This document shows, piece after piece, positions 1 through 64,000 of a stretch of DNA of 64,000 bases. The DNA is taken from assembly GCA_022072025.1 (NCBI GenBank), contig JAJVIP010000018.1:1-64000 (forward strand), given 5' to 3'. Numbering within the stretch: the stretch's first letter is position 1; each line of letters opens with the position of its first letter. The position numbers and the translations under genes are program-made. The notes under the pieces were generated by a model that was given only the letters and a program-made list of their open reading frames with translations, was not told the origin of the DNA and ran no database searches. Source of the DNA: Elusimicrobiota bacterium. GTDB lineage: Bacteria > Elusimicrobiota > Elusimicrobia > F11.

Positions 1-42
1 CGGTCAGTAAACGGCGCTTACAAGGCGTTCAAGGGAGGGTGA
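1..42 (+). CDS. C-terminal end of an unidentified upstream protein (partial)
   Basis: Frame 1 is open from the first base and ends at a TGA at 40-42, giving a 13-residue tail that ends AYKAFKGG. It lies on the same strand as the prophage-like genes that follow and is probably the end of another structural gene, but the fragment is too short to assign. The 73 bases to the next gene hold a small hairpin (AAGGC-AAAA-GCCTT, about 71-84) and no clear ribosome-binding site. Confidence 0.45.
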   Translation, partial: RSVNGAYKAFKGG

Positions 43-115
43 AGAATTCAGAATTTTGTGTCGCGGCTACAAAGGCAAAAGCCTTAACACAACACATAAC
101 TGAACTCTTCACATA

Positions 116-3100
116 ATGATGCCGAAACTGACGTTCGACACCAAAGCGGAATGGGATCAGGCGGTTGAGAACGTCGGCATTGATACCGATGACGCAGGAT
201 GCGTTCTCTCATCTGGCGCGACGCCGTTGGTTTTGGCGGATGATTTTAACGATGGGTCGCGGGATCCGCTGTGGAAAGGTCATATCTCCAATTCGCTGAT
301 CGCGGGCTTTGACCCATCGGGCCCATCCGATGAGCCGCTCGGCGTGACCAATCTGCGAACCAAGCTCGCGCAATCATTCACCTTGCCGATTCCTATTCAG
401 CTGAGCGAAATACAACTCAAACTCCAAGAATTCGTCATCACAACGATCTCGCCTGATTTGATTGTGGAGATCCGAGACGACGACAGCGGTAAGCCCTCGG
501 GGAACATCTTGGCTTCTCGCACGATTGCCTACGCAAGCCTGACCCCGATCAACGGGTGGACGGTGTTTGATTTTCCCGATCTCCCTCCGCTCCCATCCGG
601 CCAAAAGTTGTGGATCGTCTTCACGACCAATCCCATCGGCTCATCCGGCGAACACATCAATTGGCTCTACGATCTATCCCAGGATCTGCCCGGACAAAAC
701 CTGATGTTCCTCAACGGAAGCACAGGGCAATGGAATACGCAATTTGTTCCGACCCATGATTTTTACTTCCGGTTAAGCCGCGCCATCGACTTAAACCCAA
801 AGCCGACCGAGGCGGGCGGTTATCTTAGTTTCGAGTATCAGAACACAAGCGGCTCCGGCGAGCACATCCACATGATCCGCGACGTCGCGCAAGGGGATTG
901 GGAGTTGGAATGCCGGTTTCGCCTGCGGCGCTTGGCTCCGATATTCAACTCGGGACAATTTGTTTTCGGAATACTGCAAGGCACACGAAGTGTTCTTGAT
1001 GGGGCGCCGCGGACCGCGAAACTTCTGCACGAGTTTCGTTTCAATACCCAGAATAATTTCAATGTGAGCTACGACGCTCGCATGGTGGACGGGAGCGGAA
1101 CTATTCATACCTCTGGTTCCGGGACATGGCCGAATATCAATGTCCAAAACGGCTTCCTCGCCAACGACACGCACATCTTCAATCTCAAAGTCATGCGAGT
1201 GGGCGGCGGCCTTAAATATCTGCTTTACCACTCGGATAATCCAGCTAACATCTTGTTGGAGACGAACGTCTCGCCCAACGTTAGGAATCTTGGCGGAGAC
1301 ATCTTCTTTGATATCGGCTCCACTTCGCTCTTCAACTCGTCGTTCGGCGTCGCCTTTGATCTTGATTACCTAAATCTCAACTCTCCGCCGGTGGAAGTCC
1401 CAACGGGATTCTTGCGGTTGCGCCATAGCTTTGGAGTGAACACAAAGCTCGAAAACTTTGAGATCCGGCGGCAGATCCCCGTGGTTGGCGACAAAGTCGA
1501 ACTTCAGTTTCGCTCAGGGAACACCATCGCCGAGTTAGACGCGGCCGCGTTCGGATCCATTGTGACCACTCAACCGGGATCGTTTGACCCTGGCAATCCA
1601 CAGAACCTTTACGAGAAGGCGATTCTCAACATTCCGCAAGCCAAGTTTTTTGAGACAAAAGTTTTGCTCACGAAGGCGAGCCCGTCCCCAATACTCGAAC
1701 TATACAGTCTCGAATTCACACCGGAATCGACCCCCGCTCCCGAACCGGAGGAGACGAAACCTGTGCTTACCTATCGACGAGTTATTGACTCCAATTCCGA
1801 TTGGGGCCGCGCCGTTGAGAAATCATCCTCCATCGCGATTGTGAACGGCATGGCGACGCTGTCGCCTGTTTTCCAAGACTTGTTCGACGCCTTCGTGATC
1901 GGTTCGGATTGGACGGTCTATCAACGAAACGCCAATGTGTTTTCGTCGCTGGGTTTTTTAAGGATGAATATCTTGAGCGGCGACGCCGATGCCATCCTTG
2001 TGAAAACCAGTCCGATTCCCGCCGCTTTCAACGCGACGGTGCGTTGGAAGCCAGAAGATATCTCCGCCATGCCGAACGGCGCGATGTTCAATATTTTCTC
2101 GGTATTCAACGGCGCGACGTTACCAGTGCCAAACGATATTCGCGTCGGCGGCTTAGGAACATCCACCACCCACCACACCATCATCATTCGCAGAGCAAAA
2201 GGAAGCGACGGCTCTCATCGGTTTGGGCTTGTAGCCTGCCGGTCTGATGGCGTGTTTGTGGGATGGAATCAAACGTCGCAAACGTGGGTGCCCGGGGCCG
2301 GCGATCAAGTAATCCCGGCCGGCAAGGAAGCGACTCTCTGGTCGTTTGAGATTTCTGTTGTCGGCGGCGTGTTAACCATCAAGGCCAAGGACGACCAGTC
2401 GGTCATTCGGTTTGACACCAGCACACAGCCGCTCAATATCAAAATTAACGACAACCAGCGGTGGCTGGTGCTGGGCGACAGCGACTTGTCCGAAATGCCT
2501 TCCGGCACAACGCAACTCGTTGATTCCATCGAAACGGATATTCCGACGAGCGGAGCATCGAGTGGGTTCGTTCGTTTCCGAGAATCGCTTGGAGCGAAGG
2601 CGAAACTGGGAACCATCAAAGTCATTCCCTCGACGCTGATCCAAACCGATCCCGCTCCCATTGCCATTAAGGCGCGTTCCGCCGACACGCTCACGGATCT
2701 CGTCGACGCGGCGTTCAAGGAGTCAGGACAGTTTGTGCCAAGCGTTTTTGGGAACGAGATCAACTTGGACGTGCCGCCGTGCGCGTATATCGAAGTCGAA
2801 CTCAATTTGTTCTCCCAGTCGCCGGGTCCAGAGATCCAGTTTCTATCGTGGGAGATCGAACCGCTCATCGATGACACACCGCTTATTCTCTCGCTTGACG
2901 CCATCACGCCAGACGCCGTTGCCGTCTCATCCTCGGTCGGCGCCGCCCAACCAGAAAATCAATCCTCAGTTCCAAACGTCAAGGACGGCGATCCCAACAC
3001 TCAATGGGTTTCCACAACGGGTTTGGAGGGGTTTGGGATTTCATGGTCGCTGACGTTGGGGTTTAAAAAGGGAACGGTGTTTTTCGAGGAGATCATCGAC

Positions 3101-3652
3101 ACGTTGATTCTTCGTAACACCAATTTCAAAAAAATCACGATCACTCTTACCGAACTCAACTCCAATAATTCTGAAACGGTTTTTTCAGGAGAGCTGCTTA
3201 CGTCCGACGCGATCATCACGTTTCCGCCCAAACTAACCGCGCAGATCATTATCGCCATCGAGACAAGCCAAACCCCGAACGAGCAAAAGACGTTGGGCGA
3301 GATTTACGCGGGGCGGCTTCTGGTGGCGTTGCCCAATTTCACGCGCTACGAGCCGAAACGGGAGCTGGTCGAGTCCGGAACTCTGCGAACTCTCGGCGGC
3401 AAGATCGTGGCTTTTCGTGGCCGCGACAAATATATGGGCCGCTGGACGGTGGAGCAGGTATCGAAAGAACTCAAGGATATCCTCGAAGAGACGTTTAAAA
3501 CGAACGCCTTGGTGACGTTTTGGCCAGAGCCGAAATTCCGAACGCGAGATTTATTCGACGTGGCGTGGAAATTGGAAGAGATTCCGTTCCCTTACACCGA
3601 TTTATTCAAAACCGCCGGTCACACCATCGAAGCGGAGATGACTGAAGTATAG
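116..3652 (+). CDS. Large phage tail/adhesin-like protein with two duplicated modules
   Basis: This 1178-residue protein is beta-rich and has no signal peptide or transmembrane segment. Two long modules can be aligned by eye. Residues about 8-540 open with DTKAEWDQAVEN and residues about 551-910 open with DSNSDWGRAVEK; each closes with a related block (FLRLRHSFGVNTKLE versus FVRFRESLGAKAKLG). Residues about 925-1058 resemble a discoidin (F5/8 type C) fold (DGDPNTQWVS). The last 120 residues are different and may be the attachment part. Position before an amidase and a holin-like gene suggests a virion tail, baseplate or receptor-binding protein, which is inference. An in-frame TGA just upstream restricts the start to ATG 116 or 119; no Shine-Dalgarno is visible. 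A secreted carbohydrate-binding protein is an alternative. Confidence 0.7.
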   Translation: MMPKLTFDTKAEWDQAVENVGIDTDDAGCVLSSGATPLVLADDFNDGSRDPLWKGHISNSLIAGFDPSGPSDEPLGVTNLRTKLAQSFTLPIPIQLSEIQLKLQEFVITTISPDLIVEIRDDDSGKPSGNILASRTIAYASLTPINGWTVFDFPDLPPLPSGQKLWIVFTTNPIGSSGEHINWLYDLSQDLPGQNLMFLNGSTGQWNTQFVPTHDFYFRLSRAIDLNPKPTEAGGYLSFEYQNTSGSGEHIHMIRDVAQGDWELECRFRLRRLAPIFNSGQFVFGILQGTRSVLDGAPRTAKLLHEFRFNTQNNFNVSYDARMVDGSGTIHTSGSGTWPNINVQNGFLANDTHIFNLKVMRVGGGLKYLLYHSDNPANILLETNVSPNVRNLGGDIFFDIGSTSLFNSSFGVAFDLDYLNLNSPPVEVPTGFLRLRHSFGVNTKLENFEIRRQIPVVGDKVELQFRSGNTIAELDAAAFGSIVTTQPGSFDPGNPQNLYEKAILNIPQAKFFETKVLLTKASPSPILELYSLEFTPESTPAPEPEETKPVLTYRRVIDSNSDWGRAVEKSSSIAIVNGMATLSPVFQDLFDAFVIGSDWTVYQRNANVFSSLGFLRMNILSGDADAILVKTSPIPAAFNATVRWKPEDISAMPNGAMFNIFSVFNGATLPVPNDIRVGGLGTSTTHHTIIIRRAKGSDGSHRFGLVACRSDGVFVGWNQTSQTWVPGAGDQVIPAGKEATLWSFEISVVGGVLTIKAKDDQSVIRFDTSTQPLNIKINDNQRWLVLGDSDLSEMPSGTTQLVDSIETDIPTSGASSGFVRFRESLGAKAKLGTIKVIPSTLIQTDPAPIAIKARSADTLTDLVDAAFKESGQFVPSVFGNEINLDVPPCAYIEVELNLFSQSPGPEIQFLSWEIEPLIDDTPLILSLDAITPDAVAVSSSVGAAQPENQSSVPNVKDGDPNTQWVSTTGLEGFGISWSLTLGFKKGTVFFEEIIDTLILRNTNFKKITITLTELNSNNSETVFSGELLTSDAIITFPPKLTAQIIIAIETSQTPNEQKTLGEIYAGRLLVALPNFTRYEPKRELVESGTLRTLGGKIVAFRGRDKYMGRWTVEQVSKELKDILEETFKTNALVTFWPEPKFRTRDLFDVAWKLEEIPFPYTDLFKTAGHTIEAEMTEV

Positions 3653-3679
3653 GGACATGATCCCGAGGAGGAATCAACA

Positions 3680-4111
3680 ATGGCAAACCAAGACGCTTTA
3701 AGAGACGGAAATCGAACGCCGACGCTTCTCTTTGAGCAAACCAATGAAATTCGGCGCGTGTCGGAAGTGAACCCGCTTCCAGTTGCGGTAGTCGGAACAA
3801 ATTTCGGTCTTACAACCGTGACGTTCGAAAAGGTTGGGCCGGGAACGGTAGCCCTCGTTACGCCCAGCGCCGGTAAAAAAGTGGCGGTACGAGGCGCGAT
3901 GATCACGCTCGAATCCGCCACTGGCGCCGAAGTGGACATTCGCTTCGCCACGACGAACAAATTGATTCACAAAGTCTACCGGGGTGACCAGACCGGCGAT
4001 TATGTCGAACTGAACCTTGAAGGCAATGTGAACGAGTTGGTGAACGCCGTGGTGGTCGGCATTTCAGCGGGGCAAAAAGTATTTTTCCTCGTGAATTACC
4101 AAGAGAAATAA
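3680..4111 (+). CDS. Small beta-rich structural protein of the prophage-like block
   Basis: A 143-residue soluble protein with alternating hydrophobic and polar residues typical of a beta-sandwich, no cysteine and no signal peptide. ATG 3680 is preceded by a strong GAGGAGG. The gene lies 27 bases after the large tail-like protein and one base before the next gene, so it is part of the same transcript. By position it could be a head-decoration or tail-associated protein. I do not recognise a family. Confidence 0.65.
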   Translation: MANQDALRDGNRTPTLLFEQTNEIRRVSEVNPLPVAVVGTNFGLTTVTFEKVGPGTVALVTPSAGKKVAVRGAMITLESATGAEVDIRFATTNKLIHKVYRGDQTGDYVELNLEGNVNELVNAVVVGISAGQKVFFLVNYQEK

Positions 4112-4112
4112 C

Positions 4113-4490
4113 GTGGAAAAGGAATCAGAACTTCACGACTATTCCCTTTATCTCGCCGCCGACCAGAAGATCGACAAGTTAAAAGATCAGGTGAGCGAGC
4201 TGTTTCAAAAGGATCACGCCAACAAAGAGCGCATTGATCATTTGGATGAGCGCTTAAACCTCGGTGTGGCTCAAACGGGTCGTGAGAACTCCACGAAAAT
4301 CATGGAAATGGCGGTTAAGTTGAACGACCTCCAACACGCGTTGACCGCCGAGAAATCCACAGTGGTTCATCTTGAAAAAGTGTTGGGCCGGATCATGGCG
4401 GGAATTTTTTGGGTGAGTTTCACGGGGATCATGGGCGGCATGATCGCTCTCGCCTATCAAATCATCAAAGTCCGGTTGATCGGCGGATAG
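4113..4490 (+). CDS. Coiled-coil protein with C-terminal membrane segment
   Basis: A 125-residue protein starting with GTG one base after the previous stop. Residues about 15-90 are charged and heptad-like, consistent with a coiled coil. Residues about 92-118 form one transmembrane segment (GIFWVSFTGIMGGMIALAYQII) followed by a short basic tail. A cytoplasmic coiled coil with a membrane anchor directly before an endolysin is common in phage lysis cassettes, so a lysis accessory or holin-partner role is plausible. The family is not recognised. Confidence 0.6.
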   Translation: MEKESELHDYSLYLAADQKIDKLKDQVSELFQKDHANKERIDHLDERLNLGVAQTGRENSTKIMEMAVKLNDLQHALTAEKSTVVHLEKVLGRIMAGIFWVSFTGIMGGMIALAYQIIKVRLIGG

Positions 4491-4494
4491 CACG

Positions 4495-5058
4495 ATGGCG
4501 CTCGATCTGAAAATTCCGACCAAAAACGCCCGAAAGTGGAAAGGCATTTGTTGGCACCATTCGGCATCCCCTGACAAAGTGACGCGGGATTGGGATTCCA
4601 TCGTCAAATATCACACGAGCTATCGGATTGATTTCGATATCGTGACCCGCGCGGAGTTTGATCGAAGGCTCGCCGCGCACAAAGGAAACGTTTTTCAGAA
4701 ACCGTGGAACGCGGTTGGTTACCACGCGGGGACGGAGATTGTGAACGGAAAACCCGCTTTCTCGTGGGGCCGTTCGTTATCAATGACGGGCGCTCATGCG
4801 GGAGTCTCCGGCGTCTCCAATAAATTCAACGAAGATTTCATCGGGATCTGTTGCATCGGAAATTACGATCCCATCTCACCGGATCCGGCGCTCTGGAATT
4901 TCAATCTTGAAGTGACTCGCGCCTTCATGACCTCTTTCAAAATCCCAAGAGAACAGGTGATCGGCCACCGTGAGGTGTTCGACCGCCTAAAAATTCCAAA
5001 ACAAAAATCGTGCCCTGGCAAATCGTGGAATCTCGATTTGTTCCGTGCCGATCTATAG
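4495..5058 (+). CDS. N-acetylmuramoyl-L-alanine amidase (endolysin, Amidase_2/PGRP fold)
   Basis: A 187-residue amidase of the T7 lysozyme/PGRP type, cleaving the lactyl-amide bond between MurNAc and L-Ala. Zinc ligands are visible as the first His in WHHSAS (about residue 21) and in the C-terminal pair GHREV...SCPG (His about 162, Cys about 178). The GYHAG segment is also typical. There is no signal peptide, which fits a holin-dependent endolysin. The gene sits between a membrane-anchored coiled-coil gene and a holin-like gene, giving a compact lysis cassette. It overlaps no gene; the holin-like start follows 13 bases later. Confidence 0.88.
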   Translation: MALDLKIPTKNARKWKGICWHHSASPDKVTRDWDSIVKYHTSYRIDFDIVTRAEFDRRLAAHKGNVFQKPWNAVGYHAGTEIVNGKPAFSWGRSLSMTGAHAGVSGVSNKFNEDFIGICCIGNYDPISPDPALWNFNLEVTRAFMTSFKIPREQVIGHREVFDRLKIPKQKSCPGKSWNLDLFRADL

Positions 5059-5071
5059 GAGGATTATCCAA

Positions 5072-5389
5072 ATGGAACCAGCAAGCATTATCGCCATCAT
5101 CACCGCCGCCATCCCGTTCGTCACGGCGGCCGCAAAGAAAATACTCAAGACGGACACCTGGGGAGAGCGAAAACGCGGGTGGAACGCGCTCTTGCCGATT
5201 GTGATTGGCATCGCTTCGGCAGGGGTCTATGCCCATTCTCAAGGCCATGATTGGGTCACGTCTCTCGCGATCGGACTTGGATCCGGCGGAGTGGCGTCAA
5301 GCGTGCGCGATATCGATAAAAATCTGACGAATCTTGTGGGGGCGTTGCTCTCGTTTTTTAAAGGGCCACAGGACAACAAGCCTGCCTGA
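5072..5389 (+). CDS. Holin-like small membrane protein
   Basis: A 105-residue protein starting at ATG 5072, placed 8 bases after AGGAGG. It has two hydrophobic stretches, residues about 4-19 (SIIAIITAAIPFVTAAA) and 38-55 (ALLPIVIGIASAGVYA), plus an amphipathic glycine-rich region near 62-75. Small size, membrane segments and a place directly after the amidase support a holin that permeabilises the inner membrane. No family signature is certain. The stop at 5389 abuts the stop of the convergent recombinase at 5390. Confidence 0.6.
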   Translation: MEPASIIAIITAAIPFVTAAAKKILKTDTWGERKRGWNALLPIVIGIASAGVYAHSQGHDWVTSLAIGLGSGGVASSVRDIDKNLTNLVGALLSFFKGPQDNKPA

Positions 5390-6283
5390 TTATTTCGAGA
5401 ATCGCGGATGGTGTTGAAGGGTTTCTCTTAAGAAACTCACGTCGACGTGCGAGTAAATCTGGGTCTGCCGGATGTCTTTATGCCCTAAAGCAGCCTGAAT
5501 TCCTCGGAGATTGGCCCCGCCCGCCAACAAATGCGTCGCGAACGAATGCCGAAGCTGATGAGGCGATACGCGTCCCTTGATGCCGGCCCGATTCGCCCAC
5601 CGTTTCAAAAGCCACCAAAATGTTCCTCGGCTGATCGGTTTTCCTTTGGCGCTCACGAACACGTGCGGCGATACTATGTTTCGTTGTTTATTTCTCATTC
5701 CCATGTAATGTTGAAGCGCATCACCGAAATTTTTCCCGAAGGGAACAAGACGATCCCGCCCTCCTTTGCCTCGGCGCACACGAATAAAACCTTCCTCGAA
5801 GTTCACGTCGTCGGTTTTGAGATTGACCAATTCGGAAACGCGCAGACCCAGATTGTAGGCGGCGTCGATCATGGTTTGCGTTCGCAGAGTTTTGAAGGAA
5901 ACGGTGGTGATCGGAGCCAGAAGCGCGTTCATTTGGACGACGGACAATGGTTCGGGAATAATGTGATCGAATTTCGGGAGTTTGAGCGTGGCGGTTGGAT
6001 CGCTGGCGAGAAACTTCTCTGAAAAAAGGAACCTGTGAAATTGGCGAACGGCCAGCGCCAAATGAAACACCGAACTTGGTTTGAGTCCCGCTCGTTGCCG
6101 CGCTCCGATGTACGCCACGATGGTTTCTTTTTTTGATTCGGCGAGGGACACATTGTTCCGAGCAATGTGGCGGAGATACCCTTCGATCTGTATTCGGTAG
6201 GCCGACTGGGTCGCGGGCGATAAGCCGCGCTCTACACGCAAATGAGTGAGAAACCGAGCCAGGTGGCCGACGCTCTCCGTCAT
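5390..6283 (-). CDS. Tyrosine recombinase/integrase (XerC/XerD-like)
   Basis: A 297-residue site-specific recombinase with an N-terminal SAM-like DNA-binding domain (about 5-90) and a C-terminal catalytic domain. The catalytic set is complete: Arg in GLRVSEL, Lys in RRGKGGRDR, HQLRH, the second His in LGHKDI, and the nucleophile Tyr in QIYSHV. It is the last gene of a minus operon whose preceding gene overlaps it by ATGA (6280-6283). Being the only recombinase in the prophage-like block, it may be the integrase of that element. A chromosomal Xer-type resolvase is the alternative. Confidence 0.92.
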   Translation of the reverse strand: MTESVGHLARFLTHLRVERGLSPATQSAYRIQIEGYLRHIARNNVSLAESKKETIVAYIGARQRAGLKPSSVFHLALAVRQFHRFLFSEKFLASDPTATLKLPKFDHIIPEPLSVVQMNALLAPITTVSFKTLRTQTMIDAAYNLGLRVSELVNLKTDDVNFEEGFIRVRRGKGGRDRLVPFGKNFGDALQHYMGMRNKQRNIVSPHVFVSAKGKPISRGTFWWLLKRWANRAGIKGRVSPHQLRHSFATHLLAGGANLRGIQAALGHKDIRQTQIYSHVDVSFLRETLQHHPRFSK

Positions 6284-6591
6284 AGGTTGACCGAGAACAC
6301 CACCGCGCCGGTGGCGGATTTGAACTCGACGGTTTTGGCCTTCTTCATGCTGTCGGCCGAAGCCATGTTCTTGATCGCTTCGGCGACGTTGACGGCGGTC
6401 ATCCGCCGGTGCGCTTCCATCGACGCCTCTTTATGGTCGGAGAAGATGGTGACGTTGTCGTCCGAGGTCAACCCGCCTTTGAATTGACGCTCCAGCCCAT
6501 CGATGGTCGTCTCAAACAAGATGTCGGCCAGTTCGCTTGAGGGTTTGGCATCGACCACGACCCAAAACTTATCGCCTTGATTAATTCGCAT
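6280..6591 (-). CDS. Small hypothetical protein of the integrase operon
   Basis: A 103-residue acidic-to-neutral soluble protein beginning MRINQGDKFWVVVDAKP. ATG at 6591 is chosen because AAGGAGA lies about 7 bases upstream; an in-frame ATG two codons earlier is too close to that site. The gene overlaps the previous one by 11 bases and the recombinase by ATGA, so translation is coupled along the operon. I do not recognise a family. The single-exchange repeated pattern (alternating strands, then two helices) would fit a small regulatory or recombination accessory protein, but this is a guess. Confidence 0.6.
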   Translation of the reverse strand: MRINQGDKFWVVVDAKPSSELADILFETTIDGLERQFKGGLTSDDNVTIFSDHKEASMEAHRRMTAVNVAEAIKNMASADSMKKAKTVEFKSATGAVVFSVNL

Positions 6592-7054
6592 GGCCATTCT
6601 CCTTGGGTTTGATGACGCGCACGTGTTTTTTGTCATTCTTCTCAATCTTCCATCCTTTGCGGGAGAAAGAAACCATGCGGGCCCGGACGTTGGCCTCGAC
6701 GTCTTTGCCTTTGGCGAGATCCGCCGCTTGTTTGATCGCCAGTTCAGCAATCTCCTTTACGGTTTTTCCACCCGCAAAGAGCATCGGGTCGATGGTTGCC
6801 GAGAGTGATTCTTTGTTCGGTTTGCGTCCTCCTTTGGGCCGACCGCCCCCATTCGCGCGGATCAGGATTTTCGCCTCTTTGTTGACCTCGGCGTCGCGGT
6901 AAGGTTTCAACTCGTAGTTCTTCGCGACGTCGATCTCATTTTCGGAGCCGCTGATTTTGAGAACCACCTTGTCGCCCTTGTGCGCGACCACGGTGACTGG
7001 CGTTCCTTTTTTTGACAGGTACTTCTGGCCTACTTTTGCGTCGATGGCATTCAT
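6581..7054 (-). CDS. Hypothetical protein with SH3/KOW-like N-terminus and basic C-terminus
   Basis: A 157-residue basic protein. Residues about 5-50 (VGQKYLSKKGTPVTVVAHKG) look like a small SH3/KOW-type beta-barrel. A glycine- and lysine-rich linker follows (GGGRPKGGRKPNKES), then a helical segment rich in Lys and Ala. These features suggest nucleic-acid binding, which is inference. ATG 7054 is preceded by AAGGAGG with good spacing and overlaps the upstream stop as ATGA. The gene is the third of five coupled minus-strand genes ending in the recombinase. Confidence 0.6.
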   Translation of the reverse strand: MNAIDAKVGQKYLSKKGTPVTVVAHKGDKVVLKISGSENEIDVAKNYELKPYRDAEVNKEAKILIRANGGGRPKGGRKPNKESLSATIDPMLFAGGKTVKEIAELAIKQAADLAKGKDVEANVRARMVSFSRKGWKIEKNDKKHVRVIKPKENGHAN

Positions 7055-7293
7055 TTGGATTGTCCTCCTTGTTTGGTGATGACGGGTTTTTTGAAAACGG
7101 CGAAGTCCACTCCTTTGCATTTGCGCCCTTCGATTTTTCGGATGATCCGCCGCAGATGCGCGATCCATTCCTTGTCTTGACCGGGTCGATCCTCCGGCCC
7201 GAGCTGGCCGGATTGGATCATGTGGATTTTTGATCCCAGCGCTTCGACGATCTCTTCCCAGTCGGCCATGTCAAACCGGATTTCATTCTTCAT
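7051..7293 (-). CDS. Small hypothetical protein of the integrase operon
   Basis: An 80-residue protein starting MKNEIRFDMADWEEIVEALGS; the first half is helical and acidic, the second basic (LRRIIRKIEGRKCKG). The start at 7293 lies inside the end of the upstream gene (7283) and its stop overlaps the next start (ATGA at 7051-7054), so it is translationally coupled on both sides. No family is recognised. Confidence 0.55.
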   Translation of the reverse strand: MKNEIRFDMADWEEIVEALGSKIHMIQSGQLGPEDRPGQDKEWIAHLRRIIRKIEGRKCKGVDFAVFKKPVITKQGGQSK

Positions 7294-7507
7294 CGGATTC
7301 TTCCTCCTCGTTTTCCTCGCCAATGTCGTCCACGTACTCCAAGACGGTCGCAAGGAGATGGTCGTAATCGCCTGACATCGCCTTGGCGGTCATTTCCTTC
7401 ACCTTGTCGCCTTGCCCCGCTTGGCGGAGGGCTTTGCTGACGCGCCCCAGAATCGCGAAGGCGTTGCCGTCTTCGCCGACCAGCCTGACTTTTGGTTTTT
7501 CGTTCAT
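7283..7507 (-). CDS. Small acidic-tailed hypothetical protein, first gene of the integrase operon
   Basis: A 74-residue helical protein starting MNEKPKVRLVGEDGNAF and ending in an acidic tail (EENEEEESDEE). ATG 7507 has GGAGG seven bases upstream. The GNAF...GRVSKALRQAG segment resembles small phage and plasmid proteins of unknown function. It leads a coupled five-gene operon down to the recombinase. An acidic tail could help protein-protein contact or DNA mimicry, but nothing here proves it. Confidence 0.55.
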   Translation of the reverse strand: MNEKPKVRLVGEDGNAFAILGRVSKALRQAGQGDKVKEMTAKAMSGDYDHLLATVLEYVDDIGEENEEEESDEE

Positions 7508-8007
7508 TTTGGGCCTCCGTTGTTCGCCCACGTTGCGCCGTTCGTGCAACCCGTTGCCCCGTTTGGGCTATTTTTTGCCGCTCTGTCCGGACCCAAGTAC
7601 AGCGACTTCGCGGATCAATCAAGGCTTTTCAAAGCCAAAATGGCCTATAAAAATCAAACGGTTTGCGAATTCGCTAAGTCAGCGATTCGACGTCGGAATC
7701 AGGTCGGTTGGAAGGACTACCTTCTGCGGGCAAGAAAGCCAAATGAATTCTGGATGATTTTAGGTGGAGGAATTAACGATACGGCCACTGCAAAGAAAAT
7801 ACTCACGATGGATAATAGGCGAAAATATTGATGGATCGTATGGTGATGTTAAACCCCAGTTCGAGTCTTTTCTCTGCTAGGTCATCTATTTAGGAGGTAA
7901 AATCTCCGGGTTGTGGATAAGTTAGATTTTTAGAGGGAAAACATTGATTGTATTGTGATTTAGTCTCGTCATTAAAATGTAACACTAACAACAATAAGGA
8001 GGTGAAA
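7508..8007. other. Intergenic region between the integrase operon and the outer-membrane protein
   Basis: This 500-base stretch separates two divergent transcription units and should contain the promoter of the minus operon and of the + strand unit at 8008. It becomes AT-rich after about 7830. A perfect short dyad (GGCTTT-TC-AAAGCC) lies near 7624-7637. One open frame of 63 codons (7640-7831, + strand) has no Shine-Dalgarno and is listed separately at low confidence. I see no convincing paired -35/-10. Confidence 0.5.
7640..7831 (+). CDS. Possible small ORF, doubtful
   Basis: The 63-codon frame starts MAYKNQTVCEFAKSAIRRRN and ends LTMDNRRKY. The amino acid mix is protein-like, but no ribosome-binding site precedes it and the frame continues open upstream across the start region of the minus operon. 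It is kept only because it fills an otherwise empty interval. Confidence 0.15.
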   Translation: MAYKNQTVCEFAKSAIRRRNQVGWKDYLLRARKPNEFWMILGGGINDTATAKKILTMDNRRKY

Positions 8008-8118
8008 ATGAGTCCGGTTAGAAGATTCGCATCGCCCCTCGCTCTAATTTTTTTCGAAAAATCATCGAACATAAGTCTGGAGAGGATTACTTTTATTTCT
8101 CAAGAGGAACAAATATGA
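8008..8118 (+). CDS. 36-residue ORF translationally coupled to the outer-membrane protein
   Basis: The ATG at 8008 follows a near-perfect AAGGAGGTG (7996-8004). The frame encodes 36 residues (MSPVRRFASPLALIFFEKSS... ending QEEQI) and its TGA at 8116-8118 overlaps the ATG of the next gene at 8115. The Shine-Dalgarno is stronger than that of the downstream gene, which has only AAGAGG. It could be a leader peptide that couples translation of the barrel protein or a small gene in its own right. It contains a short hydrophobic patch (LALIFF) but no proper membrane segment. Confidence 0.5.
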   Translation: MSPVRRFASPLALIFFEKSSNISLERITFISQEEQI

Positions 8119-9026
8119 AAAACAAATTTTTGTCTGGGTTTTTTTTGATCGGATCTTTCCTATTTGTTTCAGCAATGGGCTGGGCGCAGTCAGAACCAAA
8201 AACGGAGGACGCCCGAATGCCGTTCACGGATCAGCCGGATACCTATAGCCGTGACGACAAGCGGGTCTTTCCGCTTCTCCGTGACAAAATGGGATCAAAG
8301 TTGAAAGAACGCGAGAAAGAGCTTCCGCCTCCTTTTGGGGTCATGTACATTACGAATTGGATGGATTCCGATTGGAGATTTACGAGCGCGGAAGTATCTG
8401 TCGGAAATATTCAACCGATTCCGCTCGATGCGGCATCAAACGCAACAATGGATCTCCAGCTCCAAACCAACGGTGTCAAAGCAGATTTGTGGTTGTTTCC
8501 ATTCCTTGATGTGATGGTTGGCCTTGGGAAGGTGGATGTCGATGCGCAATTGGGGTTAAGAGATATTCCGGTGGGCGGAAGCATACTGAATCCTGTGAAA
8601 GGAGATGCCATTGTGCCGATGAAATTTGGAGGAGATTATTATTCATTCGGCGGAGTGTTGGCCGGTGCATACAAAAGGTTTTACGCGGCTTCCGATTTTT
8701 CATGGGTCAAAACCAAACTTCAGGGAGATGCGAGCCTTTCAGCCGATGGTTTCTGGACTTTTACGGCGGCTCCTAAAATCGGTTACAACGCTGGTCTTTC
8801 CCAGATATATGTTGGTGCGCGTTACATTTCCAAAAATGAACGTTTCAAAGGAACCGTGCCACTTGCCAGCGGCGAGCAACTGAGTTTCGACGTGAATGTT
8901 AAGACCGATTCGTGGGTCGGCAATTTTGGACTTCGAACTGTCATTCGCAAACATTGGGAAATTCTTATGGAAAGTGCGCTTGGAAAGCGTTATCAGATAA
9001 CGGGTGGCGTCGGTTATCGGTGGTGA
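8115..9026 (+). CDS. Outer-membrane beta-barrel protein
   Basis: A 303-residue protein with a classical signal peptide (MKNKFLSGFFLIGSFLFVSAMGWAQ, cleavage near residue 25). The mature part starts with a charged periplasmic segment, then alternating amphipathic strands, ending GVGYRW with a terminal aromatic residue as expected for BAM-dependent barrels. Strands such as YYSFGGVLAGAYKRFYAASDF and KIGYNAGLSQIYVGARYISK are typical. The ATG overlaps the stop of a small upstream ORF, and the stop overlaps the GTG of the lipoprotein gene that follows (GTGA), so the three are coupled. The substrate or function is unknown. Confidence 0.75.
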   Translation: MKNKFLSGFFLIGSFLFVSAMGWAQSEPKTEDARMPFTDQPDTYSRDDKRVFPLLRDKMGSKLKEREKELPPPFGVMYITNWMDSDWRFTSAEVSVGNIQPIPLDAASNATMDLQLQTNGVKADLWLFPFLDVMVGLGKVDVDAQLGLRDIPVGGSILNPVKGDAIVPMKFGGDYYSFGGVLAGAYKRFYAASDFSWVKTKLQGDASLSADGFWTFTAAPKIGYNAGLSQIYVGARYISKNERFKGTVPLASGEQLSFDVNVKTDSWVGNFGLRTVIRKHWEILMESALGKRYQITGGVGYRW

Positions 9027-9604
9027 ACGCCTTAAAATATGGGCCTTTTCTATTGCTTGTTTTGGTCGGATGCGCAACGATTCCGGGCAAAACACGACAG
9101 GCACAACTCGACACAATGGACAACCTGATCGAAAGGACACTTGCAGATTTGGTTGAGCAGCATCCAGAGGCCAAAGATCAGATTGGAGAATCCGTTGGTT
9201 ATGTCGTCATGAGCAACGAGATCACAAAGGTTCCAGTGTTTGGAGCCGGTGGTGGTTACGGCGTGGCTGTTAACAATAAGACAGGTGAGAAGACGTATCT
9301 GCGGATGGTCCGATTCGATATTGGCGCGGGCTGGGGAGCACGCAGCGTTCGGCCGGTGTTAATTTTTAATGATGTAAATGAATTTAAGAGATTCATTGAT
9401 GGCGTTCTTAGGGCCACAATCGGCACTGAGGCCGCAGCCAAACTAGGTGATAAAGGCGCTGCTGCGAGTGCAGCTGCGTCAGGCGCTTCCGAGGATACCC
9501 ATGGTTATAAATCCTATCTCATCACCGATGGAGGTGTGTCGGCGACCGCATCTTTCGCGGTTACCCGCGTCAAACCGGTAAAACTAAAACGTGAAAAGCA
9601 CTAA
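9023..9604 (+). CDS. SYLF-domain (YSC84/Las17-binding-like) lipoprotein
   Basis: Start assigned to GTG 9023, which overlaps the upstream TGA; an upstream in-frame ATG at 8912 would lie deep inside the previous gene. The N-terminus is a lipoprotein signal (YGPFLLLVLVGC, Cys about residue 16), so the mature protein is anchored to a membrane, probably the outer one. The rest has the SYLF/YSC84 pattern: VGYVVMSNEITKVPVFGAGGG, the glycine-rich GGYGVAVNN and FDIGAGWGARS. Eukaryotic SYLF domains bind phosphoinositides; bacterial roles are unclear. Coupling to a barrel gene suggests an outer-membrane function. Confidence 0.75.
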   Translation: MNALKYGPFLLLVLVGCATIPGKTRQAQLDTMDNLIERTLADLVEQHPEAKDQIGESVGYVVMSNEITKVPVFGAGGGYGVAVNNKTGEKTYLRMVRFDIGAGWGARSVRPVLIFNDVNEFKRFIDGVLRATIGTEAAAKLGDKGAAASAAASGASEDTHGYKSYLITDGGVSATASFAVTRVKPVKLKREKH

Positions 9605-9614
9605 ATAATGGCTA

Positions 9615-11270
9615 TTAGTCAGCATTGACTTTTTTGGAAGTTGATTCTTTGCCGTTGACTGCCGCAATGACAGCTTTTTCTGGTTGCGTCACAAAATGAG
9701 GCGACATGATTTGGATTTTGGCTTCGTTGAACTTGTCCTGAATGTTCTGATGAAGTTTGGAATAGGTCTCAGCCATTTTATTGGGAGCGTCGGTATAGGC
9801 GTTGATCTCATAGGTAACGTAAAAATCATCCAGACTGGTTTGGAGTACAAACGGCTCAGGAGTTGACAGAAGATTTGACGTCTCTTTTGCCGCCGTGATC
9901 AAGAGATCATGGATTTGGCGCCACGGCGCATCGTATCCGATGGAAACTTTGGTGTGGAGGATGGTGCCTTGCTCCTTCGCCTCCGCACTGTAGTTGTTGA
10001 TCGAAGAACTTAAAACAGTTGAATTGGGCAACGTAACTTCAACGTTCTTTATTGTCCGCAATCGCGTTGCAAGAAGATTTTTTTCAAGGACATCGCCGAT
10101 GGTATCACCCACTTTGACGCGATCTCCTGTTTTGAATGGTCTCATGTAAGTCAGAAGAACTCCCGCCATCATGTTGGCAACGGCTGATGTTGATCCGAGC
10201 GAAAGCAAGACTCCCAGAAAAACAGAGACTCCCTTAAACGCAGACGAATGCGAGCCAGGTATGTAAGGGAACAGCATTATCACGGTTAAAGCCAAAATTA
10301 GGAAGCGCGTAATCTTATAGGTGGTGTCAGCCCATTCCGGGTAAAAACCGCTCAAAACAATCCGTCCTCGTTTGATTTCATTAAAAAGCATCCTCACGAA
10401 CTTAAGGACAAATCGGACGAGAACAGCCGCAACTGCGATTAAGAACAGGTTTGGCAAATAGTTCAGAATAGAAGCGCCGATCGATTGGAGCGGATCAAAA
10501 ATATATTCGAGGAGTTTGTCCGCCCAATTCCGGGTCTGAGGGAAGAAACTAAATACCAGTGGAATGTAAAAATAAAGGAGAACCAGCGTCACGGTCGCTC
10601 GGATCAAACGCGCCAAGCTCGTCAAAAGACTGACGATCTGTTCGGCTTTCAAGAGTTCGATCTGCTGAATCCGAACGTTTTGGATTTGACGGCCTTTCAA
10701 TGAGTCGATGCGGCGGTAAAGAATGGGAAACAGGCGCCGAAGAAGAAAAAGGAGAAGCGCCAGCACCAGCGTCGCGACAGAGGTGTAACCGATTGACCAG
10801 AGCAGGTTCTTAAAGCTGTGCGTTTGCCGGTAATCGCGGATGGCTTGCTTTATAACCTGCGCGTTTTGATTGGCGAGTTCTTCAATTGAAAGGCCGCTGG
10901 ACTTGGCGTCTTTCGCGGTAATCGACATGAGAACGCGATCGCCGAGCACGATGTCCATTGTCCCCTCGCCGGAAACGATCTCGATATTTTCAGGGGAAAT
11001 GGAAGTGTCTTTCGAGATCTTGATCAGCTTGTCGGAAATCGCTTTTGCCCTCTCTTCCGCCGAAAAGGAAAACATCCGTTCACGAACATGAAAGATTGGT
11101 TTTCCGTCAAAGAACACCGGCGCGCCGGTTGCTGCTTGGGCGGACCGTTCTTTATTTTCGGCGGTGACATGGGAGGCGACACTGATACTCAGCAAAAATA
11201 GGCACAGGTAGAGAAGGAGTGGCCGCATCGGCCGTTTGGTGATCTCAGTGTTTGTAAAGTGGATTCTCAT
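9615..11270 (-). CDS. MscS-family mechanosensitive channel
   Basis: A protein of about 551 residues. A signal-like segment (MRPLLLYLCLFLLSISVASHVTA) leads into a periplasmic domain of about 120 residues, then four or more membrane spans. The pore region and MscS beta domain follow (SLGSTSAVANMMAGVLLTYMRPFKTGDRVKVGDTIGDV...TRLRTIKNVEVTLPNS). The family opens under membrane tension to release osmolytes. ATG 11270 and ATG 11228 are both possible starts; neither has a clear Shine-Dalgarno, and the second fits the signal peptide better. The start region lies just past the stop of the PPK2 gene, so the two may be cotranscribed. Confidence 0.88.
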   Translation of the reverse strand: MRIHFTNTEITKRPMRPLLLYLCLFLLSISVASHVTAENKERSAQAATGAPVFFDGKPIFHVRERMFSFSAEERAKAISDKLIKISKDTSISPENIEIVSGEGTMDIVLGDRVLMSITAKDAKSSGLSIEELANQNAQVIKQAIRDYRQTHSFKNLLWSIGYTSVATLVLALLLFLLRRLFPILYRRIDSLKGRQIQNVRIQQIELLKAEQIVSLLTSLARLIRATVTLVLLYFYIPLVFSFFPQTRNWADKLLEYIFDPLQSIGASILNYLPNLFLIAVAAVLVRFVLKFVRMLFNEIKRGRIVLSGFYPEWADTTYKITRFLILALTVIMLFPYIPGSHSSAFKGVSVFLGVLLSLGSTSAVANMMAGVLLTYMRPFKTGDRVKVGDTIGDVLEKNLLATRLRTIKNVEVTLPNSTVLSSSINNYSAEAKEQGTILHTKVSIGYDAPWRQIHDLLITAAKETSNLLSTPEPFVLQTSLDDFYVTYEINAYTDAPNKMAETYSKLHQNIQDKFNEAKIQIMSPHFVTQPEKAVIAAVNGKESTSKKVNAD

Positions 11271-11280
11271 AAAAGAAAGG

Positions 11281-12069
11281 TCAGTAAACTTCCGCAACGA
11301 ACCGGCGTCGACTCAAAGATTTCTGATCGTTGTAACTCTTCTTCTTTGATCTTTTGGGCAGTTTGATTTTAGTCTGCTTCAACTTTTTATAAGGAATAAG
11401 TGAAAGAAGATGGGTGATGCAGTTGAGTCGCGCCCGTTTTTTGTCGTCGGAGCGGACAATATACCAGGGAGCGTATTTTGAGTCGGTCGCTTCAAGCATC
11501 CGATCCCTCGCCTTTGAATATGCGTACCATTGATGGAAGGATTCGATATCCATGGGGCTTAATTTCCACTGGCGCAGAGGATCCTCGATCCGAGCGCGGA
11601 ACCGGCGCTCTTGTTCTTTTTGACCGACCTCGAGCCAAAATTTGACCAGAATGATTCCCGCATCGACAATCTGCTTTTCGAACAGCGGGCAGATTTCCAG
11701 GAAGCGGTGGTACTCCTTTTTTGAGCAAAAGCCCATCACATGCTCCACGCCCGCGCGGTTATACCAGCTACGATCAAAAATCACGATCTCACCGGCGGCA
11801 GGAAAATGCGCGATGTATCGCTGCATGTATAGTTGCGATTTTTCACGGTCCGACGGCGACGGCAACGCCAACACTCGGAATACACGAGGGCTCACCCGCT
11901 CCGTTATGGCTTTGATCGTCCCTCCCTTGCCGGCTGCGTCTCTTCCCTCAAACACAACAATAACGCGGAGTCCCTTGTGTTTCACCCAAGCCTGCAAATG
12001 GCAGAGTTTCGCCTGAAGGCGTCGTAATTCCTTCTCGTATTTTTTTCGTTTTAGACGCGGCTTTTCCAT
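11281..12069 (-). CDS. ppk2: Polyphosphate kinase 2 family protein
   Basis: A 262-residue kinase using polyphosphate to phosphorylate nucleotides. Visible motifs are Walker A (FEGRDAAGKGG), Walker B with following aromatic block (IFDRSWYNRAGVEHVMGF), and the lid (RFRARIEDPLRQWKLSPMD). Size and motifs fit a single-domain PPK2, which makes NTP from NDP or NMP. The C-terminal 40 residues are Lys/Arg-rich and not conserved. It lies between the exporter permease and MscS on the same strand. Together with phosphoketolase, acetate kinase and glycogen enzymes it suggests flexible energy storage. Confidence 0.9.
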   Translation of the reverse strand: MEKPRLKRKKYEKELRRLQAKLCHLQAWVKHKGLRVIVVFEGRDAAGKGGTIKAITERVSPRVFRVLALPSPSDREKSQLYMQRYIAHFPAAGEIVIFDRSWYNRAGVEHVMGFCSKKEYHRFLEICPLFEKQIVDAGIILVKFWLEVGQKEQERRFRARIEDPLRQWKLSPMDIESFHQWYAYSKARDRMLEATDSKYAPWYIVRSDDKKRARLNCITHLLSLIPYKKLKQTKIKLPKRSKKKSYNDQKSLSRRRFVAEVY

Positions 12070-12072
12070 GGG

Positions 12073-13194
12073 CTAAGAGGCCGACAAGCTTTTCCGGAAC
12101 TGCGTGGACGCAATGACAAAGCAAATGCTTCCGATGATCAATTCCGCGACAAACGGACGCCATACAATTTCAATACCGGCCCCGCGGAAAAGAATCGCCT
12201 GAGCGAACCGAACAAAGTGCGTCGTGGGAGCGGCTTGCATGACGAACTGAATAAACTCCGGCATACTTTGGTACGGCGTGTTCCCTCCGGAGAGCATTTG
12301 AAGCGGAAGAATAACGAGGATGACCAGGAGTCCCATTTGAGGCATGGTGCGCGCAATCGTGCCGAGGAGTATACCAAGAGAGGTCACAGCGAACAGATGA
12401 ACAGAAACTCCTAGCAAAAACAAGGGAATAGAACCGGCAATCGGCATGCTTAAGAATCCTTGCACAACAATTTTAAGCGAAAGCGCCGCCATCACCAGCA
12501 CCACCAAGCCGTTCGACCAAATCTTCGCCATCATCACGTCAAAAGGTTGAAGCGGCATCACCATCAGATGTTCCAATGTTCCATGTTCACGCTCGCGCAT
12601 GAGCGCCGCCCCCGTTAGGATTACACACAGAAGTGTAATCTGATTGACCAACTGAACAATCGAGCCGAACCAAACTGTGGTCTGCGTTGGGTTGAAGAGG
12701 TAACGGACTACGAGATTCTTTAACGAAGTGGTCGGCAGAAGATTCTTATGCAGATAGGTGTTGACCTGATCCATCACGATCGATTGAACATAGGAAGCGC
12801 CAAGAAAAGCTTGACTCATGCGAGTGGCATCAATGTTGAGCTGCACCTTTGGATTTAAGCCCCGTGTGAGGTCGCGGGCAAAGTTTGGCGGGATGTCCAA
12901 AATGAACGTGTAAATGCCGGTGTTCATAGCGGGGTCGACATCCTTCGGTTGAATAACCACGGCCTGCTGGAAAACGGGAGGAAAAAACGCGGTTGAGATT
13001 CGCTCGGAAAGCGGAGAGTGATCTTGATCAACCACCGCGATCGGCGCGTTGTTGACATCGCCGGCCATGCCTTTGGATCCGCTGCTCACCGAAACCGTGA
13101 ACGCGTAAAGAATGAGCGCAATCATGACCGGATCTCGCCAGAGGCTGATCAGCTCCTTAATTCCAAGATGGTAGATATTCGCCAATCGTTTCAT
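12073..13194 (-). CDS. ABC-2 type exporter permease (YhhJ-like)
   Basis: A 373-residue membrane protein with one N-terminal span, a large periplasmic domain (about 45-175) and five C-terminal spans, the usual ABC2_membrane_3 layout. [19 protein letters not shown] is the conserved cytoplasmic loop before span 3. The start overlaps the stop of the ATPase-permease fusion by ATGA (13191-13194). It therefore pairs with the permease half of that fusion to form the full membrane channel of a tripartite exporter. Confidence 0.9.
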
Positions 13195-15962
13195 GATTCC
13201 TGCTTTTTGAGTAATAGCCAGGATATGGCCGTAAGAATGGGAATAGAAATGGCGAGCGCCCAGAATGGTTTAGCGAGATCCGCAAATCCCAGAGCTTTGG
13301 TAAACACGCCTTGGGCGATCGTCATAAAATGAGCGGTCGGGTAAATTTTCCCAATCAGGAGCGCTCCGCCTGTTAGAGCGGTGACGGGCTGGGTGAGTCC
13401 GGAAAACTGCGTGGCCGGCATAATCGTCGCGATTGCGGTGCCGAAAATGGCCGCGATTTGCGTGCTCGTAAAGGCCGACATTAAGAAACCGATGCTGGTC
13501 GTACACAGAATGTAGAGGATTCCTCCGACCAAAAGCGCAAAAGGGTTTCCTTTGAGCGGTACACCGAATATCACGATGGCCATGAGTGTCAGCACAAAAA
13601 GATTGATCATGGCCAAGGCCACATAGGGAAGTTGTTTGCCGAAAATAAATTCCATTTTGGTCACAGGGGTCGCATAAAAATTCGTGATCGAACCAAGCTC
13701 TTTCTCACGAACCACGCCCAAGGCCATGAGCATCGCGGGTATCAGGACCAGCAAAATGGGGATGGTGGCCGGAACCATGGCCACAACGCTCTGGAAATCT
13801 TGATTGTAGAGGTAACGCATTTCCAAAAGCGGTTTTGTTCCGGACTCAACTTTGCTGATTTCAACAGGCGCTGTCCGATCGACATAATCGTTGTGAAGAT
13901 TCTGGATATAACCGCCGACGCTCTGTGCGCGAGAGGGCATCGATCCGTTCACCCATGCGGCGATTTCTGTTGGGACGCCACGCCGCAAATTTTTCCCAAA
14001 TTCCGAGGGGATCTCGATGGCCAAGTCCAAACGTCCCGTTCGCATCTCTCGTTCGAGATCGTCTTGACTTCCGACATCTGGTTTGCGAACAAAATAGGCG
14101 GAGCCGGCGACATTATCAGCGTATATCAAGCTGTCCTGGCTTTGATCGTGGTCGAGCACTGTGAAGGCGATATTGTTCACATCCATGTTGATGCCGTAAC
14201 CGAGAACAAGCATCATAATGATCGACCCCGCCAGCGCAAAAGTGAGTCGAATGGGATCGCGCCTTAGTTCTAGGAACTCGCGATAGGCATAGCCGAGCAA
14301 ACGCCGGAAACTGAATTTTTCGGTATGAGCGCTATGAGCGGCGCTCGGCGCGTTTGCTTCCTTCTTTTCAGATGGTGCTGGCTCCGGTGATTTTGCGGTT
14401 GGGGATGGCGGCGCAGCGCTCGCTGCCGCCTCTTCAAGATATGTGATGAAGGCTTCTTCTAAATTTTTCGCGCCTTTCGTTTGTACGAGCTTCGCTGGAG
14501 GATCGCTGGCCAACACTTTTCCGGCGTGCATGAGAGAAATTCGGTCGCACCAACCCGCTTCGTTCATGAAATGCGTGGAAACGAATATGGTCACTTTGTC
14601 CTTTCGAGACAATTGGATCAACAGCTCCCAAAATCCTTCGCGCGCCACCGGATCCACGCCGGAGGTCGGTTCGTCCAAAATGAGCAGCTCCGGTTTATGA
14701 ATCATCGCCACGGCCAACGACAATCGTTGACGGTTTCCGAGCGGCAGGCTCTCCGCCAAATCATTCATAAAATCTCTGAGCCCAAATTGCTGGGCAAGCT
14801 CTTCGATGCGCGGTTCGATCTGTTCTTTGGGAAGATCGAAGAGTCGCGCGTGCAGCACCAGGTTCTGCCGCACCGTGAGTTCGGCATAAAGGGAAAAAGC
14901 CTGCGACATGAAGCCAATGCGTTTTCGTGTTTGAATATCCTTCCCAGTGACCTTGTCTCCAAACATAAATGCGGTCCCTTCACTGGATGGCAGAAGACCG
15001 GTCAACATTTTCATTGTGGTTGTCTTACCACAACCGTTGGACCCTAAAAATCCAAATATCTCACCCTTCGGAATTTCGAAACTCACATTATCGACGGCGA
15101 CAAAATCGCCGAAGCGGCGAGTGAGTCCCACCGCCTTGATAGCCGGTTTCCCTTCTGAAGCGACAGCGCGAGGCGGAACGACGAGTTCCTTATGTCCTTT
15201 GCGCTTTTCCTCAGGCAACAGACGAATAAAGGCCGCATCCAAATTATCCGCTCCGACACGGGACTTAAGTTCGCTCGGAGTTCCCTCCGCCAAGACTTTT
15301 CCATCGTCCATGGCCACCAGCCAGTCAAAACCGTCCGCCTCGTCCATGTAGGCGGTGGAAATTAAGACGCTCATGCCCGGTCGATCTTTGCGAATACGCT
15401 TGATCAAATCCCAGAATTGACGGCGGGATAACGGATCGACGCCGGTGGTTGGTTCATCGAGAATTAAAAGATCCGGGTCATGAATCAACGAGCAACAGAG
15501 TCCCAGCTTTTGTTTCATGCCTCCGGAAAGTTTCCCGGCTGGACGCTGCTTGAATTGCAGCATTCCGGTGCTCGCCAAAAGATCATCTATCCGACGTTCC
15601 CGCTCTACTCGATCCTGGCCGAAAAGCCGCGCGAAGAAATCGATGTTTTCAAAGACCGAGAGCGTCATGTAGAGATTTTTTCCAAGACCTTGCGGCATAT
15701 AGGCAATGCGCGGACAGACATCTCGGCGATGACGCGCGTCTTTGATATCGCCGCCGAGAACTTGGGCGTCGCCTTTCTGCACCACTCGAACCCCAGCGAG
15801 GATCGACATCAGGCTGGATTTTCCAACCCCGTCCGGGCCCAACAGACCGACCATGCAGTCGGCGGGGAAATTCAGCGTGATGTTGTCGAGGGCGCGCTTG
15901 CGACCATACGAGTGCGACAGGCCAGAAACACTCGCGACGTATTTAGTGTTTTGGCTGGGCAT
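13191..15962 (-). CDS. ABC exporter fusion: two ATPase domains plus ABC-2 permease (RbbA/YhiH-like)
   Basis: About 923 residues from ATG 15962, which lies inside the end of the adaptor gene (20-base overlap). ATPase 1 has [12 protein letters not shown], signature LSGGMKQK and [11 protein letters not shown]. ATPase 2 has [12 protein letters not shown], a degenerate signature ([10 protein letters not shown] in place of LSGGQ) and [12 protein letters not shown] proline/alanine-rich linker leads to an ABC-2 permease with a periplasmic domain and six spans. Architecture and neighbours match the E. coli YhiI-RbbA-YhhJ set, thought to export small hydrophobic compounds. RbbA has also been linked to ribosomes, which cannot be judged here. 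Confidence 0.92.
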
Positions 15963-16971
15963 ATTCGGCCGGAACGACAAGAAATTCAGGCCAGGCGGCG
16001 CTCTTATCAAGCCGCACATAACCCATTCCGGGTAAGCCGGTCTTAACCTTTAAGCTGTGTTGCCTAAGCAGGTCGGGATCAACGTTGATCTTTACTCGGA
16101 ACATCAATTTCTCACGTTCCGATTGTGTCTCGACAAGTTTGGGCGTGAACTGCGAGCGAGTTTCAACATACGTCACTTTGGCGGGAATGGGGCGGTTTGG
16201 CAGCGCATCGAGGAGGATCCGGCCCTCGGCGTCCATTTCGATTTTGCCGGCATCGTTTGTTGGCAAATAAAATTGCATGTAGACATCCGCAAGGTCAAGG
16301 ACCGTAAGTATGCTGTCTTTGGCATTAATGACTTCACCCGGTTCGCGAGATCGGTACAAGATTCGACCGTCAACGGGCGAGAATAGATCGGTTTCCGATA
16401 AATTGACTTTGATGGTGTCCGCCTTGGCGACAGCGGCTTCTATGGCCGCGTCCGACTTGACCATATCCGCTTGAGCGGCGGCCAGCGCCGAATTCGCCGT
16501 GGCTTCTTTGGTTTCGTCCTGTTGGAGTTCTTGCAGGGAGATATCCTGGGTCACGTAGAGTTTCTTCGAGCGGGCGAGATTCTGACGGGCGAGCAATAAC
16601 TCGCTTTTTCGTTGAGCCACGAGGGCAATTGACGCTTTTTTCGATTGCTTCTGCCCGTCAACATCGGCCAAAGCTTGCCGCAGTTGAGCATCCAGGTCCC
16701 GCGTGTCGAGTCGGACGAGCTTCTGCCCTTTCGTGACGAGATCCCCTTCGCGAGCGAGAATTTCCTCAATGCGACCAGAGAATTTCGAGACGATTTCAAC
16801 CGTGTTGGCCTCCATACGTCCGTTGCTACCGGCAAAGCCGGGCGGCAATTTCGGCTTGGAAAGCCACTTCCAGAGAAAGAACCCGCCGACCGCTACGACG
16901 AGGGCGACGAGGCCGATCAAAATCTTTTTACGCTTGGGCGATATATTTTTGCTGGGTTGAGCTTCACTCAT
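15943..16971 (-). CDS. HlyD/EmrA-type membrane fusion protein (exporter adaptor)
   Basis: A 342-residue periplasmic adaptor. It has an N-terminal membrane anchor ([18 protein letters not shown]), a split biotinyl-lipoyl domain ([36 protein letters not shown] and [22 protein letters not shown]), a long helical hairpin between them (about 85-175), and a beta-barrel domain. It bridges the inner-membrane ABC exporter to the TolC-like protein encoded just upstream. The stop overlaps the start of the ATPase fusion. Confidence 0.92.
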
Positions 16972-16974
16972 AAA

Positions 16975-19353
16975 TTAAGGCTCCTGTTGTCCTTCTTGGT
17001 TCACAAACTCCTGAAGGCGTTTCATTGTGTCATTAAGTTTTTCCCGGTCGATAAGAAAATTCGACTGTCCTAAACTACGCTGCAAGTTCATGAGATCCGT
17101 CAGCGCCACAAACACCGCGTTGGAAGCCCTCTGATCCGCCTCCAGGCTGTTGTTTTGCGCATCAAGCAGATCAACGATCGAGCGGGTTCCCCGAGCGTAA
17201 TTCTTGCTGACCAAAGAGTAATTACGTTGCGATGCTTTGGCGGCATCTTGAGACAATCGGATGGACGGATAGCTGGCTTGTAATGCGTGCAGATTATCGC
17301 GAATCAACTGTTCAATGTTTTGACTCAGCGAATCTCGCTCGGCGCGGAGTTGACTCACAATTGCCTTGGATTTGGAGATTCGCGACAATCGGCCACCGCC
17401 TTCCAGAATAGGAAGTGAAAGATCAACTCCGAGTTGCCAGTAATCTTTGTCTTCTAATTGAAGATTACTGGAAGAGAGTCTTTCCTCATCGAAAACCTGA
17501 TAACCCAGTCCCGTTAACGAAAGGTTTGGCGCGATAAGGCTCCATTTTTCGGATGACAGTTGCCGCTCTTCCGCTTGGACGCGAGCATCCAATTGCGCCA
17601 AATCGGGCGACATCCGGAGCCCTTCTTTAATGAAAAATTGAATCAAGCGCTGAAAGGCTTGATCGTTGTCGACGGTTTTGAAAAATTCCGGCCGACTGAT
17701 CAGAAGTTGAGGATTATCCATTCCGGTTTTCTGGAGCGGATAGCGATCCGCCAACGGCCGGTGCAAAAGAACATTGAGACGGTCATGCGCCTGTTCAACG
17801 CCGGTTTTAGCGGAGAGCACTTTCACCCGCGCGGTGGCGATTTCACTTTCCCAACGCGCAACGTCGGAAGCGTCGGATTTTCCCGCCGACACCCGCGACC
17901 GAGCCAGGCGCAAATTTTCTTGCGCCAATTGCACTCCGTTTTTCTGAACCTCAAGTTGATTTTGAGAGATGAGGACATCAAGAAACTTCGTTACCGCTTG
18001 TTGGACGATATCGAGTTCGAGAGCCCGTTGCTGCGCTTCCAGTGAAACTTGCAATTTCTTTTGGACGGAAAGATTGGCCAGCGCGCTTTCAGAAAAAATA
18101 ACTTGATTGAGTTTAAGCGAACCGGATATGGTGTCTTTTGCCAAGAGGCCGCTGGTGATATAGGGGTAGTCGTCGTTACGAGCCGCATAGTTCAACGTGC
18201 CTTCCAATTGAGGAAAAAGCACGGACCGGACGACTTTGACTTCGCTTTTTCCGGCTTTGACTCCGAGTTGTCCGGCGATAACATCCAGGTTGACGCGCAC
18301 GGCTTCCTGGGCGGCGGATGAAATGGTGAGTTCAGTCCCGGACATTTGAAACTCTTCGTTGACCAGGACCGCGTTTTGAAGGACGTCCCACTTCGGTGCA
18401 AGGCCAATCGCCCGCGCCGTTTTCATGTTAATAGCCAGTTGTATTTTTCGTTCAAAGAGGACCGGCTGGCTCTCGGCCTTTTCGCCGCGCATCACCGCGT
18501 GGACATTAAGTCCCATCTGCCGAATCCGATTGTCCAAGTCGCCTGATGCCACATTGGACGCCAACAAGCCCGCGAAAAGATCGTCTTCGCCGGTGGCGCT
18601 AAACGACGGCAACTTTCGCTCCAGCAAGGCGTCGATCAAATCCTGCCGGTTTTCGCGGTTCAGCCGCGGAAGCGGTGCCACCAAAACCGCCTGGACATCC
18701 GAAGGAATCTTCGCGGCAAAGTCCGACTCTCCGGAGTGGGTGACAAATTTAATCTCGATGCCCGCGTTGCCGGCCTGTTGAATCAACATCTGAGATTGGT
18801 TCTGAATCGACTGATACAAAGCCTCGTCCACAAGGACCGCCAAGCGTTTAAAGGAGGCGACACTCCGGAAGCTTTTGATGACATCGGCAAACCGAGTTTC
18901 GGTGGTTAGATAATTGAGGTTGGATATGCCGCTTCCCTCACCCTTTTGGGGTAGCTCGGGCTTGAGCGCATTCGTGACAAAGGGAGCGAATGTGGACTTT
19001 CGAAAAGTTTTCCGCTGGGCAGCCTGCTGACTGGCCGCAAATCCGAGAACCAGCACGGCATCAACATTTCGATCGTTGTTCGCCTGGTCAAGCGCCGCCT
19101 CAATTCCCTTGGCCGACCAATTCCCGTTCCATTGTTTCGTCGGAGGCGCGTTGATCTGAAATTCGTTTTCAGTCAGTGTCGTTAGTTCTTTCAAAAACGC
19201 CGATTTGATTTCTTCGGTTTTTTCGGCGGGACCGTCGGTAACGATGCCCACGGTGAACTTTCTTTCTGCGAACGCGGAAGTGAGGGGCAGCAAGCCGATA
19301 AACATGGCCCAAACAAAGACATGGGCACGTAGTAGTTGCGGGGTTCGATTCAT
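16975..19353 (-). CDS. TolC-family outer-membrane factor fused to an N-terminal periplasmic binding-protein-like domain
   Basis: A 792-residue protein with a signal peptide (cleavage near residue 29). Residues about 33-335 form a type 1 periplasmic-binding fold of the ABC_sub_bind kind (KFTVGIVTDGPAEKTEE, VDAVLVLGFAASQQA, RLAVLVDEALYQS, AVLVAPLPRLNR). Residues about 345-770 are a duplicated outer-membrane efflux domain with long helices and strand regions (LKLNQVIFSESAL, LPILEGGGRLSRI, NYARGTRSIVDLLDAQNNSLEA). Common TolC proteins are 420-490 residues, so the fusion nearly doubles the length. It is the first gene of the exporter operon and the gap to the adaptor is 3 bases. Confidence 0.85.
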   Translation of the reverse strand: MNRTPQLLRAHVFVWAMFIGLLPLTSAFAERKFTVGIVTDGPAEKTEEIKSAFLKELTTLTENEFQINAPPTKQWNGNWSAKGIEAALDQANNDRNVDAVLVLGFAASQQAAQRKTFRKSTFAPFVTNALKPELPQKGEGSGISNLNYLTTETRFADVIKSFRSVASFKRLAVLVDEALYQSIQNQSQMLIQQAGNAGIEIKFVTHSGESDFAAKIPSDVQAVLVAPLPRLNRENRQDLIDALLERKLPSFSATGEDDLFAGLLASNVASGDLDNRIRQMGLNVHAVMRGEKAESQPVLFERKIQLAINMKTARAIGLAPKWDVLQNAVLVNEEFQMSGTELTISSAAQEAVRVNLDVIAGQLGVKAGKSEVKVVRSVLFPQLEGTLNYAARNDDYPYITSGLLAKDTISGSLKLNQVIFSESALANLSVQKKLQVSLEAQQRALELDIVQQAVTKFLDVLISQNQLEVQKNGVQLAQENLRLARSRVSAGKSDASDVARWESEIATARVKVLSAKTGVEQAHDRLNVLLHRPLADRYPLQKTGMDNPQLLISRPEFFKTVDNDQAFQRLIQFFIKEGLRMSPDLAQLDARVQAEERQLSSEKWSLIAPNLSLTGLGYQVFDEERLSSSNLQLEDKDYWQLGVDLSLPILEGGGRLSRISKSKAIVSQLRAERDSLSQNIEQLIRDNLHALQASYPSIRLSQDAAKASQRNYSLVSKNYARGTRSIVDLLDAQNNSLEADQRASNAVFVALTDLMNLQRSLGQSNFLIDREKLNDTMKRLQEFVNQEGQQEP

Positions 19354-19382
19354 AAGAATTCCATTACACCAAGCGGCTCTGC

Positions 19383-21794
19383 TTATTTCGCAGGTACCGC
19401 TTCGTTTGTGCGCGCTCCTTTTTCAAGACGATCTTTTAGCGGGGCCCATTTCCAATTGCGGATTTCCGGCATATCCTCGCCGTGTTCCGCAATGTAGTGC
19501 TTGTGTTCGACCAGTTTGTCGTGAAGGATTTGTTTTAAATGGGCGCCTTTCGAGCCGATCTTGGGAACACGATCGATCACGTCCGCGGCAAGATGAAACC
19601 GGTCCAAATCGTTCATCACCACCATGTCAAAAGGAGTGCTGGTGGTCCCTTCCTCTTTATAACCGCGGACATGCAGATTTGAGTGATTGGTGCGCCGGTA
19701 GGCCAAGCGATGTATAAGCCAAGGGTAACCGTGGTAAGCAAATATAATCGGCTTATCCGTGGTGAAAAGTTGATCGAACGTTTTGTCCGGCAACCCGTGC
19801 GGGTGTTCCGTGGGTGGTTGTAATTTCATGAGATCGACAACGTTGACCACGCGAATCTTGAGATCCGGGAACTCCTTGCGAAGAATTTGAACGGCCGCCA
19901 GCGTTTCCATGGTAGGAACGTCTCCGCAACAGGCCATCACAACATCGGGTTCCGAGCCTTGATCATTGCTGGCCCAATTCCAAATGCCGATTCCTGCGGT
20001 GCAATGCTTGATCGCCGCTTCCATATCGAGCCATTGGTGAGACGGCTGTTTTCCTGCCACCACAACATTGACGTAATTGCGGCTTTTTAAGCAGTGATTT
20101 GTCACCGACAGCAGTGTGTTGGCGTCCGGCGGCAAATAGATGCGAACCACTTCGGACTTTTTGTTCACAACATGATCGATGAACCCGGGATCTTGATGAC
20201 TAAATCCATTGTGGTCTTGTCGCCAAACATGAGAGCTCAACAAATAGTTGAAAGAAGCAATAGGCCGGCGCCACGGAATATGACGTGTCGTCTTCAGCCA
20301 CTTGGCGTGTTGATTGAACATGGAGTCGATGATGTGAATAAACGCTTCGTAACAGTTGAAGAACCCATGGCGTCCCGTCAAAAGATAGCCTTCCAGCCAT
20401 CCTTGACAGAGATGTTCGCTCAAAACTTCCATCACGCGTCCATCGGGTGACAAGTTTTCGTCCTTCGGCAAAATTTCATCCATGAATGTTCGTTTCGTCA
20501 CTTCAAAGATCGCCGCCCATCGATTGGACGCGGTTTCATCGGGGCCGAACACTCGGAAGTTCGTCATGTTCATTTTCATGACATCGCGCAAGAATTTCCC
20601 TTGCACGCGCGTGGCTTCTCCAATCACGCCGCCGGGAGCAGGAACATCAACAGCGTAGGATTTGAAATCAGGCAAGCGCAGTTCTTTGAGCAGCTGTCCT
20701 CCATTTGTATGGGGATTTGCGCTCATTCGCTTGTCGCCTTTCGGGGCAAGCGCGGCCAATTCGGATTTCAGTTTTCCACTCTTATCGAACAGCTCTTCTG
20801 GTTTGTAGCTTTTCATCCATTTTTCGAGGATCTTAATGTGGTCCGGTCGATCCATTTCTCCCATCGGCACTTGGTGAGAGCGGAACGTGTCTTCGACGAG
20901 TTTTCCATCAACTTTATTGGGACCTGTCCAGCCTTTGGGAGACCTGAGAACAATCATCGGCCAAATCGGACGGGAGGGAGATTTTTCTTTTCGAGCTCGA
21001 GATTGAATCGCCTTGATGTCGCGAACGACCTCGTCCATGGTCTGAGCCATGGCTTGGTGCATTTTCATCGGATCATCGCCCTCAACAAAGTAAGGTTTAT
21101 GGCCATATCCTTCGAGCAAGGACTGGAGTTCTTTCTTCGGCATGCGCGCCAGAACCGTTGGATTGGCGATTTTGTAGCCGTTCAAATGGAGAATAGGGAG
21201 CACCACGCCATCCCGTGCAGGATTAAGAAATTTATTTGAATGCCAACTTGCGGCCAGAGGCCCTGTCTCGGCCTCTCCGTCGCCAATGACGCAGGCCGCA
21301 ATCAGGTCGGGATTGTCGAAAACGGCTCCGTAAGCATGGACCAAAGCGTATCCCAGTTCGCCGCCTTCATGGATGGAGCCGGGCGTTTCCGGCGCGACAT
21401 GACTCGGCACTCCGCCAGGGAAGGAAAATTGTTTGAATAATTTTCGCATCCCTTCCTCGTCCTCAGTGATATTGGGATAGACTTCTGTGTAGGTTTTTTC
21501 CAAATAGGCACAAGCGACAAGGCTGGGCCCCCCGTGGCCGGGGCCGGTGATGTAAATCATGTTCAGGTCATGCTCATTTATCACTCGGTTGAGATGCACG
21601 TACAGAAAATTAAGTCCGGGGCTGGTTCCCCAATGACCAAGCAGGCGGGGTTTGATATGTTCTTTGACGAGTGGTTTTTTGAGTAACGGGTTATTGAGGA
21701 GATAGATTTGCCCCACCGATAAATAATTTGTGGCCCGCCAGTAAGCATCCATTTTGGTGAGCAAATCTTTAGAAACGGGTGACTTTCTTTTCAT
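19383..21794 (-). CDS. xfp: Xylulose-5-phosphate/fructose-6-phosphate phosphoketolase
   Basis: An 803-residue ThDP enzyme of the usual phosphoketolase length. It splits xylulose-5-P or fructose-6-P with phosphate into acetyl phosphate plus glyceraldehyde-3-P or erythrose-4-P. Visible family segments include [19 protein letters not shown], the ThDP-binding [20 protein letters not shown], and [37 protein letters not shown] 21794 follows AGGAGG. The acetate kinase gene lies 25 bases upstream on the same strand, so acetyl phosphate can go directly to acetate and ATP. Confidence 0.97.
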
Positions 21795-21819
21795 GTAAGT
21801 GATCCTCCTGAAAGTTGAC

Positions 21820-22986
21820 TTAAACCTTCTTCAAAAACAAAAAAACCGAACGAGCAATTTCGATTTCCTCGTCGGTATGAATAACGCGAACGGCTACCCG
21901 TGAGTTATTTTTGGATATAAGGGGTCTGTTGGATTTATTTCTTCGCAGATCTAACGCCACTCCCAAGGGAAGTAGCCAACGACCAATCCGTTCTCTTACA
22001 TCCGGAGAATTTTCTCCGATCCCGCCAGAGAAAACCAAGGTTCCGAGTCCACCGAGGGAAATTGTCAAAGCTCCAATGGCTTTTGCTATTTGATAACAGA
22101 AATGATCAATAGCTTCGCCCGCTCGACGGTCGCTTCGCCGTCTGCGAAGCAAGTCCCTCAAGTCAGAGCTGGTTTCGGAAATGCCAAGAAGCCCAGATTT
22201 TTCGTTTACCATATTGTGAAATTGTCGTAAAGTGAACCGTTTTACTTTAATCAGATACGACACGAGCCCGGGATCCAGATCTCCAGATCGTGTGCTCATG
22301 GGAACGCCGGATGCGGGAGTAAAGGACATCGTCGTGTCTATGCTTTTGCCGTTTTTTACGGCTGTCAGGCTGCAGCCGTTTCCAAGATGCGCGACGATCA
22401 CATTCGCTTTTACGTCTCGACGTTTTTCGGCTCGAGCCAGTTCACGCATTAGATAAGCGCAAGAAATTCCATGGAACCCATAACGTTCAATTCCCCAACG
22501 GGTCAGTTGGCGTGGAAGAGCAAGTCGTTTGGAACGGTCCGGCATGGTTCGGTGAAATGCGGTGTCGAAGCAGGCGATTTGAGGAACGGCGGGAAAGCGA
22601 TGTTGAAGTTCTTTGACAAGGCGAATTTGAGTCGGCAGGTGTTCCGGCATAAAAAATCGAAGCCGGTTAATTTCATTGAGAATAGAAGGCGTCAACAGCG
22701 TTGGTTCACTTCGATGTTGCCCGCCGTGAACGATCCGATGACCAATCGCAAGCAATTGATGATCGCCGATCATCGTTTTCAACTGCCCAGATAACTTGGT
22801 GATTATTGCTCGAGGATCGCTTTTATTGGTGCGGTCCAGATGCCCGCTGGCTATGCGCTCGAGCCGATGGTCAGCACCAAATAGCGCAAATTTAATCGAA
22901 GACGATCCGGAGTTGATAACGAGTGCTACAGGGCTTGACGGATTGATGCCTTTTGTTAGCGCTTGATGGATCTCCTTATTATTCAT
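21820..22986 (-). CDS. ackA: Acetate kinase
   Basis: A 388-residue ASKHA kinase making ATP and acetate from acetyl phosphate. Motifs seen: [14 protein letters not shown] at the N-terminus, [75 protein letters not shown], and [14 protein letters not shown]. It forms a two-gene operon with phosphoketolase. The 93 bases between its start and the divergent dehydrogenase gene must hold both promoters. Confidence 0.97.
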
Positions 22987-23079
22987 CCTTTTACCGATAG
23001 CAAGTCAATGCTCGAATGTCCAGTGGACTTTGGGCTAATAGGAAGCGATGGATGAAATTTTGTAGATCGGTTCAAATTT

Positions 23080-24117
23080 ATGATTACAGTCTCAGTTTAC
23101 GATACCAAACCTTATGACCGCGACGCGCTGATAGAAGCGTCTAAGGGACAGGGAATTGAATGGCGCTTTGTCGATTTTCGACTCAGCGCCGAGACGGCTC
23201 TTTCGTCGGAAGGATCTAGTGCGGTTTGTGTTTTTGTAAATGACCAAGTGGATCGACCTTGCCTGGAGGCTTTGAAACGCTTGGGGGTGCGTTTGGTCGT
23301 GTTGCGTTGCACCGGATATAACAATGTCGACTTAAAAGCCGCGGCTGAAATGGGAATCGCTGTCACCCGGGCGGCGTCCTACTCTCCTTATGCCGTCGCC
23401 GAACATGCGGTGGCGCTTTTACTCACTTTGAATAGAAAAGTACACCGCTCCTACAATCGTGTGCGCGAGCAGAATTTTTCACTGCATGGTCTCGTGGGTT
23501 TTGATCTACACGGCAAAACGGCCGGCTTGATTGGAACCGGTCGCATTGGCCGCGTCATGGGAGAAATTTTGCGGGGCTTTGGAATGACGGTTCTCGCCTA
23601 TGACCCGTTTCCCACAAATGATTGGGCCAAGCGATTTGGGGTTCAGTACGTGGAACCGAAAACCTTGGCCTCCCGCAGCGATGTTGTGTCTTTGCACATT
23701 CCGTTAACACCAGAGACGCATCACATCATCCGTCGCGAGACGTTGGCCCTCATGAAACCTGGCGCGCTGTTAATAAATGTCAGCCGCGGAAAACTCATCG
23801 ACACAAAAGATTTGATTGAGGCGCTAAAGTCAGGTCAATTGGGCGGCGTCGGTTTGGATGTATACGAAGAGGAAGAGGGCATATTCTTTGAGGATTTGTC
23901 TGGTCGCGTGTTGCAGGATGATGAGTTGGCGCGACTCCTCACGTTCCCCAATGTTGTTGTCACCGCCCATCAGGCGTTCCTGACGCAGGATGCGTTATCC
24001 GACATCGCGCGAATTACGGTGAAAAATTTATTGGCCTTATCCAGTGGAAGCTCTTATGTGGAAGGCACGACGCTGGACAGTTCGGTTCCAGGGCCAGCAA
24101 TTTCAAAAGTCATTTAA
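23080..24117 (+). CDS. ldhA: D-lactate dehydrogenase-like 2-hydroxyacid dehydrogenase
   Basis: A 345-residue NAD-dependent 2-hydroxyacid dehydrogenase. The Rossmann motif GLIGTGRIGRVMGE is at about 148; catalytic Arg (NVSRGKLID), Glu (DVYEEEEG) and His (TAHQAFLT) are present. The EEEGIFFEDLSGRVLQDDELARLL segment is characteristic of the LdhA-type fermentative D-lactate dehydrogenases. It reduces pyruvate to D-lactate. No clear Shine-Dalgarno precedes the ATG. It leads a + strand unit with glycogen phosphorylase and debranching enzyme. Confidence 0.9.
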   Translation: MITVSVYDTKPYDRDALIEASKGQGIEWRFVDFRLSAETALSSEGSSAVCVFVNDQVDRPCLEALKRLGVRLVVLRCTGYNNVDLKAAAEMGIAVTRAASYSPYAVAEHAVALLLTLNRKVHRSYNRVREQNFSLHGLVGFDLHGKTAGLIGTGRIGRVMGEILRGFGMTVLAYDPFPTNDWAKRFGVQYVEPKTLASRSDVVSLHIPLTPETHHIIRRETLALMKPGALLINVSRGKLIDTKDLIEALKSGQLGGVGLDVYEEEEGIFFEDLSGRVLQDDELARLLTFPNVVVTAHQAFLTQDALSDIARITVKNLLALSSGSSYVEGTTLDSSVPGPAISKVI

Positions 24118-24130
24118 GGAGGACCTTTTT

Positions 24131-26602
24131 ATGAAAACCATCGATGAAGTTATGCATCAAAAACCAGCGCTCGATTCCGTCCCTCTTTTCGGCAGTGAAC
24201 AAGCATTGTATGAGCGACATATAACCTTTGACAACGTTGTCGCTCTGAAAGACTCTTCGGCACGCGATCGATTTGAAGCCGTGGCTCGTTCGGTGAGAGA
24301 TTTATTGTCGCAGCGCTGGATCGCGACGGAAGCCGCTTACCAACGGAAAAATACAAAACGCGTTTATTATCTTTCGATGGAATTTCTCATTGGGCGGATG
24401 CTTTCCAATAACATCACAAATTTATTGCTCGAACCCACGTTTGCTGAATTCGTGCGGGAAAAAGGACTCGATCCAATTGAGCTTATCGAAGAAGAACCGG
24501 ATGCCGGTTTGGGAAACGGTGGATTGGGGCGTTTGGCCGCTTGTTTTTTGGATTCCATGGCGACGTTGGGAATTCCCGGCATGGGCTATGGACTCCGTTA
24601 TGAGTATGGAATCTTCAAGCAATTAATCGCAAAGGGCTGGCAACAAGAACAGCCCGATCACTGGTTAAGACGGGCCGACCCATGGGAAGTGGCGCGGCCT
24701 CAAGAGGCAGTGAAAGTGAATTTGAACGCCTCTTTTGAGATTCAGGATGGCGAACTAAAAGTTTTGCCCGGACGGCCGTCCACGTGGATTGGACTTCCTT
24801 ATGACCGGCCAGTCGTTGGATACGGGGCTCGCCACATCAACACGTTACGCCTGTGGTCGGCAGGTACTCCTGATTTTTTTGACTTTGCTCAGTTCGGAAG
24901 CGGAGATTTTGTTGGAGCCCTGAGTGAAAATCTGGCTGCTGAAACATTGACTCGCGTTTTGTATCCCGATGATTCGACCCAAAAGGGGCAGGGATTACGA
25001 TTCGCGCAAGAGTACTTTTTGGTGGCCTGTTCACTCGCGGATATGATCCGGCGCTTCCGAAAAAGCGGAAATGATTGGGGTCAGCTACCGAAAAAAGCGG
25101 CGATTCAAATGAACGACACTCATCCGGCCATGGCGGTGCCGGAACTCATGCGCATTCTGCTGGATGAGGCGCATTTGGATTGGGATCAAGCTTGGGATCT
25201 CACGGTGAATACACTGGCCTACACCAACCATACCTTGTTGCCGGAAGCGCTGGAAAAATGGCCGGTCACATGGTTTGAAAATATCATTCCGCGCGTATTG
25301 GAAATTACCTACGAAATCAACCGCCGTTTCTTATCAGCGGCGCGTTCCCGTTATTCAAAGAACGAAGATCGCATTCAAAAAATGAGTCTGATTGAAGAGG
25401 GGCGAGAGCGCAAAATCAGAATGGCCAATCTGTCCATCGTCGGATCGCACAGCACCAACGGCGTGGCCGCCCTTCATTCCGAATTGCTTAAGAAAAATGT
25501 GGTGCCTGAATTTGCCGACTTCTTTCCGGAAAGGTTTAACAACAAGACCAACGGCGCTACCCAACGGCGTTTTTTGTTGATGGCTAACCCGGCTCTATCG
25601 AATCTCATAACAGAATCCATCGGAGACAAGTGGATAACCGATCTCGAGCAATTGAAGAAACTTGCGCCCCTGGCAAAGGATGCTGCTTTCCAAGAAAAAT
25701 TCCGCAACGCAAAATTCCAAGCCAAAGAACGATTTGTCGCTTGGACCAAGAATTCATTGGGTGTGGCCATTGACCCGTCGCACATCTTTGACAGCCAAAT
25801 AAAAAGGATTCACGAATACAAGCGGCAGTTATTGAATGCCCTTCATGTGGTGCTGCTTTATCACCGACTTCGCGAGAATCCTAAAGCCGATTTTGTCCCG
25901 CGCACGTTCTTTTTTGCGGGCAAAGCCGCTCCTGCTTACCGTTTCGCCAAACTCGTGATCAAGTTTATTAACAACATTGCGGGAACGGTGCAGGGAGATC
26001 CGGCGGTACGAGGACGATTGAACGTCGTATACATTCCAGATTATCGTGTTTCTGTCGCTGAGAGGCTCATTCCAGCCAGCGAGGTCTCAGAGCAGATCTC
26101 GACCGCGGGCTACGAAGCCAGTGGAACCAGCAACATGAAATTCATGATGAATGGTGCCCTAACGATAGGGACGCGTGATGGCGCGACGATCGAAATGGCG
26201 GAGGCTGCGGGAGAAGAGAATTTCTTCTTGTTCGGTCTCAATGCGGAACAAGTGAGCAGTTCGAGGGGCTGGTACAACCCGCGATGGCATTATGAAAATG
26301 AGCCTGAAATTCGGGCCGTCATTGATTTAATTCGTTCGAATCATTTCAGTCGACACGAAGCTGGCATCTTTGATCCCCTTCTCAACGTGCTTCTTCATGA
26401 TGGCGATTATTATATGCATCTGGCAGATTTCTCTGCATATGCGAAAGCTCAAGAACAGGTAGCTACAGTCTATAAACAACCCAAAGAATGGTTACGCCGA
26501 GCCATTCTTAATGTCGCCAGCTCCGGCTTGTTTTCGAGCGATCGAACCATCCAACAATATGCCGACGACATTTGGAAAACCAAAACTTGCGCCGTTGACT
26601 AA
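24131..26602 (+). CDS. glgP: Glycogen/maltodextrin phosphorylase
   Basis: An 823-residue GT35 phosphorylase releasing glucose-1-P from alpha-1,4-glucan. ATG 24131 is placed after AAGGAGG; longer readings would run into the dehydrogenase gene. Family motifs: RVYYLSMEFLIGRML, PDAGLGNGGLGRLAACFLDS, DTHPAMAVPELMR, and the PLP-site EASGTSNMKFMMNGALTIG with its Lys. The gene follows ldhA by 13 bases and overlaps the start region of glgX. Confidence 0.97.
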   Translation: MKTIDEVMHQKPALDSVPLFGSEQALYERHITFDNVVALKDSSARDRFEAVARSVRDLLSQRWIATEAAYQRKNTKRVYYLSMEFLIGRMLSNNITNLLLEPTFAEFVREKGLDPIELIEEEPDAGLGNGGLGRLAACFLDSMATLGIPGMGYGLRYEYGIFKQLIAKGWQQEQPDHWLRRADPWEVARPQEAVKVNLNASFEIQDGELKVLPGRPSTWIGLPYDRPVVGYGARHINTLRLWSAGTPDFFDFAQFGSGDFVGALSENLAAETLTRVLYPDDSTQKGQGLRFAQEYFLVACSLADMIRRFRKSGNDWGQLPKKAAIQMNDTHPAMAVPELMRILLDEAHLDWDQAWDLTVNTLAYTNHTLLPEALEKWPVTWFENIIPRVLEITYEINRRFLSAARSRYSKNEDRIQKMSLIEEGRERKIRMANLSIVGSHSTNGVAALHSELLKKNVVPEFADFFPERFNNKTNGATQRRFLLMANPALSNLITESIGDKWITDLEQLKKLAPLAKDAAFQEKFRNAKFQAKERFVAWTKNSLGVAIDPSHIFDSQIKRIHEYKRQLLNALHVVLLYHRLRENPKADFVPRTFFFAGKAAPAYRFAKLVIKFINNIAGTVQGDPAVRGRLNVVYIPDYRVSVAERLIPASEVSEQISTAGYEASGTSNMKFMMNGALTIGTRDGATIEMAEAAGEENFFLFGLNAEQVSSSRGWYNPRWHYENEPEIRAVIDLIRSNHFSRHEAGIFDPLLNVLLHDGDYYMHLADFSAYAKAQEQVATVYKQPKEWLRRAILNVASSGLFSSDRTIQQYADDIWKTKTCAVD

Positions 26603-28766
26603 AGCCAAGGCCCTTTGGCCGGGACGACCGTACCCATTGGGGGCCTCTTGGGATGGCAGCGGCATAAATTTCGCACTATTCTCCGAACATGCCACGCGCG
26701 TTGAGCTTTGTCTGTTTGATGAAAACGGCCAAGGGGAAACGAGACTCAACCTTCCGGAACAAACGAATCAGGTATGGCACGGTTATTTACCAGGCGGCAA
26801 GCCAGGACAACTCTACGGTTACCGTGTGCACGGGCCCTATGAGCCAAGCAATGGCCACCGGTTTAACGTTAATAAATTGTTGCTCGATCCTTATGCTCGC
26901 GATGTGGCGCGTGCGGGACATTGGAATGACGCGCTGCATGGGTATCGCATCGGCACTTCTGAATCTGATCTTTCTTGTGATGACCGCGATAGCGCGCCCT
27001 TTGCTCCGTTGGGGCGCGTCGTCGATACCGCTTTCGATTGGGGCGGTGACACCCCTCCTGACATTCCCTGGGCGGAAACGGCAATTTATGAATTGCATGT
27101 CCGGGGTTTCACAAAACTTCATCCTCAAATTCCCGAGTCGCTTCGTGGAACCTATGCAGGCTTGGGTTCACCTGTGGCCATCTCTCACCTGAAAAAGTTA
27201 GGAGTGACTGCCGTTGAACTTTTGCCCGTTCATGCCCACTTTGACGAACGGTTTTTAGTAGATCAAGGACGGACCAACTATTGGGGGTATAACAGCATTG
27301 GGTATTTTGCGCCGCAACGACGTTATGCGTGCGGAAACGGCGAGAATGTTATCCACGAATTTAAGTCCATGGTTCGCGCCCTGCACCAGGCCGGAATCGA
27401 AGTGATTTTGGATGTTGTCTACAACCACACCGGTGAAGGCAACCAAATGGGGCCCACGATCTCGCTCCGCGGAATCGACAACGCTTCTTACTATCGCCTG
27501 AAAAAGGATCGTCGCTATTACACCGACTTTACCGGTTGCGGCAATTCATTGAACATGCAACATCCGCGCGCTCTCCAGTTGGTTATGGATAGCCTGCGTT
27601 ACTGGGCCAGTGAGATGCATGTGGACGGGTTTCGCTTCGATTTGGCCAGCGCCCTGGCACGCGAAAACTATGAAGTCGATCGGACGTCTTCTTTCTTCGA
27701 CATCATCGGCCAAGATCCCATTCTTTCCCGCGTTAAACTGATCGCAGAGCCTTGGGATGTGGGGCCCGGCGGGTATCAGGTGGGAAATTTTCCGCCCGGA
27801 TGGACAGAATGGAACGGTCGTTACCGAGACACAATGCGGCGTTTTTGGAAAGGAGACGGTGGAATAATTAGTGAAGTAGCCACACGGCTTTGCGGGTCGA
27901 ACGATCTTTACGACTGGAATGGCCGTCAGCCCCATGCGAGCATCAATTTCATCACCTGCCATGATGGATTTACGCTGCAGGATTTGGTGAGTTACAACGA
28001 GAAACACAACGAAGCGAACAAGGAGGAAAACCGCGACGGATCCAATGACAATCAGTCATGGAATAGCGGAGCCGAAGGCCCCACGAATGACAAGGAAATT
28101 CAAGCGTTACGCGATCGCCGTGTTAGAAACTTCCTTGCCACTCTTTTTCTATCTCAAGGAGTTCCCATGATTTTGGCCGGCGATGAATTTGGCCAAACAC
28201 AGAATGGAAACAACAACGCTTATTCCCAAGACAACGAGATAGCTTGGCTTCATTGGCCGGATAAAAATGACGCGAAGAAGAACGCTCTAATAGATTTTGT
28301 CGCTGCCCTTCATGCCTTTCGCAAAAAACAACCAACGTTGCGCCGGCGCCGTTTTCTGCAGGGACGACCGATTCACGGTCAGACGGTTCGGGACATTTAC
28401 TGGATTAAGTCTTCTGGAGGAGAGATATCAGAAATGGAGTGGAAATCCAGTAACGAGCGTTCGTTTGGCTTGTGTTTGATCGGAGATCAACTGAGTGATA
28501 CGGATGAAAAGGGAATTCTACTCACGGGGGATACGCTTCTCATTTTGATTAATGGACATCACGAAAATATCGACTTCGCCTTGGGTGAACGGGCACGTCA
28601 ACTGTCATGGGAGCAGATCTTTGACACGAGCGAACCGCACTTCATTAAGAGGCAAATCGGTCGTGTGTCGTCACATCCCATGGTTGCGAGATCCATGTCG
28701 GTCTGGCGCATGGTGCCCGACGAGACGCAACTTGAGGCCTTGCTAAAACCAGACTCACAAAATTAG
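26559..28766 (+). CDS. glgX: Glycogen debranching enzyme, GlgX type
   Basis: About 735 residues: a CBM48 domain (RPYPLGASWDGSGINFALFSEHA) followed by a GH13 barrel. Catalytic elements are visible in DGFRFDLAS (nucleophile), LIAEPWDVG (acid/base) and TCHDGFTLQDLVSYNEKHN. It hydrolyses alpha-1,6 branches of phosphorylase limit dextrin. ATG 26559 lies within glgP (44-base overlap); a TTG overlapping the glgP stop is another possible start. Its TAG overlaps the stop of the convergent LOG gene by 4 bases. Confidence 0.95.
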   Translation: MPTTFGKPKLAPLTKAKALWPGRPYPLGASWDGSGINFALFSEHATRVELCLFDENGQGETRLNLPEQTNQVWHGYLPGGKPGQLYGYRVHGPYEPSNGHRFNVNKLLLDPYARDVARAGHWNDALHGYRIGTSESDLSCDDRDSAPFAPLGRVVDTAFDWGGDTPPDIPWAETAIYELHVRGFTKLHPQIPESLRGTYAGLGSPVAISHLKKLGVTAVELLPVHAHFDERFLVDQGRTNYWGYNSIGYFAPQRRYACGNGENVIHEFKSMVRALHQAGIEVILDVVYNHTGEGNQMGPTISLRGIDNASYYRLKKDRRYYTDFTGCGNSLNMQHPRALQLVMDSLRYWASEMHVDGFRFDLASALARENYEVDRTSSFFDIIGQDPILSRVKLIAEPWDVGPGGYQVGNFPPGWTEWNGRYRDTMRRFWKGDGGIISEVATRLCGSNDLYDWNGRQPHASINFITCHDGFTLQDLVSYNEKHNEANKEENRDGSNDNQSWNSGAEGPTNDKEIQALRDRRVRNFLATLFLSQGVPMILAGDEFGQTQNGNNNAYSQDNEIAWLHWPDKNDAKKNALIDFVAALHAFRKKQPTLRRRRFLQGRPIHGQTVRDIYWIKSSGGEISEMEWKSSNERSFGLCLIGDQLSDTDEKGILLTGDTLLILINGHHENIDFALGERARQLSWEQIFDTSEPHFIKRQIGRVSSHPMVARSMSVWRMVPDETQLEALLKPDSQN

Positions 28767-29500
28767 CGAGAAGGCTCGATCGATTTCTTGCGCCATTTTT
28801 CATAACGATGGCGAATAATTTCAACAGCTTGATCAGCGGTCTCCACACATTTTGGGATCTTTAAATCCGCCGGGTTGACGAGATTCAAGTCCGACCGGAG
28901 CAGATGTTTCTCAGCCCATTTGATGAGGTCCGGCCACATTTTCCCAATGAGAATCAAAGGTGTTTGGCCTAACTTTTGGACTTGAAGCAGTTGCCAAATC
29001 ATCGTCAATTCCAGAACTGTTCCAATGCCGCCTGGGACGACAACATACGCATCCGAGACGAGAACAAAATGATGCAATCTGGAGAAAAAAGTGCGGTGCT
29101 CATAAGATTGTTTTACGAATGGATTGACGGATTGCTCGAATGGAAGATGCACATTAATGCCGATATTGCGGCCTCGAGCCTTCGGCCCTAAAGAGGCGAT
29201 ACCTTCATTCGCTGCTTCCATGAGCCCCGGGCCGCCGCCGGTGACGATACTACAACCCATGCACCCCAGCTCTGCGGAGAGATCTCGAACCGCGACATAC
29301 ACCCAATGCTTGCGGGGAATGCGCGCCGAACCAAAAATGGTGACTCGGAATTCCTCCCTTTTCTTGGGTCTGAGCCGGGTCAGATTGTTGACGACTTCCC
29401 AAAGTCCCTGCACGGATTGACCTAATACGTCAATCACTTGTTTCTCATTATCCAGAGTTATGAAATCCCCGGTATCTGATTTGTTGTTTGTTCGCTTCAT
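28763..29500 (-). CDS. LOG-family protein (nucleotide 5'-monophosphate phosphoribohydrolase-like)
   Basis: A 245-residue Rossmann-type protein with the family motifs VTGGGPGLMEAANEG and VVPGGIGTVLELTMIWQ. Characterised relatives (LOG, YgdH/PpnN, 'lysine decarboxylase-like') release ribose-5-P from nucleoside monophosphates. A 35-residue N-terminal extension precedes the core. It sits 11 bases after pyruvate kinase on the same strand, so the two are probably cotranscribed. The exact substrate cannot be read from the sequence. Confidence 0.88.
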   Translation of the reverse strand: MKRTNNKSDTGDFITLDNEKQVIDVLGQSVQGLWEVVNNLTRLRPKKREEFRVTIFGSARIPRKHWVYVAVRDLSAELGCMGCSIVTGGGPGLMEAANEGIASLGPKARGRNIGINVHLPFEQSVNPFVKQSYEHRTFFSRLHHFVLVSDAYVVVPGGIGTVLELTMIWQLLQVQKLGQTPLILIGKMWPDLIKWAEKHLLRSDLNLVNPADLKIPKCVETADQAVEIIRHRYEKWRKKSIEPSR

Positions 29501-29511
29501 AAACCTCCCAG

Positions 29512-30921
29512 TTACAATTGAACAATCCGCAAAAGATCACTGCCCTCTCCATAAAGGCCCTTGGCCGATTGGACCAAGACCAGGCGATCTCCGCGTTTCA
29601 CTCCGCCATGCCGGCGAATCTCCCGTTTAATAACTCGAAGTGCCCGGTCCCAAGGACTGGGAACCACGAGCGGCCTGACGCTTCGGGTCAGCGTTTGCCT
29701 GCATGCTTCTTGCCAACTGTTGCACAATAAAAAAATCAATGATTCTGGGTGAAACCGGGAAATCATGGCCGCCAAAGTTTTGGCCTTCGGATCGATCAAT
29801 ATCGCCTTGGCTCTGCAATCTTTAGCAAGTTGCCATGCGCTTCGACCAATTGCATCCGCAAGCGGAAGCTGATCATTATGCGCTGTTTCATTTTGGGGTG
29901 CCGCGTAGGGAAAATGCTCTTCGGTAACGCGTGCGACACGGCCAAGCGTCAAAACAGATTCGACAGGATAGCGCCCGATCGCAGATTCTGCGGATAACAT
30001 CACGGCATCGGTCCCATCCAAAATGGCGTTTGACACATCGGAAATTTCTGCGCGTGTCGGAACGGAATGTTCAACCATCGATTCGAGCATTTGCGTCGCA
30101 GTCACAACCGGGCGACCCAGTCTGTTCGCGACCGCGATAATTTCCTTTTGAAATAGAGGGACCTGTTCGAGAGGCGTTTCGACGCCAAGGTCGCCCCGAG
30201 CCACCATCACCGCGTCGGCCGCCGAAACAACTTGTTCAAGTTCTCGTAAGGCCCCTTTCTTTTCGATCTTTGCCATAAGGGAAGGGGCTCCCCGCTTGTT
30301 ACCACTCAAGCGTCGAATCGCCTCGACATCAGCGACCTTTTGGACAAATGAAATAGCCAACCAATCTACGCGATGTTTGAGCGCGAAGCGAATCCACTTC
30401 CGATCGACTGCCGTTGGAAGTGCTTTCGCTAGATCTGTGTCAGGGAGATTTACGCCTGAGCCTGTGCGCACGAATCCACCAACGAGAACTCGACACTGAA
30501 CAGCTTGGGGATTTTTTCGATGCACGATCAACTTGACTGTTCCGTCGGCCAGAAAGACTTTGTCTCCCCGCTGAAGATCCTTAATGATTTGGTCCTCACG
30601 AACAGGAAGATGACCTTTGATTTTGCTGCGAGGTCCGGTCAAAACCACAATCTCTCCTTTTCGAAGTAGACGTTTTTCATCCGGTAATGTCCCAAGTCGC
30701 AACTTGGGTCCGGGAAGATCAACCATGATTCCAACAGGGGTGCGAAGGGAGCGCGCCAATCGGCGCACGTCAACAATCCGATTAGCGTGCTCTGCGGGTG
30801 TGCCGTGAGAAGCGTTTAATCGGAATAGATTAACACCCGCTTCGATCAAACGCCGCAATGTCCTTGGTTTGTCAGAAGCCGGTCCGAGTGTGCAGACGAT
30901 CTTGGTGTGTTGGGGAGCCAT
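29512..30921 (-). CDS. pyk: Pyruvate kinase
   Basis: A 469-residue pyruvate kinase (phosphoenolpyruvate + ADP to pyruvate + ATP). Motifs: KIVCTLGPAS at the N-terminus, FRLNASHG, MVDLPGPKLRLG, a B domain, LMAKIEKKGAL, VMVARGDLGVETPLEQVP and ATQMLESMVEHSVPTRAEISDVSNAILDGTDAVMLSAESAIG. The C-terminal regulatory domain is present. It diverges from the nucleotide-cyclase gene at 31078; the 156-base gap carries a hairpin in the leader of the latter. Confidence 0.96.
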   Translation of the reverse strand: MAPQHTKIVCTLGPASDKPRTLRRLIEAGVNLFRLNASHGTPAEHANRIVDVRRLARSLRTPVGIMVDLPGPKLRLGTLPDEKRLLRKGEIVVLTGPRSKIKGHLPVREDQIIKDLQRGDKVFLADGTVKLIVHRKNPQAVQCRVLVGGFVRTGSGVNLPDTDLAKALPTAVDRKWIRFALKHRVDWLAISFVQKVADVEAIRRLSGNKRGAPSLMAKIEKKGALRELEQVVSAADAVMVARGDLGVETPLEQVPLFQKEIIAVANRLGRPVVTATQMLESMVEHSVPTRAEISDVSNAILDGTDAVMLSAESAIGRYPVESVLTLGRVARVTEEHFPYAAPQNETAHNDQLPLADAIGRSAWQLAKDCRAKAILIDPKAKTLAAMISRFHPESLIFLLCNSWQEACRQTLTRSVRPLVVPSPWDRALRVIKREIRRHGGVKRGDRLVLVQSAKGLYGEGSDLLRIVQL

Positions 30922-31020
30922 GGTTTAATTGTATCGAATGAATTCCAATCAGCCCATTAAATGTCGGGCTCAAATATTTAAGTTAAAAGTTAAAATCAGT
31001 GCATCGTTGTTGGGCAAACC

Positions 31021-31059
31021 AAGGCGTTGCTGTCCCCATGGGGGCGGTGACGCCTTTTT
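31021..31059 (+). terminator. Candidate intrinsic terminator/attenuator in the cyclase leader
   Basis: AAGGCGT (31021-31027) pairs with ACGCCTT (31050-31056), with a further CCCCATGGGG dyad inside, and the stem runs into T5 (31055-31059). It is in the 5' leader of the + strand cyclase gene, 9 bases before its AGGAGG. A terminator in this position could act as an attenuator. The word TGGGCAAACC directly precedes the stem. Confidence 0.45.
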
Positions 31060-31077
31060 CGTTTTCAGGAGGATCGA

Positions 31078-31776
31078 ATGGGAGCGCGCAAGCCGCTCGA
31101 TTTGGAATTTCTGCAGCGCGGTCCGCGAATACAAGCAAGCCGCGTGAAGATTTTAGTCGCATTTGGCGACATCAGCGGTTTCGGCGCTTGGACGCGACGA
31201 GGAAGCAACTCGCCCGAGGAGTTTAAAGATTTTATGGTGCACCTTTACAAGGAATTCATTCGGTTCCGAAACGGCAACGGATATTTTGTGAAGCTGATGG
31301 GCGATGGGTTTATGTGTATCACCGAAATCGGCAAAGGCGACGCTAAGTCGCGAACATTGGAATTTTTGAATCATGCGATGGATTTAGAATTTGCAATTCA
31401 GACTATCACGAGAAAAACGTTCCCAGCGCCCGGATCATTCAGAATTCGCATCGCAGCTGGTCATGTTTGGAAAATGGTAGCCAGCCGACCGGGGCAAGAA
31501 ACGGCACAAACAGATTATTTGGGATATGCGATAAATTTGGCGGCGCGACTTCTGGAGATTGATCGCGAATCATCAGTTCTATGCCATGAGAGTGTTCGGA
31601 GGATTTTGAATGGAGCTATTCGCAATAGGACAGAGTTCGGCTTTAAGCCCCTTCATATTCGGATCCGATGTCCGCGGGGCGTAGATCCGGAAGATATCCG
31701 GACGCTGTGGAAGGTTTATCCTTTGAAAGCCTCGACGATGGCCAAGCCGATCAGCAACAAAACCATCCCCACGTGA
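31078..31776 (+). CDS. Class III nucleotide (adenylate/guanylate) cyclase domain protein
   Basis: A 232-residue single-domain protein starting at ATG 31078 after AGGAGG. It matches the class III cyclase pattern: first metal Asp in VAFGDISGFGAW, Lys and second metal Asp in VKLMGDGFMCI, and the transition-state Asn/Arg in GYAINLAARLL. These residues suggest an active enzyme making a cyclic nucleotide, though the domain is short and lacks partner sensor domains. It is soluble. A regulatory cyclase-homology domain that has lost activity remains possible. Confidence 0.72.
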   Translation: MGARKPLDLEFLQRGPRIQASRVKILVAFGDISGFGAWTRRGSNSPEEFKDFMVHLYKEFIRFRNGNGYFVKLMGDGFMCITEIGKGDAKSRTLEFLNHAMDLEFAIQTITRKTFPAPGSFRIRIAAGHVWKMVASRPGQETAQTDYLGYAINLAARLLEIDRESSVLCHESVRRILNGAIRNRTEFGFKPLHIRIRCPRGVDPEDIRTLWKVYPLKASTMAKPISNKTIPT

Positions 31777-31862
31777 AACATCACCACAGAATCGAGCAGT
31801 TCGTAGTAGTTTCTTGCCCACCATTTGCGGAACGCCTTGCGAATTGCGTAACAATCGCCCAT
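31716..31862 (-). CDS. 48-residue membrane protein
   Basis: The ATG at 31862 is preceded by AAGGAGG (31871-31877) with ideal spacing. The 48 residues begin MGDCYAIRKAFRKWWARNYY and end with one hydrophobic segment (VGMVLLLIGLAIVEAF). The first half is basic and aromatic, so a single-span protein with a cytoplasmic amphipathic N-terminus is likely. Its last 61 bases overlap the 3' end of the cyclase gene in antisense. No family is recognised. Confidence 0.55.
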   Translation of the reverse strand: MGDCYAIRKAFRKWWARNYYELLDSVVMFHVGMVLLLIGLAIVEAFKG

Positions 31863-32035
31863 TTGTCCCACCTCCTTGATTCGGCGCCGTTGGCGTCAGG
31901 ACTGGGACCGTGTAGGGACTGGGCCGATTAATCCAGTCATTCGTGACCTGGGAACGGGTAGAGAACAGTAGGCGTTTCTTTCCCTCGGATTCGAAATAGA
32001 TTTCGGCGCTACCTTTTGTCGAGGCAATCTGACCG

Positions 32036-32458
32036 CTATTTGGAAAAGGCAATTCGACCGTAATCTTGGCCCCTAGCTGGTTTTTGTTTGATTTCGTCAA
32101 ACCGCTCAAGTTGGACTTGATGGTCCGGTACACGCGCGATCTCTTTGAGCCTGCTTTCGGTGATAGGTCCCTTCGTTTTGGAGGGTGGCAGCGTAAGAAT
32201 GTACTCCTGAATTCCCGGAGCGAGTTTGACGAGGTTCAAGAGGCGCGTGAGATACGAAGGGTCAACGCCAACTTGTCTGGCCAAGTCCGCGCGGCTCAGG
32301 CTTGGATCTCCATCTAGCCGCGCTTTGAGTTGGGACGCCTGCTTGAGCATCACTTGAATTGGCGGCGGCTTAGGCTCTTGCCATCGACGTTGTTTGGCCT
32401 GTATCGCCTTGGCTTCATCGGGAAGGACGACTTGGATGATTCCCTTTCTTCTCTTCAC
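32036..32458 (-). CDS. ParB/KorB-like helix-turn-helix protein (copy 1)
   Basis: A 140-residue protein from GTG 32458. The centre (KARLDGDPSLSRADLARQVGVDPSYLTRLLNLVKLAPGIQEYIL) is the helix-turn-helix found in ParB, KorB and Noc proteins, without the ParB nuclease fold. A clear paralog is encoded at 38494-38964. Such stand-alone ParB-type HTH proteins are often seen beside serine recombinases. The frame remains open upstream of GTG back to a TAA at 32669-32671 without any ATG, which suggests loss of an older N-terminus. Inverted repeats lie in this upstream part. Confidence 0.6.
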   Translation of the reverse strand: MKRRKGIIQVVLPDEAKAIQAKQRRWQEPKPPPIQVMLKQASQLKARLDGDPSLSRADLARQVGVDPSYLTRLLNLVKLAPGIQEYILTLPPSKTKGPITESRLKEIARVPDHQVQLERFDEIKQKPARGQDYGRIAFSK

Positions 32459-32545
32459 TCGGCCAAAAGCGAGCGGATCCGGAACGCCAAATCCGGCTCT
32501 GCGGTCATCGCCAAATTCAATAGAATTGGCTATGAACCACTTTTG

Positions 32546-32595
32546 GTTTTGACTACCGTAACAATCGGGCAGGCGATCCTTACGGTAGTCAAAAC
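32546..32595. repeat. Perfect 16-bp inverted repeat with 18-base spacer
   Basis: GTTTTGACTACCGTAA at 32546-32561 is the exact reverse complement of 32580-32595. The same word with one change, continued by CAATCGGG, recurs as a direct repeat at 32621-32644. A related copy lies at 41173-41192. The dyad lies 88-137 bases upstream of the GTG of the ParB-like gene and could be its operator or a recombinase site. Confidence 0.7.
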
Positions 32596-32620
32596 GGGTC
32601 GCCTCAGTTTTTAGTCCAGA

Positions 32621-32644
32621 GTTTTGATTACCGTAACAATCGGG
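32621..32644 (+). repeat. Direct repeat of 32546-32569
   Basis: GTTTTGATTACCGTAA followed by CAATCGGG matches 32546-32569 at 23 of 24 positions. The internal 20-mer (32622-32641) matches 41173-41192 at 18 of 20 positions and in the same orientation. The two sites bracket most of the defence island. Confidence 0.6.
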
Positions 32645-32845
32645 GAGCCACTGAATGGAAATGGTTGATTAGTAACGCTTTTAGTATGTTCCTGGCATTG
32701 TTGGATTTTTGAAAAGTCGGTTCTCCGTCGACGTTCCATTTCGAATCCAACTTCGGGGGGAGCAGATTGACGGCAAACAAAATCGTTCCAAGCGGGGTTC
32801 TAAAGATAGGATGGAAAAATTAATTTGAACGAGCGTGTGACGAAA

Positions 32846-33244
32846 TTATTTGTCGAACCGTTTCAAAATCCTCCACACCGCTGTCCGCGTCCATCTTCCA
32901 CTTCTTCGAGTTTCCTTGTCTTCCTGATTAAGAGTTTGGGCGATCTTTTCCGTCGAGAGTCCCTGTTTTTTCAATTCTTTAATGCGTTCGATCCATTTTG
33001 CTTCTTTCTCGTCGGGAGTCCGACTCCATCCGCCAGCCATTTGGCCAAATGGAACGGGTCCACACCTTCGTGGAAAGTTGAAAGGAACTAACATGTCCGA
33101 TTTCCCCTCATCAATTTTTTCGGTTGCCACTTTTCCTTCATGTATCAATCGCAACACCGCCTCCGTCAATAACTGCACAATACGATTCATCCGTTCTTCT
33201 GGTGTCAGTTCGTCTGGATTTAAACATACCCGAGTTTTGTCCAT
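32846..33244 (-). CDS. Recombinase-derived HTH protein
   Basis: About 132 residues from ATG 33244, with GGAGG five bases upstream. The N-terminus (DELTPEERMNRIVQLLTEAVLRLI) resembles small proteins encoded beside serine recombinases. The C-terminus (IERIKELKKQGLSTEKIAQTLNQED... SGRWTRTAVWRILKR) is like the 'Recombinase' helix-turn-helix domain that follows the resolvase catalytic domain. No catalytic serine domain is present, so it looks like an accessory or a decayed recombinase. It diverges from the OLD nuclease gene by about 107 bases. Confidence 0.55.
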   Translation of the reverse strand: MDKTRVCLNPDELTPEERMNRIVQLLTEAVLRLIHEGKVATEKIDEGKSDMLVPFNFPRRCGPVPFGQMAGGWSRTPDEKEAKWIERIKELKKQGLSTEKIAQTLNQEDKETRRSGRWTRTAVWRILKRFDK

Positions 33245-33351
33245 ACCCACCTCCGCGATTCAAATTTCGAATCAACGGGATTTGGTACCTTCGGTGGGAA
33301 AGATGTGCAAGTTATTTCACGGGAAAAATTATCACAAGGATCCTGCTGGCT

Positions 33352-35178
33352 ATGCTTAAAAAGATTCGGATAAAGGGATTTCGTTCTTTTAGCCAAGAAA
33401 GTTTTCAAACAGTTTATTTACAGCAAATAAACTTTATTGTTGGCGAAAATAGCTCTGGGAAAAGCAATTTGCTCGAAGCAATTCGGTTCGCCTTAAACCC
33501 ATCGAACGAGGGCATTACAAGGAATGATTTCAGCATTCGAAAAAGCAAGAACCGATTCAAGGTAACTGACAAAAAAGCAACGTCCATTGAAATAGAACTT
33601 ACATTCTCCAATCCCAAGAAATTTTTTCCAAAAGAAGTGTTACGAGGATTTGCAAAGGCCTCCGAAGTAACCATGCGCTGCAAAGTAACCGGGAGAGATA
33701 TTTATAAGAAGGAATATTTTATTGGCACAAAGAAGATTCAGAAAATTGCGGCCTATAAAAATATGCTCACTGAATCGGCAGCGAAAAAGTTTTTATCAAA
33801 ATTGCAATATAGCGTTTCTCCCATTGTGCGAAGCGCTGACAGCATTAAGGAGCTAAAACAACTATTGCCGCTCGGAACAAGTAGTAGCAGTCGTTCTGCA
33901 TTGATGAAATTCTCGAATGAGGTAACCAATCAGCTTAAAAGAATAGTTAAACCGCTTCTTAAAAAATCTGGGAACCAAATTGAGATCAAAACCGACTTGA
34001 GGGGGATTGACGCAATAAGGAACATGGCTTTGGATATAGACGTAATCGATGAATTCCCGGTGCCAATTCAAAATAGCGGTCAAGGATTAATAAGTGATTT
34101 TTTGCTTCGCCTTTTCTTAAGCACCCATAAAAGTGGAATCGTCGCATTTGAGGAACCTGAAATTCATATGCATCCGAATAAAATCCGTGAATTCATCAAA
34201 ACTGTTAGAAAAGCTGCTCCGGGCATTCAAGTCATCCTTACTACGCACTCGCCGCTGTTGGCCACATATGCGAATTTCAGTGAAATTATTTTAGTCAAGA
34301 AAACGGGAAGATATAGCAAGGCACATCAAATGGTTGAAAACCTAGAAAATTCCGCTGATCTGACGAGAAGTCGATTTAAACTTTTCCAGCAATATCAATG
34401 CACAGAAATGCTTTTTGCCCGAGGAGTAATATTTGTCGAAGGCCCACAAGATCGAATTGCATATGAAATGGCTGAACTTGGCATGGAACTCTCGCTTAGG
34501 GAAAATGGGATTTCAATTATTACTGCAGGTGGGAAGGACACCTTTAGACCTTACGTCGAATTTTGCGAAAGATTGCAAATTCCGTGGGCCATTCTATTTG
34601 ACGCTAATGCATATATTGATGGCAGCTCTTCGTGTGGTGTTTTAAAGGAATTTGAAAATAGGAAATGGATTACATCGGATGCTGTGAACAAATTGTTAGC
34701 CGACTTCCAGAGCCCGAAGAAACGAAAGAAAAGCCTGGAATTAATTAATGAGCAGTTAAGAAAATATCATGGTTCAATTTCGCCTTTGCCACATAATGAT
34801 ATGTCTGATGCGGTGCCAGATTGCTTGTCGGTGGGTTTAAAGAAAGGCTTGATTTCCCAGGCGTGGTTGAAAGATGTATTCGTGAAACTTGGTGGCCATG
34901 TTAATGAAAGTGACCAGGCAAAAATTGAAGATGCCGTAAAAAAATCTGCCAAAGACACTCATAAAATGGCAGTAATATTGGAAAGGCTCCCTTCAAACGC
35001 CTGGGGTTCAATTGGTGCTTCGATTGATTTTGCAAATCAAGCCATAGGTAAAATGACCCAGCCAGGGAAGACCACAAGAGCGGTAATAAAAAAGACGATA
35101 GCTAGTCCACCGCCAACAGAGACAAAAGCCGAGCCTGGACAAATTCTCGCCAATCAAACTGCCCCGGCTACAGCATAA
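33352..35178 (+). CDS. OLD-family ATP-dependent nuclease (ABC ATPase + TOPRIM)
   Basis: A 608-residue protein from ATG 33352 (AAGGA upstream). An SMC/RecF-like ATPase has Walker A GENSSGKSN (residues 31-39), Walker B IVAFEEPEIHMHP (about 262) and the switch VILTTHSPLL. A TOPRIM domain follows (ARGVIFVEGPQDRIA with its Glu; ILFDAN where the DxD motif is expected). Phage P2 OLD and Gabija GajA belong to this superfamily and act in anti-phage defence. No UvrD/GajB-like helicase adjoins it, so it is a solitary (class 1-like) OLD. It converges on the restriction gene. The last 40 residues are low-complexity (Pro, Thr, Ala). Confidence 0.88.
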   Translation: MLKKIRIKGFRSFSQESFQTVYLQQINFIVGENSSGKSNLLEAIRFALNPSNEGITRNDFSIRKSKNRFKVTDKKATSIEIELTFSNPKKFFPKEVLRGFAKASEVTMRCKVTGRDIYKKEYFIGTKKIQKIAAYKNMLTESAAKKFLSKLQYSVSPIVRSADSIKELKQLLPLGTSSSSRSALMKFSNEVTNQLKRIVKPLLKKSGNQIEIKTDLRGIDAIRNMALDIDVIDEFPVPIQNSGQGLISDFLLRLFLSTHKSGIVAFEEPEIHMHPNKIREFIKTVRKAAPGIQVILTTHSPLLATYANFSEIILVKKTGRYSKAHQMVENLENSADLTRSRFKLFQQYQCTEMLFARGVIFVEGPQDRIAYEMAELGMELSLRENGISIITAGGKDTFRPYVEFCERLQIPWAILFDANAYIDGSSSCGVLKEFENRKWITSDAVNKLLADFQSPKKRKKSLELINEQLRKYHGSISPLPHNDMSDAVPDCLSVGLKKGLISQAWLKDVFVKLGGHVNESDQAKIEDAVKKSAKDTHKMAVILERLPSNAWGSIGASIDFANQAIGKMTQPGKTTRAVIKKTIASPPPTETKAEPGQILANQTAPATA

Positions 35179-35223
35179 ATGAAGAAGACCCCGAACATCT
35201 GGATGGCAATGGGAACTAAAATT

Positions 35224-36069
35224 TCACAAGCTAAATTCTTTAGATGATTCTGGCGGGATGATCTGCAGGTATTCTCGGTAAATTATTTCCTTATATTCTT
35301 TCCCAATTTCATTAAGAGCGGATCCCAACGCTTTGTATGTCCCCTCGCCACCAAGTAAATCCCAAAAATCATTGCCGATCAGAACGGCTTTGTCATTTCG
35401 CATATCGAACCATCGAAATGGAAACGACCAGTTATATTTTTCTCGGGTTCCGAAAGGGTTATAAGGCAGGGCAAAAAAAGCTTGGTCCACAGGTTTTTCT
35501 TCCATACAATAAAGCTTCAAAATCTTTTCCTTGCTCACCTTTGTTTGATCGCTGTTTGGGAGTGGTGCCTTGATTTCAAAGGCGTATTTTTTCCTTTTGG
35601 CTTTATCTTCAGCGTACAGATCACAAATAACAGTTGTCGGAACATCATGGCCCATCCCTTCCATTATATAGGCAATCTCATTGTCCCAATTCGGGCGAAC
35701 TCTTTCCGTCCCCTTCTTCGTGGAATGTTCCAAAGTGGCCAGAACCTCACTAATTCTCCGAAGGCGTTCCTTCTTAACCATTCCAGTAATGCTCTTACTC
35801 ATTTCTGCAAATCCGAGAGATACTTTTGCAACGCTAAATGCCATCCCTTCCCAAACTTTCCCAAAAGGCGTGACAAATTTTCTTTCAAAGTGCGAACCCT
35901 TAAAAATTTCATCTGGTACTAGAACAGCATACAACGGTTTTTTCATTCGATGCTCTTCAACAATAAACGGATCTTTCTTGAGCGTATTTTCCATGACACG
36001 CTCCATCAAATTCCGAACAACTTGCTGAACGGCTTTTTTAATTTCTTCCTGCTGGGCTTTTGTTGTCAT
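35224..36069 (-). CDS. Type II restriction endonuclease, TdeIII/MjaII-like
   Basis: A 281-residue protein without membrane segments. A PD-(D/E)XK core is visible: Asp about 150 (VICDLYAED) and Glu165-x-Lys167 (FEIKAPLPNSDQTKVSKEK). The N-terminal block with PFGKVWEGMA and the EIKAPLPNSDQ segment recall the TdeIII restriction family, whose characterised members, as I recall, cut GGNCC. It follows the methyltransferase by 9 bases on the same strand, which strongly supports a restriction role. The specificity for this protein is inference. Confidence 0.8.
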   Translation of the reverse strand: MTTKAQQEEIKKAVQQVVRNLMERVMENTLKKDPFIVEEHRMKKPLYAVLVPDEIFKGSHFERKFVTPFGKVWEGMAFSVAKVSLGFAEMSKSITGMVKKERLRRISEVLATLEHSTKKGTERVRPNWDNEIAYIMEGMGHDVPTTVICDLYAEDKAKRKKYAFEIKAPLPNSDQTKVSKEKILKLYCMEEKPVDQAFFALPYNPFGTREKYNWSFPFRWFDMRNDKAVLIGNDFWDLLGGEGTYKALGSALNEIGKEYKEIIYREYLQIIPPESSKEFSL

Positions 36070-36078
36070 GGCGAGGCC

Positions 36079-37272
36079 CTAATTTTTCTTCCAGATTAGG
36101 ATTGATTCATAAAAAGCAGTGTCTCTCCGACCAGTCCGGCGGTTGACATGTCGGTTTACGAGGCCGATCTGCTTAAAGCCAATTTTCTCGGGCTGATAAA
36201 GTTTGTATTTATCATTCACAACAATCGCCATGATCCCATCTTTTGCCATGAAATCGCGGGTGTGTTCAAAAACGCCGTTAATTCCATCGCTGTAATTTTT
36301 TCTGGCCTGTTCCGATTGACCCTTCTTGGCTGGACCGATTTCCCGGGTATCATTGTTTTTCAAATCCAGCAATTCATAAGCGTATTTATGTTGTTCGTGA
36401 TAATCGATAAGGCCGACGTATGGAGGAGAAGTGAAAACCATGTCGATACCTTTCGGTAACTTAACTTCCCTCGAATCTGCATGATTCACGGTCACGGTCG
36501 CTTTCGATCGGATTTGCGAAAATTCTTTCATCCTTTCCAAAGTGTCGAGCGTATACCTGTAGAGAAATTTGAAGGCTTCGTTGACAGGCTGGCAGGTCCG
36601 TCGATGTTTATAGCAATGGTAAGGTTCGATTTGAGGTTGCTTCGGAAAATCCAAATCAAAGTGCGTCACCAATCTGGCGGATCTTGCTGAACGGGAAAGG
36701 ATCACACGGAGGACATCTTGGTAGACGTAATCTTTGATCATGTGCAAGAAGCACAAGATATCCTTTTGGGAATCTTTTGCGAACCAGGTTTTAATGTATT
36801 CGTTATCGCTTTTCAAAAGACGGTTCACTTTTTCATCGTTGAAGAATTTTTTCCTATAAGTGGTTAGTCGGGTGAGGATTCCGTTCAGTTCTGTTTCCAG
36901 CAACCGAAGGTCATACTGGGCGGTCTTCACTTGGGATAAAAGGACGTTGAAGGCGGAAATGTCCGTTCCGACAGAGTCGATCCCTAATGTATTCGCTTCG
37001 ACTAAGGTAGTGCCTGACCCACAAAATGGGTCATAAACCAAGGATGGATGGTATTTTCTCAGGAATATTTCGACCAATTGCGGGATGAACTTTCCTAAAT
37101 AAGGATGCAATCGGTGAACGTGTTTCGTCCGGATGTTTTCCGGAAGATCTCTCTCTCTCCAATTAAGGTTCAGCTTTTCAAGCTTCGTATCCGGGTTGAT
37201 GCTGGCGAAATCCGTCAGCGGACTTTCTTTGTATTGTTTTGCAATCGTTTGAGCTACGGTATTGTCGTACAT
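36079..37272 (-). CDS. DNA methyltransferase (amino-methylating, probably N4-cytosine)
   Basis: A 397-residue methyltransferase with SAM motif I DPFCGSGTTLVEA (residues 81-93) and catalytic motif IV TSPPY (281-285). TSPPY is the form usual in N4-cytosine enzymes, although some N6-adenine enzymes also carry it. Motif I precedes motif IV by about 190 residues, so the order is not beta class and the insert may hold the target-recognition part. The gene begins 3 bases after the regulator stop and precedes the endonuclease, giving regulator-M-R order. Confidence 0.9.
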   Translation of the reverse strand: MYDNTVAQTIAKQYKESPLTDFASINPDTKLEKLNLNWRERDLPENIRTKHVHRLHPYLGKFIPQLVEIFLRKYHPSLVYDPFCGSGTTLVEANTLGIDSVGTDISAFNVLLSQVKTAQYDLRLLETELNGILTRLTTYRKKFFNDEKVNRLLKSDNEYIKTWFAKDSQKDILCFLHMIKDYVYQDVLRVILSRSARSARLVTHFDLDFPKQPQIEPYHCYKHRRTCQPVNEAFKFLYRYTLDTLERMKEFSQIRSKATVTVNHADSREVKLPKGIDMVFTSPPYVGLIDYHEQHKYAYELLDLKNNDTREIGPAKKGQSEQARKNYSDGINGVFEHTRDFMAKDGIMAIVVNDKYKLYQPEKIGFKQIGLVNRHVNRRTGRRDTAFYESILIWKKN

Positions 37273-37275
37273 AGT

Positions 37276-37497
37276 TTATTTCCCCACTAATTTATCAATT
37301 GACACGCCGAGGGATTGTGCCAGCCTCTGGATTGTTTCGAGGGTGGGGTTAGAGTTCGCCCCAAGTTCAATTTTGACGACCGTATTTAACGAAATATCGG
37401 CAAGTTTAGAGAGCCTGTCTTGCGATAGACCTTTTTCCTGCCTCAGTCGTTTAATATTTTCGCCAATTTTCGGAATGGAGGGAGTGAGGGATTGCAT
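37276..37497 (-). CDS. XRE-family regulator, restriction-modification controller (C-protein)-like
   Basis: A 73-residue HTH_3 protein from ATG 37497: KIGENIKRLRQEKGLSQDRLSKLADISLNTVVKIELGANSNPTLETIQRLAQSLGVSIDKLVG. Size, fold and place directly before the methyltransferase match controller proteins that delay endonuclease expression. A perfect TATAAT (minus strand, 37510-37515) ends only about 12 bases before the start and no Shine-Dalgarno is visible, so the mRNA is probably almost leaderless, as known for several C-protein genes. Confidence 0.82.
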   Translation of the reverse strand: MQSLTPSIPKIGENIKRLRQEKGLSQDRLSKLADISLNTVVKIELGANSNPTLETIQRLAQSLGVSIDKLVGK

Positions 37498-37544
37498 TTC
37501 GATACATGCATTATAATATAACAACCGAAATTGGGAAGTAATTT

Positions 37545-38228
37545 TTAAAAAAACTTGGGACAGAATTCAGACAACGGACAACTGAAGCAATCGGGCCGCG
37601 TAGATCTGCAGAATTCACGCCCCAAAGAAATCATATTTACATGCAGGGAAAAACGCAGTTCTCTCGGAATGCGAGATTGCAGTAGATCATCATCCACAGA
37701 ACGGGGTTTTTTAGAAGTTCGACGTGGAAGCCAGCCCAGCCTATGGCCAACTCTTCTGCAATGAGTATCGACGGGAAACACTTGCCTTCCCAACGAATAC
37801 AACATGACACAGCGAGCAACTTTTTTCCCGACCCCAGATAGTGAGGTTAGGAATCTTTCACACTCTTCATTCGGCAATTTTTTTAACGGTGCCAGGGTTG
37901 GTTTACCAAAACGTTTTGTAAGCATACGGATGATTGATCTGATCACAACAGCTTTCTGTTTGTATTGTCCGCCTTCATGAATTGCTTTCGAAATTTTCCC
38001 GATCGGGGCAACTGCGAGATCGGAATATTCAGGGAATGCTCGGCGCAAGGATTTATATGTGCGTTTATATACCGGCTCTGTTGTAGTTATGCTGAGCAAA
38101 ATAAATAGAAGTTCATTTAGCGGGTTCAATTTATTATCAAGCCGATCATCCCCGTACCGTTTTTTAAGGATGCGTGCGACCTTATTCACGTTAGCGGGTG
38201 AAATGAAATTTCCAAATCTAGTACGCAT
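37545..38228 (-). CDS. HhH-GPD DNA glycosylase with 4Fe-4S cluster (endonuclease III-like)
   Basis: A 227-residue base-excision repair protein. It has the helix-hairpin-helix with catalytic-type Lys (LSGVGKKVARCVMLY), the catalytic Asp (FPVDTHCRRVGHRLGW), and a cluster spaced C-x6-C-x2-C-x5-C at the C-terminus. It is the first gene of the minus unit that leads into the controller, methyltransferase and endonuclease. Nth relatives next to restriction systems (for example Mig in Methanothermobacter) repair mismatches from deaminated methylcytosine; a similar role here is inference. Confidence 0.88.
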   Translation of the reverse strand: MRTRFGNFISPANVNKVARILKKRYGDDRLDNKLNPLNELLFILLSITTTEPVYKRTYKSLRRAFPEYSDLAVAPIGKISKAIHEGGQYKQKAVVIRSIIRMLTKRFGKPTLAPLKKLPNEECERFLTSLSGVGKKVARCVMLYSLGRQVFPVDTHCRRVGHRLGWLPRRTSKKPRSVDDDLLQSRIPRELRFSLHVNMISLGREFCRSTRPDCFSCPLSEFCPKFF

Positions 38229-38275
38229 TTAAGGATGGTGACATATTTTTTAATCTCAGATTCCAAAGCACGGAT

Positions 38276-38391
38276 TGAAATAGCTCGTAACCCTCAAGGT
38301 TGTTGGCTATTTCATTTCCGGGAATTTGGGTCAAAATCGGCATGAAATAGGCCGGTTTGCGTATAATTTCCGCAAAATTGAGCTATTTCAT
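38276..38391. promoter_or_regulatory. Cluster of four GCTATTTCAT-type words upstream of the glycosylase-R-M unit
   Basis: The word (A/G)GCTATTTCAT or a close form occurs at 38276-38286 (minus), 38305-38315 (plus), 38341-38351 (minus, one change) and 38380-38391 (plus). The spacing and alternating orientation suggest an operator array. It lies 48-163 bases upstream of the glycosylase start, the first gene of the restriction unit. Confidence 0.45.
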
Positions 38392-38413
38392 CGGAAATTG
38401 AGACCAAAGTACG

Positions 38414-38445
38414 AAAGTAAAATACAATTTTTCTTATTTTACTTT
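38414..38445 (-). terminator. AT-rich hairpin after ParB-like copy 2
   Basis: AAAGTAAAATA (38414-38424) is a perfect reverse complement of 38435-38445, with a 10-base loop that on the minus strand reads AGAAAAATTG. It lies 49 bases after the stop of the ParB-like gene. The stem is weak in GC, so it is a doubtful terminator; it may instead be a binding site. Confidence 0.3.
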
Positions 38446-38493
38446 TGCCGCCAAAAGTAAAACAAAAATCATTCAAAGCCAGAGGAGATGAAT

Positions 38494-38964
38494 TTAATTC
38501 AAATCTTTGACCGCTGGCATAAGCTGGTACCCAAGATCAACGGGGAAATTGGACGGATTGATTCTTAAGAAGAAATGATTGGTCTTGGTTGGAGCAGAAA
38601 TCATGGCACGGCCAGTTAATGTTTTGATCCGATTGAACTCCTCCAACTGCTGTAAGCGATTTAGATTTCTTGCCAGATGCTGTAACTTCCTTTCGCTGAT
38701 TGGGCTTTGAATAACCGACGGTGCCATCTTCAATATATGGCTTTGGATTTCCGGCACCAACTTCAAAAGATTAAGAATCCTCGATAGATAAGACGCATTA
38801 ATTCCTTCCTCTCTGGCCAGGCGTGCCCGCGTTAATTTTGGATTTTCTTCAAGCCGCCTTTTAAATCGATACGCCGACTTTAAAAGAATTTGAATGGATG
38901 GAGGTTGGGGGGTGGGAGTCTGTTTATACCGCCTTTGATGGCTTCGAATGGCCGCGGCGACCAT
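38494..38964 (-). CDS. ParB/KorB-like helix-turn-helix protein (copy 2)
   Basis: A 156-residue paralog of the protein at 32036-32458; the shared core here reads KRRLEENPKLTRARLAREEGINASYLSRILNLLKLVPEIQSHIL. The C-terminus is 30 residues longer and unrelated. Homology extends about 17 codons upstream of ATG 38964 (TAKGKIKTVVP aligns with RRKGIIQVVLP of copy 1) to an in-frame TAA, with no usable start codon. The present gene is therefore either N-terminally shortened or starts at a rare codon such as ATT. Confidence 0.6.
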   Translation of the reverse strand: MVAAAIRSHQRRYKQTPTPQPPSIQILLKSAYRFKRRLEENPKLTRARLAREEGINASYLSRILNLLKLVPEIQSHILKMAPSVIQSPISERKLQHLARNLNRLQQLEEFNRIKTLTGRAMISAPTKTNHFFLRINPSNFPVDLGYQLMPAVKDLN

Positions 38965-39382
38965 TGGAACGACCGTTTTAATTTTTCCTTTGGCGGTTCG
39001 AACGGTGTCGAATTTAGATTAGTCCCACAAGATAAGAACAGGGTCCAGGAAGGATTTGACGGCAAAAAGGGCTTTCTTCTGAAGAAAATCGTTCCATTCC
39101 GAGTGTTTACCGTAAAGCTCCGGGAGCCAAATAGGATTCGAATATGACTGATCCCGTTCAGGTGCCTGTTGCCGCTTCAAGCATCTCATAGGTCGTGCGT
39201 GCACATGCATTTACCAATCACTGATTGGAGAATTGAAACCGGCCCCGATCTGCGGCCCGAATTTCCTAGAGAGCGTCTCGGAAATTATCTTTTGCTGTTA
39301 CCACCAGTCCGCCTACTTGTCATATTAAGCTTGTTAACATGTTAATTAATATGTCTGACGATTTTCTTCCGGAAAAAATTGA
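38965..39382. other. Interval with recombination-locus remnants
   Basis: Of these 418 bases the part up to 39150 contains the lost N-terminal coding of the ParB-like gene and a minus-strand fragment reading IWLPELYGKHSEWNDF. This shares WLP..YG and the DNA words TGGCTCCC and TTACGGTAA with the interval at 32.6 kb. A GGATTCGAAT word (39134-39143) resembles a tRNA T-arm but has no complete cloverleaf. From 39150 to 39382 I see nothing definite. Confidence 0.35.
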
Positions 39383-40009
39383 TCAATTGGAAGGGAATTC
39401 TTTAGAGAAGCAATCCTCGATGAACTTTGCCAACTGCGTGAAATCCCCTTCATCGGCTGCTTTCATTGCCGAAACATATCTTTTTCTGACATCGCCCCCC
39501 TTTTGCATCAATTGAGTTTGGGGCCACGTTGGCAGAGGGTGGTTTCTTGAGCGAAAGAACATATCCGTGATCAGTCTCGCATGACGACCGTTGCCATTTT
39601 CAAAAGGATGGATCTTTGTTAGCCGATTCTGGAGGCGGGCGGCCACTTCATTGATGGAGAGTCCTGACTGGTCAGAATTCCAAACCGAAAAATCACCGCA
39701 AAGTATTTTTACTTGTTCGGGAATCTGGGGCCAGTTGATACCGATGTTCATATTAGTAGTCCGATATTTCCCCGCCCATGACCAGACATGGCCAAACATC
39801 TTTCGATGAGTTTCACGGATCAGAGGTTCATTGACCCAGTCAACGGGAAATTTCCGCCGTCGCTCATAAACATATTTTTTATAGGTTTCTAGGATGCCGG
39901 CCAATTCGGCGGCGTTTCTCGCTCTTGGGTCGGACAAGCGGGGATCAATAAGACCCGATAAATCCGGGTCGGGAGTCGCCCCCGCAGGTTTTGTTTCCGC
40001 CTCACTCAC
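39383..40009 (-). CDS. Fic-domain protein, mobile mystery protein B-like
   Basis: A 208-residue Fic/Doc protein with the intact active-site motif HPFENGNGRHAR (His134), predicting AMP-transfer or a related nucleotide transfer to a target protein. The N-terminal TPDPDLSGLIDPRLSDPRARNAAE is typical of the family called mobile mystery protein B. The start is GTG 40009 inside the end of the HTH gene (GTGAGTGA overlap). Pairing with an HTH partner resembles a toxin-antitoxin module. There is no clear inhibitory (S/T)xxxE(G/N) helix in this protein that I can point to. Confidence 0.85.
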   Translation of the reverse strand: MSEAETKPAGATPDPDLSGLIDPRLSDPRARNAAELAGILETYKKYVYERRRKFPVDWVNEPLIRETHRKMFGHVWSWAGKYRTTNMNIGINWPQIPEQVKILCGDFSVWNSDQSGLSINEVAARLQNRLTKIHPFENGNGRHARLITDMFFRSRNHPLPTWPQTQLMQKGGDVRKRYVSAMKAADEGDFTQLAKFIEDCFSKEFPSN

Positions 40010-40481
40010 TTTCTTCCCGCCAGAGATGTACCCGTGCGTCGTTTAAGATTTCATCTCGCTCTTTGTCGAGCAAATGGCGGAATACATCAGAATCTGGCGC
40101 TTGGTCTTCCAATGCCATCGTCCCCATGCCTCGTTTCAGTCTCTTGAGGGCAATTACACCGGCGCGTGCTTTCAGAATTTCTGATATCGGCTTTTGCAAT
40201 TGAGGTTTGATGATTGTTTTTGCCGTCAACGCCGCAAAAATCTTTGAGACAGTGCTTAGTTGCGGGTCGATCTTTCCGGTTTCTATCGCCGTCAAATGGG
40301 CTTGAGATATCTTCGCTCGCTGGGCCAATTCCCTTTGGGTCATCCGAAGTGCCTCTCGCAGGATTCGGATCCAGGCATGAAAGGGAATATCAGGCTCTTG
40401 TCCCGAATAGGAACCGGCGGCTTTCGAAATGGCGTTTAAGGCCATCTCATCTAGTGGTGAATTTACATACCGCTTTTTCAT
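40002..40481 (-). CDS. XRE-type HTH protein, mobile mystery protein A-like
   Basis: A 159-residue protein with an HTH_3 domain in the middle (LREALRMTQRELAQRAKISQAHLTAIETGKIDPQLSTVSKIFAAL) and a conserved C-terminal region (LKRLKRGMGTMALEDQAPD...LLDKERDEIL). It matches the mobile mystery protein A family and is always found with the Fic partner, with which it overlaps by 8 bases. It probably represses the pair and may neutralise the Fic protein. Palindromes in the AT-rich upstream region are candidate operators. Confidence 0.82.
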   Translation of the reverse strand: MKKRYVNSPLDEMALNAISKAAGSYSGQEPDIPFHAWIRILREALRMTQRELAQRAKISQAHLTAIETGKIDPQLSTVSKIFAALTAKTIIKPQLQKPISEILKARAGVIALKRLKRGMGTMALEDQAPDSDVFRHLLDKERDEILNDARVHLWREESE

Positions 40482-40520
40482 GGTGTTATGATATATTAAA
40501 GTATGTCATAAATAAATAAA

Positions 40521-40596
40521 TTGATACTAATAAATAGTTCAATGACATTAATCATAATGTCAATTAAATTGTTAATGACATAATATATAGTATCAA
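40521..40596. promoter_or_regulatory. Candidate operator palindromes upstream of the HTH/Fic pair
   Basis: TGACATTA-ATCA-TAATGTCA (40543-40562) is a perfect dyad. It is nested inside TTGATACTA (40521-40529) and TAGTATCAA (40588-40596), also perfect reverse complements. They lie 40-115 bases upstream of the HTH start, as expected for autoregulation. Confidence 0.45.
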
Positions 40597-40637
40597 CAAT
40601 ACTTAAATACATTGATTGTAAATATAAATTAGTTTAT

Positions 40638-40801
40638 CCGGAATGATTCAGTTGAATCGTCGCCCCGGCGATCTTTTGGCCGGGGCCCAGGTCTTCCCGT
40701 CGGTAAAAACCTGGATCCCGGCCAGAAAGCATGCCGGGATGACGGCACTAAAATATTCACGGTTGATAGACGGTAATGGCCGTTTAACTGAATTATTCGG
40801 G
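40638..40801. mobile_element. MITE-like element with terminal inverted repeats and flanking TTAT
   Basis: CCGGAATGATTCAGTTGAA (40638-40656) matches the reverse complement of 40783-40801 at 16 of 19 positions. TTAT stands on both sides (40634-40637 and 40802-40805) as a possible target duplication. The GC-rich core folds on itself (GGCCGGGGCCCAGGT against ACCTGGATCCCGGCC) and differs sharply from the AT-rich surroundings. It has no coding capacity. Confidence 0.55.
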
Positions 40802-40955
40802 TTATTGACTCACTCTATAGGGTGAGTCATTTGACAGGTGTAGGCCCATTCTTTTGACGCTGTCGCAGTCGAATCATAAGTGCCTCAGGCGGGTCCGTCC
40901 CCTGTGCATTTTGACCACGGTGCTGCCCGGGCATCGGGGTAACAGAAAATACCGG

Positions 40956-41147
40956 TCACATGGGTGACACTATTTTTGGCGCAAACGGGTACGGCAGTGG
41001 TTCAAACCGCTTGCTTGTTTCGTCAAAGTAGCCCAGACCATCCTCCATAAAACTCACCAACCAAATCCCATCTTGAACCTCTTTTAGTCCCAACTCCTGT
41101 CCTGCAAAGACCTGGCTTAAATTTATTTTCAGGGGAAGGGCCCCAAA
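40956..41147 (-). pseudogene. 3' remnant of an IS481/integrase-core transposase
   Basis: Reading the minus strand gives 63 codons ending in TGA at 40956: LSQVFAGQELGLKEVQDGIW, then LVSFMEDGLGYFDETSKRFE and PLPYPFAPKIVSPM. This is the C-terminal domain that follows the integrase core in IS481-type transposases. No start or catalytic part exists upstream, so it is a decayed fragment. Confidence 0.65.
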
Positions 41148-41172
41148 TAAATTACGTTTTCAAATGTTTTGT

Positions 41173-41192
41173 TTTTGATTACTGTTACAATC
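41173..41192 (+). repeat. Copy of the 20-nt repeat at the right edge of the island
   Basis: TTTTGATTACTGTTACAATC matches 32622-32641 (TTTTGATTACCGTAACAATC) at 18 of 20 positions in the same orientation. It lies 41 bases upstream of the next chromosomal gene. Confidence 0.5.
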
Positions 41193-41232
41193 CGCGTCGC
41201 TTCGAATAGATTAAGTCGAGGGGGAATCATCA

Positions 41233-41790
41233 ATGAAAACTGAAGTGTTCCGCATCAACCATTATGTTGGAGGGTTACTCGCCCAAGGTGGCAATATCTG
41301 GCTTGAGGGCTCAAAAATCATGTTTTCCCCCACGAGCGCCCTGGACCGCGCCATGGGAGCCAAAGATTTGGAGATTCCCTTTCAAAAAATTCGCGGCGTT
41401 GAATTTAAAGGCGATTTATTGCGGGCATTCAGTATCACAACAATCGACCAAACACATAAATTTGAGGGTACGCAAGCTCGGAAAGTTTGGGAAATATTGG
41501 ACCGATCTCTAAAATCTAACTCTTCAAGTTCATCCATTCATTCTGCCTCGACCGGAAGGCCCACCCCAGCTTCGACCAGCTCTACCTTGAATACACCCAC
41601 GTCCAGCTCTTTTACCTGCCATCAATGCTCAAAAACCCTTGAACCGGGGTTCAGTTTTTGTCCCTCCTGCGGAACACGGCCGAAATCAATGTGTAGCTCT
41701 TGTCATAAAACCGTTTCGCCGAGTTGGATTATTTGCGCGTTTTGTGGGTGGAAATTTTCATCTGGTACCTCTGGTGGACTCAACAAGTAA
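41233..41790 (+). CDS. GRAM/PH-like domain protein with double zinc ribbon
   Basis: A 185-residue protein. Residues 1-95 look like a small GRAM/PH-type fold (NIWLEGSKIMFSPTSALDRAMG...IPFQKIRGVEFKGDLLRAFSI). A Ser/Thr-rich linker (about 96-124) leads to two zinc ribbons: CHQCSKTLEPGFSFCPSCG and CSSCHKTVSPSWIICAFCG. It ends 17 bases inside the proposed start of the ABC ATPase gene, so it is probably part of the exporter operon, perhaps as a membrane-associated regulator. Function is unknown. Confidence 0.7.
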   Translation: MKTEVFRINHYVGGLLAQGGNIWLEGSKIMFSPTSALDRAMGAKDLEIPFQKIRGVEFKGDLLRAFSITTIDQTHKFEGTQARKVWEILDRSLKSNSSSSSIHSASTGRPTPASTSSTLNTPTSSSFTCHQCSKTLEPGFSFCPSCGTRPKSMCSSCHKTVSPSWIICAFCGWKFSSGTSGGLNK

Positions 41791-42568
41791 ACGGACCCAT
41801 TCGAATTCGACTCCCAGTCACGAACCTGGCGCGGTCCTTTCTGTTTTCAACCTAAGAAAAAATTATGGCGCCACCACCGCGGTGGACGATGTGTCGTTTG
41901 AGGTTCGTCCAAATGAAATTGTGGGCCTTTTGGGTCCCAATGGGGCAGGAAAAACAACCACCATCAACATGATTCTGGGGGTCCTTGAACCCACTCAGGG
42001 ATCGATTCACATTGAAGGCATCAATATCGCCGCACGGCGAGGTGAGGCGTTGGAACGCACCAATTTCGCCGCGGTGTATGCGCCTTTGCCGGGCAATCTC
42101 ACAATCGAACAAAACTTGCGCGTGTTCGCGCGCCTTTATGGAGTGATCAATATCTCTGAACGTGTGGAGACACTGATGCGCGAATTTGAAATCGAAAAAT
42201 TTCGACGGGTCAAATGCGGACTTCTTTCCTCTGGCGAACAGTCCCGCCTCAGCCTGGCCAAAGCCATGCTGAATGAACCACACCTCTTACTTTTGGATGA
42301 ACCCACAGCATCCCTGGACCCCTCAGTCGCGAAAGAAGTGCGAGACAAAATTCGGCGATTCGCCGGAAAATCCGGAACTGGGATTCTTTGGACCTCGCAC
42401 AACATGCGCGAAGTGGAAGAAGTGTGTCACCGCGTACTCTTTCTTTCCCACGGAAAAATTTTATTGGAGGGGAACCCACAAACGCTACCGAATGAGCATG
42501 GCAAATCCTCTCTCGAAGAACTGTTCATCGCGGTGGCGCGCGAACCGCTGACGCTGGGAGGCGCCTGA
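41774..42568 (+). CDS. ABC-2 exporter ATP-binding protein
   Basis: About 264 residues from GTG 41774, though the start is uncertain because no ATG or good Shine-Dalgarno precedes the conserved part. Walker A GLLGPNGAGKTTT, signature LSSGEQSRLSLAKAML, Walker B LLLLDEPTASLD and the H-loop WTSHNMREVEEV are intact. It forms a transporter with the permease that starts at its stop codon (ATG overlaps TGA at 42568). Substrate unknown. Confidence 0.92.
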   Translation: MDSTSKRTHSNSTPSHEPGAVLSVFNLRKNYGATTAVDDVSFEVRPNEIVGLLGPNGAGKTTTINMILGVLEPTQGSIHIEGINIAARRGEALERTNFAAVYAPLPGNLTIEQNLRVFARLYGVINISERVETLMREFEIEKFRRVKCGLLSSGEQSRLSLAKAMLNEPHLLLLDEPTASLDPSVAKEVRDKIRRFAGKSGTGILWTSHNMREVEEVCHRVLFLSHGKILLEGNPQTLPNEHGKSSLEELFIAVAREPLTLGGA

Positions 42569-43368
42569 TGGCCTGGCATCGCACATATGCCGTTATGCTG
42601 CGACAGATGTATCTGATGAGAGGTAGCTTCTCTCGTGTGCTGCCCCTGTTCACCTGGGTGGCGGTGGATATTATCCTCTGGGGGTACCTCACCCGATATT
42701 TGAACACGGTGACCACCGGTTTCAACTTCGTTTCGTCGCTCTTGGGCGCGGTGCTGTTGTGGGACTTTTTCATACGCGTCATGCAAGGTGTCAACATGAC
42801 GTTTTTTGAGGACGTTTGGTCGCGCAACTTTTTGAATTATTTCGCCACGCCGCTCACCATTTCGGAATACATTGGCGGACTGGTGCTCTCAAGCATAACC
42901 ACCAGCGCGGTGGGCCTTTTGGTAATGGTGGTTTTGGCAAAAGGATTGTTCAATCTGTCCTTTGCGGCCTACGGACTATTTCTGTTGCCCTTCTTGTTGA
43001 TGTTGTTTGTGTTTGGGATCGCGCTCGGCGTCATTGCCTGCGCCCTCGTGCTTCGAATGGGGCCCGCCGCCGAGTGGTTCATCTGGCCTATCCCGGCTTT
43101 GATCTCCCCCTTCGTGGGAGTGTTCTATCCGGTGTCCACGTTGCCCACATGGATGCAAGCCGTGTCGCATCTTTTGCCACCCTCCTATGTGTTCGAAGGG
43201 ATCAGGCAGATTCTCGCGGGAAGTGCGCCCTCCATCACATCGATTTTAGGGGCGACCGGGTTAAATATTATTTTCCTTTTCGCCGGTTTCTGGATTTTTG
43301 CCCGTACCTACCGCCATGCGGTGCGCACAGGCCTCATCGCCCGCTACAGCGCGGAGACCGTCAGCTAA
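42568..43368 (+). CDS. ABC-2 type exporter permease
   Basis: A 266-residue protein with six hydrophobic spans (for example VLPLFTWVAVDIILWGYL, LLVMVVLAKGLF and LNIIFLFAGFWIFARTY). Layout and the LPTWMQAVSHLLPPSYVFEGIR block before the last span are typical of ABC2_membrane permeases. Translation is coupled to the ATPase gene. The pair resembles polysaccharide or drug exporters; the substrate cannot be inferred. Confidence 0.88.
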   Translation: MAWHRTYAVMLRQMYLMRGSFSRVLPLFTWVAVDIILWGYLTRYLNTVTTGFNFVSSLLGAVLLWDFFIRVMQGVNMTFFEDVWSRNFLNYFATPLTISEYIGGLVLSSITTSAVGLLVMVVLAKGLFNLSFAAYGLFLLPFLLMLFVFGIALGVIACALVLRMGPAAEWFIWPIPALISPFVGVFYPVSTLPTWMQAVSHLLPPSYVFEGIRQILAGSAPSITSILGATGLNIIFLFAGFWIFARTYRHAVRTGLIARYSAETVS

Positions 43369-43444
43369 CAGACCTGTAAGGACAAAGATGTTTTCCTCAT
43401 CCGCAATTGATCAAGGGGCTTGGCGGTGTGGTAATCTCACTCCC

Positions 43445-43795
43445 ATGAACGATTGGAGCATCTATTACAATCCCAAATGTGGATCCTGCCGGACCGCGCT
43501 CATGATCCTAAAAGAAAACAATATCAAGCCGCGGGTGATCGAGTATTTAAAAAACCCACCCTCCATTAAAGATTTGAACATGCTACTGCGCAAATTGCGC
43601 ACGGCTCCCATCGACATTGTCCGCACCAAAGAACCCGTGTATGGGGAATTAAAATTGGACCAGGGAGAAAAATCGCGCGAAGATTTGTTGCGCGCGATCT
43701 CAGAGCACCCCGTACTGCTTCAGCGACCGATTGTGGTGAAGGATTCTCATGCCGTCATCGCCCGACCGCCAGAGAAAGTTAGAGAGTTGCTGTAA
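43445..43795 (+). CDS. ArsC/Spx-family thioredoxin-fold protein
   Basis: A 116-residue protein from ATG 43445 with the ArsC pattern: IYYNPKCGSCRTALMILKENN, LKNPPSIKDLNMLLRKL, and RPIVVKDSHAVIARPPEKVRELL. The CGSC motif gives a possible redox pair like Spx or YffB, while classic glutaredoxin-dependent arsenate reductases have CSKSR. Arsenate reduction is therefore possible but not assured. No ars genes are nearby. Confidence 0.82.
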   Translation: MNDWSIYYNPKCGSCRTALMILKENNIKPRVIEYLKNPPSIKDLNMLLRKLRTAPIDIVRTKEPVYGELKLDQGEKSREDLLRAISEHPVLLQRPIVVKDSHAVIARPPEKVRELL

Positions 43796-43818
43796 CTCTC
43801 GATCCACGTTTGATCTGT

Positions 43819-44016
43819 TTATAGACTGAGCACTGCGGATTTGAGGTCCTCTGCTTCTTCCACTTCCTGCGCCTCTTCCCTGAGAAAATCAGAGCCCGCG
43901 ATTAGATTGGCCAACAAATGTATGCAGGTCCCATTCAGTCCCTCCAATCCGTCAATGATGTTATTCGAGTGAGGGTTGATTCCCGCTCGTTGGTTAGGTT
44001 GTTTTGTATTGAACAT
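43819..44016 (-). CDS. Small hypothetical ORF overlapping the receiver gene
   Basis: A 65-codon frame that starts with ATG 44016 inside the end of the receiver-only regulator gene. It encodes a helical acidic C-terminus (LREEAQEVEEAEDLKSAVLSL). It could be a coupled small gene or an open frame by chance; no Shine-Dalgarno is evident. Confidence 0.25.
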   Translation of the reverse strand: MFNTKQPNQRAGINPHSNNIIDGLEGLNGTCIHLLANLIAGSDFLREEAQEVEEAEDLKSAVLSL

Positions 44017-44485
44017 GGCGCAGTCCTCCCGGATGATTCATTTGGAATCGATTGAGCATGTTGCGACTCAAATAGGTTTCTCCCCTCGCCACCGCTCGAA
44101 TGGCATTGGCAATTTCTCTAATGGAGTTTTCTTTCATCACGTAACCTTGCGCCCCCGCCCAAAGGACTTTCTCAGCGTAAGCCTCATCCTCATGGAAGGA
44201 GAAGGCAATAATGGGGAGCCTGACCTCTCGGGCTTTGATATCACGGATCAAGTCGATTCCTTTAACATCGGGCAGATTCAGGTCAATGATCACCATGTCA
44301 GGTTTGCTCACAAATACGCGCCGCCAGGCCTCTCGTCCGCTACCCACACTCTCAACAACCAAAAAATCTTTTTCTTGGTTCAAGGTCTTGGTCATAACTT
44401 CTCGGACTACGGGGTTGTCATCAACAATAAAGAGACGTAGTTTTTCTTGTTCATCGGAGGTTCTAGCGTAATTGACATTTCCCAT
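43994..44485 (-). CDS. Response regulator with receiver domain only
   Basis: A 163-residue protein with a complete receiver: acidic pair VDDNP, phospho-acceptor Asp in VIIDLNLPDVKG, Thr/Ser switch in IIAFSF, and Lys in GYVMKENS. It is closely related to the receiver of the NarL-type regulator encoded next to it, but stops after LSRNMLNRFQ, where the LuxR helix-turn-helix would begin. It may act as a phosphate sink or have lost its output domain. Confidence 0.82.
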   Translation of the reverse strand: MGNVNYARTSDEQEKLRLFIVDDNPVVREVMTKTLNQEKDFLVVESVGSGREAWRRVFVSKPDMVIIDLNLPDVKGIDLIRDIKAREVRLPIIAFSFHEDEAYAEKVLWAGAQGYVMKENSIREIANAIRAVARGETYLSRNMLNRFQMNHPGGLRHVQYKTT

Positions 44486-44626
44486 ATATTTCGCCTCCCG
44501 ATTTGAATTTGAAAAAACAAATTTATTGAAATTCGGAAGTCGTGGTAATCATGCAAACCATGGTTTATTGCCCCATGCGTTTGGGGGATGGAGGACCCAG
44601 GAAAATACCCGGGGGAAGGATGGGGC

Positions 44627-45316
44627 TTAGGTCAAATACTCATTTCTGGACCATTCAATGGCATGTTGGTCCAGCTCGGCGGCTGATTTTAGATTCAGTT
44701 TTTCTTTTATTTGAGCCCGGTAGGATTCAACAGTTTTTATGCTCAAGTTTAATTCCCGCGCAATCCCGCTGATCTTGTGACCCTGTCCGAAAAGGCGGAA
44801 CACCTCCAACTCACGATCACTTAATTTATCGATCGGGTGGAGAAATGGAGATTTCTTTCCTTGAATGGCATGAGTTAACAAAGCCTCGGAAAACTTTTCG
44901 CTCAGGTGAATCTTCCCGTCCATAATCCGCTTGAGGGCGGTCATTGTCAGGTCAATCGATTCTTCCTTCATGACATAGCCATTGGCTCCCGCCCGCAAGG
45001 CCCGTTCCGCGTAAACCGATTCATCAAACATCGATACCACGAGAATTTTGAGTTTGGCATGACGTTTTCTGATATTTTTTATCAACTCAATTCCATTCAT
45101 TCCTTTGAGGTTGAGATCAATGATCGCGATGTCCGGTTTTAATTTCGCCAAAAGTCCCAATGCTTGCACCCCATCTCCGGCCTCACCGCAAACGGAAAAT
45201 TCACGGGATTCATCTATTTTTCGCTTAAATCCTTCCCTGACCACAGAATGGTCGTCCACCAATATAACCCGCCATTTTCGGGTATGGGCGGAAGAGAGGG
45301 GAGAGGTTGTCGTCAT
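44627..45316 (-). CDS. NarL/FixJ-type response regulator
   Basis: A 229-residue regulator. The receiver (VDDHSVVREG, Asp in IIDLNLKGMNG, GYVMKEESIDL) is followed by a LuxR helix-turn-helix (LSDRELEVFRLFGQGHKISGIARELNLSIKTVESYRAQIKEKLNL). The gene begins 3 bases after the sensor kinase stop, so they form an operon and most likely a cognate pair. It should act as a DNA-binding activator or repressor; targets are unknown. Confidence 0.93.
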   Translation of the reverse strand: MTTTSPLSSAHTRKWRVILVDDHSVVREGFKRKIDESREFSVCGEAGDGVQALGLLAKLKPDIAIIDLNLKGMNGIELIKNIRKRHAKLKILVVSMFDESVYAERALRAGANGYVMKEESIDLTMTALKRIMDGKIHLSEKFSEALLTHAIQGKKSPFLHPIDKLSDRELEVFRLFGQGHKISGIARELNLSIKTVESYRAQIKEKLNLKSAAELDQHAIEWSRNEYLT

Positions 45317-45319
45317 GCG

Positions 45320-46753
45320 TTAACTGGTGAGCACGGGGAAGGAACAGCGCACCCGTGTACCTCCTTGTTCGTTTTTCCCGACATCAAAATATCCCCCCGC
45401 GGTGAGCACTCGATACTTCATAATCCGCAGGCCCATCCCTCTTGCTATTTCAGGATTATCCGGTAAGCCGCTTCCATCGTCATCCACCAATAGATGGACG
45501 CTGTTGTTTTCTCTAAAAACTGAGACATGAATTTTATTGGCATTGCTGTGCTTAACCGCATTGTTAATCGCTTCTTGGGTCACGCGCAGAATCGTCAATG
45601 CCACCGGACCAGAAAGGGAGGAATTCGGATATTTCCAATGAAAAGAACATTGAATTCGAGTGGAGATTTCTACGGTGTGAACCAGCTCTTTGATTGCTGA
45701 TTCAAGGTCATTTTCATCTAATTCAGCGGCATAGAGGCCGCGAGCCAGATTTCGGACAACCGTCATGGCCTCTTTGATAATTCCCGAGATCCGCTCCAAT
45801 TCACCAATCTTCACACCATTTTTAGAGACCAGATTGTCTTTAAGAAGGCTCAAAAGCATTCCAGCAGAGAGAAGTTTTTGGCCAAGGTTGTCATGCAGCT
45901 CCTCGCCTATGCGGCGACGTTCATTGTCTGTGGCCCGAATAACATCCTCCTCCAATTGCCTTTTTTCCGTGATATCTTCAGAAATCCCAAGAAGAAAGCG
46001 GGGCTCTCCTTTTTCATCTCGAATAGAAACTTTTTTGGTGTGAAGGATTCGAATTCCTCTCGATTTGGTGTGGATGGGTTCTTGCGGAATATCCATGACA
46101 TCATGGCTCTGAAGGACTTGTCGGTCTCGGGACGTGAAATAATCAGCCTCTCGTTTTGGGAAAAAATCGTAATCGCTTTTTCCAACGAGATTGTGTCTCG
46201 ACAACCCCAACAAGACTTCCCCCGCTTTATTAAAACGAATGAACTTTAGATCTTGAGCTTCCTTGACAAAGATCATGTCAGGAATGTTTTCAACAATGGA
46301 ATCAAGGAACAATTGAGTGGTTTTAAGTTCCAATTCAATATTTTTCCTGTGGGTGATATTGATTAAGGTGATCTCACAAAGATCTCTTTTCTGATGAGAA
46401 TCATAGCGCCAGTAACTTAATAAAGAAACTTGCTGAAGAAAATTTTTCCTGCCCACGAGGCGAATCTCTGATTCTGTTTTCATGGGGCCGACTCCTGCTC
46501 CTTCTAGATGGGCGAGGATGACCTGTTGATCGTCACGATGAACATGCTCCAGAAAGGATTGCCCGATAAGATCATGCGGTTGGGCGCCAAGAAAGTTGGC
46601 TCCCATGTAGTTTATGTCGTGGATAACGCCATTTTCGTCCAGGCTGAGGAACCCAACGGGTGCCTTGCTAACCAATGATTCATATTTTCTGCGGGTCTCT
46701 CTAGGATCGGTGGGAGAAAATTCCCTTTGCTTAAGGGACACTGTTTTTTCCAT
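45320..46753 (-). CDS. PAS-domain sensor histidine kinase of the NarX/HisKA_3 type
   Basis: About 477 residues from ATG 46753. Two PAS domains (about 20-150 and 150-270) precede a HisKA_3 dimerisation region with the phospho-acceptor His (NERRRIGEELHDNLGQKL) and a HATPase_c domain (N box EAINNAVKHSNANKI, G boxes DDDGSGLPDN and RGMGLRIM). No transmembrane segment is visible, so it is a cytoplasmic sensor. PAS domains commonly sense redox state, gases or small ligands. Confidence 0.92.
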   Translation of the reverse strand: MEKTVSLKQREFSPTDPRETRRKYESLVSKAPVGFLSLDENGVIHDINYMGANFLGAQPHDLIGQSFLEHVHRDDQQVILAHLEGAGVGPMKTESEIRLVGRKNFLQQVSLLSYWRYDSHQKRDLCEITLINITHRKNIELELKTTQLFLDSIVENIPDMIFVKEAQDLKFIRFNKAGEVLLGLSRHNLVGKSDYDFFPKREADYFTSRDRQVLQSHDVMDIPQEPIHTKSRGIRILHTKKVSIRDEKGEPRFLLGISEDITEKRQLEEDVIRATDNERRRIGEELHDNLGQKLLSAGMLLSLLKDNLVSKNGVKIGELERISGIIKEAMTVVRNLARGLYAAELDENDLESAIKELVHTVEISTRIQCSFHWKYPNSSLSGPVALTILRVTQEAINNAVKHSNANKIHVSVFRENNSVHLLVDDDGSGLPDNPEIARGMGLRIMKYRVLTAGGYFDVGKNEQGGTRVRCSFPVLTS

Positions 46754-46869
46754 TGGCGACACACCTCCAACATAATGGGGAAGCATGGTAAAGAGAAGAG
46801 AGCGGGTGCTTACTTAAAAACGGGTTGAATTTTCCTTTGAATAATGTTGTTTGTCAATTTTTTTGATGA

Positions 46870-47016
46870 TTATTTTAAAGGCAAGCAGTGGCCAAAATGA
46901 CGATTTTTTCCATCACACGGAACGCACCGGCGACGATCGTCGATGATTTGATACCATCGATCGCCCTCCAGAAGATCTCCCCCAAAAATCCCCCCCTCCA
47001 ATGAGGTGATTTGCAT
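46870..47016 (-). CDS. Possible 48-residue Cys/His-rich protein
   Basis: A minus-strand frame starting at ATG 47016, inside the GCATGC that also holds the RadC start on the other strand. It ends RRRCVPCDGKNRHFGHCLPLK, where a CxxC and H-x3-HC arrangement could bind a metal. A second minus frame in the same interval is also open, and no clear Shine-Dalgarno settles the choice. Confidence 0.25.
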   Translation of the reverse strand: MQITSLEGGIFGGDLLEGDRWYQIIDDRRRCVPCDGKNRHFGHCLPLK

Positions 47017-47701
47017 GCAAGAAAATATTTCGAATTCACATTCTGGCCATCGGGATCGACTCAAGGAACGGTTCCGCCAGGCCTATGGCGCCGGGATGCA
47101 CGATTATGAGGTCCTCGAACTTCTTTTAACCTACGCGATCCCGCGCAAAGACGTCAAACCCATCGCCAAAAACCTGCTGTTCCAATTTAAAAGTTTGAAC
47201 GAAGTTTTGGACGCTTCCACGGCGGATATTGAAGCGGTCCCGGAAATGGGGGCCCATTCAGCAACACTCATCAAGTTGGTGAAAGAAATCTGCGGCCTCT
47301 ATTTGGCGAGGCGAATGGAAAATAGAGATCTGCTGAGCTCTCCTGAAAGAGTGGTGAGTTTTGCGCGTATGAAATTGGCAGGCCTTCCGCATGAAGCCTT
47401 TATGGTTATTTTCCTCAATATCCAAAATGAAATTTTGGCCCATGAAATAATCAATGAAGGAACGGTGGACCAGGTCGCCGTTTATCCCCGGAGAATTGTT
47501 GAGAAAGCCTTGGCGCATCATGCGGCAGGACTTATTGTTGTTCACAACCATCCCAGTGGTTATACCGATCCGTCCGAAGAAGACAAACGCCTCACACATT
47601 CTTTGAAGGAAGCCGCACTGCTGTTGAGCCTACGCGTTCTCGACCATATTATTGTGGGCCAAAGAGGACACTTCAGTTTTCTAGAAAGGGGTTTGATCTA
47701 A
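47015..47701 (+). CDS. radC: RadC-family JAB/MPN-domain protein
   Basis: About 228 residues from ATG 47015 (GAGGTGA upstream). An N-terminal helix-hairpin-helix-like region (DYEVLELLLTYAIPRKDVKPIAKNLL) is followed by the JAMM metalloprotease-like core (IINEGTVDQVAVYPRRIVEKALAHHAAGLIVVHNHPSG, then DPSEED). RadC was named for DNA repair, but that role has been questioned. It stands alone between the two-component genes and the oxidase operon. Confidence 0.92.
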   Translation: MQENISNSHSGHRDRLKERFRQAYGAGMHDYEVLELLLTYAIPRKDVKPIAKNLLFQFKSLNEVLDASTADIEAVPEMGAHSATLIKLVKEICGLYLARRMENRDLLSSPERVVSFARMKLAGLPHEAFMVIFLNIQNEILAHEIINEGTVDQVAVYPRRIVEKALAHHAAGLIVVHNHPSGYTDPSEEDKRLTHSLKEAALLLSLRVLDHIIVGQRGHFSFLERGLI

Positions 47702-47704
47702 AGA

Positions 47705-47929
47705 TCAGCGGTAAGAACGTTTCAGATATTTGATCCCGATGGCGATCACGATCAGAGGGATAATTCCAATGACAACCACACTCCAATAGAACCCGTTGAT
47801 CAGTTTCTGGCCTCCCCCTTGCCGGAGAGTCTCGCGGCACAAGGAGCACAAACCCGCCCAAAGAGGCGAGGAAAAAAACCAAACCAAGCTGGAAAGGAAT
47901 AGCGTTTTCAACTGGCATATTTTCTTCAT
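47705..47929 (-). CDS. Small membrane protein at the end of the oxidase operon
   Basis: A 74-residue protein with a signal peptide (KTLFLSSLVWFFSSPLWAG), a CSLC motif just after cleavage, and a C-terminal membrane segment (WSVVVIGIIPLIVIAIGIKYL). Its ATG overlaps the stop of the subunit IV gene. Position suggests a cytochrome oxidase accessory, for example in assembly or haem/copper handling, but no family is recognised. Confidence 0.6.
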   Translation of the reverse strand: MKKICQLKTLFLSSLVWFFSSPLWAGLCSLCRETLRQGGGQKLINGFYWSVVVIGIIPLIVIAIGIKYLKRSYR

Positions 47930-48228
47930 TGGAAGCTAAGAGGCAGGTGATACACCATGTCCGGAAACAAAACCGCCGTGAAGAGAATGGCCAGCAACAC
48001 GGGCACGACCGGCAACAACCAAGCCACGGGACGGTCGTGTTTTAAATGCATGAAATAGAGACCAATCATGAGCGTCTTGGCCAACGTGGTCCCGCCCAAT
48101 AAAATCGTTCCGGCCAATTTCGGCATGTTCACAAAGGCAATGGCCACTTCCGCCAATGTTAAACCCACCAACCAAATGTAGATGAGTGTGGCGGTTTTTT
48201 TGGGAAGGACGGGAACCCTATTGTTCAT
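47926..48228 (-). CDS. coxD: Cytochrome c oxidase subunit IV (prokaryotic type)
   Basis: A 100-residue protein from ATG 48228 with three membrane spans (LIYIWLVGLTLAEVAIAFV, ILLGGTTLAKTLMIGLYFMHLKHD, WLLPVVPVLLAILFTAVLFPD). KTLMIGLYFMHLKHD is typical of the COX4_pro family. It lies after subunit III, separated by a 262-base gap that holds a dispersed repeat. Confidence 0.85.
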   Translation of the reverse strand: MNNRVPVLPKKTATLIYIWLVGLTLAEVAIAFVNMPKLAGTILLGGTTLAKTLMIGLYFMHLKHDRPVAWLLPVVPVLLAILFTAVLFPDMVYHLPLSFQ

Positions 48229-48490
48229 AGCGCAGCTCCGCCACAACCCAACAAGGGATCAAGCATGGCCGTCGTCCCGGCCCATTTTTTAAAAGATGTG
48301 TGCGCCGAGGAGAGCATAAGCCGGGACCCAGCCTCTCCGGAGAGGGAGGTGATCCCATCACAGTTTCTGCCGGAACGACTGGGCCCCGGCTTATGCACTT
48401 GCCAACAATCACTCCACTTAAAGGCTAGGCCGGGGCGACGGCGACCTTCAAACATTTCTTCGTATAAAAACAAGATCCCACGATTCCATT
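48229..48490. other. Gap inside the oxidase operon occupied by a GC-rich repeat
   Basis: Between subunits III and IV, where short gaps are the rule, 262 bases are present. Most of it is the repeat at 48270-48447, which may have inserted into the operon. It contains a strong hairpin that could act on transcription of the distal genes. Confidence 0.5.
48270..48447 (+). repeat. Dispersed GC-rich repeat, copy 1
   Basis: The segment is the reverse complement, with changes and one extra block, of 60831-60958. Inside, GCATAAGCCGGGACCCAG (48314-48331) pairs with 48379-48396 with a single mismatch, and CCTCTCCGGAGAGG forms a perfect 14-base palindrome in the loop. It has no coding capacity and looks like a REP/MITE-type element. 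Confidence 0.7.
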
Positions 48491-49084
48491 TCATAGTAAA
48501 CACAAAAAGGCGAAGAGGATGACCCACACCACATCAATGAAATGCCAATAGAGCCCTGAACTTTCAATACGGACATAATTTTCAGATGAAAAAGAATCGG
48601 CTTTGGTTTTTTTCCACAAATAAACCATCAGAATAACTCCGGATAAAACATGAAGGCCATGAAATCCCGTCAACAAGTAATAACAAGACCCGAAAAGATC
48701 TGATGAGATAGTGAACCCCTGATGAATCATGTGAAGATAATCGAACACCTTGATCACAAGAAACAACATTCCCAGAAGAGCGGTGAATAAAAGTTGTCGC
48801 GCCGCTCCCTTTGAATCATTTTGCTCAATGGCCGAAACCGCGAGAACCATGGTCAAACTAGAGGTAAGAAGAACTGTGGTGTTAATCGTCAGAAGAGGGA
48901 TGTTGAGAACCGCCCAAGGGTTGGGCCAGCTGCCGCTTCCCAAGCGAAGCACAATATAACTGCCAATAAGACCGGTAAAAAACATGATTTCAGAGACCAA
49001 AAAGATCCACATGCCGCATTTGCCCGGCGACATATCTGGAATCGCCGGTGGGGCTGATTTATCAAGAACCGCCAAATGACTCAT
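48491..49084 (-). CDS. coxC: Cytochrome c oxidase subunit III
   Basis: A 197-residue five-span protein of the short bacterial subunit III type. GMWIFLVSEIMFFTGLIGSYIV at the start and GFHGLHVLSGVILMVYLW and YWHFIDVVWVILFAFLCLL near the end are conserved family segments. It follows subunit I by 9 bases. Confidence 0.95.
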   Translation of the reverse strand: MSHLAVLDKSAPPAIPDMSPGKCGMWIFLVSEIMFFTGLIGSYIVLRLGSGSWPNPWAVLNIPLLTINTTVLLTSSLTMVLAVSAIEQNDSKGAARQLLFTALLGMLFLVIKVFDYLHMIHQGFTISSDLFGSCYYLLTGFHGLHVLSGVILMVYLWKKTKADSFSSENYVRIESSGLYWHFIDVVWVILFAFLCLL

Positions 49085-49093
49085 CCTATCTCC

Positions 49094-50815
49094 TTAACTT
49101 TTCCCGAATGTTGCGCCGCGCGGATCATTTTGCATGATCCAATCTTGCCCCTCCACGCCGGGGACAGAAAATTCATGGGGACCGCAATACACCGTGGGTG
49201 TCACATCAAAATTATGAACCGGCGGAGGAGAGGAGGTGGTCCAAGCCAATGTGGTCGACTGCCAGGGATTGGGCTCTGATTTTTCTTTGCGTAAAAATGT
49301 GATCACCAAATTCACAAGAAAAATGAATTGGGCGGCTACCATGATGGAAGCCGACCAAAAAAGAACAGGCTGCCAATGTTGTATGGGAGCCAAGAATTCA
49401 TAAGCCGAAGGATCAGCAATCCGGCGCATATGCCCATACAAGCCGGTTATCATCATGACAGTGAATAGAACATTCAGACTCAAAAACGTGATCCAGAAAT
49501 GGAGTTTCCCCAACCCTTCATTCAGCCGAACCCCGAACATTTTGGGAAACCAAAAGTAAATAAAACCAAACACGCCCAAGAGAACGCTGGCCGCTAAAGT
49601 GAAATGGAAATGACCGACCACGAAGTACGTGTCGTGGATATACACGTCAAACGCCTGCATGGCGTTGAAAAGTCCCGTCAATCCGCCAATGGAGAACACG
49701 AAGACCACGCCCAATGTGAACAGCATCGGCGTTGGAAACCGCAAGGAACCCCGCCAAAGTGTGGCCAGCCAATTCAGGAAAAAAACAGCGGTGGGAACAC
49801 TGACCAGAATGGTGAGCACCATAAAGCCTTTTCCTACCAACGGGTTCATGCCGGCCGTAAACATGTGGTGGCCCCAGACTATTCCGCTCAAGGCGGTGAC
49901 AACACACATGGAAATCACGGTGGCTGTGTAGCCAAAGGCGGGTTTCCGGGAAAAGATCGAGAGGAAATCAGCCACCATGCCCCATACAGGCAAAATCAAA
50001 ATGTATACCTCGGGATGACCAAACCCCCAAAACAAATGTTGATAAAGAAGGACCTGTCCGCCGGCTCGGGGTGCCAACGGGCCCGCCGTAAAAAAGGCCG
50101 TCCCCAGGCGACGATCCGCAAGAACCATAAACAGGGCCGCCGCCACCAACGGCAACCAAAGGGTGTTTAACACCGAACTATAAAACAAACCCCACAATGT
50201 GAGCGGCAACCGCCGCAAATTCATTCCTGGTGCGCGAAGCTGAAAGATGGTGGTGATGTAATTGATGCCTCCCATCATGATCGAGACAGCATCCAAAGCG
50301 AGTCCCAAAATAAACAGATCTTGACCCCATCCCGGTGAAACCGTGGTACTGGAGGAAAGAGGGGCGTACACGGTCCAGCCAGATCCGGCTGCGCCTCCCG
50401 GAACAAAAAATGAAAGTAGAACCAACAAACTTCCGGTAAACAAAAACCAAAACGACAGCATGTTCACATGGGGAAACGCCATATCACGAGAGCCCACTTC
50501 AAGGGGTATCAAATAATTTCCAAAGGTCCCCAAAAGAATCGGCGTCACCGCAAAAAAGACCATGATGGTACCGTGCATGGTGAACAACATGGGATAAACC
50601 TCTGGGGTTACGGCGCCCCCCGCTTCTCGAAAAATAAATTGACCCAGCAAAGGAACCGGCTGCCAAGGATGAGCCACTTGCCAACGAATAATAAGGGCCA
50701 TGATTCCGCCAAACCCCAAAAAGAAGAGACCGCTGATCAGGTATTGAAGCGCAATGACCTTGTGATCGATGGAGAAGATCCACCGCCGTAAAAAAGAGGG
50801 TGACGAGGCTGTCAT
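49094..50815 (-). CDS. coxA: Cytochrome c oxidase subunit I
   Basis: A 573-residue haem-copper oxidase core protein from ATG 50815. Haem ligands are visible: MHGTIMVFFAV (low-spin haem His), WGFGHPEVYILILP with the His-Tyr pair, GHHMFTAG (CuB His-His), and the closing HDTYFVVGHFHFTLA. HPEVYILILP places it in the A-type (caa3/aa3) family. The start overlaps the subunit II stop by 4 bases. Confidence 0.97.
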   Translation of the reverse strand: MTASSPSFLRRWIFSIDHKVIALQYLISGLFFLGFGGIMALIIRWQVAHPWQPVPLLGQFIFREAGGAVTPEVYPMLFTMHGTIMVFFAVTPILLGTFGNYLIPLEVGSRDMAFPHVNMLSFWFLFTGSLLVLLSFFVPGGAAGSGWTVYAPLSSSTTVSPGWGQDLFILGLALDAVSIMMGGINYITTIFQLRAPGMNLRRLPLTLWGLFYSSVLNTLWLPLVAAALFMVLADRRLGTAFFTAGPLAPRAGGQVLLYQHLFWGFGHPEVYILILPVWGMVADFLSIFSRKPAFGYTATVISMCVVTALSGIVWGHHMFTAGMNPLVGKGFMVLTILVSVPTAVFFLNWLATLWRGSLRFPTPMLFTLGVVFVFSIGGLTGLFNAMQAFDVYIHDTYFVVGHFHFTLAASVLLGVFGFIYFWFPKMFGVRLNEGLGKLHFWITFLSLNVLFTVMMITGLYGHMRRIADPSAYEFLAPIQHWQPVLFWSASIMVAAQFIFLVNLVITFLRKEKSEPNPWQSTTLAWTTSSPPPVHNFDVTPTVYCGPHEFSVPGVEGQDWIMQNDPRGATFGKS

Positions 50816-51495
50816 ATTTTGGCGCTCCTTTGGGTCCAATCCCAACCCCAGGAGGAGGCACTGGGCTCTTGAGCCAGTTGGGTCAACCAGGCCTGAAATT
50901 CTTCTTCGGTTTCAACAATAAACTGGCCTTTCATGCGATAGTGCCCCAACCCGCAATGCTCGGCGCAAGCAATGTTGAAACGGCCCATTTGTTCAGGAAG
51001 GAAATACAGCGAGGTTCGCATTCCTGGAACGACATCTTGTTTGATCCGTAAATTGGGCAGGAAAAAACTGTGGATGACATCTTTTGAAGTCATCTGAACA
51101 ATCACCGGTTTCCCAACGGGAACATGCATCTCGTTAATAGTAAGGATGTCATCAAGGGTTCCAAACACCCCATCGGTTCCGGCATAACAGAAGTTCCAAG
51201 CATATTGTTCGGGTCTCACTTGGATCCGTATCGAATCCTCCGATCGCGGGGGCTGTCCAAAAAGACTTACCCACACCTTGTGATCGTGGTACGCAAAGTT
51301 GAGGTCCAACGCCACAAAGACCAGCGCCGCTAAAGATAGAGTGAGCGTCAAGGCCGTCTTGTTGTTCCCATGGGTATAAAAAGCCGCGCGGCCCTGTCGA
51401 TGTCGATAGAGGATAATAAAGGAACCTAATATAGCTAAGACAACGAGGCATGTGGCCCCTGTCCAACTGGCCGAAAACCAAAATAGTTGATCCAT
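50812..51495 (-). CDS. coxB: Cytochrome c oxidase subunit II
   Basis: A 227-residue protein with two N-terminal membrane helices and a periplasmic cupredoxin domain. The CuA site is complete: His in VIHSFFLPNLRIKQD and the loop CAEHCGLGHYRM. No fused cytochrome c domain is present, so an external electron donor is required. It is the first gene of the operon; an FNR-like dyad lies 107 bases upstream. Confidence 0.96.
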   Translation of the reverse strand: MDQLFWFSASWTGATCLVVLAILGSFIILYRHRQGRAAFYTHGNNKTALTLTLSLAALVFVALDLNFAYHDHKVWVSLFGQPPRSEDSIRIQVRPEQYAWNFCYAGTDGVFGTLDDILTINEMHVPVGKPVIVQMTSKDVIHSFFLPNLRIKQDVVPGMRTSLYFLPEQMGRFNIACAEHCGLGHYRMKGQFIVETEEEFQAWLTQLAQEPSASSWGWDWTQRSAKI

Positions 51496-51601
51496 GGCAT
51501 CAGCTGTTTTTGAAATACTTTGAGGAAACCAACGGTTCAGAAAGAATTTCTCCTAGGGAATTTTTAAGCGGGGGGAAGATAGGAGAATCAAAGCCAGAGA
51601 A

Positions 51602-51619
51602 ATATGATTTGGATCATAT
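51602..51619. promoter_or_regulatory. FNR-like palindrome upstream of the oxidase operon
   Basis: ATATGAT-TTGG-ATCATAT is a perfect dyad that contains the TGAT-N4-ATCA core of FNR-type sites. It starts 107 bases upstream of subunit II and overlaps the end of the CLC gene. Binding by an FNR/CRP-family regulator is inference; none is encoded in the window. Confidence 0.4.
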
Positions 51620-52855
51620 ACGAGAAGTTGCGCTGTGGTGTTTTTCACCTGAACGCTGAGATCGGTAAATTCCAGTCTGTCCTGAAAAAAGATAACTGAG
51701 AACACAGGTGACGGAGGCCAACACGCCCATTTCTGTTCCAAAAAGTTCGATGGCGATCAACAGCGAGGTCAAGGGAACATTGGCCGCCCCGGAAAAAATG
51801 CCCACAAAGCCCAACCCCGCCAGCACCGATGCCGAAAGAGGCAAGACGGCGCTTAACGAATGACCCAACGTGGCTCCGATAAAAAACAGCGGAGTCACCT
51901 CTCCCCCCTTCAAACCCGAACCCAAAGCGACGACGGTAAAAATAAATTTTCCTAAAAAATCCCAAGGACGAATTTGAGAAGAGAAAGCATCTTCAATAAT
52001 TTCGATGCCCAACCCCGCATACCGGGTTCCAAATACAAACATCGCCACCACAATAATCAATCCTCCCCAAAATGGACGGGCCGGAGCGTAAGAAATTCTT
52101 TTTTTAAAAAAATCGGCCACATTATGAGAAGCCTGAGCAAACATCCGGCCAATCAGGCCACAAACAATTCCTGTGGCCGCGGCGCTGGCCAAGCTCGCCC
52201 AACCAATCGGAGGCACAAATGAAATCGTGATAGGCATATGACGAATGGGAAAGAGAAGAGCGATCCTGTTTGCCACCAAGGCAGAGAAAAAACAAGGGAA
52301 AATAGCGTCATAACTCATTCGGCCCACCGCGAGAACCTCGAGACCGAAAACCGCTCCGGCCAAGGGGGTTCCGAAAACCGAAGAAAATCCGGCGCTGATG
52401 CCGGCCATGAGCAAAATGCGTCGATCGGTGGAAGTCAATCGAAAATAATGGGTCAGTTGGTCGGCCAGCGAACCTCCCATTTGAACCGCTGTTCCCTCTC
52501 GTCCCACTGACGCGCCAAAGAGATGGCAGATCAAGGTTCCAACAAGGATCATGGGCGCCATGCGCAAGGGAACCACTTTTTTCGGATCATGAATTTCATC
52601 AAGGAGCAGGTTGTTGCCAGGTTCGACATCTTGACCCAATCGATGGTAAATCCAGCCCACTCCAAAACCCGCCAACGGAAGTCCCGCCATGATCCATGGA
52701 TATATTTGACGGATCTGGGTGACCTGGTCCAACAAAAATAAAAAGAGGCCGGAGGCTCCGCCAGACAACACCCCCACAAGGAGGCTGAGGCCTGTCCATC
52801 TGGCAATAGTCATTATCAATCGTCTTTGTTCATGTAAAATGTCGGGCATCTCCAT
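51614..52855 (-). CDS. CLC-family transporter, resembling the fluoride/proton antiporter (CLC-F) clade
   Basis: A 413-residue membrane protein with about ten hydrophobic segments. CLC signatures are GREGTAVQMGG, with the gating Glu, and GLKGGEVTPLFFIGATLG. Where chloride CLCs have GSGIP, this protein has PGNNLLLDEIHDP; GNNLL plus GREGT is, to my knowledge, typical of CLC-F (EriC-F) exporters. ATG 52855 leaves only 11 bases to the divergent PBP1A start; ATG 52813 is an alternative start. I see no crcB-type riboswitch upstream. Confidence 0.85.
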   Translation of the reverse strand: MEMPDILHEQRRLIMTIARWTGLSLLVGVLSGGASGLFLFLLDQVTQIRQIYPWIMAGLPLAGFGVGWIYHRLGQDVEPGNNLLLDEIHDPKKVVPLRMAPMILVGTLICHLFGASVGREGTAVQMGGSLADQLTHYFRLTSTDRRILLMAGISAGFSSVFGTPLAGAVFGLEVLAVGRMSYDAIFPCFFSALVANRIALLFPIRHMPITISFVPPIGWASLASAAATGIVCGLIGRMFAQASHNVADFFKKRISYAPARPFWGGLIIVVAMFVFGTRYAGLGIEIIEDAFSSQIRPWDFLGKFIFTVVALGSGLKGGEVTPLFFIGATLGHSLSAVLPLSASVLAGLGFVGIFSGAANVPLTSLLIAIELFGTEMGVLASVTCVLSYLFSGQTGIYRSQRSGEKHHSATSRI

Positions 52856-52866
52856 GATCGTACCAA

Positions 52867-55071
52867 TTGCATATACCCTTGAATAAATCCCTCTTAAAAA
52901 CTTGGATGGGCATGGCCCTCCTTCTCTTTGTGGTGGGCTGGGCGGTTTTAAGCCTGGCGTTTCTCCACAAATCCATCAAAGACCTTCCTTCCGTGGAAGC
53001 CTTGGGGGATTATGTCCCGCCACTGGTGACGCAAATTGTCGACACCTATGGCCAACCAGTGGGAGAATTCTTTACCGAAAGGCGCACCACGGTCCCTTTA
53101 ACTCAGATTCCAGTGGACCTCCGAACCGCTGTTATGGCGATCGAAGACACCCAGTTTTATCAACACTGGGGCATCAATCTTCGGGCCATCCTGCGCGCCT
53201 CCGCCGCCAATCTTTTGGCGGGCAAAGTGGTCCAAGGGGGTTCCACCCTCACCCAACAATTGGCCAAAACCATTTTTCTCACGCGACAAAAAACCCTGGG
53301 CCGGAAATTCAAAGAAATGTTGTTGACGCTCCAAATCGAACACCGTTATTCAAAAGATGAAATTTTGCAGCTTTATCTCAATCAAATATATTTTGGCGGA
53401 GGCGCCTACGGCGTCGAAGCGGCCGCGCGGCTCTACTTCGACAAACACACGCCTGAATTAAACCTGGCTGAGTGCGCGCTCTTGGCGGGGCTCATCCGGT
53501 CCCCAAACCGTTATTCGCCAGCCAACAACATCCAAATCGCCCAAGACCGGCGCGCCACGGTTCTAAGACGCATGCGGGAATTACAATTTATTTCTGAATC
53601 CGAAGAAAAGCAGGCGAATGCCACCCCCATTATTGAGACGATGGCTTCGTCGCGAATGAGGGAGGCCCCTTATTTATTGGAAGAAGTTCGCAAAACATTG
53701 GAGCCCGTTTATGGAACCGAAACATTGGAGCAAGGAGGGCTGACCATCCAAACCACGTTGGATGTGAAATTGCAGAAAATCGCTGAAACGGTACTCGAAA
53801 AACATTGCTCCACCTACGACGCAAAATACGCCACCGCCACCTTGGTGGAATATGTTCGCGACCTGAAAAAAGGATCAACTGAGCAAATCACCATTTCCAC
53901 CACGCCTCCTCACATTCAAGCGGCGCTTGTGGCCATTGACGTCCACACGGGGGCCATCCGAGCCCTCATTGGCGGCCGAAATTTTCAACAGTCTCAATTC
54001 AATCGGGCCATGCAGGCCAAACGCCAACCGGGTTCTTCCTTCAAACCATTCGTGTACGCCGCGGCATTGGAAGGAAATTATACGGCTGCCAGCGTGGTGG
54101 ACGATTACCCAATGGTGTTTGTGGACGTGGAGTCTGACCCCACGCTGCTCGTTGAAGCGACCACCTACGCTCAAACACAAATCGCGGTTTTGGACAATTT
54201 ACAAATGACCCAGGAAGAGCTCGACGCGCTGGATAAAGAAGAACGGGAAACATTGCTCAAACGTTATTGGCGACCGCAAAATTTTGATGGGAAATATCTG
54301 GGCCCTTTAACCTTGCGAAAAGCGCTTCAGAAATCCCGGAACTTGGTTTCCATTCGGTTGGTTGATAGCGTCGGCCCGCGCTTGGTGGTCCGCCTGGCCA
54401 GAGCGGCGGGCATCAACAGTTATCTCGCTCCGGTTTTGTCATTGGGTCTTGGAACATCTGTTGTGAATTTACTGGAGCTCACGAGCGCCTATGGAAGTTT
54501 CGCCACGGGCGGACTGCATGCCGAACCCTATTTTGTCGAAAAGGTGTCTGATCGGCGGGGCCGGGTGCTCCAAGAAGCGGCGCCCAAAATAACGTCCCGC
54601 CTCAATCCTCAAACCGTGTTTTTAACGGTCAACATTATGAAAGGAGTGGTGGAAAGAGGAACCGGCTGGTACGCGAAAAGGTTGGGGCGTCCTTTGGCGG
54701 GAAAAACCGGAACCACGCAAGATCAACGTGACCTGTTATTCGTCGGTTTCTCGCCCGATCTCGTCTGTGGAGTTTGGATCGGTTATGATGATTTCCGTCC
54801 CTTGAAAAAAGGCCTCAGCGCCTCGAACATCGCCGTCCCATTGTGGACCGATTTTATGCGCGAGGCTCTCAAGTCCATGCCGGTGCGAGATTTCCCCATC
54901 CCCCCCAAAATTGAGTTTTGCAAAATTGATTCTGAGACCGGCTACCTGGCCTTGCCCTCTTGCCCCAAAGTCATTCTCGAAGCATTCAAAGAAGGCACCA
55001 TCCCCGCGGAGTTTTGCCCCTATGACCACACCAAAGACCAGGGGAGCGAAGTTGAGGAAGTATTGGAATAG
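52867..55071 (+). CDS. mrcA: Penicillin-binding protein 1A (bifunctional transglycosylase/transpeptidase)
   Basis: A protein of about 734 residues polymerising and crosslinking peptidoglycan. One N-terminal membrane anchor (LLLFVVGWAVLSLAF) precedes a GT51 domain (AIEDTQFYQHWG, GGSTLTQQLAKTIFL) and a transpeptidase domain with SxxK (QPGSSFKPF), SRN (QKSRNLVS) and KTG (AGKTGTTQD). The start is uncertain: TTG 52867, TTG 52879 and ATG 52909 are in frame and none has a clear Shine-Dalgarno. The C-terminus is acidic. Confidence 0.95.
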   Translation: MHIPLNKSLLKTWMGMALLLFVVGWAVLSLAFLHKSIKDLPSVEALGDYVPPLVTQIVDTYGQPVGEFFTERRTTVPLTQIPVDLRTAVMAIEDTQFYQHWGINLRAILRASAANLLAGKVVQGGSTLTQQLAKTIFLTRQKTLGRKFKEMLLTLQIEHRYSKDEILQLYLNQIYFGGGAYGVEAAARLYFDKHTPELNLAECALLAGLIRSPNRYSPANNIQIAQDRRATVLRRMRELQFISESEEKQANATPIIETMASSRMREAPYLLEEVRKTLEPVYGTETLEQGGLTIQTTLDVKLQKIAETVLEKHCSTYDAKYATATLVEYVRDLKKGSTEQITISTTPPHIQAALVAIDVHTGAIRALIGGRNFQQSQFNRAMQAKRQPGSSFKPFVYAAALEGNYTAASVVDDYPMVFVDVESDPTLLVEATTYAQTQIAVLDNLQMTQEELDALDKEERETLLKRYWRPQNFDGKYLGPLTLRKALQKSRNLVSIRLVDSVGPRLVVRLARAAGINSYLAPVLSLGLGTSVVNLLELTSAYGSFATGGLHAEPYFVEKVSDRRGRVLQEAAPKITSRLNPQTVFLTVNIMKGVVERGTGWYAKRLGRPLAGKTGTTQDQRDLLFVGFSPDLVCGVWIGYDDFRPLKKGLSASNIAVPLWTDFMREALKSMPVRDFPIPPKIEFCKIDSETGYLALPSCPKVILEAFKEGTIPAEFCPYDHTKDQGSEVEEVLE

Positions 55072-55091
55072 ACCATTCTTTTGCTTTAAGT

Positions 55092-58000
55092 TTAGGCGGC
55101 TTTGGGGCGAATGGAGCTTTGAATCAGATTCTGCGGTTTGCCCCACAAATATCCCTGACCCAAGGTAATTCCCATCGATTCCAGGACTTTTAATTCATCC
55201 GTTGTTTCGATGCCTTCAGCGATGATTCGGGCAGGCGTGTTTCTAATGACATTCAACATTCTCTTCATGAACATTTGGAGATTCTTGTCATGATGGATCC
55301 CTTGAACAAATCGCTTATCTATTTTGATCACGTCCGGCTCGAGCGCTATAAACGTCTCCAAATTACTTCGACCAAAGCCCACGTCATCCATGGCGATGAG
55401 GAACCCCAATTTTTTGAGTTTCTCCGCGGCCTCTGATAAACGAGAAGAATCCCCGATAATTTGCTGCTCGCTGATTTCAAGGCAAATGGATCCAGGAGTA
55501 ATTGATCCATGGAAAGGTTCAAGGAATTTTTCTGGCGGCAGCTGAACAACCGTCGAAGGGAACACATTCATAAAACTACATTGCCCCTCTCCCACTTTCA
55601 GGGCTTCTTGCGCGCAAGCCTTAAAACATTCGTAATCAATGGTCACGAGGACATCAGACTCCCGGCACAATCCGAAAATTTCATCGGGCATCTCATGGCC
55701 AGGCATCGTGGAGCGGATCAACATTTCATAGCCGATGGCCTTTCCTATGGGAAGTTGAATGATCGGCATTTGCACGCAATATAAATTTTTCCCCTGACGG
55801 AACTGCTCAAGCGCATAAAACTTGTTTTCCTTTTGAGCGCCATCGGAGGCCTTGTCCCATTCCCCAAAAGTCACCTGTGCCTTGCCATTGAGTTTGCTGC
55901 GATGCAAAGCGATATGCGCTTGAGCCAACAAATCGTCCAAGCGGGGAGAGGAAGTTGTGGACCGAACCAAACCCAAACTGGCCGACAAGGAAAAAGACCC
56001 CGCGGGTCCCGACACAACCGTTTTTTGGATGTTGGCGCACAAGCGTTCAGCGATTCTTAATCCTTCCGCCACCCGGGTTTCTTTCAGCAAAATAATGAAC
56101 TCATCCCCGCCTATGCGAGCGGCAAAATCTCCTTCACGAGAACTCTCTTGAATTCGACGGCCTGTTTCTTTGAGAGCGATATCACCGGTGGCATATCCCA
56201 AATTATCATTGATGCCTTTAAAATTATCCAAATCTATCAGCAGAACAAGAATATCAAGCGTTTTTCGTGTCGAGGTTTGCATTTCATGCAGCATGATATT
56301 TTCCAGCCCACGCCGGTTGAGAAGTTTGGTCAATGGATCAATATAGGTCAATTGTTCCAAATGGGCGTTCACTGTTTTTAATTCTCGGGTTCGCTCTTCA
56401 ACACGGGCCTCTAGCATCTGATTCATATTCTGAAGTTGTGCGAACCCTTCAGCGTTTTCAAGCGCGGCCCCCACCAAGGTGAGCAAATAATCTGAAAGCC
56501 TGATTTCTTCTGGTCCAAAAAGATTGGAAATTTCCCGATGAGTCACCACGAAACAACCCACCGGGCGTCCTCTGACCTGAAAAGCCGCCCCGAGAGCGGA
56601 ACGAACGCCAGGAATGGCCAGATCAATTATTTTTATCTTTTCATTTGCTGGAGGCGGGAACGCGCCATCGGGCGTGGACAGGATCAGCGTTTGATTGCAC
56701 TGCATGGTCAATTTTGCCCATTCCATGAGTGGAGCCTCAATTGATTGCGTTGGGTCAAACGGTTCAAGTTCCCCGTTCTCATTTTTCATGAATAAAAAAC
56801 ATTCTTGAGACCGCAGCAGACTGGAAGCCGCGTGGGAAAAAGCCTGAAACACCATTTCCACAGAAAGAGCTTTGGCAATATTCCGGCCATGTTCGACTAT
56901 ATTGTCAAAACGATCAATCAGTGACAGGGTTATTTCTTTGTCAATATTGGTGGATATTTTATCGCTTGATATGGGGCCTATGGATTTTTTGAGAACCAAT
57001 TTTTTCTTTTTTGCCGCGTCCAATTCCATTTGGGCATGACGCCAACCGAACCGTAACCCCGCGGTCCCGTGTTCAATATGGCTGAGCACTTGCTCGTACT
57101 GAGCTTTTTGTTCATTGGCATACTGAAGGCTTTCCGAAAAATAATGTTTGGCCTTTGCCTCTTCGTTTAAATGGACGCTCAAGAGGCCCAATTCCCGATA
57201 AAGATGCGGTTTGTCAACCACCGTAAAATGAACCATCAACCGGGCCCAACGGCCCACGTTTTTCAATTTTCTTAGTTGGAGTTCTTTGAGTTCGGTGTTC
57301 TTTTGTTGTTCCATGTCCAGACGTAAGGAGGACATATACCAAGGTAGCGCCGCAGACACATAGCCATTCCAAAAGGCATTTTTCTTCAGCTTAATCAAAG
57401 CATCCTTAAATACCCGGGAACTCGCCTTGTATTCGCCCGCATAAAAACTTCTCATGCCCTCCGCCATCATCACTTGGACTTGAGGTTGGATGTCCTGCCT
57501 TCGGCGGCTCACTTCGCGTCGGACAATGTCTGCTGAAATATGTCCTTGAGTCGCTCGAACCAATATGTCCAAACTGATTCCGGAGGCCATAATATCCCCA
57601 ATATTCAATCCGGTTCGGTGAATAATCCACGCCTCATGGACGGCCTCTTCAAATCGTCCCAACCGCATCAAAGAAGCGGCCACTTGATAGCGGGCAATAT
57701 TCATTTCCCAATAATCGCCTGTTTGTTCCAGTAGTTTCACGGCCTCGCGGCCCCACACAATGGCGTCTTCATACCGCGCTGTAAAATATAAATTCACACA
57801 AAAAAATGAGAGGGTTTGCGCTCGTCCCCACGTGTCATTGAACATTTCGCGTATGGCCAAGGACCGCGCCGCAAAATCGTCGGCTGTTTTTGAGAACCTA
57901 TTCCAATAGAGACCCATCAAAGCCATGATCGCGACTCTTTCAGAATAAACCTGTCCCAATTCCGGCGTGGGGGCGTATCGTTCCGCCAAATTCAAACCAC

Positions 58001-60683
58001 TGAAATGCGCCCACAAACAGGGGATCACGCCATTTCCGAACCAATAACAATAGGTCAATCGGCCAAACAATTTAACCTTCATCAAATCTGTTCCGGTTTC
58101 GGTTGACTTTTTACGGCCAACAAATAACTTTGGAAAAACCACGTGTAACGCTTGAGTGGCCAATTGAAAAATGAAATGGCCTATGAACCCCACAAGGGTG
58201 GTTGGGATATTGATATGGAGAACACGAGAGGCCTTCTCTGTTTCAAGGATGGCGGCTTGGACGTCTCCTTTTTTAAATAGAACTTCACCAATTTTGGATT
58301 GAATATCAGCCCGATCTTGGTCACTGGTGGCGACCGCCATGGCTTCTTTGAGGTCAACAAGGGCTTCATCATATTTGCCCTGTAGGATGAGCACGTAACC
58401 CAATCCTTTCAGAATCCCGAATTGGGTGGATTGATCGTTTGGATCAACACCACGTTGACATATCCTAAATTGCTGCTCCGCCGACTCGAGGGCGTGACGA
58501 CGCATGGCCGTTTGAGCCGCTTCAAAAGCATAGGGAAAAGCTTTATCAGACAATCCGGCGGCGTCGTAGTGATAGGCCAATTCAAAATTCTTCTCTCCAG
58601 TTGAATTTTCCGAACCTTGCGCAAAGGCCCGATGAATTCGCTTTTTTTCCTCCCTATCGAGTTTTTCCAACAGCGTCTCGCGGATTTTGTCGTGAATAAA
58701 CAAACAAATCATCTGTTCTCGCTCAACCAAAACAAATTGCCGCTTTTCAGCTTCTTCCACACAGGTTGATAAACGGTCCAAGGGAAGGTTCGCCAACAAG
58801 GCCGCTTTGCGCGCGTCAAATCTCTTTCCAATAACAGCTCCCACATTCAGCAAACGACGGGGATCAGGGGGAAGCATATCGATCCGCCTGGAAAAAAGGC
58901 TCGTGGCCTTCCGAGAGCTTTTAATTTCCGACATGGCCTTTACATCGACTCTCCAACCATTCTCCGAAGCCACAAGAGCCTTACACTCCACGAGCCCTCT
59001 TAAGGTATCACTCACCATAAACGGAACACCTTGCGATAATTGCTCAATCATCGTTAAGGCCTCCGCGGGAAGGACTCCGGCCATGCTACCGGCCATATTC
59101 CGAACCTCCAATGAATTAAACGGTTTAAGGACGAGATGGCTTGTGGGCTGTAACATCCTGATTAAGTGACCGGCGGGAACCTCTTCTGAGCGAAATGCAA
59201 TAAGAAACAGAACGTACGGGTTGGTTTCAGTCAGTGTTTCTTTGTATCGGACCCATTCAGGAATGAGCTTAAACATCATTTCGTCGGCCCATTGGCCGTC
59301 GTCCACCACAACAAGCAAAGGTTTTTTTTCACTCGCCAACGTGTTGAAGAGACGGCAAATCGCCCGCAAAATTCGCGCTTCCCGGAAGTGATCGGGCCCC
59401 GAAGGGATATCCGATTCATCCTTAAAAATCCAATAAAACTCGGGCAAGGCGGAACAGAGGGTCTCCCGGTCTTTTTCAAACTCAGATTGAACACGATCGC
59501 GAAGACTTGTGTCTGTTTTCATCTCTTGAATCAGGTTTTTGAACAAGTTGGTTAAATCTTGAAAAGGCGCCTTGGCCTCTTGGGTGGAAGCTTCGCCCAA
59601 CAAGGTTCGAATTCCCAATCTATCGGCTTGTTGTTTGACTTCCTGCACCAGAGTTGATTTTCCCAAGCCCGATTCGGCTTCTATGAAAACCAAACCGTCT
59701 TTTCCCTGCCGAAGCCCCTTTAATAAATCCTTCAAACGAAACACGTCTTCTCCACGACTGATCAACGCCGGATCCGCGAGTGTTGGGCGAATATCATAGA
59801 GTCCCGGAACAAATTGAGAATCTGAAATATGTTTTTCAATATGTTCCTCAACCATTTTCAAGTCTTCCTGAATGGCATGGGCGGTTTGATAGCGGTCAAG
59901 AGGATCTTTCTTTAAACATTTCTGAATAATTTTGTTCAGGCTCGCTGGCAATTCACAATTGATATCTGACAAATCCGGTGGCTTGCTTGTTAAATGAGAG
60001 CGAAGTAGATCGCTGATATTGGATGAACGAAAGGGCAAGGACCCTGTGAGACAATTAAAAAATAAGACCCCCCAAGAATAGAGGTCCGAACTGGGCCTGA
60101 GGTTATTTTGAATTAAACCCGCTTGCTCGGGTGAAATAAAGTGGGCATCCGCCAACATGCTTGAGGGAACAGGTTGATCCTCTTTCAACAACACGGGCAT
60201 TCCTGCATCAATCAAATTCAACGCTTTATTATTTTGAATATAAACATTCTTTGGACTGATCTGATTATGGAGGAGCCCCATTTGATGCAATTGCTCAATC
60301 GCCTCCAACAACAATCGTCCGTAAGTAATGGCCGAAAATACCGTTAAAGGACCGCCCTGTAGAACCTCATCGAGACGTTGTCCCTCCACAAAAGGACGCA
60401 CCAAGAAAACTTGTTTTTCTGACAGCCCTCTGTCTGTAAACGGTGTAAAAAGTGAACTTTTTATTTCCCCACACCTGGATATTCTTTGGTCACATTCTTC
60501 CAAAACTGACTGAGAGAACGTCTCCCCGGGATAGGTTTTGATGATCACGGGAGTCTGGTTTTTATTATCGATCCCTTTGTATGTCTCAGTGTTTTGGGTA
60601 GAGGACAACAGGTGGGTTGCCCCATATCTCTCACCAAACCGCCTGTCCGCGCGAGTTGTTTTTGAAGGGGGCAATTGATCCAC
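55092..60683 (-). CDS. Giant hybrid signalling protein: pseudokinase-AAA ATPase-TPR-GAF-GGDEF-EAL
   Basis: An 1863-residue soluble protein starting at GTG. Residues about 20-280 have a Ser/Thr kinase fold with the VIIK Lys, but HRDLKPEN is replaced by HNQISPKN and DFG by DAG, so catalysis is unlikely. Residues about 305-600 are an AAA-type ATPase (ESGLGKSTLVQEV). Residues about 690-1200 are TPR-like repeats and about 1260-1420 GAF-like. The GGDEF domain is intact with an I-site (REGDFAARIGGDEF). The EAL domain has YEMLIRS, LEISE, DDVGFGRSNL, IKIDKRF and EGIE. It probably makes and/or breaks cyclic di-GMP under control of the large sensor part. Confidence 0.9.
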   Translation of the reverse strand: MDQLPPSKTTRADRRFGERYGATHLLSSTQNTETYKGIDNKNQTPVIIKTYPGETFSQSVLEECDQRISRCGEIKSSLFTPFTDRGLSEKQVFLVRPFVEGQRLDEVLQGGPLTVFSAITYGRLLLEAIEQLHQMGLLHNQISPKNVYIQNNKALNLIDAGMPVLLKEDQPVPSSMLADAHFISPEQAGLIQNNLRPSSDLYSWGVLFFNCLTGSLPFRSSNISDLLRSHLTSKPPDLSDINCELPASLNKIIQKCLKKDPLDRYQTAHAIQEDLKMVEEHIEKHISDSQFVPGLYDIRPTLADPALISRGEDVFRLKDLLKGLRQGKDGLVFIEAESGLGKSTLVQEVKQQADRLGIRTLLGEASTQEAKAPFQDLTNLFKNLIQEMKTDTSLRDRVQSEFEKDRETLCSALPEFYWIFKDESDIPSGPDHFREARILRAICRLFNTLASEKKPLLVVVDDGQWADEMMFKLIPEWVRYKETLTETNPYVLFLIAFRSEEVPAGHLIRMLQPTSHLVLKPFNSLEVRNMAGSMAGVLPAEALTMIEQLSQGVPFMVSDTLRGLVECKALVASENGWRVDVKAMSEIKSSRKATSLFSRRIDMLPPDPRRLLNVGAVIGKRFDARKAALLANLPLDRLSTCVEEAEKRQFVLVEREQMICLFIHDKIRETLLEKLDREEKKRIHRAFAQGSENSTGEKNFELAYHYDAAGLSDKAFPYAFEAAQTAMRRHALESAEQQFRICQRGVDPNDQSTQFGILKGLGYVLILQGKYDEALVDLKEAMAVATSDQDRADIQSKIGEVLFKKGDVQAAILETEKASRVLHINIPTTLVGFIGHFIFQLATQALHVVFPKLFVGRKKSTETGTDLMKVKLFGRLTYCYWFGNGVIPCLWAHFSGLNLAERYAPTPELGQVYSERVAIMALMGLYWNRFSKTADDFAARSLAIREMFNDTWGRAQTLSFFCVNLYFTARYEDAIVWGREAVKLLEQTGDYWEMNIARYQVAASLMRLGRFEEAVHEAWIIHRTGLNIGDIMASGISLDILVRATQGHISADIVRREVSRRRQDIQPQVQVMMAEGMRSFYAGEYKASSRVFKDALIKLKKNAFWNGYVSAALPWYMSSLRLDMEQQKNTELKELQLRKLKNVGRWARLMVHFTVVDKPHLYRELGLLSVHLNEEAKAKHYFSESLQYANEQKAQYEQVLSHIEHGTAGLRFGWRHAQMELDAAKKKKLVLKKSIGPISSDKISTNIDKEITLSLIDRFDNIVEHGRNIAKALSVEMVFQAFSHAASSLLRSQECFLFMKNENGELEPFDPTQSIEAPLMEWAKLTMQCNQTLILSTPDGAFPPPANEKIKIIDLAIPGVRSALGAAFQVRGRPVGCFVVTHREISNLFGPEEIRLSDYLLTLVGAALENAEGFAQLQNMNQMLEARVEERTRELKTVNAHLEQLTYIDPLTKLLNRRGLENIMLHEMQTSTRKTLDILVLLIDLDNFKGINDNLGYATGDIALKETGRRIQESSREGDFAARIGGDEFIILLKETRVAEGLRIAERLCANIQKTVVSGPAGSFSLSASLGLVRSTTSSPRLDDLLAQAHIALHRSKLNGKAQVTFGEWDKASDGAQKENKFYALEQFRQGKNLYCVQMPIIQLPIGKAIGYEMLIRSTMPGHEMPDEIFGLCRESDVLVTIDYECFKACAQEALKVGEGQCSFMNVFPSTVVQLPPEKFLEPFHGSITPGSICLEISEQQIIGDSSRLSEAAEKLKKLGFLIAMDDVGFGRSNLETFIALEPDVIKIDKRFVQGIHHDKNLQMFMKRMLNVIRNTPARIIAEGIETTDELKVLESMGITLGQGYLWGKPQNLIQSSIRPKAA

Positions 60684-61009
60684 GACTAAATGTAACGGGG
60701 ATTCTTGCGGAGAACAAGTCGTCTCTCATTTTTCCATCAAACGACCAAGGGGTTACTTCAACCCCGCCTATATGATGACTTTGCAAATTCTTTTTTTTGT
60801 CGAAGAAAATCACAGTTTCATGTCATCCCGAGGTCGCCGTCGCCCCGACCTCGCTTTTAAGTGGAGTGAGGGTTGGCAGGTGTATAAGCCGGGGCCCAGT
60901 CGTTCCGACAGAAGGTTTGATGGACGCACATATCCTTAAAAAATGGGCCGGGAAGACGAACCAAAGAACACGAGTCTAAAGAATCGGGATAGCCAACTGT
61001 TGAACCGCG
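60684..61009. other. Intergenic region with GC-rich repeat copy 2
   Basis: This 326-base gap between the hybrid signalling gene and the outer-membrane protein holds the repeat at 60831-60958. The rest (60684-60830) should contain the promoter of the signalling gene; a T-rich run lies at 60788-60799. No gene is seen. Confidence 0.5.
60831..60958 (-). repeat. Dispersed GC-rich repeat, copy 2 (inverted relative to copy 1)
   Basis: The segment shares long near-identical stretches with the complement of 48270-48447, such as AAGTGGAGTGA, ATAAGCCGGGGCCCAGTCGT and TTAAAAAATGGGCCGGGA. It lacks a block of about 50 bases that forms part of the hairpin in copy 1. Confidence 0.7.
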
Positions 61010-61837
61010 TTAATACAGGACCCTGAAAACAAGTCCGAGTAAAAAACCTGAAAAATCTGCCTCAAAGGAACGTCCACCAGAGCCGGTAGTGACAGAGGAT
61101 AGCCGACCGTTATCCATGACCAATTCTTCAGTAGAGTTTTTAAAACCAGAAAAATGCGCGTTAAACAAGTACTCCGCAGAAAATCCAAAGCCAACACTTG
61201 TGTCATAGGGCCCTGGAAAAAGCGCATCGATACCCGTGATCAGGTGTGGGACCCATCGTTCAATTGGATCGTACTCTTCTGAAAATAGATCCTGATGGTT
61301 TAAGAAAATAGAAGAGCTCTCTTCAACGTCTGCCGTTGCGCGAAAGTGGCCAATTCCCCCGCCCAAGTAAGGACTCAATTTAAATTTATCGAAAAACATA
61401 TGCCGATAATAAACCGACAATGCCCTCTGACTGGCATTGACAGAATATTCCCGTTTAACACCGCCTTGAAAAAACCCGTCACTTTCGACAGAACTTTCGA
61501 TCAGATCTCCAAGGCCGATGCTCTCCCACGCAAGTCTTAAACCCAAGCGGCTCCGCGGTGAGAGGGACCGTTCATATAATAGAGCGGCCGCGAAAGACAG
61601 ATTTTTCTCTTCACCGAACTGATGGTCAGCTGTGCTGGGATCGCTCTCGACAGTGCTGCGGTGCGTTTCCAAATCGTCAACAGCGCCCGCATTCTGATGT
61701 TTGCCAATCAAAAACTCCAATCCAAAGTGATTCTTACGATCATGGCCTCCGGCCTGACAAACGACACTCACGCTGAAGGCGATGATGAAAATTATGAAGT
61801 TAATTTTTTTGGAATACAGCGCAATCAAGAGACGCAT
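61010..61837 (-). CDS. Outer-membrane beta-barrel protein
   Basis: About 275 residues from ATG 61837; a longer frame from 61876 adds 13 residues. A signal peptide (INFIIFIIAFSVSVVCQAGG) is followed by alternating strands of an 8-stranded OmpA/OmpW-like barrel (HFGLEFLIGKH, NLSFAAALLYERSL, RLGLRLAWESIGL, LSPYLGGGIGHFRA, TSVGFGFSAEYLF). It ends with FLLGLVFRVLY, an aromatic-terminated strand. Function is unknown. Confidence 0.75.
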   Translation of the reverse strand: MRLLIALYSKKINFIIFIIAFSVSVVCQAGGHDRKNHFGLEFLIGKHQNAGAVDDLETHRSTVESDPSTADHQFGEEKNLSFAAALLYERSLSPRSRLGLRLAWESIGLGDLIESSVESDGFFQGGVKREYSVNASQRALSVYYRHMFFDKFKLSPYLGGGIGHFRATADVEESSSIFLNHQDLFSEEYDPIERWVPHLITGIDALFPGPYDTSVGFGFSAEYLFNAHFSGFKNSTEELVMDNGRLSSVTTGSGGRSFEADFSGFLLGLVFRVLY

Positions 61838-62180
61838 ATATAGTTCCTTGCTCTCATTTTTCTGATATTTCAACAAAATGATAATTGGTCATGGTGCACG
61901 GGGTCAAGTCTGAGTTTTAAGTTATTGCCAGGTTCAACAGGGAAGAGTCCCGAAAAAATATAGAAATAGGATTGCCCACACTCGACTCAAAACTCAGACT
62001 TGACCCCGTCCTCAACTTGAAGCGGGCGATTAAGATTCTGGGAGTTCCGAGACTGGTGGCGGCGGTCAGTTAGCCGCAGTTTATCGGGGAATTCCCGACT
62101 TTTCCTACAGAAGGACGTCTACCGGCTTATTTCAGTTGGACTTTTTCCACAGTCTGGTGATTGGTTAGATTTCCAAATAG
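61838..62180. other. Intergenic region with a 21-bp inverted repeat and possible element remnant
   Basis: The 343 bases hold a perfect 21-bp inverted repeat (61898-61918 and 61989-62009) and, directly after it, a + strand frame reading NLKRAIKILGVPRLVAAVS then a stop at 62071-62073. Together they look like the trace of a small transposable element. A short GGGAATTCCC-type dyad near 62086-62098 is followed by TTTT. No intact gene is seen. Confidence 0.4.
61898..62009. repeat. 21-bp perfect inverted repeat, 70-base spacer
   Basis: The arms at 61898-61918 and 61989-62009 are exact reverse complements; the core word is GGGGTCAAGTCTGAGTTTT. Similar GGGGTCAGACCTGA words are familiar next to IS200-like (Y1/RAYT) transposases in other genomes, but no such gene is present here. 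Confidence 0.6.
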
Positions 62181-62408
62181 TTACGCGTGTGATAACGAAT
62201 CCTTCTTTACAAGATCAAATGCGATGTGCATGGCTTCAAACCGATCCGAAAACTCAATCCCTTCCTCTCGCATTTTATCCATCAACATTTGGTGGTACTT
62301 GGTCCTGAGCGAGTTAATCTCGTCTTTTGCGATGTGCTCGCTATCTGGAATACCGTTCTCAGCGGTTACAAGATCCGTATAAATTCTAGCGATTTCCACT
62401 AAGGTCAT
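62181..62408 (-). CDS. Small helical protein, paralog 2 of a tandem pair
   Basis: A 75-residue helical protein (EINSLRTKYHQMLMDKMREEGIEFSDRFEAMHIAFDLV). Its ATG overlaps the stop of the preceding gene (ATGA) with GGAG just upstream. The second half clearly resembles the neighbouring protein. No family, membrane segment or cysteine motif is seen. Confidence 0.6.
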   Translation of the reverse strand: MTLVEIARIYTDLVTAENGIPDSEHIAKDEINSLRTKYHQMLMDKMREEGIEFSDRFEAMHIAFDLVKKDSLSHA

Positions 62409-62620
62409 AATTCTCCGTTTGCAATCCGATACGCAATGCGAGTGGCGTGTTCCCGATCTTTGAATTTTATTCCCTGCTTTTTAAGCAAATCTATAAACGC
62501 CCAGTGTAAATCGCCCCGCCTTTCTTCCAGAACCTGGAGCTTCTTTGGGTCACTGGTTTTCTCCATCAGATCGATGACCTCAACATATTCTTTTGCGACC
62601 GCGTAAAGATTACTTTTCAT
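62405..62620 (-). CDS. Small helical protein, paralog 1 of a tandem pair
   Basis: A 71-residue protein starting MKSNLYAVAKEYVEVIDLME. The segment LHWAFIDLLKKQGIKFKDREHATRIAYRI aligns with YHQMLMDKMREEGIEFSDRFEAMHIAFDL of the next gene, showing a tandem duplication followed by divergence. Function unknown; the regular heptad-like pattern suggests a helical hairpin that could dimerise with its partner. Confidence 0.6.
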   Translation of the reverse strand: MKSNLYAVAKEYVEVIDLMEKTSDPKKLQVLEERRGDLHWAFIDLLKKQGIKFKDREHATRIAYRIANGEL

Positions 62621-62840
62621 ACGTCGACGATAATATCAAACCTCTTCTGCAATTTAGGAAATCTAACGAACTAGGCTCACGCGTGGCACCCACACCGAAG
62701 CATGAACCCGAGATGCAAATACGACCAGCGGGGTGCCGTCGCGTGCAGCCGGAGACTGTGTAAATACCCCATGACGTAACCTCAATAAAATGATTTATAG
62801 CTCGTGAATTGAAATTCATCCTATCTATTATGAGGTGAAC

Positions 62841-64000
62841 ATGAACCACATTCAAGGACTGAGTCGAGATCAAATACTTCTGTTTCCTGAAGCCATTGAA
62901 GATTACGTTACCGACGAAAACCCCACCCGCTTCCTCGAAGCTTTTGTTGAAAGGTTAAATCTCATCGAGTTCGGATTTAAGTCCGCCATGGTTCAATCCA
63001 CCGGCCGACCGCCGTACCACCCTGCTGACCTGCTCAAGCTTTATCTCTATGGTTACCTCTACAAGGTCCGCTCCAGCCGAAAATTGGAGAGAGAAGCTCA
63101 GCGAAACCTGGAACTCATGTGGCTGATAAAGAAACTCACCCCGGATTACAAAACCATCGCCAACTTTAGGAAAGACAACCGGGAAGCTCTGGTTCTAGTC
63201 TGCCGGCAATTCACGATGATCTGTAAGGAACTGAACTTATACGGATCCGAGCTGGTGGCAATTGACGGCAGCAAGTTTCGCGCGGTTAATTCCGGTGATC
63301 GGAACTTCACCGTTCGCGTGCTCCAGCGGAAAATCCAAGAACTGGACAGCCGAATTGAGAAATATTTCAAAGACATGGACGAGCAAGATCAACAAGACAG
63401 CGTTGTTTGCAGTACCTTTAGGTACGGCGGCACCAAGGATTTAACCGCGGAGGATCTCAAGAAAATGATTGAGATCTTAAACACGCGCAAAGCATTCTTT
63501 GAACAAACCAAAGCGGAGATGGAAGACAAAGGCCAAATGCAGCGCTCCCTTACCGATCCTGACAGCCGTTCCATGGTGTTTGGGAAAGGCTGCGAGGTGG
63601 GATACAACGTTCAAACAGTGGTGGATTCCAAACATCATTTAATTGTGGATCACGAAGTGACCAATGACGTCACTGATCAACAGCAGTTATCCACCATGGC
63701 CATTCGGGCGAAGGAGACATTGGGTGTCGAAAAGCTGAATGTGGTGGCCGACATGGGCTACTATGATGGGGCTCAAGTCAAAGAGTGTGAAAATGAAAAC
63801 ATTCTCGTTTACACCGCCAAACCGAATACTTCGGCGAACCGCAAGTTGGGACTATTTCCGAAAGATGCCTTCTCCTACGACAAGAACAAAGACTCTTACA
63901 CCTGTCCGGCCGGACAAACGCTGACTTACAGTTTCACCACCAACGAAGCAGGCCGTCTCACCCGCTACTACACCAAAGCAGGCTGCGGGAAATGCCCTCT
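62841..64000 (+). mobile_element. IS1182-family transposase, 5' part (runs off the window)
   Basis: The frame is open from ATG 62841 (GAGGTGA upstream) to the last base, giving 386 residues. The N-terminal DUF772-type region (GRPPYHPADLLKLYLYGYL, LTPDYKTIANFRKDN) and DDE positions (VAIDGSKFRAVNS, VVADMGYYDG) identify an IS1182/IS1182-like enzyme. The zinc-binding region begins (YTCPAGQTL, AGCGKCPL) where the window ends. The left end of the element may lie around 62750-62790, but I cannot define its inverted repeat without the right end. Confidence 0.85.

Follow-up and report, generated by a model that had tools for sequence, protein, structure and literature searches.

The window, a 64,000-nucleotide stretch of contig JAJVIP010000018.1 of an Elusimicrobiota bacterium, contains on its minus strand a 792-aa ORF with an ATG start and a signal-peptide-like N-terminus. 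The N-terminal ~310 residues of the protein represent a divergent ABC_sub_bind domain, and the C-terminal ~450 residues represent an outer-membrane efflux protein (OEP). The parts of this fusion gene and the pump genes that follow it are given below.

16975–19353, minus strand: fusion gene, signal peptide + ABC_sub_bind-like domain + TolC-type outer-membrane factor, 792 aa
19267–19353, minus strand: predicted signal peptide, residues 1–29, ...LLPLTSAFA, without a lipobox cysteine (from the sequence)
18358–19266, minus strand: ABC_sub_bind domain (class I, TrpX-like), approximately residues 30–332 (Pfam matches of homologues, Foldseek, hhalign)
18331–18357, minus strand: linker of ~10 residues (333–341), up to the position of TolC residue 1 (alignments)
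16978–18330, minus strand: TolC-type outer-membrane factor with OEP repeats, residues 342–792 (Pfam, phmmer)
15943–16971, minus strand: HlyD/YhiI-type periplasmic adaptor (profile match)
13191–16019, minus strand: RbbA, two ATPase domains and an ABC-2 permease, fused (NF033858, 1483 bits vs. cut-off of 1050)
12073–13194, minus strand: YhhJ-like ABC-2 permease, the second permease half (profile match)

The C-terminal half of the fusion contained two OEP repeats (Pfam OEP, E=1.4e-38), which span the TolC body as is typical of TolC-type factors: in a phmmer search against TolC structures, residues 370–766 of the query aligned with TolC 29–409. Thus, this half aligns across nearly the whole body of TolC (TIGR01844, 1ek9), although its TIGR01844 score of 127.7 bits is below the curated cut-off of 225, and the fusion has ~310 additional residues before TolC residue 1. 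It was not of the NodT/OprM type (TIGR01845, 84 bits vs. cut-off of 210); cysteine was absent from the whole window fusion protein, which therefore lacks the lipidated N-terminal cysteine of that type. We infer that the N-terminal lipid anchor of NodT-type ducts hinders the addition of such a domain. Helix H1 of outer-membrane factors is part of the belt that encircles the barrel, the equatorial domain, and variation in this domain alters adaptor pairing and function (PMC8277102). Since TolC residue 29 was aligned to window residue 370, TolC residue 1 is located at ~342, while the hhalign alignment of the ABC_sub_bind domain stops at ~332; the linker between the two is therefore only ~10 residues long.

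The window alone would not have revealed the binding domain, because Pfam recognized no binding-protein family in the N-terminal half of the fusion protein, and PF04392 had no match there, nor anywhere in the window genome at E ≤ 0.001. Three homologues (L004, L006, and L007), described below, exceeded the PF04392 cut-off (34.8–38.6 bits vs. 25.9). An hhalign comparison of a nine-sequence profile of the N-terminal domain with solved ABC_sub_bind proteins covered the whole domain (96%, E=2.3e-9). In a Foldseek search with the predicted model of the window domain, 3lft, 6hni, 6hnj, and 3lkv ranked first (best E-value of 2.4e-8); the best five matches were all solved ABC_sub_bind members, with E-values from 2.4e-8 to 1.6e-6 and low TM-scores of 0.33–0.38. 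The model itself was of low confidence (pTM 0.45; 0.27 for the predicted full-length protein). Being modest, the model and its TM-scores support the fold class, not the geometry of a pocket, and on this predicted structure the domain would have a class I periplasmic binding-protein fold. The joining of an ABC_sub_bind N-terminus to an efflux duct, proposed earlier from the window sequence, was thereby borne out.

TrpX-type proteins (3lft, 3lkv, and CD0873, 6hni) have the same class I fold and align with the N-terminal domain over the full length of the profile; their C-terminal iN..tA..lGi motif is present in the fusion as well. However, they pair with an importer, whereas the domain of the fusion is joined to the duct encoded by an exporter operon. 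Structures of ABC_sub_bind/TrpX-type proteins are available (PMC6816091), and the amino acid ligand of TrpX is held by Thr, Asp, and Asn (PMC9382623). The corresponding ligand residues (Thr, Ala-Thr, Asp, and Asn) were not retained across the nine fusion proteins: aligned positions 105, 151, and 229–231 vary and no TDP motif is present, with a local alignment that is uncertain here. In the L021–L023 subgroup, the TFAPF and APLP motifs were lost as well. Six positions—V38, D40, T121, P124, N147, and D176—are invariant in all nine domains and specific to this family; some of them are located in loops that likely face the cleft. The original prediction was to be given up if the domain were cleaved off or lacked a pocket in all homologues. 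Neither a second signal peptide nor a hydrophobic segment that would point to cleavage was seen in the linker on inspection of the window sequence, but the canonical ligand signature is missing from all nine proteins.

The window encodes an RbbA-type ABC-2 tripartite exporter, with RbbA above its cut-off, an HlyD adaptor, and a YhhJ-like permease, as expected for the complete export operon with an ATPase–permease fusion that had been predicted. The 5' end of the RbbA ORF overlaps the adaptor gene, and the true start is therefore probably further inside. Judging by gene order and profile matches, this YhiI-RbbA-YhhJ exporter has the fusion as its outer-membrane component and dedicated duct. It leads the four pump genes, as proposed, but not the directon: its start is 29 bp downstream of a phosphoketolase gene (19383–21794), which is preceded by an acetate kinase gene, and genes for PPK2 and MscS are located downstream of the pump on the same strand. 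The genes of acetate kinase and phosphoketolase, the pump set of four, and the genes of PPK2 and the MscS channel are clustered at 9615–23000 of the minus strand, and apparent genes of 2-hydroxyacid dehydrogenase, glycogen phosphorylase, and glycogen debranching enzyme are divergent to them. Ancylobacter plasmid pC has HlyD-RbbA-permease genes and, divergent to them, a gene of phosphoketolase; this arrangement is only suggestive of a link between the pump and phosphoketolase. A gene of a tyrosine recombinase (phage integrase family), located further downstream of the pump genes (5390–6283), is a possible sign of mobility. A 1178-aa ORF at 116–3652 of the window had no Pfam match at 1e-5.

Homologous fusions were sought among genomes of Campylobacterota and of the window's phylum, and in other lineages through plasmids. 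A tblastn search of plasmids with the N-terminal 313 residues found Sulfuricurvum kujiense pSULKU01 (41% identity over 97%), in which the matching gene, named 'ABC transporter substrate binding protein' in RefSeq, also encodes a fusion (~790 aa) within an operon of TetR, fusion, HlyD, rbbA, and permease genes. Scanning of contigs with two strict peptide patterns yielded two loci in two Sulfurimonadaceae genomes; five further intact copies and one frame-shifted copy came from searching the order to which these belong with a profile. The eight intact homologues are 35–40% identical to the window protein and, where named or placed, belong to Campylobacterota. Their operon order is TetR, fusion, HlyD/YhiI, RbbA, and YhhJ, often with LpxR next; the TetR gene was assigned by profile in three of them and by annotation in one. 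Every intact fusion found, the window's included, is located directly before YhiI-RbbA-YhhJ, as the duct of that exporter. The frame-shifted copy (G539, L024, 2793–10338) is disrupted in the duct and transporter genes, by either assembly error or decay.

Among 299 genomes of the order holding the Sulfurimonadaceae matches, the fusion domain was found in 7 and RbbA in 12; six RbbA operons there had neither the fusion nor a visible adjoining duct gene. Within the window's class, the fusion was present in the window genome only (235 genomes) and RbbA in 3 of 231, while a single-protein survey of the class and phylum gave only weak matches, all in proteins without the fusion. On proteobacterial plasmids, the adaptor-RbbA-permease block was accompanied by a plain NodT-type duct or by no duct.

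Adaptor, ATPase–permease, and second permease are ordered as in the enterobacterial YhiI-RbbA-YhhJ system (NF033858 RbbA), but the operon of Klebsiella has no duct gene, whereas the fusion operons encode a dedicated duct together with a binding-protein domain. The YbhG-YbhF-YbhS-YbhR pump under the TetR-type regulator CecR is related, and a TetR-type gene also stands in front of the fusion operons of the relatives. In Betaproteobacteria (plasmids of Nitrosomonas sp. sh817 and Thauera humireducens), a dedicated outer-membrane factor likewise heads the HlyD-RbbA-permease genes and, in Nitrosomonas sp. sh817, comes after TetR; however, this duct is of the NodT type, 466–468 aa long, and lacks the N-terminal domain of the fusion. 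In the library searched for ABC_sub_bind domains and outer-membrane efflux proteins, no paper on the fusion architecture was found, and almost no functional literature on the RbbA exporter. In the RbbA tree, the window protein grouped on the proteobacterial side (support 100/100), so the histories of duct and transporter may be separate. Transfer of the whole operon from Campylobacterota, which was also considered, is unsupported by this position.

The two halves of the fusion evolve differently. In three close relatives, dN/dS was 0.18–0.25 for the N-terminal domain vs. 0.054–0.057 (about 0.055) for the duct; across the nine proteins, 24 of 306 positions of the domain and 95 of 425 positions of the duct were invariant. 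By these ratios, the domain is maintained by purifying selection yet changes at about four times the rate of the duct, a pattern that would also fit a loosely constrained spacer.

Outer-membrane ducts are usually viewed as passive conduits without substrate choice. The architecture described here suggests that, in an RbbA-type ABC exporter, the duct has acquired a module for periplasmic sensing or assembly. The duct would be a TolC-type trimer, each subunit of which has an N-terminal ABC_sub_bind domain; attached at H1 on the equatorial belt, the three domains would form a collar outside the barrel. Our preferred, still tentative reading is that this collar serves in sensing or assembly: a ligand or the cognate adaptor would engage the class I cleft and thereby stabilize or open the assembled duct, and the domain would probably not carry cargo into it. 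We favour sensing or assembly because histidine kinases have adopted ABC_sub_bind domains as sensors, on which the proposal is modelled; one genome from the order of the fusion relatives encodes such an ABC_sub_bind-PAS-HATPase sensor kinase (L054, 1252–3486). That the domain gates the duct, as the original prediction offered in its second variant, is possible. The most specific form of this proposal, a ligand-gated export duct whose three belt domains detect a compound in the periplasm and then open or lock the pump, placing efflux under allosteric control at the outer membrane, is rather doubtful. A conserved family of ducts with a binding-protein fold makes it testable whether sensing or control of efflux can take place at the outer-membrane component. 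Adaptors of the fusion operons are ~332–348 aa long (except for a 361-aa ORF with an unsure start) vs. 329–343 aa in Campylobacterota operons without the fusion; given such similar lengths, the rest of the pump shows no adjustment to a collar, which speaks against our reading.

Second in our ranking, and less probable than a sensing or assembly role, is a degenerate, ligand-free fold that acts solely as a structural collar: it would stabilize the trimer, select the adaptor, or provide an anchor to peptidoglycan or to parts of the outer membrane. The loss of the pocket residues of the known family, the fourfold faster change of the domain, and the missing TFAPF and APLP motifs of L021–L023 are consistent with it, whereas the six invariant positions, some in likely cleft-facing loops, and the full length of the domain in all nine proteins argue against it. 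Third and unlikely is the capture and hand-off of substrate put forward in the original prediction, in which periplasmic cargo is bound by the domain, handed on to the adaptor or transporter, and exported through the duct that carries this domain. The fold is indeed that of solute-binding proteins, and the gene adjoins a complete exporter. However, the barrel of TolC is closed along its sides and its entrance is at the periplasmic tip, far from the equatorial belt to which the ~10-residue tether holds the domain; this geometry makes the feeding of cargo into the duct unlikely. The amino-acid-binding signature is lost as well, its residues being replaced and variable, and other operons of the same RbbA type encode a plain duct or none. 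Highly improbable is an artefact, either a frame or assembly error merging two neighbouring genes or two proteins split by processing: one relative is broken by frame shifts, but the junction has no signal or hydrophobic segment, and the same continuous frame recurs independently in eight other genomes or plasmids, which refutes assembly error and, at the level of sequence, confirms the fusion as real and not due to chance.

Returning to the favoured sensing or assembly role, the genes next to the operons of the relatives bear on the cargo. A gene encoding LpxR (lipid A 3'-O-deacylase) was found directly after the permease gene in five Campylobacterota fusion operons (L019, 2595–3590; L020, 2447–3439; L021, 2445–3455; L022, 2747–3757; L023, 2631–3641), and a gene of outer-membrane phospholipase A was located near the fusion operon in L004 and L007. 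These neighbours hint at envelope lipid damage or amphipathic compounds. From the adjoining lipid A and phospholipid enzyme genes, we guess that the pump probably exports a small compound that is amphipathic or perturbs the envelope. The window has different neighbours, namely the acetate kinase, phosphoketolase, PPK2, and MscS genes described above. Genes of phospholipase A and acyloxyacyl hydrolase were also found near an RbbA operon of Thauera that has no fusion (L026).
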